NCBI GenBank assembly: GCA_903925015.1
Contig: CAIYDY010000341.1
Location: 1-40,686, forward strand
From: an uncultured Acidobacteriia bacterium
GTDB taxonomy: Bacteria > Acidobacteriota > Terriglobia > Bryobacterales > Bryobacteraceae
DNA length: 40,686 bases
Direction of reading: 5' to 3'
The position numbers and the translations under genes were made by a program. The notes beneath the pieces were generated by a model. The model was not told where the DNA came from. It saw only the letters and a program-made list of their open reading frames with translations, and made no database searches. Within the stretch, counting starts at the first letter, position 1, and every line of letters starts with the position of its first letter. This document shows positions 1 to 40,686 of the stretch, one piece after another.

Positions 1-837
1 GGTCGCGCCGGTGTTCCCCTGCGATCCCGTGGTTCCAGTCAGACCCGTGTTGCCTTGCGATCCGGTGTTGCCGGTCGCGCCGGTGTTCCCCTGCGATCCC
101 GTGGTTCCGGTCGCGCCGGTGTTCCCCTGCGACCCCGTGGTGCCGGTCGCGCCGGTGTTCCCCTGTGAACCGGTGTTGCCGGTTACGCCCGTGCTCCCCT
201 GCGACCCCGTGGCTCCAGTAACACCAGTGTTTCCCTGTGACCCGGTCACACCAGTCGAGCCCACCAATCCGCCCAGAACCAACTCCAATGACGCCGGACG
301 GCTGGTCGTCACGCTTTCCTTGCTATCCACAAAGAACGCGGTCGCTGTCCCGGCACCTTCCAAGACAAAGCCGAAATTCGCGCCCGGAGTCGTCAACCAT
401 TTTTTAAAGGAATTGGTTACATCCACCGTCACATACTGCGATGCTGTCGTAACCGGGGCTGTTCCCACCAAGCTGCCGATAGCCGGTTGTGAATCCCACG
501 TCGTCGATGATTCGTCCCACGCACCGGCGGCTTCCGAGACCTGCAATGTACCAGCCGTGCCCAACCGTCCCACCCAAAGAACCAAATTCACGCGGGCCAA
601 CGAGGAAGCTGCGACACCCGGAGGCAGCGCGGACAGATCAAACCTGATGAGTGCCCGGCGGGTACCAGTGGCCACTTGTAGCGTTGTTGCAGAGCCATTT
701 GATACCGATGGAACCGCGCTGTTGACGTAAGTGTCGGCGGAAACGGGAACTGTCTGCGCAGCCAGACGCACCGCCCCGAGGAGGCAAGCAAATGCACCCC
801 TGGCTAGCCGTGTGCTACGACTGGTCTTCCCCGCCAA
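1..837 (-). CDS. DNRLRE-domain protein with collagen-like Gly-X-Y repeats, 3' end cut by window edge
   Basis: Likely an exported surface or extracellular protein. After a basic N-terminus and a hydrophobic stretch ([12 protein letters not shown]) comes a DNRLRE-like domain of about 160 residues ([13 protein letters not shown], then [15 protein letters not shown] and [11 protein letters not shown]), a beta-sandwich type often found in secreted bacterial proteins. It is followed by collagen-like triplets built on a 12-residue unit ([12 protein letters not shown]) that runs off the window at base 1. The DNA unit is 36 bp and about seven near-identical copies are visible. The start chosen is a TTG at 837: GGAGGG lies 10 nt upstream and the frame is closed further up at 913. 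A GTG at 771 is the alternative but would remove the signal peptide. It is divergent from the oxidoreductase at 991. The function is inferred from domain type only; ligand and partner are unknown. Confidence 0.72.
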
Positions 838-926
838 CTGTGGCTTTCCCTCCGAACGGTGGACGTGGCCGCGGACACCCCTTTGCGGCGGATCCGTCAG
901 CTCCCAACTCTTTCACAAGTGTAGCG

Positions 927-967
927 CAGTGTTGTCGCGGACCAACGCACCGCAACACTGATATAAT
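927..967. promoter_or_regulatory. Inverted repeat and -10 box in divergent promoter region
   Basis: CAGTGTTG (927-934) and CAACACTG (953-960) form a perfect 8-bp inverted repeat with an 18-bp spacer. It is followed at once by TATAAT (962-967), 23 nt before the ATG at 991. No good -35 stands 16-18 bp upstream. The repeat could be an operator covering the -35 region or a weak hairpin; the binding protein is unknown. Confidence 0.45.
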
Positions 968-990
968 CGGCCCGAAAGAGAACCCCGCCC

Positions 991-2355
991 ATGCCCGACA
1001 ATCCAATCACCGGCAGTTCCACCCGCCGCTTCTTCCTAGGAGCCGCCACAGCGGCCGCTGCGTCCCGCGTCTGGGGTGCCAACGACAAGGTCAACGTCGC
1101 CATTGTTGGCGTAGGCGGCCGTGGCACCAACCACCTCGACACATATTCCCGAATCCCCGGTGCCCGCGTGGCCGGCATTTGTGATGTCAACCAGGCCGCT
1201 CGCGAAGTCGCCAACGCCCGGCTGGTGAAAAATGGACACGAAAAGGCGACCGAGTTCGAGGACATGCGGAAGGTATTCGCCGACCCCTCCATCGATGCCG
1301 TTTCCATCGCCACCCCCAACCACTGGCATGCCCTCGCAACCATCTGGGCCTGCAAGGCTGGCAAGGACGTGTACTGCGAAAAGCCCGCCTGCTACAACAT
1401 CCACGAAGGTCAAATGATGGTCAAGGTGGCCGCGGACACCAAGAAAATTGTCCAGATCGGCTCCCAGCACCGCAGCACCCCCTTCAAGATCAAGGGCATG
1501 CAGGCATTGCGCGACGGTGCCATCGGCAAAGTCTACATGGCCAAGGGCCTCTGCTTCAAGCGCCGTGTTTCCATCGGCCACGCAGCAGACGAGCCGACAC
1601 CGGCAGGCGTGAACTGGGATCTTTTCCTGGGACCGGCTCCGATGCGCCCGTTCAACAAGCTCCGCTTCAAGTACAACTGGCACTGGTTCTGGGACACCGG
1701 CAACGGCGATATCGGCAACCAGGGCGTGCACGAAATGGGTATCGCGCGCTGGGGTATGGGGGATCCGGAGTGGCCGAAGACCGCCGTCGCGTTCGGCGGC
1801 AAGTTCGGCGTTGAGGACGACCAGGAGACGCCAAACACGCTGACGTCGGCCTTCGATTTCGGTGGACGCCAGTTGGTGTTCGAAGTTCGCGGGAATTTGA
1901 CGGGCGGCGAAGGCTCGGTAGGCCCGCGCCGTCCGGCCGCAGGGCGAGGAGCCACGCCGCCGGTGGATGCGCCGATTCCGCCCGCATCACTCAACATCAC
2001 GGTCGGCAACCTGTTCTATGGAACGGATGGCTGGATGTCGATGTCCGACGCCGGGTACCAGATTTACAAAGGCGAAAGCAGCGAGATCGCATCCCAGGAG
2101 ACGCCCGAACGTGGCCAGGACGGCACGCGGCTGCATATGGAGAACTTCCTGGCGGCCTGCCGTTCGCGCAAGATGTCGGATTTGCACGATCCGATCACGA
2201 ACGCTTACCTGAGTGCCTCCATGTGCCATTTGGCGAACATCAGCTACCGGGTCGGGCGTTCACTGAAAGTGGAAGCCGGTCCGAAGTTCGCCGGTGACGC
2301 CGAGGCGACAAAGATGGTGAGCCGTCCGGCGTACAGGAAGGGCTACGAAGTCTAG
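991..2355 (+). CDS. Tat-exported Gfo/Idh/MocA family NAD(P)-dependent oxidoreductase
   Basis: A 454-residue sugar or inositol dehydrogenase-like protein. Residues 10-30 (SSTRRFFLGAATAAAASR) form a twin-arginine leader, so export of the folded, cofactor-bound enzyme is expected. The Rossmann fold follows with VAIVGVGGRGTNH at 36-48, and the family EKP motif lies at residues 130-132 (VYCEKPACYN), where the Lys normally contacts cofactor and substrate. The C-terminal half includes HWFWDTGNGDIGNQGVHEMG, typical of the large Tat-exported subgroup in Acidobacteria and Planctomycetes. The substrate cannot be read from the sequence. It is a single-gene unit preceded by TATAAT at 962-967 and followed by a strong hairpin at 2369-2399. 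Family confidence is high, specificity unknown. Confidence 0.93.
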   Translation: MPDNPITGSSTRRFFLGAATAAAASRVWGANDKVNVAIVGVGGRGTNHLDTYSRIPGARVAGICDVNQAAREVANARLVKNGHEKATEFEDMRKVFADPSIDAVSIATPNHWHALATIWACKAGKDVYCEKPACYNIHEGQMMVKVAADTKKIVQIGSQHRSTPFKIKGMQALRDGAIGKVYMAKGLCFKRRVSIGHAADEPTPAGVNWDLFLGPAPMRPFNKLRFKYNWHWFWDTGNGDIGNQGVHEMGIARWGMGDPEWPKTAVAFGGKFGVEDDQETPNTLTSAFDFGGRQLVFEVRGNLTGGEGSVGPRRPAAGRGATPPVDAPIPPASLNITVGNLFYGTDGWMSMSDAGYQIYKGESSEIASQETPERGQDGTRLHMENFLAACRSRKMSDLHDPITNAYLSASMCHLANISYRVGRSLKVEAGPKFAGDAEATKMVSRPAYRKGYEV

Positions 2356-2368
2356 AATCGTTCGGAAA

Positions 2369-2399
2369 TTCAGGGGCGCAGATGCTGGGCGCCCCTGAA
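2369..2399. terminator. Perfect 11-bp hairpin between convergent genes
   Basis: TTCAGGGGCGC (2369-2379) pairs perfectly with GCGCCCCTGAA (2389-2399) around a 9-nt loop. It sits 14 bp after the stop of the oxidoreductase and 22 bp beyond the stop of the convergent brnA, so it can serve both directions. There is no T-run on either side, so it is not a canonical intrinsic terminator. Confidence 0.6.
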
Positions 2400-2420
2400 C
2401 GTGAAGGGCATACATCCGTT

Positions 2421-2711
2421 TCACGGCTTCTGTGAATTCATGTATGAACGCAGGATCGCGTTCACGCGGGTCTGGTAGCCCCGGTCGCGCCGGAGCCATT
2501 CCAGCAGATCGGCGTCGAGCCGCATCGTGACTACCTGCTTGCGGCGGGGAAGGACGATTTTCGCATCCTTCCAGAATTCGTCGTCGGTGGGCAGTGCGTC
2601 GGGATCGGACTGGGCACCCGCCTCAATTTCTTCATCCGTCATCGCCCTTAGCCGGTCCCAGTCGGTACCGGTCGGTGACTTCCCGCTATGATAAAGTCCA
2701 GTCGCTTCCAT
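2421..2711 (-). CDS. brnA: BrnA-family antitoxin
   Basis: A 96-residue antitoxin partner of the upstream BrnT. The N-terminal part (TDWDRLRAMTDEEIE) and the acidic middle are typical of BrnA-like proteins. The C-terminal half carries a ribbon-helix-helix type segment (KQVVTMRLDADLLEWL, then GYQTRVNAILRSYM), expected to bind DNA and repress the operon. I chose the ATG at 2711, which overlaps the end of brnT by 26 bp, because the conserved part begins there. An in-frame ATG at 2780 would add 23 residues of low-similarity sequence and has a purine run too close to it to help. The toxin-first order is usual for this family. Family assignment is confident, the start less so. Confidence 0.85.
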   Translation of the reverse strand: MEATGLYHSGKSPTGTDWDRLRAMTDEEIEAGAQSDPDALPTDDEFWKDAKIVLPRRKQVVTMRLDADLLEWLRRDRGYQTRVNAILRSYMNSQKP

Positions 2712-2997
2712 ATTTTTGGTGCCAGGCACGCCGCTCGGATCGGCTTGACCGCCTCGCTGAAATGATTCTTCTCTCGTCATATCCTCTGTCCGTATAGACA
2801 ACCGTGACCTCCAGTCCGCGCATGGTGCCAATAGCGAACATTCGATTCTCGCCATAGTCGAAGCGATTGTCCTGACCCTCGATCGTCGGCCCGTCGAAGA
2901 TTTCCACCGCGTCTTCAAATGAGATTCCGTGTTTCTCTTGGTTCCTGGTATTCTTTGCGTTGTCCCAAACATACCTCAGTGGAATCTGACTAGCCAT
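2686..2997 (-). CDS. brnT: BrnT-family ribonuclease toxin
   Basis: A 103-residue RelE-like-fold mRNA-cleaving toxin of a type II system. Family hallmarks are visible: YVWDNAKNTRNQEKHGISFE near the N-terminus (usual WDxxKxxxNxxKHGxSFExA), then EIFDG, YGENRMFAIG, and the C-terminal core RRIISARRSSRSERR. The length fits the family. The ATG at 2997 was chosen because the first conserved residues follow it closely; a start at 3045 would add 16 unrelated residues. No clear Shine-Dalgarno is present. It overlaps brnA, implying co-expression, and the pair sits alone between convergent and divergent neighbours, as usual for a mobile or stress module. Confidence 0.88.
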   Translation of the reverse strand: MASQIPLRYVWDNAKNTRNQEKHGISFEDAVEIFDGPTIEGQDNRFDYGENRMFAIGTMRGLEVTVVYTDRGYDERRIISARRSSRSERRAWHQKYGSDWTLS

Positions 2998-3100
2998 GGT
3001 TTGATAGACCCGCGCAGTCTGGGCGCATACCCATGAGCCTAACAAACGTCAACACAACTCGTCAACACGTGGCACGGTTCCGAGCGCGCAGCACCCCGAT

Positions 3101-3106
3101 TACCAT
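3101..3106 (+). promoter_or_regulatory. Possible -10 box of a leaderless gene (3114)
   Basis: TACCAT ends 7 nt before the ATG at 3114. No Shine-Dalgarno lies between. One of several such placements in this window; inferred. Confidence 0.25.
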
Positions 3107-3113
3107 AGTCCAT

Positions 3114-3329
3114 ATGGACCGCTTCACCGGCACATTGGAACAACTTCGCGACCGCGTGTTGCTATCCGGCTTCTACGGCGACTGGATCGAAATACCCCAC
3201 GGGCACACTTTCATTTCGGAAGGCGGAGCGCGGTTGAACTGGTACCCCGGATCGGGGAAAGTAATCTACCAAGGCAAGAAGTTTGAGGCCGAAGCGCTGA
3301 AACAGGCACTCGGCGGACCACTGTATTGA
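3114..3329 (+). CDS. Small conserved-looking protein of unknown function
   Basis: A 71-residue protein, not assigned to a family. The N-terminal half (FTGTLEQLRDRV) looks like a helix. The C-terminal half has a beta-rich, tryptophan-containing motif LNWYPGSGKVIYQGK followed by a short helix (FEAEALKQALGG); this layout recalls a small domain found as stand-alone proteins and as C-terminal appendages, but I cannot name it. The ATG at 3114 is preferred over an ATG at 3033 because the extra 27 residues are low in complexity and basic. It ends 4 bp before the convergent stop of the spermidine-synthase-like gene and is divergent from brnT, so it may belong to the toxin-antitoxin neighbourhood. Confidence 0.5.
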   Translation: MDRFTGTLEQLRDRVLLSGFYGDWIEIPHGHTFISEGGARLNWYPGSGKVIYQGKKFEAEALKQALGGPLY

Positions 3330-3333
3330 GCGG

Positions 3334-5778
3334 CTAATACCGGCGGCGGTGGAACATCGCCTTCAAGGCTGCCACGGTCTCCGGATTCCCAACGATGGCG
3401 TCATCAGGAAACTTGGCTGGCGAGAGCATTTGGTCGTAGATCATGCCGGCGGCATTGACGTTCAGAGCCAAACCCGCAAGGTACTGCAGTCGCAGATTGC
3501 GGTCCCGGTTGATCTCGGCGGTTTTCATCCACTCCTTCAAGTCGATCCCGCGGGCCGCGTAGGTCGAAAGCAGCTCCAACGCCGAGGAGTATCCGGCACT
3601 CTTCAACGACTGCCGCACCTGGGCGTAGTCCGGCCTATCCAGGCGCTGCTGCATGCCGTTGATGTCAATCTTCAGCGGTTCCAGCTGTCCCATCAGCACC
3701 AGATCATAGCCTTCACCGTCGGTATTCACGTTGCCCCAGATGGAGCCGTTCGGGAACGCCTCGAAGAACGTGGCGATTTCGCTGCGCACGGCCTCCAGGT
3801 TGCTCTCGTAGAGTGGCACCCACTGGGTGACGAAGCCGCCGGGGTTCAGGTGGCGCTTGCACAGGTCGAAGTACTCGGTTGTGTAAAGCGATGCCATGCC
3901 CTTCACCCACGGGTGGATCGGGTCGGACGTGATGATGTCGTACTTGTCGGGACTGGTGAGCACGAAATGGCGAGCGTCGTCGTAGGTGATATGCGTCCGC
4001 TTGTCATGGAGAACGTGGTGGTTTTCGGGTCCGAAATACTGGTCCGAATGTGGCGGAATTTCGGGTTCCAGCTCGCAGATACTGATCTTCTGCACTTCCG
4101 GATGCACCACGAACGAGCCCGCTGTTACACCTGCACCGAAACCGACGATCAGGACCGACTTCGGGTCCTTGTGGAGAAGCGCCGGGAGGTGGCCGAGCAT
4201 GCGCTGCAGACTCATGTCCTGCGGCTCCGTGGAGGCCTCCACCTTGCCACTGACGTGGAAATAGACAGTGCCGCCCTCCCACTTGGACCATGCGGCGGAG
4301 GAATTCATCCCTTCGGAAAGGTGCAGCAACTCCCAGTTGCCTGTGGTGGACGGCAGCCGGCGGCCGAAACCGATGAGCTTCCACGGCACGGCGGGAATCA
4401 CCAAGGCAACCACAACGGCCGCAACGAAGGCGCCAGATGCCTTGGCCATGCCGTGCTCCGGAAGTTTGGCCAAGAGCAGGGTTCCAGCGGCAGCGGAGAG
4501 GAGGATCAGAACCTGCTGCGCGGAGTGGCTGCCAGACATCGGGACCAGGACCAAGCTGAAGACGATGGAGCCGAGGATCGCCCCGATGGTGTTTGCACCG
4601 TAGATCTTGCCCACAAGCCGGGCCGGATCATCTCCCTGCAAACCCAGCGCTGCAGCAGCCAATGCGAGGGGGAAGCTGGCACCCCAGAGAAATGCCGAGG
4701 GGAGGATGGCAAGAGCCGCGCGCAGGACGTCCCCCTGGAAATCTTTCCACGGACCAGCCGTTGAGTACAGGTTCCCCTGCCAGTACGGCAGGATGTCGGA
4801 CAGCATATAGGCGGCCCAGGCAACGGTCACGCAGAGCAGGATTTGGCTCAGCGCCAACCATAGGCGGGGATCGCGGCGCGATTCGACAAGTTTGGAAGCT
4901 GCCGCGCTGCCCAACCCCAAGCCCGCGAGGAAAACGCCCAGGATGATGGAAAACGTGTAGACGGTGGGGCCCAACATCAAGGCCAGAATGCGGGTCCAGA
5001 CCACTTCGGAGCCGAGTGCGCAGAACCCGGACACCGCAATCGCGAAAGCCACGGGAGCGAAACCTATTGGGGAAAAAGCGGGGACATCGGCGGTTGGCTG
5101 TTCCGGGGCCGAATCGACGGCACCCTCGGACTCCGACGCCGCCATTTTCTCAAGCGCAAGTGCCGCAAGCGCCACAACAATGTTCAGGCCGGCCGCGACG
5201 TAACTGGCGACCGCCATGTCGAAGACCCGCAGCAGGTAGAAGCCCGCCGCGAAACACCCGGCAACGCCGCCGATGATGTTCGATCCATAGAGATATCCCC
5301 ACCAAGCCGGGGCTTGGGGCGTTTCGGCAACCCATCGGGAGATTGCAGGGAGCGTCGCACCCATCAAAAGGGTCGGAGGAAGCAGGCAGATAACGCACGC
5401 GAGGCCCCGGAGCAGCATGTTGGGCAGTCCGGCTATTGCGGCGGAAACGTACAGATGTTCGACCAGCGGAAGCGCGAAGAGTACGACGATGGCGAAGAAG
5501 GCCGTCCCGCCTTCGAGGATCGCGTAGATGCGCAGCGCCCCTGTGCGGGAAGCGCGGACACGGGAGAAATAGAGGCTGCCGAGGCACATGCCGCCCATAT
5601 AGGTCCCGAGCAGCACCGCGAGCGAGATGGCGCTGGAGCCGATCACCAACTGGAGCATCTGGAGCCAAACAATCTCATAAATGAGACCGGCAGCACCGCT
5701 GGCGGCGAACAGGACCAACAAAAGGGGCAGCAATCGTGCTGGAGGAGGGGGGAGCTTGTGGGACGCTGGCAAGTGCAA
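3334..5778 (-). CDS. Membrane-fused spermidine synthase-like protein (MFS-like TM domain + SAM-dependent aminopropyltransferase-like domain)
   Basis: An 814-residue inner-membrane protein. Residues 15-470 contain about 12-14 hydrophobic helices, including the family motif GLIYEIVWLQML near residue 31 and the internal repeat SEVVWTRILALMLG near 257. Residues about 480-740 form a spermidine-synthase-like Rossmann domain: VLIVGFGAG (542-550) for the nucleotide, CELEPE (568-573) as acidic ribose contact, and SDPIHPW (618-624) holding the usual catalytic Asp. The C-terminus has a helical tail. Fused proteins of this type are common in Acidobacteria and their real substrate is not established. No ATG exists near the start. 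TTG at 5778 follows an in-frame TGA directly, and TTG 5772 is an alternative, so the exact N-terminus is uncertain. Confidence 0.88.
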   Translation of the reverse strand: MHLPASHKLPPPPARLLPLLLVLFAASGAAGLIYEIVWLQMLQLVIGSSAISLAVLLGTYMGGMCLGSLYFSRVRASRTGALRIYAILEGGTAFFAIVVLFALPLVEHLYVSAAIAGLPNMLLRGLACVICLLPPTLLMGATLPAISRWVAETPQAPAWWGYLYGSNIIGGVAGCFAAGFYLLRVFDMAVASYVAAGLNIVVALAALALEKMAASESEGAVDSAPEQPTADVPAFSPIGFAPVAFAIAVSGFCALGSEVVWTRILALMLGPTVYTFSIILGVFLAGLGLGSAAASKLVESRRDPRLWLALSQILLCVTVAWAAYMLSDILPYWQGNLYSTAGPWKDFQGDVLRAALAILPSAFLWGASFPLALAAAALGLQGDDPARLVGKIYGANTIGAILGSIVFSLVLVPMSGSHSAQQVLILLSAAAGTLLLAKLPEHGMAKASGAFVAAVVVALVIPAVPWKLIGFGRRLPSTTGNWELLHLSEGMNSSAAWSKWEGGTVYFHVSGKVEASTEPQDMSLQRMLGHLPALLHKDPKSVLIVGFGAGVTAGSFVVHPEVQKISICELEPEIPPHSDQYFGPENHHVLHDKRTHITYDDARHFVLTSPDKYDIITSDPIHPWVKGMASLYTTEYFDLCKRHLNPGGFVTQWVPLYESNLEAVRSEIATFFEAFPNGSIWGNVNTDGEGYDLVLMGQLEPLKIDINGMQQRLDRPDYAQVRQSLKSAGYSSALELLSTYAARGIDLKEWMKTAEINRDRNLRLQYLAGLALNVNAAGMIYDQMLSPAKFPDDAIVGNPETVAALKAMFHRRRY

Positions 5779-5844
5779 TCATACCAATGGTGGCTCCTGG
5801 CCCAAACGCCAGAGGCATCCAAATGACAGAGTTTTACGCTCCTG

Positions 5845-6204
5845 TTATGTCAGCATCGCCTTCCAAGCCGGTTCGTCCTTGCCCACCGCGAGCTTGTTCC
5901 CGCACCGGACCATCGGCAGACGCAGCAAGTTCGGATTCTTCTCGATCTTGGCCAGCATTTCAGCGTCGGTCACCTTCATATACTTCAGACCGGCATCGAT
6001 GTAGGCCGTGCTTTCGGTATCGAGGAGTGCGGGCAGTCCGAATTTTGAAACAAAACGACCGATCTCGCCGGGGGACATTGGCTTCTTCTTCAGGTCCACG
6101 TAATGGAGCTGGATGCGGCGCTCCTTGAAGAAGCGCTCGGCCGCGCGGGACGCCTGGGAGCTGCTAATGCCGAAAATCTGTACGCTTACCGCCTGGGTGG
6201 CCAT
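5845..6204 (-). CDS. ArsC/Spx-fold protein lacking the catalytic cysteine
   Basis: A 119-residue thioredoxin-fold protein of the ArsC family. VQIFG at 8-12 is the first strand, and AERFFKERRIQLHYVDLKKKPMS gives the expected helix and second strand (written here across residues about 22-44). The C-terminal KNPNLLRLPMVRCGN and GKDEPAWKAML match the family end. Homologues have a Cys four residues after the Gly of xIFG; here the segment is ISSSQAS, so the position is Ser16 and reductase chemistry should be lost. Only one Cys remains (in MVRCGN). It is monocistronic and divergent from the aldo/keto reductase with 64 bp between. A purine run (GGAG) lies too close to the ATG to be a good ribosome site. 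Family certain, role unknown, possibly a regulatory Spx-like protein. Confidence 0.85.
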   Translation of the reverse strand: MATQAVSVQIFGISSSQASRAAERFFKERRIQLHYVDLKKKPMSPGEIGRFVSKFGLPALLDTESTAYIDAGLKYMKVTDAEMLAKIEKNPNLLRLPMVRCGNKLAVGKDEPAWKAMLT

Positions 6205-6268
6205 TGCTCCAATTTTCCCAAACCGGGGGCGGTACAACGGAAACGGGGGTGCGATACCGTAGTAGCTG

Positions 6269-7219
6269 ATGCAGACGCGCCAATTGGGAAACAGCGATTT
6301 GATGATTACGCCCCTCGGAATCGGGGCTTGGGCGATGGGCGGCGGGGGCTGGGCGTTCGCCTGGGGACCGCAGGACGACGACGAGTCCATTGGTGCCATA
6401 CATGCTGCGCTCGACAAGGGAATCAACTGGATCGACACGGCCGCCGTATACGGACTGGGCCACTCCGAGGAGGTTGTCGCCAAGGCCCTGAAGGGGCGTT
6501 CGAGCAAGCCGTACGTCTTCACCAAGTGCGAGCGTACCTGGGGTGAGGACCGCCAGATCCGCAAGGTGCTGAAGCGCGATTCAATTCTTGCCGAGTGCGA
6601 GGCCAGCCTGCGCCGACTGCAGGTGGATACAATCGACCTCTACCAGATCCACTGGCCGGAACCGGACGAGGATGTGGAGGAGGGCTGGGCGACCTTGGCC
6701 GAGTTGCGGAAGCAGGGGAAGGTGCGCTGGATCGGGGTTTCCAATTTCAACGCCCAACAGCTGGCGCGGGCCCAGGCGATTGCGCCGATCACATCGTTGC
6801 AGCCTCCGTATTCGATGATCCAAGCGGATATCGAGACCGACATCCTGCCGTTTTGCAGTGCGAACAACATCGGGACGATTGTGTATTCGCCGATGAAGTC
6901 CGGCATGTTGACGGGCGCGATGACGCGGGAACGGATCGCGTCGATGCCGGATGACGATTTCCGGAAACGGACACCAAATTTCCAGGAGCCGCTGCTGACG
7001 CGGAATCTGAATTTGGTGGAAGTACTACGGGAAATCGGGAATGCGCATGGGCGCACGCCGGGCGAAGTGGCGATCGCGTGGGCCCTGCGGCGGCCTGAAG
7101 TTACGGGAGCGATTGTCGGCATGCGTTCGCCGCAGCAGGTGGACGGGGTGATCGGCGCGGCGGAGTTCCGGCTGTCGGGTGGGGAAATCGAGACCATCGC
7201 GACCGCGCTGGCTGCGTAG
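6269..7219 (+). CDS. Aldo/keto reductase
   Basis: A 316-residue NADPH-dependent oxidoreductase with a TIM barrel. The catalytic tetrad is visible: Asp56 and Tyr61 in NWIDTAAVYGLGHSE, Lys86 in VFTKCE, and His128 in LYQIHWP. The cofactor-binding end is present as GAIVGMRSPQQVDG near residue 283. The class is similar to bacterial members acting on sugars or glyoxals, but the substrate is not readable. The ATG at 6269 has no Shine-Dalgarno; TACCGT stands 8 nt upstream. No gene follows in the same direction; a 346-bp degenerate stretch does. Confidence 0.95.
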   Translation: MQTRQLGNSDLMITPLGIGAWAMGGGGWAFAWGPQDDDESIGAIHAALDKGINWIDTAAVYGLGHSEEVVAKALKGRSSKPYVFTKCERTWGEDRQIRKVLKRDSILAECEASLRRLQVDTIDLYQIHWPEPDEDVEEGWATLAELRKQGKVRWIGVSNFNAQQLARAQAIAPITSLQPPYSMIQADIETDILPFCSANNIGTIVYSPMKSGMLTGAMTRERIASMPDDDFRKRTPNFQEPLLTRNLNLVEVLREIGNAHGRTPGEVAIAWALRRPEVTGAIVGMRSPQQVDGVIGAAEFRLSGGEIETIATALAA

Positions 7220-7306
7220 GAGGAGTTTTGGAGACAGTAGGAACCCGTTCGCGGCACACGGCTATCGGTTCCAGCTGTCTCCTCCCTGACCGGGCAAAAC
7301 TCTACA

Positions 7307-7501
7307 GGCAGTACACCGAAGGCCGGACGTATTACTCAGTGCCGTCGCGTTGCGGGCAGCAGTATGTGCGATGGATGCAAAATGCGCAAAACCATGACAC
7401 TGCCGATCCTATCAGTCCTCGGCCAGGTTGGCCAGCTATTAGGCCGACAACAAAGCTGCACGGCGGTATAACGGCAATACACCAAAGGCAGATACTACTC
7501 A
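7307..7501 (+). repeat. Imperfect direct repeat in a 346-bp region without a convincing gene
   Basis: Between 7220 and 7565 no gene is convincing. Two stretches, 7307-7338 and 7473-7501, are related as GGCA-n-TACACC-n-AAGGC...TACTCA with one 3-bp deletion. Translated in suitable frames they give RQYTEGRTYYS and RQYTKGRYYS, so they look like copies of one short coding segment, now in different frames and interrupted by stops. A TTG at 7228 with GGAGGAG in front opens a 110-codon frame across the first copy only. The best reading is a decayed tandem duplication; the parent gene was not recognised. Confidence 0.4.
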
Positions 7502-7565
7502 CAATCTTTCCCTCCAAGCGCCATACGCGACCAATCCATCCAATGCATTCCCCGGAGTAAGCGGT

Positions 7566-7829
7566 TTACCAGCAGATGAGGCCAATCTCCACAGGGATCT
7601 TGCCCTCCGCGGCCGCCACCCGGTGCGCTGCCCGACCGGCGACTAATTCGCTACCGCTGTAAAAGCCAAACTCGCAGGCGAGTGACTCGATAAATTGGGC
7701 AGTCGATTCTGAAATGGCCGCACCAACCTCCGCGAAATCCACCTTGGGAAATAGTTCTTCCAGTCCCGGAAGAGTTGGCACCGAGATGTCCCGGACCGGC
7801 AACCCCGCCACATAGGCCAAGGTCACCAT
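7566..7829 (-). CDS. Hypothetical protein (87 aa)
   Basis: Not recognised. The 87-residue product has protein-like alternation of helices and turns (LEELFPKVDFAEVGAAI, STAQFIESLACEFGF, then ELVAGRAAHRVAAAEGK) and no signal peptide or membrane segment. It follows the knuckle mini-protein at 7864 by 34 bp on the same strand and could be co-transcribed. No Shine-Dalgarno stands before the ATG at 7829. It may be the tail of a decayed gene, since the flanking region holds other degenerate sequence. Confidence 0.35.
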   Translation of the reverse strand: MVTLAYVAGLPVRDISVPTLPGLEELFPKVDFAEVGAAISESTAQFIESLACEFGFYSGSELVAGRAAHRVAAAEGKIPVEIGLICW

Positions 7830-7863
7830 TGGACACCACAGGGAAGAGATTCAGGACTCCGCA

Positions 7864-8052
7864 CTAGAGCCCCCTCATCGCCCAACGCGAACAAATGTGG
7901 TTGCGACGGCAAGCATGGCACTTGTAGGGATAGAACCCGAACAGCGAGAGAAACAATTGCCAACTGGAGACCCTTGAGAGGCGGCGCAAGGACAATGCCC
8001 CACATTGGCAAGGCGCGATGAGAATTGCGGGGACGCTATCTAACTGGGCCAT
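7864..8052 (-). CDS. Small cysteine-knuckle protein, short paralogue of the 16.8-18.3 kb family
   Basis: A 62-residue protein. It carries CQC, then exactly 27 residues from its second Cys, then CHAC. The 27-residue spacer keeps Leu5, Arg7, Arg10, Leu18, Ser19, Gly22 and a YPY, shared with three proteins encoded at 16801-18288. The first metal-ligand pair here is CxC instead of CxxC, so metal binding may be impaired. A membrane helix and C-terminal domain are both missing, unlike the longer relatives. TTGACGGTTGAA lies 40-51 bp upstream of the start. The spacing match argues that the reading frame is real, while the truncation suggests a relic or a knuckle-only protein. Role unknown. Confidence 0.5.
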   Translation of the reverse strand: MAQLDSVPAILIAPCQCGALSLRRLSRVSSWQLFLSLFGFYPYKCHACRRNHICSRWAMRGL

Positions 8053-8091
8053 TGCCCAATAGTGTCACCATTTCCGGGGATAAGCTACTTT

Positions 8092-8103
8092 TTGACGGTT
8101 GAA
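8092..8103. promoter_or_regulatory. Degenerate copy of the TTGAC(C/G)GTCAA palindrome
   Basis: TTGACGGTTGAA, embedded in T- and A-runs, lies directly after the stop of the gene at 8106 and 40 bp upstream of the start at 8052. It differs from the perfect copies at 9852 and 18641 by one inserted or changed base in the right arm. Confidence 0.35.
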
Positions 8104-8105
8104 AA

Positions 8106-8339
8106 CTAATGGGTATCGATGGAGCCCGGGAGCACTGGCTCGGCGGCTAAGAGGGCCTTTAACTTCCAAGCGGAAGTTTCAATCTTGTGCAGGTACCGAC
8201 GTAACTTGGCGTCGTCCCAATCTCGGCCGTAGCGTTCAATGGACTCAACTGCAGACAAAATCACTGTAAGTTCGGACCGGCATTCATGGACAATTCCATT
8301 CAATGGGGAGGGCTGAACGGTGCCGTCGTCAGAGGCCAT
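8106..8339 (-). CDS. Isolated DHp (HisKA-like) mini-protein with candidate phospho-accepting His
   Basis: A 77-residue protein with no ATPase domain. The segment GIVHECRSELTVIL (His18) matches a kinase H-box of the form HELRxPLTVIL with the Pro replaced by Glu. It is followed by SAVESIERYG and a second helix (LRRYLHKIETSAWKLKALL), as in a two-helix dimerisation and phosphotransfer domain. The start at ATG 8339 lies 4 bp after the stop of the receiver gene at 8344, so translation is probably coupled. It is the last gene of a three-gene operon with a receiver and a receiver-kinase that lacks its own His, which suggests this small protein may supply the missing phospho-acceptor. The domain call rests on pattern only; it could also be a degraded kinase fragment. 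Confidence 0.65.
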   Translation of the reverse strand: MASDDGTVQPSPLNGIVHECRSELTVILSAVESIERYGRDWDDAKLRRYLHKIETSAWKLKALLAAEPVLPGSIDTH

Positions 8340-8343
8340 GACT

Positions 8344-8706
8344 TCAGTATACGTACGCGGCGAGGCGACGCACGGCATCCAGGAGCAGCCTCAGCGACAG
8401 CGGTTTGCCCAGAACCAAATCGGCACAACCTGTTTCGGGCAGCGAATGAGGCTCAAACCCGGTTACGAGGATCACGCGCGGCGGGCAATCCAATTGCTTG
8501 GCCGCCGCGCATACCTCGAGACCGGTTAGGCCGGGCATCGAAAAATCCGTAATCAGGATGTCCATTGAATAGCGTCCCGAGGCAAGATTCGTCAACGTAT
8601 CGGAATCCGGACACACGTAGTATGGGTCAAAGCCTTCCTCGCGGAGGCAGTCCAACCAAATTTCCGCAAGACTGTCGTCGTCGTCCACGATTAGCACCCG
8701 TGTCAT
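8344..8706 (-). CDS. Single-domain response regulator (CheY-like receiver)
   Basis: A 120-residue receiver domain with no output domain. The acidic cluster VDDDDS (8-12), phospho-acceptor Asp54 in ILITDFSMPG, the switch Thr in VILVTGFE and the conserved Lys in LVLGKPLS are all present. It should be phosphorylatable and act by protein contact. The ATG at 8706 overlaps the TGA of the upstream receiver-kinase gene in an ATGA, so the two are translationally coupled. The gene at 8106 follows by 4 bp. The three probably form one phosphorelay. Confidence 0.93.
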   Translation of the reverse strand: MTRVLIVDDDDSLAEIWLDCLREEGFDPYYVCPDSDTLTNLASGRYSMDILITDFSMPGLTGLEVCAAAKQLDCPPRVILVTGFEPHSLPETGCADLVLGKPLSLRLLLDAVRRLAAYVY

Positions 8707-9791
8707 AACGTCGATTCCAGGAATTCGAGTGTGATGACCGTACCGGAGGACGGTGCTGTCTCGAATCTCCATGTAGCGCCCAAATGGTCCAGAATGGCCC
8801 GGCACACGGTAAGCCCACTGCCTTGCCGGAACTTGACCGGGCCGGTTCCCGGTGCCCCGCCGACGGGCAGCATGGATTGCAGGACGGCGGTAGGGATTCC
8901 GGGACCGTGGTCCGACACGCGAACAAGGACACAGGGAGACGCAACAGAGACTTCGACAAGAACACCGGTACCGGGGGCGGAGAACTCGAAGGCATTGTCC
9001 ACTATTTCCGATACGATCTTGGTGGTGGCCCGACGCGGCAGAAGCGCCCGACCGCCTTCAACACGCACCGTCAAGTCACTCTCCCGCCGAGCAATGCGCG
9101 CGGTTTCCGTAGCTGCGCTGCGCACCACATCCGCAACGTCGGCGGGCTCGTCACGACCGTCGGCATTCATTTTGTCCGTCGCAAGACGCATCAGGAATTC
9201 AAAATTTTCCACACTGCGGAAAAGGCGTCGGGATGAGTTTCGAATATCGGCTGAAAGCTCCTGGACGTGCGCTTGCCCCAGTTGGGTGCAATGCTCCGCA
9301 AGGACGTCCGAACAACCAACGATTCCGCGCAGTGGAGCCAACATATCCAGCGGGATACTTCGGAGAACCTCCTCCCCGATTTGGCGGAGGCGGGAACTTT
9401 GTCTCGAAGTTAGTTCATCCCGGCGTTTGAGCCGTGTGCGGATAACACTCAGCACCCCGTCGATAGTCCAGGGCTTGGTCAGATAGTCGTCCGCACCAAG
9501 GTCCATTCCCTGGCGGAAGTCCTCACGCTCGGACTTTCCTGTAAGAAACACAAGGGGAATGGTGGCGATGCGTGGATCGGCCCGGAGTGCGTCCAGAAAC
9601 TCGAAGCCGCCCATGCCAGGCATGACCGCGTCACAAAGAATCAGGTCCGGCACGGAATCCCGAAGGTACTCCAGGGCCTCCAGTCCATTCTCGGCGGTTG
9701 CGGTGGCGAAACCCTCGGCTTGGAGTATTTCGACAAGGTTTTCGCGTACGGCGGCATGGTCATCGACGACGAGGATCGTTTGGCCAGTCAT
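8703..9791 (-). CDS. Receiver-histidine kinase hybrid with His replaced by Leu
   Basis: A 362-residue cytoplasmic protein. Residues 1-120 are a receiver (VVDDH at 8-12, phospho-acceptor Asp54 in LILCDAVMPG, LTGK, LTKPW). Residues about 120-205 are a dimerisation domain in which SIPLDMLAPLRGIVG aligns with the usual SLPHELRTPLNGILG, so the phospho-accepting His is Leu148. Residues about 250-360 are an ATPase domain with an N-box (EIVDNAFEFSAPG), G1 box (VSDHGPGIP) and G2 box (GSGLTVCRAILDHLG). ATP binding looks intact while autophosphorylation in cis cannot occur at the usual site. The start is the ATG at 9791. The next genes are a receiver (8344) and a His-bearing mini-protein (8106). A perfect TTGACCGTCAA lies 60 bp upstream of the start. 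Confidence 0.9.
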   Translation of the reverse strand: MTGQTILVVDDHAAVRENLVEILQAEGFATATAENGLEALEYLRDSVPDLILCDAVMPGMGGFEFLDALRADPRIATIPLVFLTGKSEREDFRQGMDLGADDYLTKPWTIDGVLSVIRTRLKRRDELTSRQSSRLRQIGEEVLRSIPLDMLAPLRGIVGCSDVLAEHCTQLGQAHVQELSADIRNSSRRLFRSVENFEFLMRLATDKMNADGRDEPADVADVVRSAATETARIARRESDLTVRVEGGRALLPRRATTKIVSEIVDNAFEFSAPGTGVLVEVSVASPCVLVRVSDHGPGIPTAVLQSMLPVGGAPGTGPVKFRQGSGLTVCRAILDHLGATWRFETAPSSGTVITLEFLESTL

Positions 9792-9847
9792 ACAGGACGG
9801 GGAGACGGCATCTACTTCAGGATACCCCCGGCTCCAACCGGCGACAC

Positions 9848-9865
9848 TTTTTTGACCGTCAAAAA
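9848..9865. promoter_or_regulatory. Perfect TTGACCGTCAA palindrome in divergent intergenic region
   Basis: TTTTTTGACCGTCAAAAA is an almost complete 18-bp palindrome about the central C, located in the 154-bp gap between the divergent genes at 9791 and 9946. The same core recurs at 16761 and 18641. An operator is the simplest reading; the binding protein is unknown. Confidence 0.5.
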
Positions 9866-9931
9866 CAGTGTATCCCGCCAATTGCCGGGTGTTTTCCCGG
9901 AACTCATGGATCTCCGGGGTAGCCGCCACGG

Positions 9932-9937
9932 TATCAT
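9932..9937 (+). promoter_or_regulatory. Possible -10 box of a leaderless gene (9946)
   Basis: TATCAT ends 8 nt before the ATG at 9946 and no Shine-Dalgarno is present, so transcription would begin at or next to the start codon. Inferred. Confidence 0.35.
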
Positions 9938-9945
9938 AGTGGTCA

Positions 9946-11337
9946 ATGATGCCCAGCGCGGAGAACATTGGAACAGCCAAGGGAGTAGCGGAGCTACCAG
10001 GTCAGCCAACACCGGATCAGTTGAACGCGGAGATTCAGAGAATCTGCAAACACCCCGAGTTCGCCCGGTCAAAGACACTCCAGAGGTTTCTCCAGTTTAC
10101 GGTTGCCGAGACGCTGGCAGGTCGGGGTGAACTGTTGAAGGAATACGCGATTGCGCTCAGCGTGCTGCGCCGGGATCAGGATTTCGACCCGCGCAACTCA
10201 TCCGTGGTCCGCAGCCAGGCAAGGATTTTGCGCACCAAGTTAGCCCTTTACTACGAGGCCAGTCCGAGTGCAGTGCGGATCGAATATTCGCCCGGTTCCT
10301 ACATTCCGACCTTTCGTCTTGAAACGATGCCGACGGACCACACGGACCGACGGAGGATGATGGCATTCCACAGCCTTCGCACCCTTCTTTCGACCGCACG
10401 ACTGGAGGCCGTGGAACCGACGCGTGAATTGCTCGAAGCAATCGCTGAGGAAAACCCCTCGTGCGCCGCCTCCTTGGCTGGCCTTTCGATCTGCCTGGCA
10501 TTCAGCCAGTTGTTAAACCTCGATTCGGACTTGGGAGTCCAAGCAAATGCCAAGGGATTGGCCATGCGGGCTTTGGCCGTATCGCGCAAATCGAGCGAGG
10601 CGTGGACGGCAATGGGATTGATCAAGTTCGCGTTCGACTGGGACTTCGACGCGGCTGGCGAGTGTCTGGACCAGGCAACCGCCCTGGCCGCGCCGTCGGG
10701 TGCGACCACCGCCTTCGCTGTCACGCTGCGAGGGCTCCTGAACTTCCGCCAATCCAAGGACACCGATCCCAACGCCGGACGGCGAGAGCTGGAGGAACTT
10801 GGGCGCAAGGATCCGGAAAATGCTTTGGTCCAATGCGGTTTGGCGTGGATCGCATTCTGCGAAGGCAGGTACCCGGATAGCTTGAGCGCTCTGGACCACG
10901 CCGCCGCCATATCCCCGGATTGTGCACCGGTCAAGGGCTTTCGTCCCTTCGCACTGGCCTTGCAGGGAGATTACAAGGGTGCCCGGACCGTAGGCGAATC
11001 ATGGACACAAACGGACTGGCTAGACGCGTGGCTCAACGTGCTGCAGGGACGGACGGAGGCCGCAACCAAAATGATCCGACGTGCCGACATTGGAGCCGAC
11101 GCAAGCATGTCGGCACAGCTGTTCCGGATGTGCATTCTCGCGGAACTGGGAGAGAGCGCCCTGGCGCGAACAATGGCATCGCGGGCCAAAAGGCAGCACA
11201 AACCCTACGCTCTGTTCATCGAGCCAAGCCAGCCCCAGCCGGCTCTTCGTCCAGCGCCGCATCGATCCCTATATCCATGGCAGCGGGACCAAACGTCTGC
11301 ATCCGCCGAAGTGCTACCGCCCAGACTGGTGGCTTGA
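9946..11337 (+). CDS. Winged-helix-like domain protein with TPR-type repeats
   Basis: A 463-residue soluble protein, probably a transcriptional or signalling regulator. Residues about 23-125 match the domain found at the N-terminus of many Solibacter TPR and cyclase-like regulators: RICKHPEFARSKTLQRFL, ETLAGRGELLKEYAI, DFDPRNSSVVRSQARILR and VRIEYSPGSYIPTF. The rest is a helical repeat array of TPR type (SCAASLAGLSICLAFSQLL, SSEAWTAMGLIKFAFDWDFD, ALVQCGLAWIAFCEGRYPDS) likely for protein contact. The last 122 bp overlap the convergent hybrid kinase. There is no receiver domain. It is divergent from the His-less kinase operon, sharing a 154-bp gap with a palindrome, so it may regulate or be regulated with it. 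Confidence 0.85.
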   Translation: MMPSAENIGTAKGVAELPGQPTPDQLNAEIQRICKHPEFARSKTLQRFLQFTVAETLAGRGELLKEYAIALSVLRRDQDFDPRNSSVVRSQARILRTKLALYYEASPSAVRIEYSPGSYIPTFRLETMPTDHTDRRRMMAFHSLRTLLSTARLEAVEPTRELLEAIAEENPSCAASLAGLSICLAFSQLLNLDSDLGVQANAKGLAMRALAVSRKSSEAWTAMGLIKFAFDWDFDAAGECLDQATALAAPSGATTAFAVTLRGLLNFRQSKDTDPNAGRRELEELGRKDPENALVQCGLAWIAFCEGRYPDSLSALDHAAAISPDCAPVKGFRPFALALQGDYKGARTVGESWTQTDWLDAWLNVLQGRTEAATKMIRRADIGADASMSAQLFRMCILAELGESALARTMASRAKRQHKPYALFIEPSQPQPALRPAPHRSLYPWQRDQTSASAEVLPPRLVA

Positions 11338-12460
11338 ACGGCTCGGATTCCCTCCGGAGTTCGGACACAGGCAGCGGCACAGGGGGGATCGTCATTGTAA
11401 ACACGGACCCCTGCAGAGCATTCGGCTCGACACGGATGCTGCCGCCGTGCAACTCCGCCACCATGCGGCAGAACGGAAGGCCCAACCCCACACCGATTTG
11501 ATGGGGCGTGTTCGCCTCGGAGGAAAAATAGGGCGCGAAGATCGACTCACGAAGCGCCTCGGGGACCCCCGGCCCGCCGTCGACAACGCGGAACACGAGA
11601 GGAGAACCCGGGCCAGCCAAAAGCCCTCCGCCAACCTCCACGCATTCACCGGAAGGGGTGTATTTGAGGGCATTGGAAAGCAAGTTTTCCAGACTGCGCC
11701 GCACCAGATCCGAGTCGATTTCGGCGACAACACCGTCCGGAAATGTGGATAGGATGGAAATCGACCGCCGCGCCGCCGTAACTCCCGCCCCGAGAACGGT
11801 CGACTGGACCAACTCGGATACGTCGCAAGCTACCCGATTGGCCTGCAATCGCCCGCTCTCCGATTTGCCCAACAACAGAATTTGGTCGACAAGGCCGGTA
11901 AGCCTCGACAGCCCATCCTGAATCCGCGCAAGATTGGCGGCGGAACGGGTGGACAGGTCTGAATCGGCACCAATGCTCTCGGCAGCTCCGGCGATCAAGG
12001 CGAGCGGTGAACGGAAATCATGGATGATCATGTGCGTGACCAAGTCCCGCCGCAACATGAGTTGCTGCAGTTCCACGTTCTGCTTGCGGATCCGCAGCAT
12101 GGTGCGGATGCGCGCCCGCAGTTCGACCCCCGCAACCGGCTTGGTAATGAAGTCGTCCGCACCGGCTTCCATTGCCGAAACAAGAGCCCGACGGTCCGCC
12201 AGTGCCGAGAGGACGATGATGGGCATCTGGCTGGTTTCTTTTCGGGCACGCAGCTGGGTGCAAACCTCGAATCCCGTCATGCCAGGCATCATCAGATCGA
12301 GCAGCACCAGGTCCGGCGTTTCGGCTTGGACCATCTCCAAAGCCCGGAAGCCATTCTCGGCACGCTGCAACCGATAATTCTCGACTGAAAGCATCGCTTC
12401 CAGAGTCTTGACGATCATGTCGTGGTCGTCGACGATCAAAATCGTGGTCTGCTGGTTCAC
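11216..12460 (-). CDS. Receiver-histidine kinase hybrid
   Basis: A 414-residue cytoplasmic signalling protein. Receiver domain at 5-125 (LIVDDHD, phospho-acceptor Asp55 in LVLLDLMMPG, VLSA, ITKPV). A dimerisation domain follows with intact His147 in MIIHDFRSPLALIAG, then an ATPase domain with N-box (SLENLLSNALKYTPSG), G1 (VVDGGPGVPE), F-box (FAPYF) and G2 (GVGLGLPFCRMVAELHGG). The start is the GTG at 12460, overlapping the TGA of the large PAS kinase as GTGA, so the two are translationally coupled and probably work in one relay in which the PAS kinase feeds this receiver. The 3' end overlaps the convergent TPR gene by 122 bp. Confidence 0.92.
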   Translation of the reverse strand: MNQQTTILIVDDHDMIVKTLEAMLSVENYRLQRAENGFRALEMVQAETPDLVLLDLMMPGMTGFEVCTQLRARKETSQMPIIVLSALADRRALVSAMEAGADDFITKPVAGVELRARIRTMLRIRKQNVELQQLMLRRDLVTHMIIHDFRSPLALIAGAAESIGADSDLSTRSAANLARIQDGLSRLTGLVDQILLLGKSESGRLQANRVACDVSELVQSTVLGAGVTAARRSISILSTFPDGVVAEIDSDLVRRSLENLLSNALKYTPSGECVEVGGGLLAGPGSPLVFRVVDGGPGVPEALRESIFAPYFSSEANTPHQIGVGLGLPFCRMVAELHGGSIRVEPNALQGSVFTMTIPPVPLPVSELRRESEPFKPPVWAVALRRMQTFGPAAMDIGIDAALDEEPAGAGLAR

Positions 12461-15400
12461 TGGGCAGCCTCCTTTGGGTCGTGCCAGGTGTCGGAAAGAA
12501 GCGCTGAGAAAATCACGGGTGCCAAGTAGATCTCCTTTAGGCCGACTGCATCCAGAATCGTGCGATTCGCTGGGACCTGCAGGGAGCTGACCCCGGCCAG
12601 CACGCCGTAGGGCTTCTCTCCGCTTTCCTGATGCAATTTGGATGCCAGGGAAAGGGCCAGATCCTCGGAACCGTCCAAATCAATGAGGAGAATATCCATT
12701 GCGGGCTGGGTGCCCGACTGGCAGCCAGACGCCTGATAGCTAGAGACGATGCGATCGAACGCGCCCACGCCGGGAATAACCGCATAACCATGTGCCTGAA
12801 GCACGGCACGGTATCTGGTAACGGCCAAGCCACCGAAACTTACAATCACGCAGCGGTTGTTGGACGGCCGGTGATCCGCCGAAGCGTTCTCCGGCGGCTC
12901 CGCCACTTGACGCAGAGGCATCACCAGCGAGAAACAACTTCCGACTCCCGGCTCGGTCTCGAGCCGAATCCCCCCGGAGTGCATTTCCATAATCCTGCGG
13001 GCCATGCTGAGCCCCAGACCGGTTCCCGAAGTGGCACGGGCAAGACTGGAGTCCGCTTGGACGAAAGGCTTGAAGAGGAGCCTCTGCTGATTCCAAGGAA
13101 TGCCCGGACCGTGGTCCCGAATCTCAAAAGTGATCAAGCCTTTGGATGCATTGCGAGACACCGAGAATCCAATTTCCGTTCCCGTCCCGGAGAACTTGAC
13201 CGCATTGGCGAGAATATTCACCAGTGCCTGGCGGATGCGGCGTTCATCCACCTCGACGTCGTACCCTTCCATTTCCAGCCGCGGATTCGGACCAGTGGAT
13301 TCGAAGGCCACCAGAATCCGTTGATCCTTCTGGTCTGCCAAGGCCTTCACCATGTCCAGGGACTGGCCCACGACGGTTTCGACACCTTGAACGCTCCAAT
13401 CGGTAACCATGCGTCCTGCCTCAATTTTGGACAGATCGAGGATGTCGTTGATCAAGCCCAGCAGGTGGGTGCTGCTGGATTGCATCACATCCAGGGACTC
13501 GGTCTGGGCCTCGGTCATGTTGTCGGAGAGGTCGAACCGAAGGACCTCGCACATTCCCATGATTCCGGTGAGCGGGGTGCGCAACTCATGGCTCATGTTT
13601 GCGAGGAAATCGTCCTTCATCTTCATGGCCTGCTCCAGCGCGCGGTTCGCCACCGCCAACTCGTCCCTGCTGCGCATCAACTGGGCCTGCGCCTCCATGC
13701 GCGGCGTCATTTCGAGACAGGTGCATATTACGTAGCCGCCGGGAAGCAGGCGAAGGGTGCCCTCGCCAGCCGCATCCACACCGTCCCGGCGCGTCCACCG
13801 GAGGGGCCCCACCCATCGTCCGGTCTCCATGACGACGGGCCATGCCTCGCGCCAGAGCCGTTCCTGTTCGGCGGAGTCGTACAGCGCGCGCCAGGACAGC
13901 CCCAGCAACTCCCGGACCTCATAGCCGTGGAAGCGTGCGTACGCCTCGTTTAGGTAGAGGTACTTTTCATCATGGAGGATGGACACGCCGTCGATGGCCG
14001 CGTCCATGGCAAGCGCTTGCAGCTGAACCTCGCGGGTCCGGCGGGCGACCTCGCCCTCCAAGCCGGCGTTGACCTCGCGCAGCCGCTGCTCGGCCCTTTT
14101 TTGGAGTGTGATATCCACGGCAAGACACAAGACGACGGATTTGTCGCCGACTTCGATGCTTTGGAGGTAGATTCTGAAGTCCGACGGGGCGAGACCCGGC
14201 GGAAATAGTGTCCACTCCGCGACCTGGGAACCCAGCTCCCGCGTCTTGTGGATAAGGGCAAGGAAATCCTCAGCGCTGTAGGGTGGATCGCCAAATGGAA
14301 GATGCTCGTTCACGTCCTCCATCCCTGCGCTACCGGCACTCCGCAGGGCTGTGGCATTGGCGTCCAGAATTTCACCGGTTTCGGCATCAAAAAGGAGCAC
14401 CGCGAGCAATTCCGATTCGAAAACCTTGCGGAATTTTTCCTCACTCTGCGCCAATTGCCGGGTTGCGGCCTTCTCCGCCGTGACATCGCGCGACGACAGG
14501 ACAAATTGCTGGACCTGGCCGTCGATCCAGACGGGTCGGACTTGCGAGGCAATCTGGAGCCGCTTTTCGCCCACGGTCTGCTCGAATTCGATCTCCACAG
14601 GCGTGCCGTTCAGAACCAGCGGTCGGGCAGCTTTGATGCGCGCCTTGACGGCCGGATCCACCGTGCCGAAGAATTCCCCGCCCTCGATGTATCGGTCGGG
14701 GGCAAATCCACGGTTGGAGAAAAGGACACGGCCTTTGGTGTCGAGCAGTGCAACATTGGTGTCCAGTGCGTCCATCAGGGAAAGCAGCCGGGCTTGGGCC
14801 TCCTGGAACTTGGCTTCGGAACGCAGACGCTGGCAAGTCCGGGCGATGTCGGAGGCCACCCGTTCGAGAACCTCAATCTCATCCGCACCGAAACGATTGT
14901 GGACACCGGAGTAGACGCACAGCGCCGCCCATTCTCCCGGGACCAGTTCCACTGGAATCGTACCGGTGGACACGTAGCCGCAGGCGGTGGCGGCGGCGCG
15001 CCAGGGATTGTAGCCGGAATAGGTGGCGAAATCGGCAGCGACCGGGCGACGCTCCCGGATGGCCGTACCGGCGGGCCCCAGACCGTACTGGTCGTCGCCC
15101 CACGAAACATGGAGATTGCGGGCGTAGCCGTGGTCGTCGCCCGCAGTGGCGACGATGCGTATGGTCCGTTCAGGGGTATTTTCGGCCAAGCCAAACCACG
15201 CCATGCTGAACTGGCCGCTCTCCAGAACGGCCTCGCAGGCCGCATCGAAGACATTCTGGGGGGTGGTGGCCGCGAGCAGTTTCCGGCGTGTGAGGGCAAT
15301 GGAATCGAGTGCGCGGGTGAGCGACAGCAATTTCGCCTGCTCGGCCTTGCGCTCCGTAATGTCGGTGGCGAACCCCGCGAGGAAGCGATACGGCCCCACC

Positions 15401-16572
15401 CGGACATGGTCGAAATGCACCTCGACTGGAAACTCATCGCCGCTCTTGGTGCGATACACGCTCTCCAAGGCAACGCTGTGATTGCGCCTGACCTGTTGCC
15501 ATCTCGCTGCGGGATCGGAAGGATCGATACCTTTGTCGATATCCCAGGCAAAGAGCGAAGTCATTTCCTCCCTGGTGTAGCCGAGCCGATCCACAGCCGC
15601 TTTGTTGACGTAGGTGATTCTTCCCGTGGCGTCGATGCGGAACACAATCTTCCGGGTATATTCCAACAAGGCCGTGGCCAGTTCCAGTTCCGAAACCACG
15701 GCCTTCGCCGCTGTGATGTCCGAACAGTGCGCGAACATGAGGCGGTGGCCGTCCGGCTGGCCGGACTCGATCAGCTGGTAGCGGACCTGAAGCCACCGGT
15801 AGATGCCATCGGCATGCAGAAAGCGCGTCTCCGCGTCCAAGGGCTTGCCGGACTCCATGGACCAGTTGGCAAGCATTTTCGGCAGATCGTCGGGGTGGAT
15901 TCGGCTGTCTGCGAATCCGGGTTCGAAAAAACGCTCGCGCGGGAAGCCCAAGAGTTCGGCGGACCCGGCCGAGACCAGTCTGGCAGGTTTCCCATAGTCG
16001 GCCACGATAATGCTTCCGGGCAGGCAATCAATGACACGCCGAAGCTCGGTCGCGCTCAGTTCGGCACGCAATTTCGCCGTTTGCGACTCGGTTTTGTCAC
16101 GCACAATCAGGCGGATGTGCGGGAAGGCACCGGTTTCGATGCGCCACGCCCGTGCACGCACCCAGCGGACTTCGTGGTCGGGACGGAGGATGCGGACAAG
16201 GGCTTGCGCGTAGCCGGATGCCGAAAGCTCGGCGGACATCGACTCCAAACTGGCTCCGTCATCGGGATGCAGCACCACCCGCCAAGCGTCGGAGTAGGTC
16301 AAATCCGCAAAGCTCCGCCCGAACAGGAGTTCACTATGCGGGTTGGCGAAAAGCAAGGTTTCGGCGGGGAGGGACCAGATGAGGACCGCCTCGTCAAGAT
16401 CCCGGAAAACATCGAACCAAAACTCCGGCGGGACGGAAGAGGGAGCCTTTGCGGGGACCGCATCCATGGCGGGAGACGCTTTTGCGGGGCGCGTCACACT
16501 CTGATCATGGCACAGATGGGACGGGCTAGCTGGAGGCTCGCTGGAGAGGGGTAAAACCGGGGTCAATTCCAT
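12457..16572 (-). CDS. Multi-PAS/GAF sensor histidine kinase with C-terminal pseudo-receiver
   Basis: A 1371-residue kinase with no membrane segment, hence a cytoplasmic sensor. Domains in order: PAS at about 50-165, 175-290 and 300-410; GAF at 430-585; PAS at 595-700 and 710-830; a coiled coil (REVNAGLEGEVARRTREVQ) at 830-855; PAS at 855-960; a second coiled linker; HisKA with His995 in ANMSHELRTPLTGIMG; ATPase at 1080-1220 with N-box ALVNILANAVKFSG, G1 RDHGPGIP and G2 TSGTGLGLSMARRIMEMH. Residues 1238-1371 have receiver-like spacing (CVIVSFGGLA, MDILLIDLDGSEDLAL, IYLAPV) but lack the acidic pair and the Lys, so this is probably a pseudo-receiver. The gene is coupled to the hybrid at 11216. 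Signals are unknown; a GAF or PAS could bind a small ligand or haem. Confidence 0.92.
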   Translation of the reverse strand: MELTPVLPLSSEPPASPSHLCHDQSVTRPAKASPAMDAVPAKAPSSVPPEFWFDVFRDLDEAVLIWSLPAETLLFANPHSELLFGRSFADLTYSDAWRVVLHPDDGASLESMSAELSASGYAQALVRILRPDHEVRWVRARAWRIETGAFPHIRLIVRDKTESQTAKLRAELSATELRRVIDCLPGSIIVADYGKPARLVSAGSAELLGFPRERFFEPGFADSRIHPDDLPKMLANWSMESGKPLDAETRFLHADGIYRWLQVRYQLIESGQPDGHRLMFAHCSDITAAKAVVSELELATALLEYTRKIVFRIDATGRITYVNKAAVDRLGYTREEMTSLFAWDIDKGIDPSDPAARWQQVRRNHSVALESVYRTKSGDEFPVEVHFDHVRVGPYRFLAGFATDITERKAEQAKLLSLTRALDSIALTRRKLLAATTPQNVFDAACEAVLESGQFSMAWFGLAENTPERTIRIVATAGDDHGYARNLHVSWGDDQYGLGPAGTAIRERRPVAADFATYSGYNPWRAAATACGYVSTGTIPVELVPGEWAALCVYSGVHNRFGADEIEVLERVASDIARTCQRLRSEAKFQEAQARLLSLMDALDTNVALLDTKGRVLFSNRGFAPDRYIEGGEFFGTVDPAVKARIKAARPLVLNGTPVEIEFEQTVGEKRLQIASQVRPVWIDGQVQQFVLSSRDVTAEKAATRQLAQSEEKFRKVFESELLAVLLFDAETGEILDANATALRSAGSAGMEDVNEHLPFGDPPYSAEDFLALIHKTRELGSQVAEWTLFPPGLAPSDFRIYLQSIEVGDKSVVLCLAVDITLQKRAEQRLREVNAGLEGEVARRTREVQLQALAMDAAIDGVSILHDEKYLYLNEAYARFHGYEVRELLGLSWRALYDSAEQERLWREAWPVVMETGRWVGPLRWTRRDGVDAAGEGTLRLLPGGYVICTCLEMTPRMEAQAQLMRSRDELAVANRALEQAMKMKDDFLANMSHELRTPLTGIMGMCEVLRFDLSDNMTEAQTESLDVMQSSSTHLLGLINDILDLSKIEAGRMVTDWSVQGVETVVGQSLDMVKALADQKDQRILVAFESTGPNPRLEMEGYDVEVDERRIRQALVNILANAVKFSGTGTEIGFSVSRNASKGLITFEIRDHGPGIPWNQQRLLFKPFVQADSSLARATSGTGLGLSMARRIMEMHSGGIRLETEPGVGSCFSLVMPLRQVAEPPENASADHRPSNNRCVIVSFGGLAVTRYRAVLQAHGYAVIPGVGAFDRIVSSYQASGCQSGTQPAMDILLIDLDGSEDLALSLASKLHQESGEKPYGVLAGVSSLQVPANRTILDAVGLKEIYLAPVIFSALLSDTWHDPKEAAQ

Positions 16573-16760
16573 TTGGGTATGGGGTGACGCGAGGCAGCAA
16601 GCACTGAATTGGGGCCACAGAATTCAGCCATGGCACCCTTCGCAGCTTTCCGCTTCGAGACCGGCGAAACGGCATACACAGGGAAAAAAGGGAAGGTTGC
16701 TCTGACCAGCCGCCAGCATGCTTCGTTCAAGGTAACATGCGGCGGACTTTTTTCCAAATC

Positions 16761-16787
16761 CTTGACGGTCAAACAAGGACCGTCAAG
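16761..16787. promoter_or_regulatory. Hairpin formed by two TTGACGGTC half-copies
   Basis: CTTGACGGTC (16761-16770) and GACCGTCAAG (16778-16787) are perfect 10-bp arms around AAACAAG. The left arm with the following bases also reads TTGACGGTCAA, the same core as at 9852 and 18641. It lies in the 228-bp gap between the stop at 16801 and the kinase start at 16572, which otherwise holds no convincing gene. No T-run follows on either strand, so a terminator role is less likely than an operator or processing site. Confidence 0.5.
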
Positions 16788-16800
16788 ACCTCAAGTATGG

Positions 16801-17415
16801 TTACTGGGTATGGGACATCCGCTCCATCATCAAGATGATCACATCGTCGGAGACACCGGCGGTCCGAAGGTGGAGAATGGCGGCGGGGGTGAGGTCGAAG
16901 GCAGCTTCTGAGTCTTGGAGAACTTTCGCAACGAGGCGGGTTGTTGCGCCGGCGTGGAGCAAATCCACCACGTCTTGGTTCCGCAAGCCGACGGCAGACA
17001 CTTGGCGCACACCGGAGTTGCCTGTCGTGGCGAGTACCAAACCCGGTCGGGCCGCAGAGTTTGCTGGTGCCCGTTGCTGTGCCGGCCGGAGCGATTGGGA
17101 CCACGAAACCAGCAGTGCGACGGATAGCGAAAGAACAACGACACGCATCGCCATGGATTGTACATCCAGAACGTGGCGCTGGCGTTTGGAACACCGCCGG
17201 CAGGTGCAAGGCACGTAATGGAACAAAGTGAGGAAATAGTCCAGAAAATCGGATCGGTGCGAGCGCTGGAGCTGCTCCATGCCGCACTTGGTGCAACTCC
17301 GGCCGGGCAGGATAGGGGTTCTGGCGACACGAGGCACCCGTTCCCCCACAAGCCTGCAGGCTCGTTCCGGACTCCAGTCGACTACCGAATCTTCCAACAG
17401 CTCATAACCTTCCAT
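16801..17415 (-). CDS. Cysteine-knuckle membrane protein with C-terminal helical domain (long form)
   Basis: A 204-residue protein of an unnamed family. Residues 41-75 hold CTKC, then 27 residues, then CRRC, plus an extra Cys at 70, a probable zinc-binding knuckle. Residues 89-105 (AMRVVVLSLSVALLVSW) form one membrane helix. Residues 143-202 are a 60-residue domain (LRNQDVVDLLHAG, then AAFDLTPAAILHLRTAGVSDDVI) that aligns without gaps to the end of the protein at 17692. The start is the ATG at 17415 with GGAG 8 nt upstream. It overlaps the preceding gene by 34 bp and is the third gene of an operon of related proteins. The knuckle would face one side of the membrane and the helical domain the other; function unknown. 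Confidence 0.7.
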   Translation of the reverse strand: MEGYELLEDSVVDWSPERACRLVGERVPRVARTPILPGRSCTKCGMEQLQRSHRSDFLDYFLTLFHYVPCTCRRCSKRQRHVLDVQSMAMRVVVLSLSVALLVSWSQSLRPAQQRAPANSAARPGLVLATTGNSGVRQVSAVGLRNQDVVDLLHAGATTRLVAKVLQDSEAAFDLTPAAILHLRTAGVSDDVIILMMERMSHTQ

Positions 17416-17690
17416 AGAAATAACTCCACTAAACTCTTGGACCTCCCACGTAGCATCGCCTCCCGTAGCACAACACTGCGCGGCGGCGGGTCATTGCCCC
17501 GCCGGATGGAGACAGGTGGCGGTGCCATTTTTCGACGGCATCCTTGCAAGCATGCAAGGCACCAGTATGGATAGAGACCAACCGCACTCAACAGATGATC
17601 CATCAAAGAAACTCTCTGGCGCCTAACCAGGGTCCACGACGCGCAGCGGGGACACAAAGTGGGAAGAACGCGATTGATTGGGGTTTTCAT
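17382..17690 (-). CDS. Cysteine-knuckle protein, short form
   Basis: A 102-residue protein. CPRC at 13-16 and CLAC at 44-47 are separated by exactly 27 residues, as in the neighbouring paralogues, and the spacer keeps Leu5, Arg7, Arg10, Leu18, Ser19 and Gly22. The YPY just before the second pair is shared with the protein at 7864. The part after the knuckle (about 55 residues, basic) does not resemble the membrane helix or C-terminal domain of the long forms and partly overlaps the next gene, so the original frame may have been lost. The ATG at 17690 follows the upstream TGA by one base (TGATATG), so translation is coupled. Confidence 0.55.
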   Translation of the reverse strand: MKTPINRVLPTLCPRCASWTLVRRQRVSLMDHLLSAVGLYPYWCLACLQGCRRKMAPPPVSIRRGNDPPPRSVVLREAMLRGRSKSLVELFLWKVMSCWKIR

Positions 17691-17691
17691 A

Positions 17692-18288
17692 TCACGGCAG
17701 CTTCTTCCGACGCCGGTCCAAAATCACTGCAATGACGTCTTCATCCACGCCGCCCCTCTTCAGCTCGATTAAAGCCTGAGGCTGATAGTCGAAGCCGCCG
17801 TCGGAGATCTGGACAACGGTGGAAACAAGCTTGGGCGAGAAACCTGCGTCGGTGAGGCTCAAAACGTCCTTGTTCGTGAGGATCAAGGGCGGAGCTTCCG
17901 GCAGACCTTGGGGCCCTCGCACCCCCCGGCCGGAAAATGAGGATGGCTCGATCCGGGCGGCCATGGGATCTGAAGCGACGCGCAAGGCTCCGATATGCGC
18001 GGTGTAAACGCGAACACCTTCAAACACAATGCCGGCGGCCAGCAGCGCCACCCAGCTTAGACGATTCACAAGTTGATCCTGAGACAGCAGATAGAAGCTA
18101 TAGACGCCGCACCGATCACAACGGCACTGCCAGTAGCCGATTATCGATAGCCAGAAGGAAACGAGCGTTTCCCTTCTGCAGCGGTGCAAATCATAGGCAT
18201 GGCAGGCCTTGCAAGCGGTATCACGGATTTCTCGAACCCGAATGCGGCTGACCGGAGCTACAATCGCTGCGTTGGCGATACTTCTCAT
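17692..18288 (-). CDS. Cysteine-knuckle membrane protein with C-terminal helical domain (long form)
   Basis: A 198-residue paralogue of the gene at 16801. CKAC (26-29), 27 residues, CDRC, with an extra Cys two before the second pair (QCRCDRC). One membrane helix follows (LSWVALLAAGIVFEGV). The last 60 residues (LTNKDVLSLTDAG, then GGFDYQPQALIELKRGGVDEDVI) match the end of the 16801 product without gaps, including the FD, GV and DVI positions. The ATG at 18288 has AAAGGTG about 8 nt upstream. It is the first gene of the three-gene knuckle operon, upstream of the two large kinases in the same direction. The family's function is unknown; a membrane-anchored adaptor is one possibility. Confidence 0.72.
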   Translation of the reverse strand: MRSIANAAIVAPVSRIRVREIRDTACKACHAYDLHRCRRETLVSFWLSIIGYWQCRCDRCGVYSFYLLSQDQLVNRLSWVALLAAGIVFEGVRVYTAHIGALRVASDPMAARIEPSSFSGRGVRGPQGLPEAPPLILTNKDVLSLTDAGFSPKLVSTVVQISDGGFDYQPQALIELKRGGVDEDVIAVILDRRRKKLP

Positions 18289-18437
18289 TTGCTGTTCACC
18301 TTTGTGGAGCTGGGTAATTTGACCACCACATCGGCTGGACCCGTCCGTTGGTCATCGGTGTAAATCGATTACATCAAAAGATCCGGGTGGAAGCAAAGAA
18401 CAGACGGTCAAAGAAGCAAAATAACCAAGGGGAGAGG

Positions 18438-18599
18438 CTAGAACCAGTGCCCACAATCGCCGTCCTCCAAGCGGGAGCGCCAAGGGCGCCAAGAAGGATA
18501 GGGGCCTCGGGACCTGCGTTCCCGACTCCGGGTAGAGCGGGATTCCAAGACGAAAACGATCAGGACAAGTATAGGAATGGCTATGGCAGTGGGCAACAT
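18438..18599 (-). CDS. Putative small membrane protein (53 aa)
   Basis: A short reading frame with ATG at 18599 and TAG at 18438. The N-terminus is one strong membrane helix (AIAIPILVLIVFVL) followed by an Arg/Ser-rich tail (ESRSTRSRERRSRG) and an end of RLEDGDCGHWF, giving a classic N-out/C-in charge pattern. TAAGG stands 8 nt before the ATG. It lies in the 405-bp gap 18289-18693, upstream of the knuckle operon on the same strand, 40 bp downstream of a TTGACGGTCAA palindrome. No family recognised. The rest of the gap (18289-18437) holds only a degenerate GACGGTCAA at 18403-18411. Confidence 0.4.
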   Translation of the reverse strand: MLPTAIAIPILVLIVFVLESRSTRSRERRSRGPYPSWRPWRSRLEDGDCGHWF

Positions 18600-18640
18600 A
18601 GCTATGACCTTAACATCAATCGGGGAGGCGGGAGCGCGGA

Positions 18641-18651
18641 TTGACGGTCAA
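18641..18651. promoter_or_regulatory. Perfect TTGACGGTCAA palindrome
   Basis: TTGACGGTCAA followed by AAA, 42 bp upstream of the ATG at 18599 and 42 bp beyond the stop at 18694. Same core as at 9852 and 16762. It could control the small membrane protein and the knuckle operon. Confidence 0.45.
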
Positions 18652-18693
18652 AAAGGAATAGGCCGGAAAACTGGCCGGCACCGGGAAAACCAG

Positions 18694-19605
18694 CTATTTC
18701 CAGTGGTAACGGATGCCGGCGAAACCGCCGCTGATGAGGTCGCGCTCAAAAAAGTCCTTACTGGGGGTGGTTTTGAAACCCAACGCCTTGTAGCCGCCGA
18801 CGAATTCGAGCGAGCCACGGCGATACGCAACTGTCGCAGCACCGTCCCAGACATAGCTGCCCTTGGGGATACCGAAACCGGAGCCCTCGGCGCGGAACAA
18901 CACGTGGGGCGCAAGGGCGTATTCGGCGGCGATGCCGAGTTCGGGCAGAAATACCTGGCGGTTGCCGGTGGCACTGGACTCGTTCTTGTTCAACGGCGCG
19001 TCAATGCTGTTCTTGGCAACCAAATAGCGGAGAGCCCAGAGAGACTTGATGCGGAACCGCGACACCGGGAACTTGTACGGGTGCAGCAGGTCGTCCAGGT
19101 AAAGCTTGCCGCTGACGATCGAGTGGGACGTCGCCAGGTAGTCGGCCTTCGTGAACTGGGTGGCGAAAGGAGCGGTGTCCTTGGTGATGGTCTGGTTGCC
19201 AACGCCCTTGAGTTCAAACCCTTCGAACTTGAGTTCCCCGGTGCGGGTGACGGGGTAGCTGGCTTCCACCATCGGGCCGGCCTTGTCCTTGCCGGTACCG
19301 AAGACACTGCCGTAGGCCGTGGCCGTCTTGCCGCCAAGGATGTCCGGGCCGTTGGTTGGAACCGGCTGCCAATAAAATGCGCCGATGGTCAAAGTGCGGG
19401 GATCGGGATAGTCCGGAACCTTGGACTTTTCCTCCTTCGCGGGAACCTGGGCCGCCTTTGGTGCGGGGGCTGCGGTCGGGGTTGAGGCAGGTGCCTGTGC
19501 GGTTGCCTGCTGCGCGTGGAGCCCGGTTGCAAACGTCAAGGCGGCCAAGGCGGACATGCCCATAGCGCGTGTGTGGTGGAAACGAAGAATCAAATTGCTC
19601 CTCAT
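18694..19605 (-). CDS. Exported beta-barrel-like outer membrane protein
   Basis: A 303-residue exported protein. Residues 1-32 contain a basic start and a hydrophobic stretch (MSALAALTFATGLHAQQ) typical of Sec signals. An Ala/Pro-rich linker (about 33-58) follows. The rest alternates in beta-strand style (TLTIGAFYWQPVP, GELKFEGFELKGVG, FRIKSLWALRYL, PELGIAAEYALAPHVLFRAEGSG, GSLEFVGGYKALGF) and ends in the aromatic strand GGFAGIRYHWK, as in outer membrane barrels. No specific family recognised. The ATG at 19605 has no Shine-Dalgarno upstream, but an AGGAG inside codons 2-3 could serve the in-frame TTG at codon 5. The leader carries a GC hairpin and a 2x15-bp tandem repeat. Confidence 0.75.
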   Translation of the reverse strand: MRSNLILRFHHTRAMGMSALAALTFATGLHAQQATAQAPASTPTAAPAPKAAQVPAKEEKSKVPDYPDPRTLTIGAFYWQPVPTNGPDILGGKTATAYGSVFGTGKDKAGPMVEASYPVTRTGELKFEGFELKGVGNQTITKDTAPFATQFTKADYLATSHSIVSGKLYLDDLLHPYKFPVSRFRIKSLWALRYLVAKNSIDAPLNKNESSATGNRQVFLPELGIAAEYALAPHVLFRAEGSGFGIPKGSYVWDGAATVAYRRGSLEFVGGYKALGFKTTPSKDFFERDLISGGFAGIRYHWK

Positions 19606-19616
19606 CGGCGGAAAAC

Positions 19617-19631
19617 GGGGGAGATGCCCCC
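19617..19631 (-). promoter_or_regulatory. GC hairpin in the leader of the outer membrane protein gene
   Basis: On the minus strand GGGGG-CATCT-CCCCC folds into a 5-bp GC stem ending 11 nt before the ATG at 19605 and is followed by GTTTT. It could slow ribosome access or act as a weak attenuator. Confidence 0.3.
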
Positions 19632-19660
19632 TGTAAAATTGTATACGTCCGGTGCCTGTC

Positions 19661-19690
19661 GTTCCGGTGCTGGAAGTTCCGGTGCTGGAA
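19661..19690. repeat. Two tandem 15-bp copies
   Basis: GTTCCGGTGCTGGAA occurs twice head to tail (19661-19675 and 19676-19690) in the 140-bp gap between the genes at 19605 and 19746. No gene is involved. Confidence 0.8.
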
Positions 19691-19745
19691 GATTTGATAC
19701 GTACCGGGTGTTCCGCAGGATTCAGCCAATTCCGTCCGCGTGCGG

Positions 19746-21083
19746 CTAGGCGCGAAGCATGCCCGGAATCGGTCCAGTGCTGTCCGCGAAGCGCTCCACG
19801 GGCGTTCCGAAGGCGTTCAGCATGGTCAGCCAGAGATCGGCCAGCGGCGTGTCCTTGCCCCGGACGATGTGCTGTCCAGTGTAAAGGCGTCCGGCGGCAC
19901 CTCCGGCCAGAACGACGGGCAGATTGTGCGGGTCATGCTTGTTGCCGTCGCGCATACCCGCACCGAGCAGGATCATCGAGTTGTCGAGGACGTTGCCCTC
20001 GCCCTCTTTCATGCCACGGAGCTTGCGCAGCAGACCGGCGTATTGCTCCACGTGCCATTGGTTGATCAATTGGTACTGGCGGAGCTTGTCGGGGTCGTTT
20101 TCATGGTGCGAGATCGAATGGTGCGCGCCCTTAACACCGTCGACAAAGGTGAAGTCCTCGTTGCTGACGGCGTTTCCGAACATGAAAGTCGCAATGCGGG
20201 TGGAGTCGGTCTGAAAAGCCAGCGCCACAAGGTCCAGCATTAGCCGCACATGCTCGGCGTGCTTCTCAGGCATCGATTCGGGCTTCCCGGACGGGTCCAG
20301 CGTCGCGCGGGGCTTCCACCTGGACTTGCCGGGTGCGGCGGCACGCTGCAGCCGTACTTCCAGATCGCGGACTACCGAGGTGTATTCGTCCAAGCGCTGC
20401 TGGTCGGCCGTTCCAAGGTTCTGGCGAAGACGCTTGGCGTCATCCCGGACCTGGTCCAACAACAGAAGGTCCTCCTTCCCCGTGCCTTTGGTGGGATGGC
20501 AGGCACGGAACAGGCGCTCGTAGACGTTGCGCGGGTCGATTTCTTTGGCGACCGGCTGGGTGGGTCCACTCCAAGCGATGTGCGAGCCGTAAACCCGGGT
20601 GTAGCCGACGTTCTTATCCACGCCGGTGGTGACCGGGGCGGTGCCGAGTTCGAGCGACGGAATCGGAGTCCGGTTGCCGCTGGCCGTAGCGGCGATTTGG
20701 TCCATCGAAATGCCATGGCAGTTTACATCGACGCCCAGCGTCTTGCTGATGGTGGTGGATGTGAGGAAGCCGCCAGTCTTGACGTAGTGGCCATCGCCGC
20801 CTTTCGACGCCGCGTTCCAGAGGTTGGTGGTGATGTTCAGTTTGTCGCGGAAGTCCCGGAGAGGCGCAAGGGTTGCAGGGAGTTGGAAACTGGGCCCCGG
20901 ATCGGCGGGGGTCCACAAGTCCTCGCGGACGCCGTTCGGCATGTAGAGGATAGCCATCCGCACCGGCCCTTTCGGGGACCGCCCGGCTGCAGGCAGCATC
21001 GCCTCAAGCCACGGCAGAGCAAGGGAAACCCCTGCTCCGCGCAGCAAAGTCCTACGGGATAACGGTGTTCGTGCAAACGGCAT
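19746..21083 (-). CDS. DUF1552 family Tat-exported protein
   Basis: A 445-residue protein of the DUF1552 family, widespread in Planctomycetes and Solibacter-type Acidobacteria and related to alkaline-phosphatase-fold DUF1501 proteins. The twin-arginine leader is clear (LSRRTLLRGAGVSLALPWLE, residues 8-27). Family features include AILYMPNGVREDLWTP, PSLELG, DLVALAFQTDSTRIATFMF, HHSISHHEND and LLGAGMRDGNKHDPHNLPVVLAG. In many genomes it follows a DUF1592/DUF1588 cytochrome-type gene; no such partner is present here, where the upstream gene on the strand is the fungalysin (22 bp away), so the two may be co-transcribed. Biochemical role not established. Confidence 0.93.
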   Translation of the reverse strand: MPFARTPLSRRTLLRGAGVSLALPWLEAMLPAAGRSPKGPVRMAILYMPNGVREDLWTPADPGPSFQLPATLAPLRDFRDKLNITTNLWNAASKGGDGHYVKTGGFLTSTTISKTLGVDVNCHGISMDQIAATASGNRTPIPSLELGTAPVTTGVDKNVGYTRVYGSHIAWSGPTQPVAKEIDPRNVYERLFRACHPTKGTGKEDLLLLDQVRDDAKRLRQNLGTADQQRLDEYTSVVRDLEVRLQRAAAPGKSRWKPRATLDPSGKPESMPEKHAEHVRLMLDLVALAFQTDSTRIATFMFGNAVSNEDFTFVDGVKGAHHSISHHENDPDKLRQYQLINQWHVEQYAGLLRKLRGMKEGEGNVLDNSMILLGAGMRDGNKHDPHNLPVVLAGGAAGRLYTGQHIVRGKDTPLADLWLTMLNAFGTPVERFADSTGPIPGMLRA

Positions 21084-21105
21084 CGGGAACTAATCCAAGA
21101 CTACC

Positions 21106-24100
21106 CTAGTTCTTGGTGAACACGTTGACCCCGTTGCCCTGCTTGAACGGGACCAGGAAGTTGCCTCCGTTGTCGGTCCTGAGATAGATGCCGAGGATGT
21201 GGGGTCCGTTCGGCAAACGTGTGGTGTCAAATGTGGCGGTAAAGCCGATGTTCGGGCAAGCCGTCACGGTCGACAGCGCGGCGCAAACATCGGGGGCAGG
21301 CGTTCCGTAGGTGATGGAATCATAGCCGAAATTATCCACCAGGACGGTACCGCCCGTGACTTTGCCACCCGGTATGTAGGCGTAGCCCGTGATCTTGATG
21401 ACTCCGGACAGGACTTCGTTGGCTTTCGGGCTAGTCATGTCGCCAACACCCTGGGAGATTGGCCCGTTCTTCACGTTGAAGTTGATCGGCACATCCGGGA
21501 GTAGGGTGGTGCGGCCAGTTTCGTCGCGAACCCGGATCTGCATCTTGTGCGGACCGTCGATCAGGGGTAGGACGCCGCCCTTGGTGTCGACGGGAAGCCG
21601 GAATCCGATAGTCGGGCAGCCAGGCGGGACTGGCTTCAGCGTCGCGCAAATGTCGGTGCGGCTGAATCCGTAGGATGCTGCGCCGTAGGAGAGACCGTCG
21701 ATGAGCACGTCGACGCCCGCAACCCGGAAACTGTCCGCGGCCGCGTAGCCGGTAACCGTGAACACCGCGGAGATGGTGTCGCCTTCGTTGATGTTTTCCA
21801 CCTTCCCGTAAGGGATGGTTCCGGCACCGGCATCCACCGTGAACGAAACCGGCTTCGACGGGAAATCAATCCACGCCCCGCGCGTGTTGGTGACGCGGAC
21901 CACCATGGTGTGGGCACCCGACGCGATGTTGCGTCCGGCCAGATCAATCAGTGCGGAGTAGCCAATGCGGGGGCAGCCCGGAATATTTTGCGTGGCACAG
22001 ACATCGGGCCTGGAGACGCCCAGGGTGGCCCGTGCTTGCTCCAGTCCGTCAATTAGGACGTCAACCTTTGAGAGGGGAGCGCCGGGGTCCCAAGCGACGC
22101 CGGTCACCGTCATCAACCCTTGGACATGGGCTCCGTTCACTGGATTGTCGATGGTTCCGTTCGGGTAGCTGGGGGTATTGAACGGAGGATCATAGCGGAG
22201 CGCCACGTTGGTTAGGGGTTGGAGCACCGTTGTCTGGCTGTACACGTCGTGCCCGTTGGAGATTCCGACTGTAGCTGCGGCGTTGCAACCGGCACCCTGG
22301 GTGAGAGCTTGGCCAATTTCGGCATTGCCGGTCCCGTAGTTGTAAAGGATGGTGCCGTCCTCGGAAAGAGTCACGGAGAAATTGACCGGACTTCCCTTCC
22401 CTCCGGTGGCGTTGGCCAAGTTGTAAGTCTCACCGGCCCAGCGGACGGTCCAAGTAGCGGGAACATCCGGTCCAGCGACGGTGGAACTCACGTACATGCC
22501 CTCGTTGGCCTGGGCGGTGCCACGTGTGGTGATTTGGCTCCAAAGCGGCGCGATGGTTTTCGAAATTGGGAGCGAGGTCGCGTCCGTGCAGGCCGAAAAA
22601 GTGGTGGATGCTCGGTCAAAGAACAGAGCGCCGTTTTCGTCGATGGTCACGAACTTGTACTTGCCGTCGTAGAACGGAAACACGAACGGAATGTCCGTGG
22701 AGACAGATGACGCCGAGGAGAGTTTTCTTTCGCCCGGAAAGGTGAGCGCCGCCTTCGGCGCGACGCCGACAGCGCTATAAGCAGGCATGGTGGCAGCCGA
22801 GGTGGAGATGAGCTTGGCGCCCGAGCCGCCGGTGTCGCCATCCAAATAGTAGGCGTTGATGAAGTCGCCGGGAGTAATGTTCAGGGTGCTGTTTTGGCGG
22901 TTTACAACGTTGCCGGAGGTTGCAATGGCACCGATGTAGACCGAGCCGGTGCGCGTCAGGATCAGATCCTCCAAATCGCCGGTGCCGCTGGTGAGCTGGA
23001 TGCGGGCTGTGGGTTGGGTGTTGTTCGAATCCTGGAGGACCACGCGCACGGTTTCGCCGATCACGAATGGATCGTCGTAGAACTTGAGACGTCCGGTGTT
23101 TGAAGGCAGGTCGAAAGATGGCACGACGTGGACGGTGCTGCCTCCGGAGGTGTAGGCCGTGGCTCCCAGACCCCGTTTCGCGAAAGCGGCCCAGAGCTGG
23201 TCCTGGCTGGCACCCTTGAAGTCGACGCGGTCGGCAAGCAGCATGGCGTCCCGCATATCCACCATGGTTGAGGCGGGCGGGGAGAGCTTCATAGCGTCCA
23301 AGGCCAGCAAGCGGATACGGCGGCGCCCTTCCGCGTCTCCAAACTGTTTGATGATGTTGGATCGGGCCTCCCAGAGGGCCTCGAACCAGATCTCGCCGTC
23401 GGCATGGACTTCGGGCCGGTAGATGACGTTGCCGAGGTTGGCGAACGTCAGCGGATTGGCCGTGAAATCGGTTGTGTAGGGGCGGGTACGGAAGTCGCCC
23501 ACGCCGAAGGTTTGGTCGAAGTACTCGGCTGTCGGGTAGTAGCCGTCCGGAGGAGCGTTGGCCGGGAGGGTGTACTCGAGACCGAAGAAATCGCTCCAGG
23601 CTTCCCCCATTGCCGCACCCTGGAAGGTCGAGTACGACTGGCGAGCAAGGCGTGTGCTGACACCATGGGTGTATTCGTGGACGATCACGACGGAATCGAG
23701 GGCCCCGTCGGTGAACAGGTTCGATGGTGGAAGCGGAAAGTTCGGCCCGGGACGACCAATGTACATGGCAACCATGGATTGCCCTCCGTCGCCTACGGCT
23801 AGACGGCTAAAGAACGCGTTGAGAAACTGGCCCGTGGCACCAACATTGGCTGCCCCAAAATGGGTGTAGGCGTAGATTGGGTCGCCGTCCACGCCGCCAC
23901 GGCCGAAATTGTTTTGCTGGAAGTTCCCGGACGCCTCGTCGAAGCCATTCTGGTAATGGAGATCATGCGCGCGGTTGATCCAGTAGAAGAGATTGGTGTT
24001 GACTGCGTCCTTGTAGGCGAGCGTGTTGCCAGTGTTGGGGCCAAGTTCCAGCGGAAAGCTGAAGTCGCCGTTTGGAGCCGTCGTGATGTCCGGACTGGCG

Positions 24101-24999
24101 AGGAAGCGGGTTCCCAGGAGGTTTTCGCCGACCACCGCGTTGTTGCCTGCCGTGGTGTTGTTGGTGGTCCAGCCCAAGGGGGACAGCCGGCTATCCGGGT
24201 TGAAGCTCTGCATGGTCCGCTGCACATAGGCCGGTGCGGACGTTAGCAGCGTTCCAGGATTCGGGTTGGGTTGAGGGCTGTCCCGTTCGAAGACCAACCC
24301 CTTGGGCGGAGATTGGAAGAGGGTTAACGCCTCGTTGGCGATGGTTTGGCGGCTCTCGCTGTCCACAACGGTGGCGTAGCGGCTGATGCCATCCTCATCG
24401 GTCACGTAGAGCAGCCAAGCCGGACGGACCGTGCCACGGAAGCCGTACCAGACCATTTCGCCTTCGATGTCTTCGGAAAGGGCCACGGCTGAAAGTCGGA
24501 CGGCACCTTGCCGGGCCGGACGGCGGATGCTCGTCTGAGGCTGGAATCGTTCGCCAAGCCGGGGATTCACCGTGCGGACGGCGGCACGGGCGGCTGCAAG
24601 GACCGAATCGGTGCCGGGAAGGGGTACATCGTTCCCCGGGGCATTGAAAAACAGGCCGCCGGAGTTTAGGATCTGGCCATCGCGATCCACGTTGATGGTC
24701 CATTCCGCATTGAGGACGTCCAAGCCGCGGAACTGCTGCTTGAAGATCAGGTGTGTGACACCGTTGTGCTCCGTGGAGTATTGCTTGGCGAGATAGACAC
24801 CGGAGATGCCGGGGGCGTCGATCACGGCTCCGGAGGCGGAATCCAAGAGGGATCTGCGCACATACTCGAGCCCGATATCGGCTGCACGTCCGGCTCTGGG
24901 GCCGGTCAGCGTGCCGGTTGGGTTGAACCGGTGGATCGAGCGGTCCTGGGCTAACGCGGCGCTCATGAACACAAATGCGGAAAACACGATCTTTTTCAT
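21106..24999 (-). CDS. M36 family (fungalysin-type) secreted metallopeptidase with three Ig-like repeats
   Basis: A 1297-residue secreted zinc protease. Signal peptide at 1-18 (MKKIVFSAFVFMSAALAQ). A thermolysin/fungalysin-type propeptide region follows (about 65-230, with THLIFKQQFRGLDVLNAEW). In the M36 catalytic domain the zinc motif is HEYTH at 441-445, with the third ligand Glu466 in GEAWSDFFGLEY. A beta-rich region comes next, then three repeats of about 115 residues at 947-1063, 1064-1178 and 1179-1297. Each repeat has TVTG/KITGYA, a V(D/L)VLIDG-type strand and two cysteines around a CP turn (DVCAT...GCPRIG, DICAT...GCPTIG, DVCAA...ACPNIG), so a disulphide per repeat is likely. The ATG at 24999 has AGGAG 6 nt upstream, which fixes the start. 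Likely role: extracellular protein degradation. Confidence 0.94.
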   Translation of the reverse strand: MKKIVFSAFVFMSAALAQDRSIHRFNPTGTLTGPRAGRAADIGLEYVRRSLLDSASGAVIDAPGISGVYLAKQYSTEHNGVTHLIFKQQFRGLDVLNAEWTINVDRDGQILNSGGLFFNAPGNDVPLPGTDSVLAAARAAVRTVNPRLGERFQPQTSIRRPARQGAVRLSAVALSEDIEGEMVWYGFRGTVRPAWLLYVTDEDGISRYATVVDSESRQTIANEALTLFQSPPKGLVFERDSPQPNPNPGTLLTSAPAYVQRTMQSFNPDSRLSPLGWTTNNTTAGNNAVVGENLLGTRFLASPDITTAPNGDFSFPLELGPNTGNTLAYKDAVNTNLFYWINRAHDLHYQNGFDEASGNFQQNNFGRGGVDGDPIYAYTHFGAANVGATGQFLNAFFSRLAVGDGGQSMVAMYIGRPGPNFPLPPSNLFTDGALDSVVIVHEYTHGVSTRLARQSYSTFQGAAMGEAWSDFFGLEYTLPANAPPDGYYPTAEYFDQTFGVGDFRTRPYTTDFTANPLTFANLGNVIYRPEVHADGEIWFEALWEARSNIIKQFGDAEGRRRIRLLALDAMKLSPPASTMVDMRDAMLLADRVDFKGASQDQLWAAFAKRGLGATAYTSGGSTVHVVPSFDLPSNTGRLKFYDDPFVIGETVRVVLQDSNNTQPTARIQLTSGTGDLEDLILTRTGSVYIGAIATSGNVVNRQNSTLNITPGDFINAYYLDGDTGGSGAKLISTSAATMPAYSAVGVAPKAALTFPGERKLSSASSVSTDIPFVFPFYDGKYKFVTIDENGALFFDRASTTFSACTDATSLPISKTIAPLWSQITTRGTAQANEGMYVSSTVAGPDVPATWTVRWAGETYNLANATGGKGSPVNFSVTLSEDGTILYNYGTGNAEIGQALTQGAGCNAAATVGISNGHDVYSQTTVLQPLTNVALRYDPPFNTPSYPNGTIDNPVNGAHVQGLMTVTGVAWDPGAPLSKVDVLIDGLEQARATLGVSRPDVCATQNIPGCPRIGYSALIDLAGRNIASGAHTMVVRVTNTRGAWIDFPSKPVSFTVDAGAGTIPYGKVENINEGDTISAVFTVTGYAAADSFRVAGVDVLIDGLSYGAASYGFSRTDICATLKPVPPGCPTIGFRLPVDTKGGVLPLIDGPHKMQIRVRDETGRTTLLPDVPINFNVKNGPISQGVGDMTSPKANEVLSGVIKITGYAYIPGGKVTGGTVLVDNFGYDSITYGTPAPDVCAALSTVTACPNIGFTATFDTTRLPNGPHILGIYLRTDNGGNFLVPFKQGNGVNVFTKN

Positions 25000-25122
25000 G
25001 CCGTCTCCTGGCGAATAGTCCGGGGCCATGGGATTCGCCCGGACCATAATAGCAGGGAAAACGCTATGACAAGGTGGTTAGTTGCCGAAAGTCGGTGCCT
25101 ATGCGGAGGAATCAGTGGGAAA

Positions 25123-25698
25123 CTAGGCCTCCAGCGTAACGCCGTCGTAAATCTCGGCAAGAGCGAAGGAGACCTGTACGCTAGCCAGTTCGCAGATGGC
25201 GTCCAAGCCGTCGAACTCGGTGAGGCTCCATTTGCCGTTGGCCTCCTTGGTGAAAACATCAATGTGGGGAATGGACTGTGCGATCAGGACGTATTCCCGC
25301 AACGTGGGGATGCGCCGATAGTGCATGAACTTCAGGCCGCGGTCGTAGCCTTCGGTGGATTTGGACAAGACCTCGAAAACGACCACCGGGTTGAGCAACG
25401 CGTCCCTGTGGTGGTCCGAAAGCAGGGGCTCACCGCAATAGATGGCGGAGTCGGGGTAAAAAAATGGCCCTTGCGGAGTGACTGCGGTGCGGAGGTCGGA
25501 GTTGACGATGCCGCAGCCGCGTCCCCGCAGGCGAGGCCCAACCGTGAGAACCAAGTTGGTGCCGACAACGGCATGGGGAAAGGTCCCGCCCGACATCGCT
25601 AGAATCAGTCCGTCAATATATTCGCTTTTGGATTCGGCTGCGCGCTCGAGACGCAAATATTCCTCAGGCGTGAAGGTCGGAATCGCTGCGGCGGACAT
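25123..25698 (-). CDS. Uma2 family (DUF820) putative nuclease-fold protein
   Basis: A 191-residue protein of the Uma2 family with a PD-(D/E)XK-like restriction-endonuclease fold. The pattern is visible: Glu in the N-terminal helix (SEYIDGLILAMSGGTFPHA), the Asp in FFYPDSAIYC, and the VFEVLSKSTEGYDRG motif giving E-x-x-S-K. These are the expected metal and catalytic residues. The proteins are abundant in cyanobacteria and acidobacteria; cellular targets are not established. TAAAAT stands 6 nt before the ATG at 25698 and no Shine-Dalgarno is seen. It is monocistronic and divergent from tldD. Confidence 0.9.
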   Translation of the reverse strand: MSAAAIPTFTPEEYLRLERAAESKSEYIDGLILAMSGGTFPHAVVGTNLVLTVGPRLRGRGCGIVNSDLRTAVTPQGPFFYPDSAIYCGEPLLSDHHRDALLNPVVVFEVLSKSTEGYDRGLKFMHYRRIPTLREYVLIAQSIPHIDVFTKEANGKWSLTEFDGLDAICELASVQVSFALAEIYDGVTLEA

Positions 25699-25704
25699 GT
25701 CGCT

Positions 25705-25710
25705 ATTTTA
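25705..25710 (-). promoter_or_regulatory. Possible -10 box of a leaderless gene (25698)
   Basis: TAAAAT on the minus strand, 6 nt before the ATG of the Uma2 gene, without a ribosome site in between. Inferred. Confidence 0.35.
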
Positions 25711-25766
25711 CCCGGAAACTTCTACCCGGAAACACTGGGGCAAGGCAGCGCAACACCCCACAGCGC

Positions 25767-25772
25767 TACAAT
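25767..25772 (+). promoter_or_regulatory. Possible -10 box of a leaderless gene (25782)
   Basis: TACAAT ends 9 nt before the first of two ATGs (25782, 25785) of the tldD-like gene. No Shine-Dalgarno is visible. Inferred. Confidence 0.35.
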
Positions 25773-25781
25773 AATGCCAAT

Positions 25782-27359
25782 ATGATGGCCCGACTCACCC
25801 GACGCGGCTTCCTCGCCACACCGCTCGCCGTTGCATTCGCCGACGAGCTCTTCGGCGCGCCCGCACAATCCACCACGCCCTCCGCAGACCTCGAAAAGCT
25901 CGGGGCCGTGGCCCTGACCGAGGCGAAGAAATTCAAAGCCACCTACTGCGACATCCGCATTGTGCGGCTGCGCGACCAACGGCTGGGAATCCGTCTGTCG
26001 CCCGACCGCGCAACCGGCAAGACGCAATCGGTGCCCACCGTGGCCGAGGATTCGAGCTTCGGATTCGGCGTCCGCGTGATTGTGAACGGAGCTTGGGGCT
26101 TCGCCTCGTCGCCGATGGTGAACAAGGAGGAGATCGCGCGCGTTACGGGCGAGGCGGTCATCATCGCCAAGGCCAACGCCACCATCCAGCCCAAGCCCAT
26201 CCAGCTCGCACCGGTGAAGGCCTACCGCACCCGCTGGGAAACGCCGCACGAAAAGGACCCGTTCTCCGTTCCGACTGCCGAAAAGCTCGACCTGCTGCGC
26301 CGGGCTGCGGACGAGGTCAAGAAAAACACGAAAGTCTTTGGCAGCAGTTCGAGCCTCAACATCCGCAGCGAGGACAAGTACTTCGCGTCCACCGAAGGCT
26401 CCTCGATCCAGCAGCTGATCCTGCAGATCTATGGCAACTTGGACGCAACCGCCGTCGACCGCGCGGCAGGCGTTTCGCGCTCCCGGAGCTATGTCCCGAC
26501 GCAGGCCTCCGCTGGCTGGGAGTACGTTCCGGAAATGAATTTGGAGGAGAACGCCCAGCGCATCCGCGAGGAAGTGGTGGAGCACCTCTCGGCACCCTCC
26601 GTAAAGGCAGGCAAGAAGGATCTGATCCTGATGCCCAACCACCTGATGCTGACGATCCACGAGAGCGTGGCGCACCCGACGGAACTGGACCGGTCGCTCG
26701 GCTATGAGGCGAACTATGCCGGTACGAGCTACATCACGCCGGCGACCATCGGCAAGAAAATCGCCAGCGAGCATTGCACCTTCATCGGCGACCGTACTTC
26801 GCCCCGCGCACTCGGCACTGCCGGATACGACGACGACGGCGTGAAGACCGGCGTTTTCACCATCATCGACAAGGGCGTGTTCCGCAATTTCCAGACGACG
26901 CGCGAACAAGCCCATTTGGTCGGCGACAAGGAATCGCACGGTTGCAGCCAGGCCGATTCCTGGGCGACGGTGCCGTTCCAACGGATGCCGAACGTGTACC
27001 TCAAGGCGGGTCCGTCGGAGACCACGCTGGAGGGGATGATCTCGGAAATCGAGGACGGTGTGCTGATTGACGGGCGCGGAAGCTATTCGATTGACCAGCA
27101 GCGCTACAACTTCCAGTTCGGCGGCGACGCGTTCTGGGAAATCAAGGGCGGCAAGAAGCGCGGCATGATCTCGCGGGTGGCCTACCAAGCTCGGACCCCG
27201 GATTTCTGGCAGGCTTGCGACGCAACGGCGGGTCCATCGTACTGGCGGCAGTACGGCACAACAGGCGACGCCAAGGGCGAGCCCACCCAAATCAACTCGA
27301 TCAGCCACGGATGCTCGCCCACGCGGTTCCGTCAGATCAACGTTCTGGTAACCGACTAA
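25782..27359 (+). CDS. tldD: TldD-like metalloprotease subunit with Tat-type leader
   Basis: A 525-residue member of the TldD/PmbA family, the catalytic half of a TldD/TldE protease that in E. coli processes microcin B17 and CcdA. The zinc motif HExxxH is present as HESVAH (293-298), followed by ELDRSLGYEANYAGTS. C-terminal cysteines in HGCSQADSW and SHGCSPTRFRQ may supply further ligands. Unlike the cytoplasmic E. coli protein, residues 4-28 (RLTRRGFLATPLAVAFADEL) form a twin-arginine leader, so export is likely. Its partner gene follows by 19 bp. An ATG at 25785 is an equally good start. Confidence 0.92.
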   Translation: MMARLTRRGFLATPLAVAFADELFGAPAQSTTPSADLEKLGAVALTEAKKFKATYCDIRIVRLRDQRLGIRLSPDRATGKTQSVPTVAEDSSFGFGVRVIVNGAWGFASSPMVNKEEIARVTGEAVIIAKANATIQPKPIQLAPVKAYRTRWETPHEKDPFSVPTAEKLDLLRRAADEVKKNTKVFGSSSSLNIRSEDKYFASTEGSSIQQLILQIYGNLDATAVDRAAGVSRSRSYVPTQASAGWEYVPEMNLEENAQRIREEVVEHLSAPSVKAGKKDLILMPNHLMLTIHESVAHPTELDRSLGYEANYAGTSYITPATIGKKIASEHCTFIGDRTSPRALGTAGYDDDGVKTGVFTIIDKGVFRNFQTTREQAHLVGDKESHGCSQADSWATVPFQRMPNVYLKAGPSETTLEGMISEIEDGVLIDGRGSYSIDQQRYNFQFGGDAFWEIKGGKKRGMISRVAYQARTPDFWQACDATAGPSYWRQYGTTGDAKGEPTQINSISHGCSPTRFRQINVLVTD

Positions 27360-27378
27360 CCGGCAAGGGGAAACAACA

Positions 27379-28746
27379 ATGTTCACAAAGGAAGAAGCAC
27401 AGAAGCTCGCCCAAAAGGCGATCGGATTTTCGACATTTCCCGAGTGCCAAGTCACCGTGACCGCAACGGAGCAGGCCTACACGCGCTTTGCCAACAACGG
27501 GATCACGACGGCGTCATTGGGATTGCGGCAAAACATGTCGATCGCGGTCACGCGGGACTCCCGAACCGGTCTCTATGCGGTGGACGATTTCGACGACGCC
27601 TCGATCCGCGCGGCGGTTAAAAAGGCCGAGGAGCTGGCCGGAATCGCGCCGCCAAATCCTGAACGGATGCCCGCGTTGGGCCCGCAGACCTACCGCGAAG
27701 GGACCGATTTCGACCCAGCGACCGCCAAGGCGCGCGCGCCGGAAATGATTCCGCACGTGAAGACGATCATCGATGCGGCGATCCGGCGCAAGCTGGTGGC
27801 GGCGGGGTTGATCGAACGCTCGCACCGGATGACGGCGGTGGCGAACAAGACGGGCCTTTTCGGATACCACGAGGCGGCGGATTCGCAACTGACGACGACG
27901 GTCCGGATGGCGGACGGGTCGAGTTCGGGGTGGGCGGGCCAACCGTCCCTGCGTTTGTCTGAAATTGACAGCGCGAAGCTGGCGGCTACGGCTTGCGACA
28001 AATGCGAGAAATGGCGGAATCCGAAGAAGCTCGATCCGGGCAACTACACGGTAGTCCTGGAGCCGACGGCCACGGGCGATTTGGTGCGGCTGATGCAGGG
28101 CGGGTTCTCGGCGCGCAACACGGACGAGGGCCGGACGTTCCTGAGCAAGCGCGGTGGCGGATCGCTGCTGGGCGAAAAAGTTTTCCCCGAATTCGTCAAC
28201 CTGTATAGCAATCCTTTCGATGGCAAGCAGCCTTCGTCGCCGTGGTCTGGCGATTTGCTGCCTGCAAAGGCGGTGAAGTGGGTGGAGAAGGGCGTGATCG
28301 CGAGCCTCGGGTACGACCGCTATTGGGCCTCGAAGACAGGCAAGGAGGCCAACGAGGGTGGCGGCGGTCGCGGTGGCGGTGGTGGTTTTGGAGGCGGCGG
28401 TGGCGGCGCACTCACGCTGGAGGGCGGCTCCGAGACGCTGGAGCAACTGATTGCGGGTGTGGAACGTGGGGTTCTGATCACCCATTTGTGGTACATCCGA
28501 CCGGTGAACCAGCAGACGCTGCAACAGACGGGGCTGACGCGCGACGGCTTGTTCCTGATCGAAAACGGGAAGGTAACCACCCCTGTGATGAATATGCGGT
28601 TCCTGGAGAGCCCGGTGCGGTTATTGAAGAACGCGAAGAAGCTGGGGCAGGCGGCCCGGGTACGTGGCTTGGAGGGCGGGATGATGATCGCACCAGCGAT
28701 GGTGGCGACGGATTTCCCGCTACCCAGTGTTTCGGACGCGATTTAG
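27379..28746 (+). CDS. TldE/PmbA-like partner subunit with glycine-rich insert
   Basis: A 455-residue PmbA/TldE-family protein without the HExxxH motif, expected to form a heterodimer with the upstream TldD. Family signatures: YTRFANNGITTASLG, YHEAADSQLTTTVR, GNYTVVLEPTATGDLVRL, and the end GLEGGMMIAPAMV. At about residues 326-344 there is a run of nearly only Gly (interrupted by Arg and Phe), a flexible insert close to GGALTLEGG. No signal peptide is visible, which is odd if its partner is exported by Tat; a hitch-hiker export of the complex is possible. AAGGGG stands about 9 nt before the ATG. Confidence 0.9.
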   Translation: MFTKEEAQKLAQKAIGFSTFPECQVTVTATEQAYTRFANNGITTASLGLRQNMSIAVTRDSRTGLYAVDDFDDASIRAAVKKAEELAGIAPPNPERMPALGPQTYREGTDFDPATAKARAPEMIPHVKTIIDAAIRRKLVAAGLIERSHRMTAVANKTGLFGYHEAADSQLTTTVRMADGSSSGWAGQPSLRLSEIDSAKLAATACDKCEKWRNPKKLDPGNYTVVLEPTATGDLVRLMQGGFSARNTDEGRTFLSKRGGGSLLGEKVFPEFVNLYSNPFDGKQPSSPWSGDLLPAKAVKWVEKGVIASLGYDRYWASKTGKEANEGGGGRGGGGGFGGGGGGALTLEGGSETLEQLIAGVERGVLITHLWYIRPVNQQTLQQTGLTRDGLFLIENGKVTTPVMNMRFLESPVRLLKNAKKLGQAARVRGLEGGMMIAPAMVATDFPLPSVSDAI

Positions 28747-28825
28747 CCGAAAGGGGCACTATCCCTGGGATTGGGGCGGGGGCTTTTCAGGCGAGGCCAA
28801 ATCATGACGGGAACACCGTCCGGAT

Positions 28826-30013
28826 CTAGGGCCTTCGCGACCTCGCCAGCAGCAGACCCGCCATTCCGCCCAGCATCAGTACCACGGTGCCCGGCTCGGG
28901 ACTGATCTCACCTTGGATGGTGCCTGTTCCACTCACCGGACCATCAAACCGCACCAGTCCGCCGGTGCCGCCGAGTCCGTTCCTGACATTTATCGATCCG
29001 TCATTGATGATCGAGGTCGGGTCTACATACACGTACCCGCCTGCGCCGCTTCCGGCCAAGCTGGGGTAGGTCCCACTGATGTATCCGCCCGCTGCGCCCC
29101 GTGCGCTCACCAGACCGTAGTTGGCCCATGTACCTGCGGCACTGAACCAAAGGTCGCCGCCAGCACCTCCCCCACCCGCGCCGGAAGCAGTGTACGCGTT
29201 GCTTTGGCCGCCCCAGCCATCCGCCGCGATGATGCCGGTTGTGGCAATCGTGAAATCGTTCGTTGCGCCAAAAAAGACGGCCCCACCACCCTGTCCGCCG
29301 TTCCTTCCGCCGTCGTAGCAAAACAGGCCGCAGCCACCACCTCCTCCACCGCCGCCACCACCCTGCAAGATTGACAAATCGACCGCCGTGCCGCCGCCGC
29401 CTCCACCACCCGAATTTCCCGAAGTACCGTCGCCGCCAGCGGTCACCATTCCGCCCCCACCTCCGCTCCCGGCCGTGCCCTCATCGTTGTAACCACGGTA
29501 GCCTTGGCCGAATCCGCCCGCCCCGCCGCCCCCCGCGCCGCCGCCTCCGGTCGCCCCGGTCTGGGTTCCGGCACCGGAAGGTCCACCATTTCCGGCGGAA
29601 CCGGCATTACTCCACACTTCAAGGTCGCCCGCGATGGAGATACTTCCGTTCGCCAGAATCGCCGCCGCCGAATGGCCGTAGAGGGTCAGACTGTAGTTCG
29701 AGGGCAGATTGAACGACGAAAAATTGAAGACGCTAACGGTGCCGTTTGTGGTCACGACCGTGGTCGGCACGATTGAATCCAACTGGTACCCAAAAATGCT
29801 TCCGTAGCTTGAGTTGTAATGCCCTGCGATCACACTTCCACTGTCGGTGTTCAGAAAAAAGTTGGTCCCGTCATAGCTGTGTGTCGCAAGGTATGTGTCG
29901 AAACTCCCGTTGCTCCCGTCGCTTGTAAGCGACATCAGCCCAACCGGACCCGCCGAACAGAACAGCGGGACGATTAGCAGCAGTCCGCAGCCAATCAGGA
30001 ACAGTCTTTGCAT
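28826..30013 (-). CDS. Glycine-rich PEP-CTERM sorted exported protein
   Basis: A 395-residue exported protein. Signal peptide MQRLFLIGCGLLLIVPLFCS (1-20). An N-terminal Ser/Asn/Tyr-rich region (about 20-145) precedes a long Gly-rich region (about 150-260) with many poly-Gly runs, then a beta-repeat region with GGAGGDLWFSAAG. The C-terminus is a PEP-CTERM anchor: PEPGTVVLMLGGMAGLLLA plus the basic RSRRP tail, to be recognised by an exosortase (none in this window). The ATG at 30013 has GGAG 8 nt upstream; a start at 30043 lacks one. Probably an exopolysaccharide-associated surface or matrix protein. Confidence 0.92.
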   Translation of the reverse strand: MQRLFLIGCGLLLIVPLFCSAGPVGLMSLTSDGSNGSFDTYLATHSYDGTNFFLNTDSGSVIAGHYNSSYGSIFGYQLDSIVPTTVVTTNGTVSVFNFSSFNLPSNYSLTLYGHSAAAILANGSISIAGDLEVWSNAGSAGNGGPSGAGTQTGATGGGGAGGGGAGGFGQGYRGYNDEGTAGSGGGGGMVTAGGDGTSGNSGGGGGGGTAVDLSILQGGGGGGGGGGCGLFCYDGGRNGGQGGGAVFFGATNDFTIATTGIIAADGWGGQSNAYTASGAGGGGAGGDLWFSAAGTWANYGLVSARGAAGGYISGTYPSLAGSGAGGYVYVDPTSIINDGSINVRNGLGGTGGLVRFDGPVSGTGTIQGEISPEPGTVVLMLGGMAGLLLARSRRP

Positions 30014-30134
30014 GACGATCTCCAAGCGCGTCGGTAACGCCATTGGAGTATAACAATTTATTTGCGGTCGCGGCGAATTGTCTTACAGTCCGGCCCCTTC
30101 CTCACCAACTGCGCCTCGAAGCCGCCTCCGGCCC

Positions 30135-30902
30135 CTAAATCGTCTTAGTCCCCCCGCCATCCGCGTCAATAATCGACCCATGCAACAGCCGCCCCTCTGG
30201 CGACAGCAGGAACGCCACCAATCCGGCGATATCCTCCGGCTCGCCCACCTTGCTAATCCGCTCCTCGCGCAGAAATATCTCCATCGCCTGTTCGCGATCG
30301 ACACCATACTCGGCAGCCGTCCGCGCCAAACGACCCTCGAACCGCGCCGTCCGCACGGGCCCCGGATTCACTGCATTGACCTGCACCCCATCCCGCAGCC
30401 CCAAATCCGCCAAAGCCTTCGTCAGCGACAACAGAGCCGCATTCACCGAGCCGCCAATGGTGAACTGCGGGCCCGGCGTCCTTCCGCCCGAGCCCGCAAT
30501 ATTCACAACCGACCCCTTCCGTTCGCGCAGGTACGGCCAAGCCGCGCGAGTCAGCCGTACCGCCCCGAACAGCTTCAGCGCATAGCCATCAGCCCAGTCG
30601 TCGTCGGTCAGCAGTTCGAAATCCCCGCGCTTGGTTGCACCGGCATTATTGACGACGATATCGATGCCCCCGAAAACATCCACGGCCGCCTGTACCAAAA
30701 TCCGCGCCGAATCTGGCAGGCGAAGGTCGAGGGCGACGCAGTGAACCTTCCCTCCCGCCGCGCGGATCTCCCCGGCCGTAGCCTCAAGCAGCGCCGAATC
30801 CCGCGCACACAGGACCACGTTGGCACTCTCCGCAGCTAGGCGCATGGCGATGGCGCGCCCAATTCCCCGGTTCGACCCGGTCACAACCGCTGTTCTTTTC
30901 AT
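30135..30902 (-). CDS. Short-chain dehydrogenase/reductase family protein lacking the catalytic Tyr-x-x-x-Lys
   Basis: A 255-residue SDR. Cofactor motif TGSNRGIG (8-15), Asp of the adenine pocket (VALDLRLP), NNAG and the end DADGGG are all normal. The catalytic stretch, usually YSASKAAL, reads GGSVNAAL after QFTI, so the Tyr is Gly and the Lys is Asn. The upstream Ser is retained in NIAGSGG. This subclass exists elsewhere, so it is a real subfamily rather than a sequencing error, but normal SDR catalysis is doubtful. The ATG at 30902 overlaps the TGA of the protease gene as ATGA, so it is translated together with it. Confidence 0.9.
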   Translation of the reverse strand: MKRTAVVTGSNRGIGRAIAMRLAAESANVVLCARDSALLEATAGEIRAAGGKVHCVALDLRLPDSARILVQAAVDVFGGIDIVVNNAGATKRGDFELLTDDDWADGYALKLFGAVRLTRAAWPYLRERKGSVVNIAGSGGRTPGPQFTIGGSVNAALLSLTKALADLGLRDGVQVNAVNPGPVRTARFEGRLARTAAEYGVDREQAMEIFLREERISKVGEPEDIAGLVAFLLSPEGRLLHGSIIDADGGGTKTI

Positions 30903-31510
30903 TTGAAAATCTCCACCAGCGCAACGCGATCCGCATCCGAAATCCCGGCGAACCTCGGCATGTCCCCCCGCACCTTCAACAACTTACGGTAGCGCTCAAA
31001 GTACCCGACAATGTCCCCGCCATACCGGAACGTATACATGATGTCCGCGAACCTCGCCGTGTGCTCCAAGCCGAGCGCATGGCCGCTTTCATGCAAACAC
31101 GTCAGATAAACCACCGCGTGCCGCAAGAGCCGGTCGGCCCTGGTCGCGGCGTCGATATCCGGGCCCAGCAGCCGCGTGTCCGGCAGGACATAAATCTCGG
31201 CCCCCCTGCGTCCGTTCACCAGGATGGGTCGGGTCTCGCCGTACAAACTTCCCTGCCCGTTGGCCCAGTGCAGTCGAATCCTCGCCTTGGCCTCGGAATC
31301 GACCGGGACAAACACGAGCCGACCGCCCGATTCCCGCTGCCACGCCTCGAACGCCCACTTCGCCAACTCCGGGTCATCGGTCTCGCACGCCGTCGACCGT
31401 GCCGCGTCGGGAGTACACGGATCCACCCAATACGTGTACGTCTCCACCGCGCAGGCCAACGGAACCGAGGCCACGAACACCGAAATCAATCGGAAATATT
31501 TCACAAGCAC
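30899..31510 (-). CDS. Secreted matrixin-like zinc metalloprotease
   Basis: A 203-residue exported protein. Signal peptide [19 protein letters not shown] (about 3-21). Catalytic motif [11 protein letters not shown] (140-150), the metzincin HExxHxxGxxH with a Met-turn Met158 in ADIMYT. Mature length of about 180 residues fits a minimal matrixin. The GTG at 31510 is preceded by TAGAAT with 6 nt between, so the transcript may start at the codon itself; a GTG at 31504 is also possible. It is coupled to the SDR gene. Likely an extracellular or periplasmic protease; substrate unknown. Confidence 0.9.
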
Positions 31511-31516
31511 ACGCGA

Positions 31517-31522
31517 ATTCTA
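31517..31522 (-). promoter_or_regulatory. Possible -10 box of a leaderless gene (31510)
   Basis: TAGAAT on the minus strand, exactly 6 nt before the GTG start of the matrixin gene. No Shine-Dalgarno. Inferred. Confidence 0.35.
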
Positions 31523-31562
31523 CCTTGTACCCCGAACCAGCGGAATCCCAGCCCGGAGATGC

Positions 31563-31568
31563 TACCCT
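31563..31568 (+). promoter_or_regulatory. Possible -10 box of a leaderless gene (31575)
   Basis: TACCCT on the plus strand, 6 nt before the GTG of rlmN at 31575. A weak consensus match; listed because the spacing repeats that of other genes here. Confidence 0.25.
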
Positions 31569-31574
31569 TGGAAT

Positions 31575-32621
31575 GTGCCGCAATCGCTTGTAGGAATGGA
31601 ACTTAGCGACATCCGCCAAGTGTTGCCGGCGGGTTCGCCCTCGTTCCGCGCTGATCAGGTCTACCGCGCCATCTACAACGAAAAGGTTGGCGACCTCGTT
31701 CAAATTTCCACGCTCCCGGCCAAGCTGCGCGCCGAGCTCGCCGCCAACGCCGAACTGGGGCTCCCGGACCTTGACAAAGTCTACGATTCCGTCGACGGCA
31801 CCCGCCGCTACCTACTCCGCCTATCCGATGGCCGGACTGTCGAAACCGTCCTCATGCCGGAGCCGGACCGCGATACCGTCTGCATTTCCAGCCAAGTCGG
31901 CTGCCCTGTTGATTGCAAATTCTGCATGACCGCCCTGATGGGTCTGGAGCGGTCCTTGACGGCGGGCGAAATCGTGGGCCAGGTCCTTTTCGTGGCACGC
32001 CACAACGGCCTCTCCATCGACACTGCCAAGCCGAACGCCCGTCGATTCAACATCGTAATGATGGGCATGGGCGAGCCACTGCTGAACCTCGCCAACGTCC
32101 TGAAGGCCACCCGGATCCTGGTGGACCCCAACGGTGCGGGCATGACCGAGCGACGCATCACCGTCTCGACCTCCGGCATCATCCCCCGTATCGAGGAACT
32201 TGGCAAGGCCGAGATCCGGCCCAAGCTTGCCATCTCCCTGAACGCATCCACCGAGGAAACCCGCCAAGCCCTGATGCCCATCACCCGGAAGTGGCACCTG
32301 ACGGACCTGATGGAAGCCTGCCGAGCCTATCCCCTGCGTGCTTGGGAAAAGCTGACCTTCGAATACGTGCTCCTCAACGGAGTCAACGACACCGACGCCG
32401 ACGCCCGGCGCGTTGTCAAGCTGCTTGCCAACTTAAACTGCAAGGTCAACCTGATTGCCCTGAATCCCGGCCCCGGCATCCCGTTTTCCACGCCGACACC
32501 GGAACGTGTCGCCTCCTTCCAAGCCATCGTCCGCCGCGCGGTGCCGTGCTTCATCCGGCGTCCGCGGGGACTCGACATCTACGCCGCCTGCGGGCAGCTC
32601 AAAAGGAACGAAGCCCAGTGA
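31575..32621 (+). CDS. rlmN: 23S rRNA/tRNA (adenine-C2) methyltransferase RlmN, radical SAM
   Basis: A 348-residue RlmN. It methylates C2 of A2503 of 23S rRNA and A37 of some tRNAs through radical SAM chemistry. The cluster motif C-x3-C-x2-C is CPVDCKFC (Cys110, 114, 117). [10 protein letters not shown] and STSGIIPRI are the family SAM contacts, and the second catalytic Cys is Cys339 in [10 protein letters not shown] start at the GTG 31575 ([12 protein letters not shown]) because family members begin with the LVGM/LLGL segment; an ATG at 31596 would cut it. It is divergent from the matrixin gene and overlaps the next gene by GTGA. Confidence 0.93.
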
Positions 32622-32950
32622 CCATCAACATCCCCCACAACAAGACGCAGCAGGAGGTGGTTGACCTGATCGAAAACGGCGTCAACCACTTACTGGAAAA
32701 GGGGATTTCCGGCGTACAGCTGGCAGACCCCAAGAAGGAGTGGACGACCGACGCCTCTGGAAACAAGGTAATGACGTTCGGCATTACCGGCAAGATGGGC
32801 TTCATCAAAGTCCCAGTGTCGGGGATTGTGACCGTTTCCCCGTCCGAGGTAATCGTGTTCTGCGAACTCCCCCAGATGGTGAAAAACTTTCTGGGCGAGG
32901 CCAAAGTGCGTTCAGGGGTGGAATCGCAGATCAAGGGACTGCTCGCCTAG
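32618..32950 (+). CDS. Polyhydroxyalkanoic acid system (PHA_gran_rgn) family protein
   Basis: A 110-residue protein. It begins at a GTG inside the RlmN stop (GTGA), so the two are translationally coupled. The pattern [19 protein letters not shown], then [18 protein letters not shown] and ESQIKGLLA, matches the small PHA-granule-region family, whose members are found near PHA genes but also elsewhere and whose biochemical role is not known. No PHA genes are nearby. The stop codon interlocks with that of the convergent ROK gene. Confidence 0.8.
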
Positions 32951-33816
32951 CCCGACTGCACCGCCAAACCTAGCGCCCCCCAAAGCACGCTGTCATCGCC
33001 AAGTGCGGCTTGGCGGACATCGATCCTAGCCCGGGACCATGCTGGCATCTGCCGACCCAGTTCCTCGCGCAACGGGACGAACAGGGCATCCCCGGCCTTC
33101 GCAATCCCGCCACCCAGCACTATCCGCTCCGGGTTCAGCACCATGATGCAGTTTTTCAGCCCTTGGGCCAAGTCCACCACGTAGCTGCGCACAAACTCCG
33201 GTCGCTGCATCAGCTCCTTGGCAGCGACCCCATGGTCCCGCTCCAACCACAGCCCGCAACAGAGTCGCTCCAGACAGCCGTGGGACCCGCAGAGGCATTC
33301 GGGGCCACTTGGTCGTACGGTCGTGTGGCCAAGCTCGCCAGCCCACGAATCGGCCCCGCGCAGTACATTCCCGTCCACTAGGATCCCGCCGCCTATTCCG
33401 GTGGAAACCGTTAGATAGACCAGCGGATTGCAACCCGTCCCGGCACCATACAGGTACTCGCCCAGCGCGCCTACATTCGCGTCGTTGTCCATCACAACGG
33501 GCATGCCGCCCAGCACTTGCCGTATGCGCCCGGCCAAGTCGAAATCGGCCCAGCCGCCAACGTGTGTCGAGGTCGCAACCATCTGCGTCCCCCAGATCAC
33601 CGGCCCACCGAAGCCAATGCCGCACCTGTCGAAGGGCGTCTCCGCGTGCCAAGCCGCCACCATCGGTTCCAAGGCCGACATCAACCATTCCCGACCACCT
33701 TCGCGGTCCGTCGCCCGGCTCTCACGCCGCACCATCGTGGCTACGCCGGACAGTGCATCCTCGAAGGCCGCAACAGTAAACTTCGTCCCGCCGATATCAA
33801 TCGCCAGCGTTCTCAT
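32947..33816 (-). CDS. ROK family sugar kinase/glucokinase-like protein
   Basis: A 289-residue ROK kinase, ATP-dependent on a hexose or acetylated hexosamine. Phosphate-binding motif LAIDIGGTKFTVA (4-16), sugar-binding and catalytic VVMDNDANVGALGEY with the catalytic Asp, GIGGGI, and the zinc-binding ROK signature GELGHTTVRPSGPECLCGSHGCLE. No N-terminal DNA-binding domain, so it is an enzyme rather than a repressor. The ATG at 33816 overlaps the HAD gene stop (ATGA), implying a joint function in phosphorylating and dephosphorylating a sugar or a derivative. Confidence 0.92.
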   Translation of the reverse strand: MRTLAIDIGGTKFTVAAFEDALSGVATMVRRESRATDREGGREWLMSALEPMVAAWHAETPFDRCGIGFGGPVIWGTQMVATSTHVGGWADFDLAGRIRQVLGGMPVVMDNDANVGALGEYLYGAGTGCNPLVYLTVSTGIGGGILVDGNVLRGADSWAGELGHTTVRPSGPECLCGSHGCLERLCCGLWLERDHGVAAKELMQRPEFVRSYVVDLAQGLKNCIMVLNPERIVLGGGIAKAGDALFVPLREELGRQMPAWSRARIDVRQAALGDDSVLWGALGLAVQSG

Positions 33817-34628
33817 ACAAGTCCACCCACCAGTTGCATCAAGTCAGGCTGCAGGTAATTCGGAATCACGTAGTGGGCCCCCGCCTCGATCACCCAGCGC
33901 CGCTTCTTCTGGTCCACCTCGACGCACTCCGGCTCATCGCTGGCGACACCAACAGCAACGCCTCCGATCAACGCCGTCTCCTCAATCTCCGCCCGCCCAT
34001 CGCCAAAAGTCACGATCTGGTTAGGGTCAATCCCCGAATCGACCAACTGGCGAAGTAGTTCCCCCTTCGTCGGCTGCCCCGGAGCCGAGCCATGGATCGA
34101 CCGGAACAGATCGTGGATCCCCAGCAATCCGCATTCCATCACAATCGAATCGTGGTCGCTGCCGCTAGCCAGATACGCCGGAATTCCCTCGGCGGCCAAG
34201 GCCAGCAAAATTTCCCTGGACCCGGGAATCATCAGAGCCTCCGCCGGAATTGAGCCATCGACCAAGCCGCCCAATCGTTGCTGCCTCGCGCCTTCCAGCC
34301 GGGACATAAACTCTTCCTTGTATTCCCAGCCGGTGCGCGCCAAGCCGCCCAACCGCTCCACGTGTTCCGCAAACGCGGCCATCTGGAAATAGGTGTCGCG
34401 CCCCGTCAACCGCGCTACATACTCCTCGGCCTCTGCCCGCAACGCTATCGGGTCCGGTCCAAGCGCCCCCAACGTTTCCATCATCATGTCCAACATCAGT
34501 GGCATCCATCCCGCCCGGACCATGCCGATGGTGCCGTCAAAATCAAACATCACGGCTCGGGCCGGCTTCCGCGTTAAGACTGCGATTCGTTCGATCAAGC
34601 TCGTATTCTCACATGCGGCCTGGACCAT
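33813..34628 (-). CDS. HAD superfamily hydrolase (phosphatase-like)
   Basis: A 271-residue HAD-fold protein. Motif I is VMFDFDGTIG with the nucleophile Asp29 and acid/base Asp31. Motif II is YLASGSD, the motif III region carries QPTKGELLRQL, and motif IV is VTFGDGRAEIEET. A helical cap lies between motifs I and II (about 40-130). The substrate is probably a sugar phosphate given the coupled ROK kinase downstream, but that is inference. It starts at ATG 34628, 47 bp from the divergent heparinase-like gene. The first 20 residues before the core are poorly supported and a later start is possible. Confidence 0.88.
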   Translation of the reverse strand: MVQAACENTSLIERIAVLTRKPARAVMFDFDGTIGMVRAGWMPLMLDMMMETLGALGPDPIALRAEAEEYVARLTGRDTYFQMAAFAEHVERLGGLARTGWEYKEEFMSRLEGARQQRLGGLVDGSIPAEALMIPGSREILLALAAEGIPAYLASGSDHDSIVMECGLLGIHDLFRSIHGSAPGQPTKGELLRQLVDSGIDPNQIVTFGDGRAEIEETALIGGVAVGVASDEPECVEVDQKKRRWVIEAGAHYVIPNYLQPDLMQLVGGLV

Positions 34629-34675
34629 CTACGGTTCGTGCGTTGCCACCTGTGCCAAACTGTTGGGAGGTGAGG

Positions 34676-36553
34676 GTGCAGCTGACACGAAGGGACGCGA
34701 TTGGACGCTTGGCCTGCTTGGCAGGTTGCGCCGATCTTTCCTCAGCCGCCCAATCAGCAACAGACCAGCCCACCGTCCCAACCCCGCTCGACCCGTTCAA
34801 GACCCTCCGGCCAGCCCACCCGCGTTTGCTGCTACTCGACACGGAATTGGACCGGATCCGCCAAAACGCCCGAGAAAACCCCGTCGCCCGCCGCTGCTAC
34901 AACGACTTGGAGAAAGAAGCCGACCGACTCCTCTCCACCCCGCCCGTCGATCCCCGGTCCAGCGGAAACAACCCCAGAACCCCGTCCCGCCGGGTGCTCG
35001 ACCGCGTCCTGACGCTGGCACTGATGTACCGGCTCACAGGGAAAGATCCTTGGTTGCGCCGCGCCATCATGGAGTTGAAATCCGCAGCCAACTTCCGGGA
35101 TTGGAACCCCACCCGATTCATCGACTGTGCGGAAATGACTGTGGCCTTCGCTATCGGCTACGATTGGCTCTACCCGGTCCTCTCGACCGACGAACGGTCG
35201 CTGGTTTTGAACGCTCTGCAGTCAAAGGGCCTCGACCAAGCCCGTCCCGTCTACCAAGCGAAAAATTGGTGGACCCGAGAGAAATTCCACTGGAACATCG
35301 TTTGCAACGCCGCGATGATGATTGGTGCCGTGGCTCTGGCCGAACCTGCCAGCCCCGAGGGACCTACCGGTTCCGGCGACAAGACCGCTGAAATCGCCCG
35401 TGCCGCTGCCGAGTCTATCGTCCATGGCCTGGCGACTTGGAACGCCGACGGAGGGTGGCCGGAAGGTCCCGGCTACGGGGAATTCGCTGCGCGCTACACG
35501 ACCCTCTTCTTTGCTTCCTTGAATACAGCACTCAGCTCCGACCTGGGCATTGGTGCTCCGCGTGGCTTCGACCGCTATGGCCGGTTCCGCAGCCACACCA
35601 CCGGACCAACCGGGCGCGCGTTCAACTGGGGCGACGGAATGGACGATCCAGGTACCGCGCCGGAACAGTTCTGGCTCGCCAAGCGCTACAACGCGCCCGT
35701 CTGGGCTTGGCAGGAGCAGCGGCAGATGGAACGGACCGCCAGATCCGAGCCCTTGGACCTTATCTGGTTCTCCAAGGAGGCCCGCCCCCCCCAGCAGACG
35801 CCTGCCGTATCTTTGGACGCGGTCTTCGCCGCTACCGGAATCGCAACTTTCCGCAGCGCTTGGGACGACCCCAACGCGCTGTTCTTCGCCATCAAAGGTG
35901 GAGACAACAAGATCCCCCACGCCCATCCGGACTTGGGTACATTTGTCCTTGATGCTGGAGGTGTGCGATGGGCCTTGGACGAGCCCTACGATGATGCTTC
36001 CCTAGTTGCTGGACAAAGAAACGCGCGAGCCCGCACAGAAAATCACAATACACTGCTGGTAGACCGCGAAAACCAAGATCCGAAGGGTGAAGCGAGGATC
36101 ATCAGGCAGGAGTTCGGACCGGAGATGAGTTGGGTGCAAATGGACTTGTCCAAGGCCAACCCAAAATTGCGCCAATGGACCCGCCGCGCAGGGATCGCTC
36201 AACGCCGATGCATTTTGATTGAGGATGTGGTTCGGGCAGACCAGCCGATTGAGATCGTCTGGGGTCTTTCGACAGATGCGGAAATCACCGTGGACGGACC
36301 CACGGCGCTTCTCAGGAAGAACGGATGGAATCTATACGCTGAAATCCGTACACCCCGCCACGCGATATTCGATATCGCAGCCATTCAACCTGCCCACGGG
36401 AAATCGCCTAACCTGACTCAGCAGACTGCGGGCAGGCAGCGATTGGTTGTGAGATTGCTGGAAAAGATTTCCGAGCTGAATCTCAATATCTCACTGACGC
36501 CATACCGGGAAGGGCAACCCAAGCCGCGCACGACTCTACAGCTCCCAGCCTGA
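34676..36553 (+). CDS. Heparinase II/III family polysaccharide lyase-like protein, exported
   Basis: A 625-residue protein. After a leader with a twin-arginine (TRRDAIGRLACLAGC, with LAGC a possible lipobox) comes an alpha-helical toroid (about 60-370, with KFHWNIVCNAAMMIGAVAL and GGWPEGPGYGEFAARYT) followed by a beta-sandwich heparinase II/III domain (from about 400, with HAHPDLGTFVLDAGGVRWALD and TENHNTLLVD). This layout is that of PL12/PL15/PL21-like lyases acting on uronic-acid polysaccharides; the exact PL family is not settled from here. The GTG at 34676 has GGAGG 5 nt upstream. Together with the hexuronate-type transporter at 38953 and ROK kinase it hints at uronate polysaccharide use. 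Confidence 0.88.
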   Translation: MQLTRRDAIGRLACLAGCADLSSAAQSATDQPTVPTPLDPFKTLRPAHPRLLLLDTELDRIRQNARENPVARRCYNDLEKEADRLLSTPPVDPRSSGNNPRTPSRRVLDRVLTLALMYRLTGKDPWLRRAIMELKSAANFRDWNPTRFIDCAEMTVAFAIGYDWLYPVLSTDERSLVLNALQSKGLDQARPVYQAKNWWTREKFHWNIVCNAAMMIGAVALAEPASPEGPTGSGDKTAEIARAAAESIVHGLATWNADGGWPEGPGYGEFAARYTTLFFASLNTALSSDLGIGAPRGFDRYGRFRSHTTGPTGRAFNWGDGMDDPGTAPEQFWLAKRYNAPVWAWQEQRQMERTARSEPLDLIWFSKEARPPQQTPAVSLDAVFAATGIATFRSAWDDPNALFFAIKGGDNKIPHAHPDLGTFVLDAGGVRWALDEPYDDASLVAGQRNARARTENHNTLLVDRENQDPKGEARIIRQEFGPEMSWVQMDLSKANPKLRQWTRRAGIAQRRCILIEDVVRADQPIEIVWGLSTDAEITVDGPTALLRKNGWNLYAEIRTPRHAIFDIAAIQPAHGKSPNLTQQTAGRQRLVVRLLEKISELNLNISLTPYREGQPKPRTTLQLPA

Positions 36554-36558
36554 TCCAG

Positions 36559-36723
36559 CTACGAGGTCACGGTGGCTTGATCGTTGTCGTCCGGCGAGAT
36601 GGTGCCCTTTCTCACGACATGCGGAATCCCACCCATGGCGATCAGACGAGGTGTCACGTAATCTTTTAGATCGACGCTGGCTGTTTCTTGAACGTTTGAC
36701 ATGTTTTTATTGTACTCTTGCAT
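36559..36723 (-). CDS. Putative RiPP precursor peptide with lasso-type leader signature
   Basis: A 54-residue peptide gene. The leader contains DYVTPRLIAMGG, an exact match to YxxPxLxxxG (Tyr22, Pro25, Leu27, Gly31), the motif that the recognition element of lasso-peptide systems binds. The following part is short and polar (RKGTISPDDNDQATVTS). The ATG at 36723 has GGGAG 6 nt upstream; the second in-frame ATG at 36702 lacks a good site. It lies 45 bp downstream of the pqqD-like gene on the same strand. The expected core start with Gly and an acidic residue at position 7-9 is not seen, and the usual Thr six residues after the leader Gly is Val, so the product class is open. No protease, cyclase or radical SAM maturase is in the window. 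Confidence 0.7.
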   Translation of the reverse strand: MQEYNKNMSNVQETASVDLKDYVTPRLIAMGGIPHVVRKGTISPDDNDQATVTS

Positions 36724-36768
36724 CCTGCACTCCCGTGATCTTCCTAAGCTCGGCTTGACGGAGTCTTC

Positions 36769-37047
36769 TCACACGTTCGGAGATTCGCCAACACTGCGCA
36801 CCAGACCTGCCTGAACCAACTCCGCCAACAATGCACCCACATCGGATCGCAACTTGGCCTCATCCACCCGGTATGAGGCTTTCATCCCCTGTACCACCGA
36901 TTCCGAATCGCCGTGCTCCTTGAGCAACTTCCAAACGTCGGCACCGACACTGTCCAAGCCGAAGTACTGCTGGCTCTCCAGATTCAAGAGCACAACCTCA
37001 TCTCGAACTTCCTGGTAGATCACGTCGTCGCTGATTTCTACGCGCAC
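36769..37047 (-). CDS. PqqD-like RiPP recognition element protein
   Basis: A 92-residue stand-alone PqqD-family protein with the winged three-helix recognition fold: a beta start DVIYQEVRDEVVLLNLESQQYFGLDSVGADVWKLL (read in segments, residues 8-42) and helices through SVVQGMKASYRVDEAKLRSDVGALLAELVQAGLV. In lasso and other RiPP pathways this protein binds the leader peptide. The GTG start has AGAGG 7 nt upstream. It is the first gene of a two-gene unit with the peptide gene at 36559, and a promoter with TTGCAA and TAGAAA 17 bp apart lies just upstream. Confidence 0.88.
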   Translation of the reverse strand: MRVEISDDVIYQEVRDEVVLLNLESQQYFGLDSVGADVWKLLKEHGDSESVVQGMKASYRVDEAKLRSDVGALLAELVQAGLVRSVGESPNV

Positions 37048-37070
37048 CGAAGAGCCTCTCCCATACTTTA

Positions 37071-37099
37071 TTTCTACCTTATCGCCGCATCAATTGCAA
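37071..37099 (-). promoter_or_regulatory. Candidate promoter of the pqqD-like/precursor unit
   Basis: On the minus strand TTGCAA (37094-37099) and TAGAAA (37071-37076) are separated by 17 bp, ending 23 nt before the GTG at 37047. It lies in the 76-bp gap after the haem-motif gene, so the peptide unit can be expressed on its own. Confidence 0.4.
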
Positions 37100-37123
37100 G
37101 GGACAATCCCTCCCGGACAAGCC

Positions 37124-38446
37124 TCATTTGTCGTACCAGTACGGCGACAACCCCGGCTTCACTCCCCCAATAATCTCCCGGATGTCACGCCTCTGGCCCT
37201 CAGACAGGTACGCAAACTTCGCACCGCCCCGGCCTTCCAAAACCGTCTGCATCCGACCATACAACCGACTCTTCACAACCTCCGGCATCGCGTCGAACGC
37301 CTCAGTTTCTATCATGAAGCTGCACGGATATCGGAACATCCGGGTTGCCAAATCAAACTGCCGCAAACCTCGCCCGTTCGAATCCTGGCGCCCGCCCCGT
37401 TCAAAATCCGCTTGGAATCCTGACGTGCCCTTCACCGGCTGCGCCAACTTCGCCTCGCCCGCGAAAAACACATACTCCAGCAATTCCTCAACCGCCGCGT
37501 CGATCCGGTGCGCCGTCGATTCCCGCACCTGCCCCTCGGGTTCCCCCAGGGACTTGTTGATCGCGTTGTTCTCGTACATCGCCATCCGCGCTTCCCAGCC
37601 CACCCTGGTCATTAGGTTCCACATCTGGGTCTGGTGCTCCAACGTCATCAGCGCGACTATGTCACTATGTGGCGCGAGATACGCTCCCGTGTCAATGAAC
37701 TTACCAAGATCCGAAAGATTTCTGGTCCCGGCCGAGACAGGCAAACGGTCATCCTCCGCCGCATTCCCCACGACCGCATTTCCCATGTGCTCCTGGTCGC
37801 CGCTCTTGCCCGTTACGTACCAGCCGCCCCAGCGGTCCTTGAGTGCGCTCCGGTGGTCCGTGATGTATCCCCCCAAACTCATTAGAGGCATTCCGTTGCG
37901 ATCGGGAACAACGGAACGCACCATCATTCCCGGCACGCCCAGCGTGGCCCCGGACTGGTGGCACTGCAAACAAATATCCCGCCGGTCGAAGTGCGGACGG
38001 CTGGCCCGCTCCTGGTCCAGCGTGTAGAAAATCGTGCCCTGCCGCGGGTCCTGGACAGCCAGTTCCAGCACCTCCCCGGTGCGCACGAATCCGACCGTCG
38101 AACTGTCGTTGAAATATAGCGCCCTCGGCGTCCTCGGCGCGATCCTCGGTGCCTGGAAGCTGGTCTTTGAGAACACCAGGACCTGGGAACTTAGCGGAAC
38201 CTTCAGTTCGCGCAGTACCGACCGCAAATACCCGAACTCGTCGTCATACTGCAGCGTCGCTTTGCCGGCGTCCAACTTGCGCTGCAACCTCGCCACCGGA
38301 TCGTCCACCGGAGCCTTCGCGTATTGAATCGCGTCGTGATCCAGCGGCACCATGTACGAACTGCCAAGGCCCGCCCGTGCCCCCTGGCCCAAAATCGCAA
38401 CGGCCCCGACCCCAGCCAACCAATATCCAGCCTCACGCAGTCGCAT
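37124..38446 (-). CDS. Exported protein with a single c-type haem motif
   Basis: A 440-residue protein of a type I cannot name. Residues 1-25 (RLREAGYWLAGVGAVAILGQ) form a signal peptide. One CxxCH haem-attachment motif is present as ICLQCHQSG near residue 160, in a segment FDRRDICLQC. The rest is alpha/beta without further Cys-His motifs. The ATG at 38446 was chosen over 38479 because AGGGGAG stands 9 nt upstream and the signal peptide starts there. It overlaps the Rrf2 gene by 14 bp and is probably its target and partner in one operon. A periplasmic cytochrome-like electron carrier or sensor is the likely class. Confidence 0.75.
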   Translation of the reverse strand: MRLREAGYWLAGVGAVAILGQGARAGLGSSYMVPLDHDAIQYAKAPVDDPVARLQRKLDAGKATLQYDDEFGYLRSVLRELKVPLSSQVLVFSKTSFQAPRIAPRTPRALYFNDSSTVGFVRTGEVLELAVQDPRQGTIFYTLDQERASRPHFDRRDICLQCHQSGATLGVPGMMVRSVVPDRNGMPLMSLGGYITDHRSALKDRWGGWYVTGKSGDQEHMGNAVVGNAAEDDRLPVSAGTRNLSDLGKFIDTGAYLAPHSDIVALMTLEHQTQMWNLMTRVGWEARMAMYENNAINKSLGEPEGQVRESTAHRIDAAVEELLEYVFFAGEAKLAQPVKGTSGFQADFERGGRQDSNGRGLRQFDLATRMFRYPCSFMIETEAFDAMPEVVKSRLYGRMQTVLEGRGGAKFAYLSEGQRRDIREIIGGVKPGLSPYWYDK

Positions 38447-38861
38447 CGCAAACGCTCCCCTCACAAAACGATTTCCCAATCAGCGATTCAATCGTTGTTG
38501 CACCGAAGGCCTGCTCCACCCCCAGCATTGCGTCGTCCAACTTCCTGTGCAGTGGACAAAGATTCTCCCCATGCTGTTTCAGACCAAGCGGACAAGTCCG
38601 GATTCGCTGGATCGGGTCCACCGCGTTGACCACCTCCAGCACCGTCAGCGTCCCCGGCAAACGCGCCGCTTGGAAGCCGCCGCCCCGTCCCCGCCGCCCC
38701 GCCACGATCTCCGCGCGGGCCAGCGAATTCAACACCTTCGACAAATAATCGAGCGGCACCCGCGATTCCACGGCAATCTCCTGCGCGGTCTTGGCACCCG
38801 GAGGTCCTGCCGCCAAGGCCACGATGGCCCGAAGCGCATACTCGGCTGTTTGAGATAGCAT
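38433..38861 (-). CDS. Rrf2 family transcriptional regulator
   Basis: A 142-residue winged-helix repressor of the Rrf2 family. The helix-turn-helix is KTAQEIAVESRVPLDYLSKVLNSL and the wing carries GRRGRGGGFQAAR (read in segments). Cysteines in RTCPLGLK and NLCPLHRK, with more near the end (SFCEGSVC), could hold an Fe-S cluster, so it may sense iron, NO or redox state as NsrR, RirA or IscR do. The ATG at 38861 is the usual family start (MLSQTAEYALRAI); GTG 38870 is possible. TGGATA-AAGC-TATCCA lies 34-49 bp upstream, a candidate operator, and the regulated gene at 37124 follows. Confidence 0.9.
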   Translation of the reverse strand: MLSQTAEYALRAIVALAAGPPGAKTAQEIAVESRVPLDYLSKVLNSLARAEIVAGRRGRGGGFQAARLPGTLTVLEVVNAVDPIQRIRTCPLGLKQHGENLCPLHRKLDDAMLGVEQAFGATTIESLIGKSFCEGSVCDATA

Positions 38862-38894
38862 CAACTCCACCTACCGAGCCCATCATACGATATC

Positions 38895-38917
38895 TGGATA
38901 GCTTTATCCACTATAAT
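38895..38917. promoter_or_regulatory. Inverted repeat and -10 box between rrf2 and the MFS gene
   Basis: TGGATA (38895-38900) and TATCCA (38905-38910) are a perfect 6-bp inverted repeat around GCTT, next to TATAAT (38912-38917) on the plus strand, 35 nt before the MFS start. Rrf2 proteins bind short palindromes; autoregulation, and control of the divergent MFS gene, is inferred. Confidence 0.45.
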
Positions 38918-38952
38918 TCCGCCCCGCCCTTCGATGTAAACTTGTTTCCGCC

Positions 38953-40227
38953 ATGCCAACCGCGTCGAATCCCCAGCCCTCCATCCCCGGCCCGTCCAGG
39001 CAGCGCTGGCTGATGATCGCGCTGGCCTTCTTTGCAACCCTCGTCAACTATCTCGACCGCCAAACCCTCTCCGTCGCCGCCCCGGTCCTGCGCGAGCAGT
39101 TCCACATGAGCAACATCCAGTATTCGAACATCGTTACTGGATTCCTGCTCGCCTACACGATCATGAACGGTGTCTCCGGGCCGTTGATCGACCGACTTGG
39201 AACGCGCCTGGGCTATGCCCTCTGCATCGCGTGGTGGTCGGTCGCAGCGATCCTGCACTCGTTCGCGCAGGGCCCGCTCAGCCTCGGTTTCTGCCGATTT
39301 CTCCTCGGTGCGGGCGAGGCCGGAAACTGGCCCGCCGCAATCCGCATCGTGGCCGAATGGTTCCCGGAGCGCGAGCGGGCCCTGGCCTCCGGAATCTTCA
39401 ACAGCGGCTCGGCCGCAGGCGCAATCCTAGCCCCGCCCGTCGTGGCGTGGATTCTCCTCCACTTCGGCTGGCGCTACGCCTTCGCCGCCACAGGCATCGT
39501 GGGCCTGCTCTGGCTCCTGTTCTGGCTCCCCATCTACAAGACTCCGCCGGATGCCGTGCACGAAGTTCTGGCCCCGCCTCCCCCCGCATGGACCATGTTC
39601 CGGACACGTTTCGTCTGGAGCTTCACCTTCGCCAAGATCTTTTTCGACCCCGTCTGGTATTTCTACATCTTCTGGTTCCCCGAATACCTGAAAAACGCGC
39701 GCCACTTCGACATGGCCGCCATCGGCACCTACGGCTGGATTCCATTCCTGATCGCCGGCTCCGGCAACATCCTCGGCGGACTGCTGTCCGGCTGGCTCAT
39801 CCGCCGCGGGATAGAGGCCCCGCGCGCCCGCAAAATGTCCGTGACATTTTTTGCGCTGTGGATGACGGCCGCGATCCCCGCCGTGCTCGCCCCGTCCCCG
39901 TGGATCTCCATCGCGTTCGTTTCGGTTGCGATGACGGGCTACACCGCAGGTCTCGCCAGCATGCTCTCGCTCCCGGCCGACGTGTTCCCCAAGAACTGCG
40001 TGGGATCGGTCTACGGACTCGCCAGCATGGGCTCCGGCTTCGGCGGCATGATCTTCACCAGCGCCACAGGCTGGACCGTCGAACACTACTCCTACACACC
40101 GGTCTTCTTCGGATTTGCAATCCTGCCTCTCGTCTGCGCGACGATACTGTGGACGCTCACCCGCACCGACCGCGTCACTTTTCCCGGTACCAGACCTGGG
40201 AGCGCCCAACCAGCGATATCCCGATGA
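38953..40227 (+). CDS. MFS transporter, hexuronate/anion:cation symporter (ACS) type
   Basis: A 424-residue inner-membrane permease with about 12 membrane helices. Family features of the ExuT/GudP group: LVNYLDRQTLSVAAP near residue 30, the GPLIDRLGTRLGY loop motif after helix 2, GAGEAGNWPAAIRIVAEWFP in the N-terminal half and SLPADVFPKNCVGSVYGLASMGSG in the C-terminal half (segments quoted separately in the protein). The Arg after LD is typical. Probable substrate: galacturonate, glucuronate or another sugar acid. It is divergent from rrf2 with a shared operator-like repeat, and its 3' end overlaps the DUF2147 gene by 53 bp. Confidence 0.93.
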   Translation: MPTASNPQPSIPGPSRQRWLMIALAFFATLVNYLDRQTLSVAAPVLREQFHMSNIQYSNIVTGFLLAYTIMNGVSGPLIDRLGTRLGYALCIAWWSVAAILHSFAQGPLSLGFCRFLLGAGEAGNWPAAIRIVAEWFPERERALASGIFNSGSAAGAILAPPVVAWILLHFGWRYAFAATGIVGLLWLLFWLPIYKTPPDAVHEVLAPPPPAWTMFRTRFVWSFTFAKIFFDPVWYFYIFWFPEYLKNARHFDMAAIGTYGWIPFLIAGSGNILGGLLSGWLIRRGIEAPRARKMSVTFFALWMTAAIPAVLAPSPWISIAFVSVAMTGYTAGLASMLSLPADVFPKNCVGSVYGLASMGSGFGGMIFTSATGWTVEHYSYTPVFFGFAILPLVCATILWTLTRTDRVTFPGTRPGSAQPAISR

Positions 40228-40651
40228 ACCCCCGCACCACCAGACGCTTCCCGCCGTCCTCCAAGGTCATCTTGCACTTGTAGATCGACCCCGTGTCCGG
40301 ATCGAGTATCTCCCCGCCCCCATACTCCGTCCCCTTGCGCTTCATCCCCCAGACGATCTCCATACCGATCACCTTCTGGTTCCTGCGCGCTCCCGTGCAC
40401 TTGTCGCACACGTCGTTGAGTTCCCTGGGATCAAAACTGCTCTCGGCGACCGCCACCAGTTCCCCGCCCCGTTCAAAAATCCTCACCTGCCCGCGGGGCT
40501 GCTTGGTTTTGTCGTCCACCGTCCGCCAAAGCCCCACAGGCGTGTCCAAGGGACCGCCCACTTGGGGCGCGCCAATCGCAAAAGCACCTCCCCAGAGCAG
40601 CCCGAACATGGCAACCGCATGACGAACATGTTTCCAAATCAGCGTCGGCAT
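40175..40651 (-). CDS. DUF2147 family exported protein
   Basis: A 158-residue protein. A hydrophobic N-terminus (HAVAMFGLLWGGAFAIGA) indicates export. The DUF2147 core is complete: GLWRTVDDKTKQPRGQVRIFE, DVCDKCTGARRNQKVIGMEI, GGEILDPDTGSIYKCKMTL, VRGFIGISLVGRSQVWYR (quoted as separate segments). This family is a lipocalin-like beta barrel of unknown ligand. The two Cys in CDKC may form a disulphide. It overlaps the convergent MFS gene by 53 bp. The last 35 bp of the window upstream of it hold no gene. Confidence 0.92.
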   Translation of the reverse strand: MPTLIWKHVRHAVAMFGLLWGGAFAIGAPQVGGPLDTPVGLWRTVDDKTKQPRGQVRIFERGGELVAVAESSFDPRELNDVCDKCTGARRNQKVIGMEIVWGMKRKGTEYGGGEILDPDTGSIYKCKMTLEDGGKRLVVRGFIGISLVGRSQVWYREK

Positions 40652-40686
40652 TATAATGTAGTCAACTCCGGCGAATTGCTTAATGA

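Follow-up and report, generated by a model that had tools for sequence, protein, structure and literature searches.

A stand-alone PqqD-type protein (B1) and the short peptide encoded directly after it (A1) are interpreted here as the leader-recognition module of a lasso-peptide system dispersed over the genome, with its enzymes encoded elsewhere, a reading to which we assign, from sequence comparison, a probability of about 80%. The pair lies in the window, that is, the whole analysed stretch of 40,686 nucleotides, which corresponds to the complete contig C341 of genome G000 (6.33 Mb in 459 contigs, given as 97% complete). The reading is carried by the genes and their homologies, by intact motifs, by a locus structure common to three genomes and by the co-occurrence of the parts. 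Genome mining for lasso peptides mostly seeks clustered genes and would detect in such a system only an orphan pair, a protease on its own and a cyclase lacking B1.

A first-pass annotation of the window had offered two explanations for the pair, enzymes encoded elsewhere or a new class of modification. The former has gained ground, since one B1, one B2 and one cyclase are found at three loci and recur in this way in two relatives, G017 (980 contigs, given as 7% contaminated) and G019. The latter is not needed because the core fits a lasso ring closed at Asp 7/8, as in 14 precursors. The assignment of the peptide to the RiPPs, a prediction from genes, is better supported than before.

The B1-A1 locus

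The features of the locus are collected in Table 1. The open reading frames, the 45-bp gap separating B1 from the downstream A1 and the Pfam match all agree with the initial description of a 54-residue peptide that carries the motif YVTPRLIAMG, follows a PqqD-like gene at 45 bp and has its own GGGAG. With five bases the latter sequence is weak taken alone; its place is occupied by GGAGG in G019 and by a less clear sequence in G017. A pattern scan of positions 36200-38600 found no promoter- or terminator-like sites.

Table 1. Features of the B1-A1 locus in the window
Feature	Position	Strand	Basis or remark
B1, stand-alone PqqD-type RiPP recognition element, 92 aa, GTG start	36769..37047	-	Pfam PqqD
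A1, predicted lasso-type precursor peptide, 54 aa, ATG start	36559..36723	-	ORF, in-frame orthologues, profile
GGGAG, Shine-Dalgarno-like, 6 bases before the A1 ATG	36730..36734	-	read from sequence
Leader recognition motif YVTPRLIAMG, A1 residues 22-31, Tyr at -17	36631..36660	-	precursor alignment
Predicted A1 core KGTISPDDNDQATVTS, C-terminal Ser	36562..36609	-	Tyr(-17) register
Predicted A1 ring, residues 1-8, Asp7/Asp8	36586-36609	-	Tyr(-17) register
451-aa gene, no Pfam match at E up to 1	37124-38479	-	flanks the B1-A1 pair
Heparinase-like gene, convergent with A1	34499-36553	+	other flank of the B1-A1 pair

A six-frame translation of the window contains the Y..P.L...G motif a single time. 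In simulations, a small ORF containing it appeared in 5/6000 stretches of 500 bp (one strand) and in 10/60 whole windows. From these counts, the leader motif by itself is not rare; its placement behind a PqqD gene is.

Profile, sequence and modelled fold alike identify B1 as a lasso-type RiPP recognition element (RRE). The protein reaches 65 bits against Pfam PqqD (cut-off 23.4). In NCBIfam it scores highest with the two lasso PqqD chaperone models, at 51.8 and 49.8 bits, under the respective cut-offs of 70 and 80. Its closest PDB sequence is TbiB1 (E 2.6e-13). The AlphaFold model of B1 (pLDDT 89) matches the TbiB1-leader complexes 5v1u_B and 5v1v_A with TM values of 0.86 and 0.88; lasso B1 6jx3 ranks next, and only then PqqD proper. 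TbiB1, an RRE seen bound to the TbiA leader (5v1u, 5v1v), is of the same fold and sequence kind as B1, and it is through B1 alone that the window pair is likened to it. A tree of B1 proteins was weakly supported, joining G013 to a long radical-SAM row, and is not leaned on. G000 contains two PqqD matches, B1 and a protein encoded beside a radical SAM enzyme on contig C128, and none on contig C328.

Leader and core of the precursors

According to the available part of PMC10368454, YxxPxL occupies positions -17 to -12 in the published lasso register. Setting the A1 tyrosine at -17 gives a predicted core starting with K1-G-T-I-S-P-D7-D8; cleavage one residue later would give, as read from the sequence, G1...D7, D9. 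The earlier objections that the core has neither a Gly start nor Asp or Glu at 7-9, and that it does not fit a lasso, fall with the Tyr(-17) register, which puts Asp at both 7 and 8.

Within the genus, 14 precursors of the A1 kind were gathered: scanning for the motif in the neighbourhood of PqqD or cyclase genes gave 12, and the remaining two (G005, G013) were read by eye from the frames. In this set, chosen by eye and not blind to the core, Asp occupies core position 8 or 9 in 14/14 (shuffled mean 3.3; 0/20000 shuffles) and the C-terminal residue is Ser in 13 (shuffled mean 2.1). Leader position -2 is Val in 13 precursors and Ile in one. The G005 leader has its motif one residue out of register, and Y22, P25 and G31 are invariant in the 13 aligned precursors. 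Core residue 1 is Lys in A1 of G000 and Gly, Ala, Ser or Gln in the other 13, with Gly in the A1 of G017 and Ala in that of G019. In lasso peptides, the ring-closing residue 1 is most often Gly, and the usual leader residue at -2 is Thr; both the Lys of A1 and its Val(-2) instead of Thr are counted against the lasso reading.

The register was controlled with 11 precursor-like ORFs located beside other PqqD clades, which like chance ORFs had been left out of the 14 and which all carry Thr(-2). Asp or Glu is present at core 8 or 9 in 6/6 of the Tyr-type control ORFs and in 1/5 of the Trp-type ones, the other four having Asp at 10. On these counts, the Tyr(-17) register holds for the predicted cores behind Tyr leaders, whereas a shift by one residue can occur behind Trp leaders. 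The precursors with Trp for Tyr (L054, L058, L059, L063) suggest that the leader is longer by one residue there. Five loci from other genera, those examined out of the weak profile hits (E 0.003 to 0.1, plus G237), show Asp or Glu at 8 in 5/5 with four Thr(-2) and one Val(-2); an unrelated motif match in L177 was left out. The control ORFs and these five overlap in L053 and L056.

A1 is intact and in frame in G017 (L012) and G019 (L045), at the same place and with the same neighbours, which answers the first-pass question of homologues and frame-disrupting variation. Between G000 and G017, residues 22-38 of A1 show 12 synonymous and 5 nonsynonymous changes, and the ungapped core 6.7 and 18.3. 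For A2, the second precursor of G000, the leader shows 4 synonymous and 0 nonsynonymous changes and the core 2.9 and 7.1. The comparison of leader and core proposed at the outset accordingly yields a constrained leader and a variable core.

The surroundings of A1 (36328-36800) share 42-70% identity per 100 columns with L012 of G017, the flanks 72-100%. Synonymous divergence is highest in A1, with a dS of 2.4, near saturation, compared with 0.05 in the ROK gene and 0.31 in the 451-aa gene. The low conservation around A1 looks as if a cassette had been exchanged or diversified.

Detection of the precursor family

A single-peptide search of public genome contigs returned one relative, in an uncultured Acidobacteriia genome from a metagenome, and BLAST with the A1 peptide over 237 family genomes found, besides the window, only G017. 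Pfam gave no match for A1, and NCBIfam returned nothing on the peptides but a 12.7-bit match below cut-off. The wider family emerged only via the neighbours of PqqD and cyclase genes and via a precursor profile, against which A1 scores 65.4 bits, its own row being part of the profile. In each of G000, G017 and G019, the number of profile hits is exactly two. Extended to the order (257 genomes), the profile added a single hit with E no higher than 0.001. This hit (4.4e-4) lies in G237, a genome of another family, and is an ordinary precursor with Thr at -2.

Enzymes encoded elsewhere in G000

The initial statement that maturation enzymes are missing stands for the window and fails for the genome, which encodes a single B2, a single lasso-like cyclase and a kinase. 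The genome-wide search for lasso B2 and C homologues that had been recommended located B2 on contig C304 and the lasso-like cyclase on contig C328. B2, the sole PF13471 match of G000, scores 69.4 bits against NCBIfam lasso_biosyn_B2 (cut-off 33); no match to it was found among PDB sequences. Its gene is divergent from a run common to G000 and G019 (L005 6149-10481, L149) that comprises a 135-aa unknown protein, an HTTM protein, a sulfotransferase-like protein and a PF14907 nucleotidyltransferase. Nucleotidyltransferases of the latter kind are found in lasso clusters such as bsf, according to the available part of PMC10368454.

Contig C328 (5 kb) carries, in this order, the precursor A2, a 613-aa cyclase, an HprK-like kinase and a JmjC_2 protein. 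The A2 gene, whose start codon is uncertain, directly precedes that of the cyclase and its predicted core is GGENAGHGDRDGLTTS. The cyclase matches Asn_synthase with 80.9 bits and its best NCBIfam model is the lasso cyclase, at 239.6 bits, under the cut-off of 525. The other two G000 matches of the cyclase query score 61.6 and 49.4 bits, and by sequence the C328 protein is the only lasso-like cyclase of G000. By eye, the motifs are intact in B2 (Cys and GHAW His), in the cyclase (SGGLDS) and in the kinase (P-loop and DD), as is the HxD...H of JmjC in G000 and G019. Family scores of the kinase are weak (27.9 bits for a cut-off of 200; 18 bits for a Pfam cut-off of 33.3), and the presence of its motif together with that of the C-terminal Ser (13/14 precursors) suggests a paeninodin-like phosphorylation. 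The gene after that of the lasso kinase encodes a JmjC_2 protein, possibly a lasso hydroxylase, in each of the three split genomes (L014 3399-4544, L147, L148). The leader of A1 carries the YxxPxL motif of a lasso precursor and its predicted core an acidic residue at 7-9, and the same genome encodes a putative RRE, B2 and cyclase.

Distribution of the three loci in the genus

Lasso genes are usually clustered, a habit without chemical need. In G000, G017 and G019 they occupy three loci and not one cluster, each genome having a single B2 and a single close cyclase along with two PqqD genes and two precursors. The order in G019, Rrf2, 451-aa gene, B1, A1, heparinase, HAD and ROK, is that of G000, and the G017 contig begins at the 451-aa gene and keeps this order thereafter. 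Both relatives also encode A2, cyclase, kinase and JmjC consecutively, the last gene being truncated by a contig end in G017. The surroundings of B2 on C304 are shared as well, with a 135-aa protein and a VanZ-like gene in G017 (3-kb contig) and with a 135-aa protein, HTTM, a sulfotransferase-like protein and a nucleotidyltransferase in G019. In the latter genome, the cyclase (C126:41630) and B2 (C126:202516) lie 159 kb apart within one 276-kb contig, and their separation does not, therefore, come from contig breaks.

Close cyclases are encoded by 9/19 genus genomes (E up to 4.7e-58; next genome 1.0e-39) and form one clade, supported at 100/100, in a tree of 15 chosen rows. Nine B2 proteins likewise form one clade (100/100) in a tree of all 25 B2 hits, and the two clades originate from the same nine genomes. 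The precursor family is found in these nine as well, in eight by profile (E below 1e-12) and in G005 by eye. This shared distribution links the three loci, in genomes that are mutually related and do not stand for nine independent events. Both the cyclase and the B2 trees group G000 with G017 first and with G019 next.

B1, precursor, cyclase and B2 are clustered in G005 and G013. In G018, B2 is carried by a different contig with at least 12 kb on either side of it, and contig ends blur the arrangement in G006, G008 and G022. These genomes suggest an evolutionary series from clustered genes (G005, G013) through a B2 set apart (G018) to the full split (G000, G017, G019). G006 carries on C446 (L049 3398-4872) a cyclase beside B1 and a precursor, matched in two adjoining pieces, and on C125 another cyclase with precursor, kinase and B2. 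At the sites of other genus members, Rrf2 stands beside the 451-aa gene in 7/8 loci examined, and heparinase, HAD or ROK neighbours were found in 0/8; for this reason the inserted unit cannot be delimited.

Proposed pathway and alternative readings

In the pathway proposed for the dispersed system, B1, the only lasso-type RRE found in G000, would bind the YxxPxL leaders of both A1 and A2. The B2 protease of C304 would cut the leader after residue 38, with Val at -2, and the C328 cyclase would join the new N-terminus to Asp 7/8 of A1 or to Asp 9 of A2, forming the lasso ring. Phosphorylation of the conserved C-terminal Ser would probably fall to the HprK-like kinase encoded beside the cyclase, and a hydroxylation may be added by the JmjC-type protein. 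Binding, cleavage, ring closure, the modifications and the use of one enzyme set for both precursors are steps that we infer. The most complete version of the scheme combines three fixed loci, a single trans-acting RRE and a fast-changing satellite precursor with shared enzymes yielding two phosphorylated, hydroxylated lasso peptides; it is put forward tentatively, the odds being rather against it in this full form.

The dispersal might only be apparent, one ordinary cluster in the cell having been scattered by binning and contig breaks. G000 consists of 459 contigs, and 2.5 kb of sequence follow the cyclase on C328; in G017, B2 sits on a contig of 3 kb and the A1-B1 pair starts 1.3 kb from a contig end. 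However, the shorter flank of the pair extends over 3.6 kb in G000 and 5.3 kb in G019 with neighbours common to both, and the cyclase and B2 of G019 are both inside a single contig, 159 kb from each other in 276 kb. Such an artefact is considered very improbable. It is also unlikely that the pair is a relic in which A1 is no longer processed while B1 is kept for A2 and the cyclase locus. This would suit the Lys that starts the A1 core in G000 and the position of A1 in the least conserved stretch relative to G017 (36800-36328, 42-70% per 100 columns), yet the peptide is intact in three genomes, retains Asp8 and the C-terminal Ser, and keeps its leader residues despite changes at nearly all synonymous sites.

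A pathway without ring closure can also be envisaged, in which B1 and the kinase act on A1 and the leader is cut to release a linear phosphorylated peptide. The LPP family of Bacillota, as presented in the available part of PMC13381572, combines an RRE, an HprK-like kinase and an NTP transferase without cyclase, and G000 does possess an HprK-like kinase and a PF14907 protein. The presence of a lasso-type B2 and a lasso-like cyclase that co-occur with the precursors, as well as Asp 8/9 in 14/14 of the latter, leaves this possibility with very little weight. The dispersed lasso system is the reading retained below.

Comparison with known lasso systems

Cebulassopins (2026, JACS) reportedly derive, by their title, from a lasso system with a split operon. 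Among prior reports of dispersed lasso systems, this title alone mentions a split operon. A literature search covering few subscription papers found no lasso system in which two precursors go with a B1, a B2 and a cyclase encoded at three separate conserved loci. The cebulassopin paper is cited, in the available part of PMC13381572, for lasso clusters encoding several precursors.

The bsf system of Bradymonas sediminis, as far as the available part of PMC10368454 describes it, likewise has discrete B1 and B2, YxxPxL at -17 to -12, Ile/Val(-2), an HprK-like kinase and a nucleotidyltransferase, and its ring closes to Asp8. It differs in forming one cluster with a transporter, whereas the present system has three loci, two precursors and a JmjC-type protein in addition. 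Ser3 is the target of the bsf kinase (PMC10368454); in the present precursors it is the C-terminal Ser that is conserved, and Ser3 is not. Putative kinase-associated lasso precursors with Ile/Val(-2) are also reported in Acidobacteriaceae in the same text (PMC10368454). With the paeninodin type, in which the C-terminal Ser is phosphorylated, the system shares the HprK-like kinase and the conserved C-terminal Ser; it departs from it by Val at -2 and by its dispersed genes (PMC13352647, available part). Citrulassins likewise involve a lasso enzyme encoded outside the cluster, but there the outlying enzyme is a tailoring deiminase, while here B1, B2 and the cyclase themselves stand apart (PMC12971885, available part).

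If the dispersed reading is true, co-occurrence can be used to assign orphan leader-recognition pairs to distant enzymes, and these genomes would provide a natural test of whether one RRE feeds two precursors to enzymes encoded elsewhere.

A second RiPP-like locus

G000 carries another RiPP-like locus, L006 (C128, 7901-10706), composed of a signal-peptidase-like ORF and an HprK-like ORF, both named by eye, a PqqD gene and a radical SAM/SPASM protein, encoded one after another. The radical SAM enzyme was considered as a candidate serving A1 and set aside because the C128 locus carries its own PqqD.
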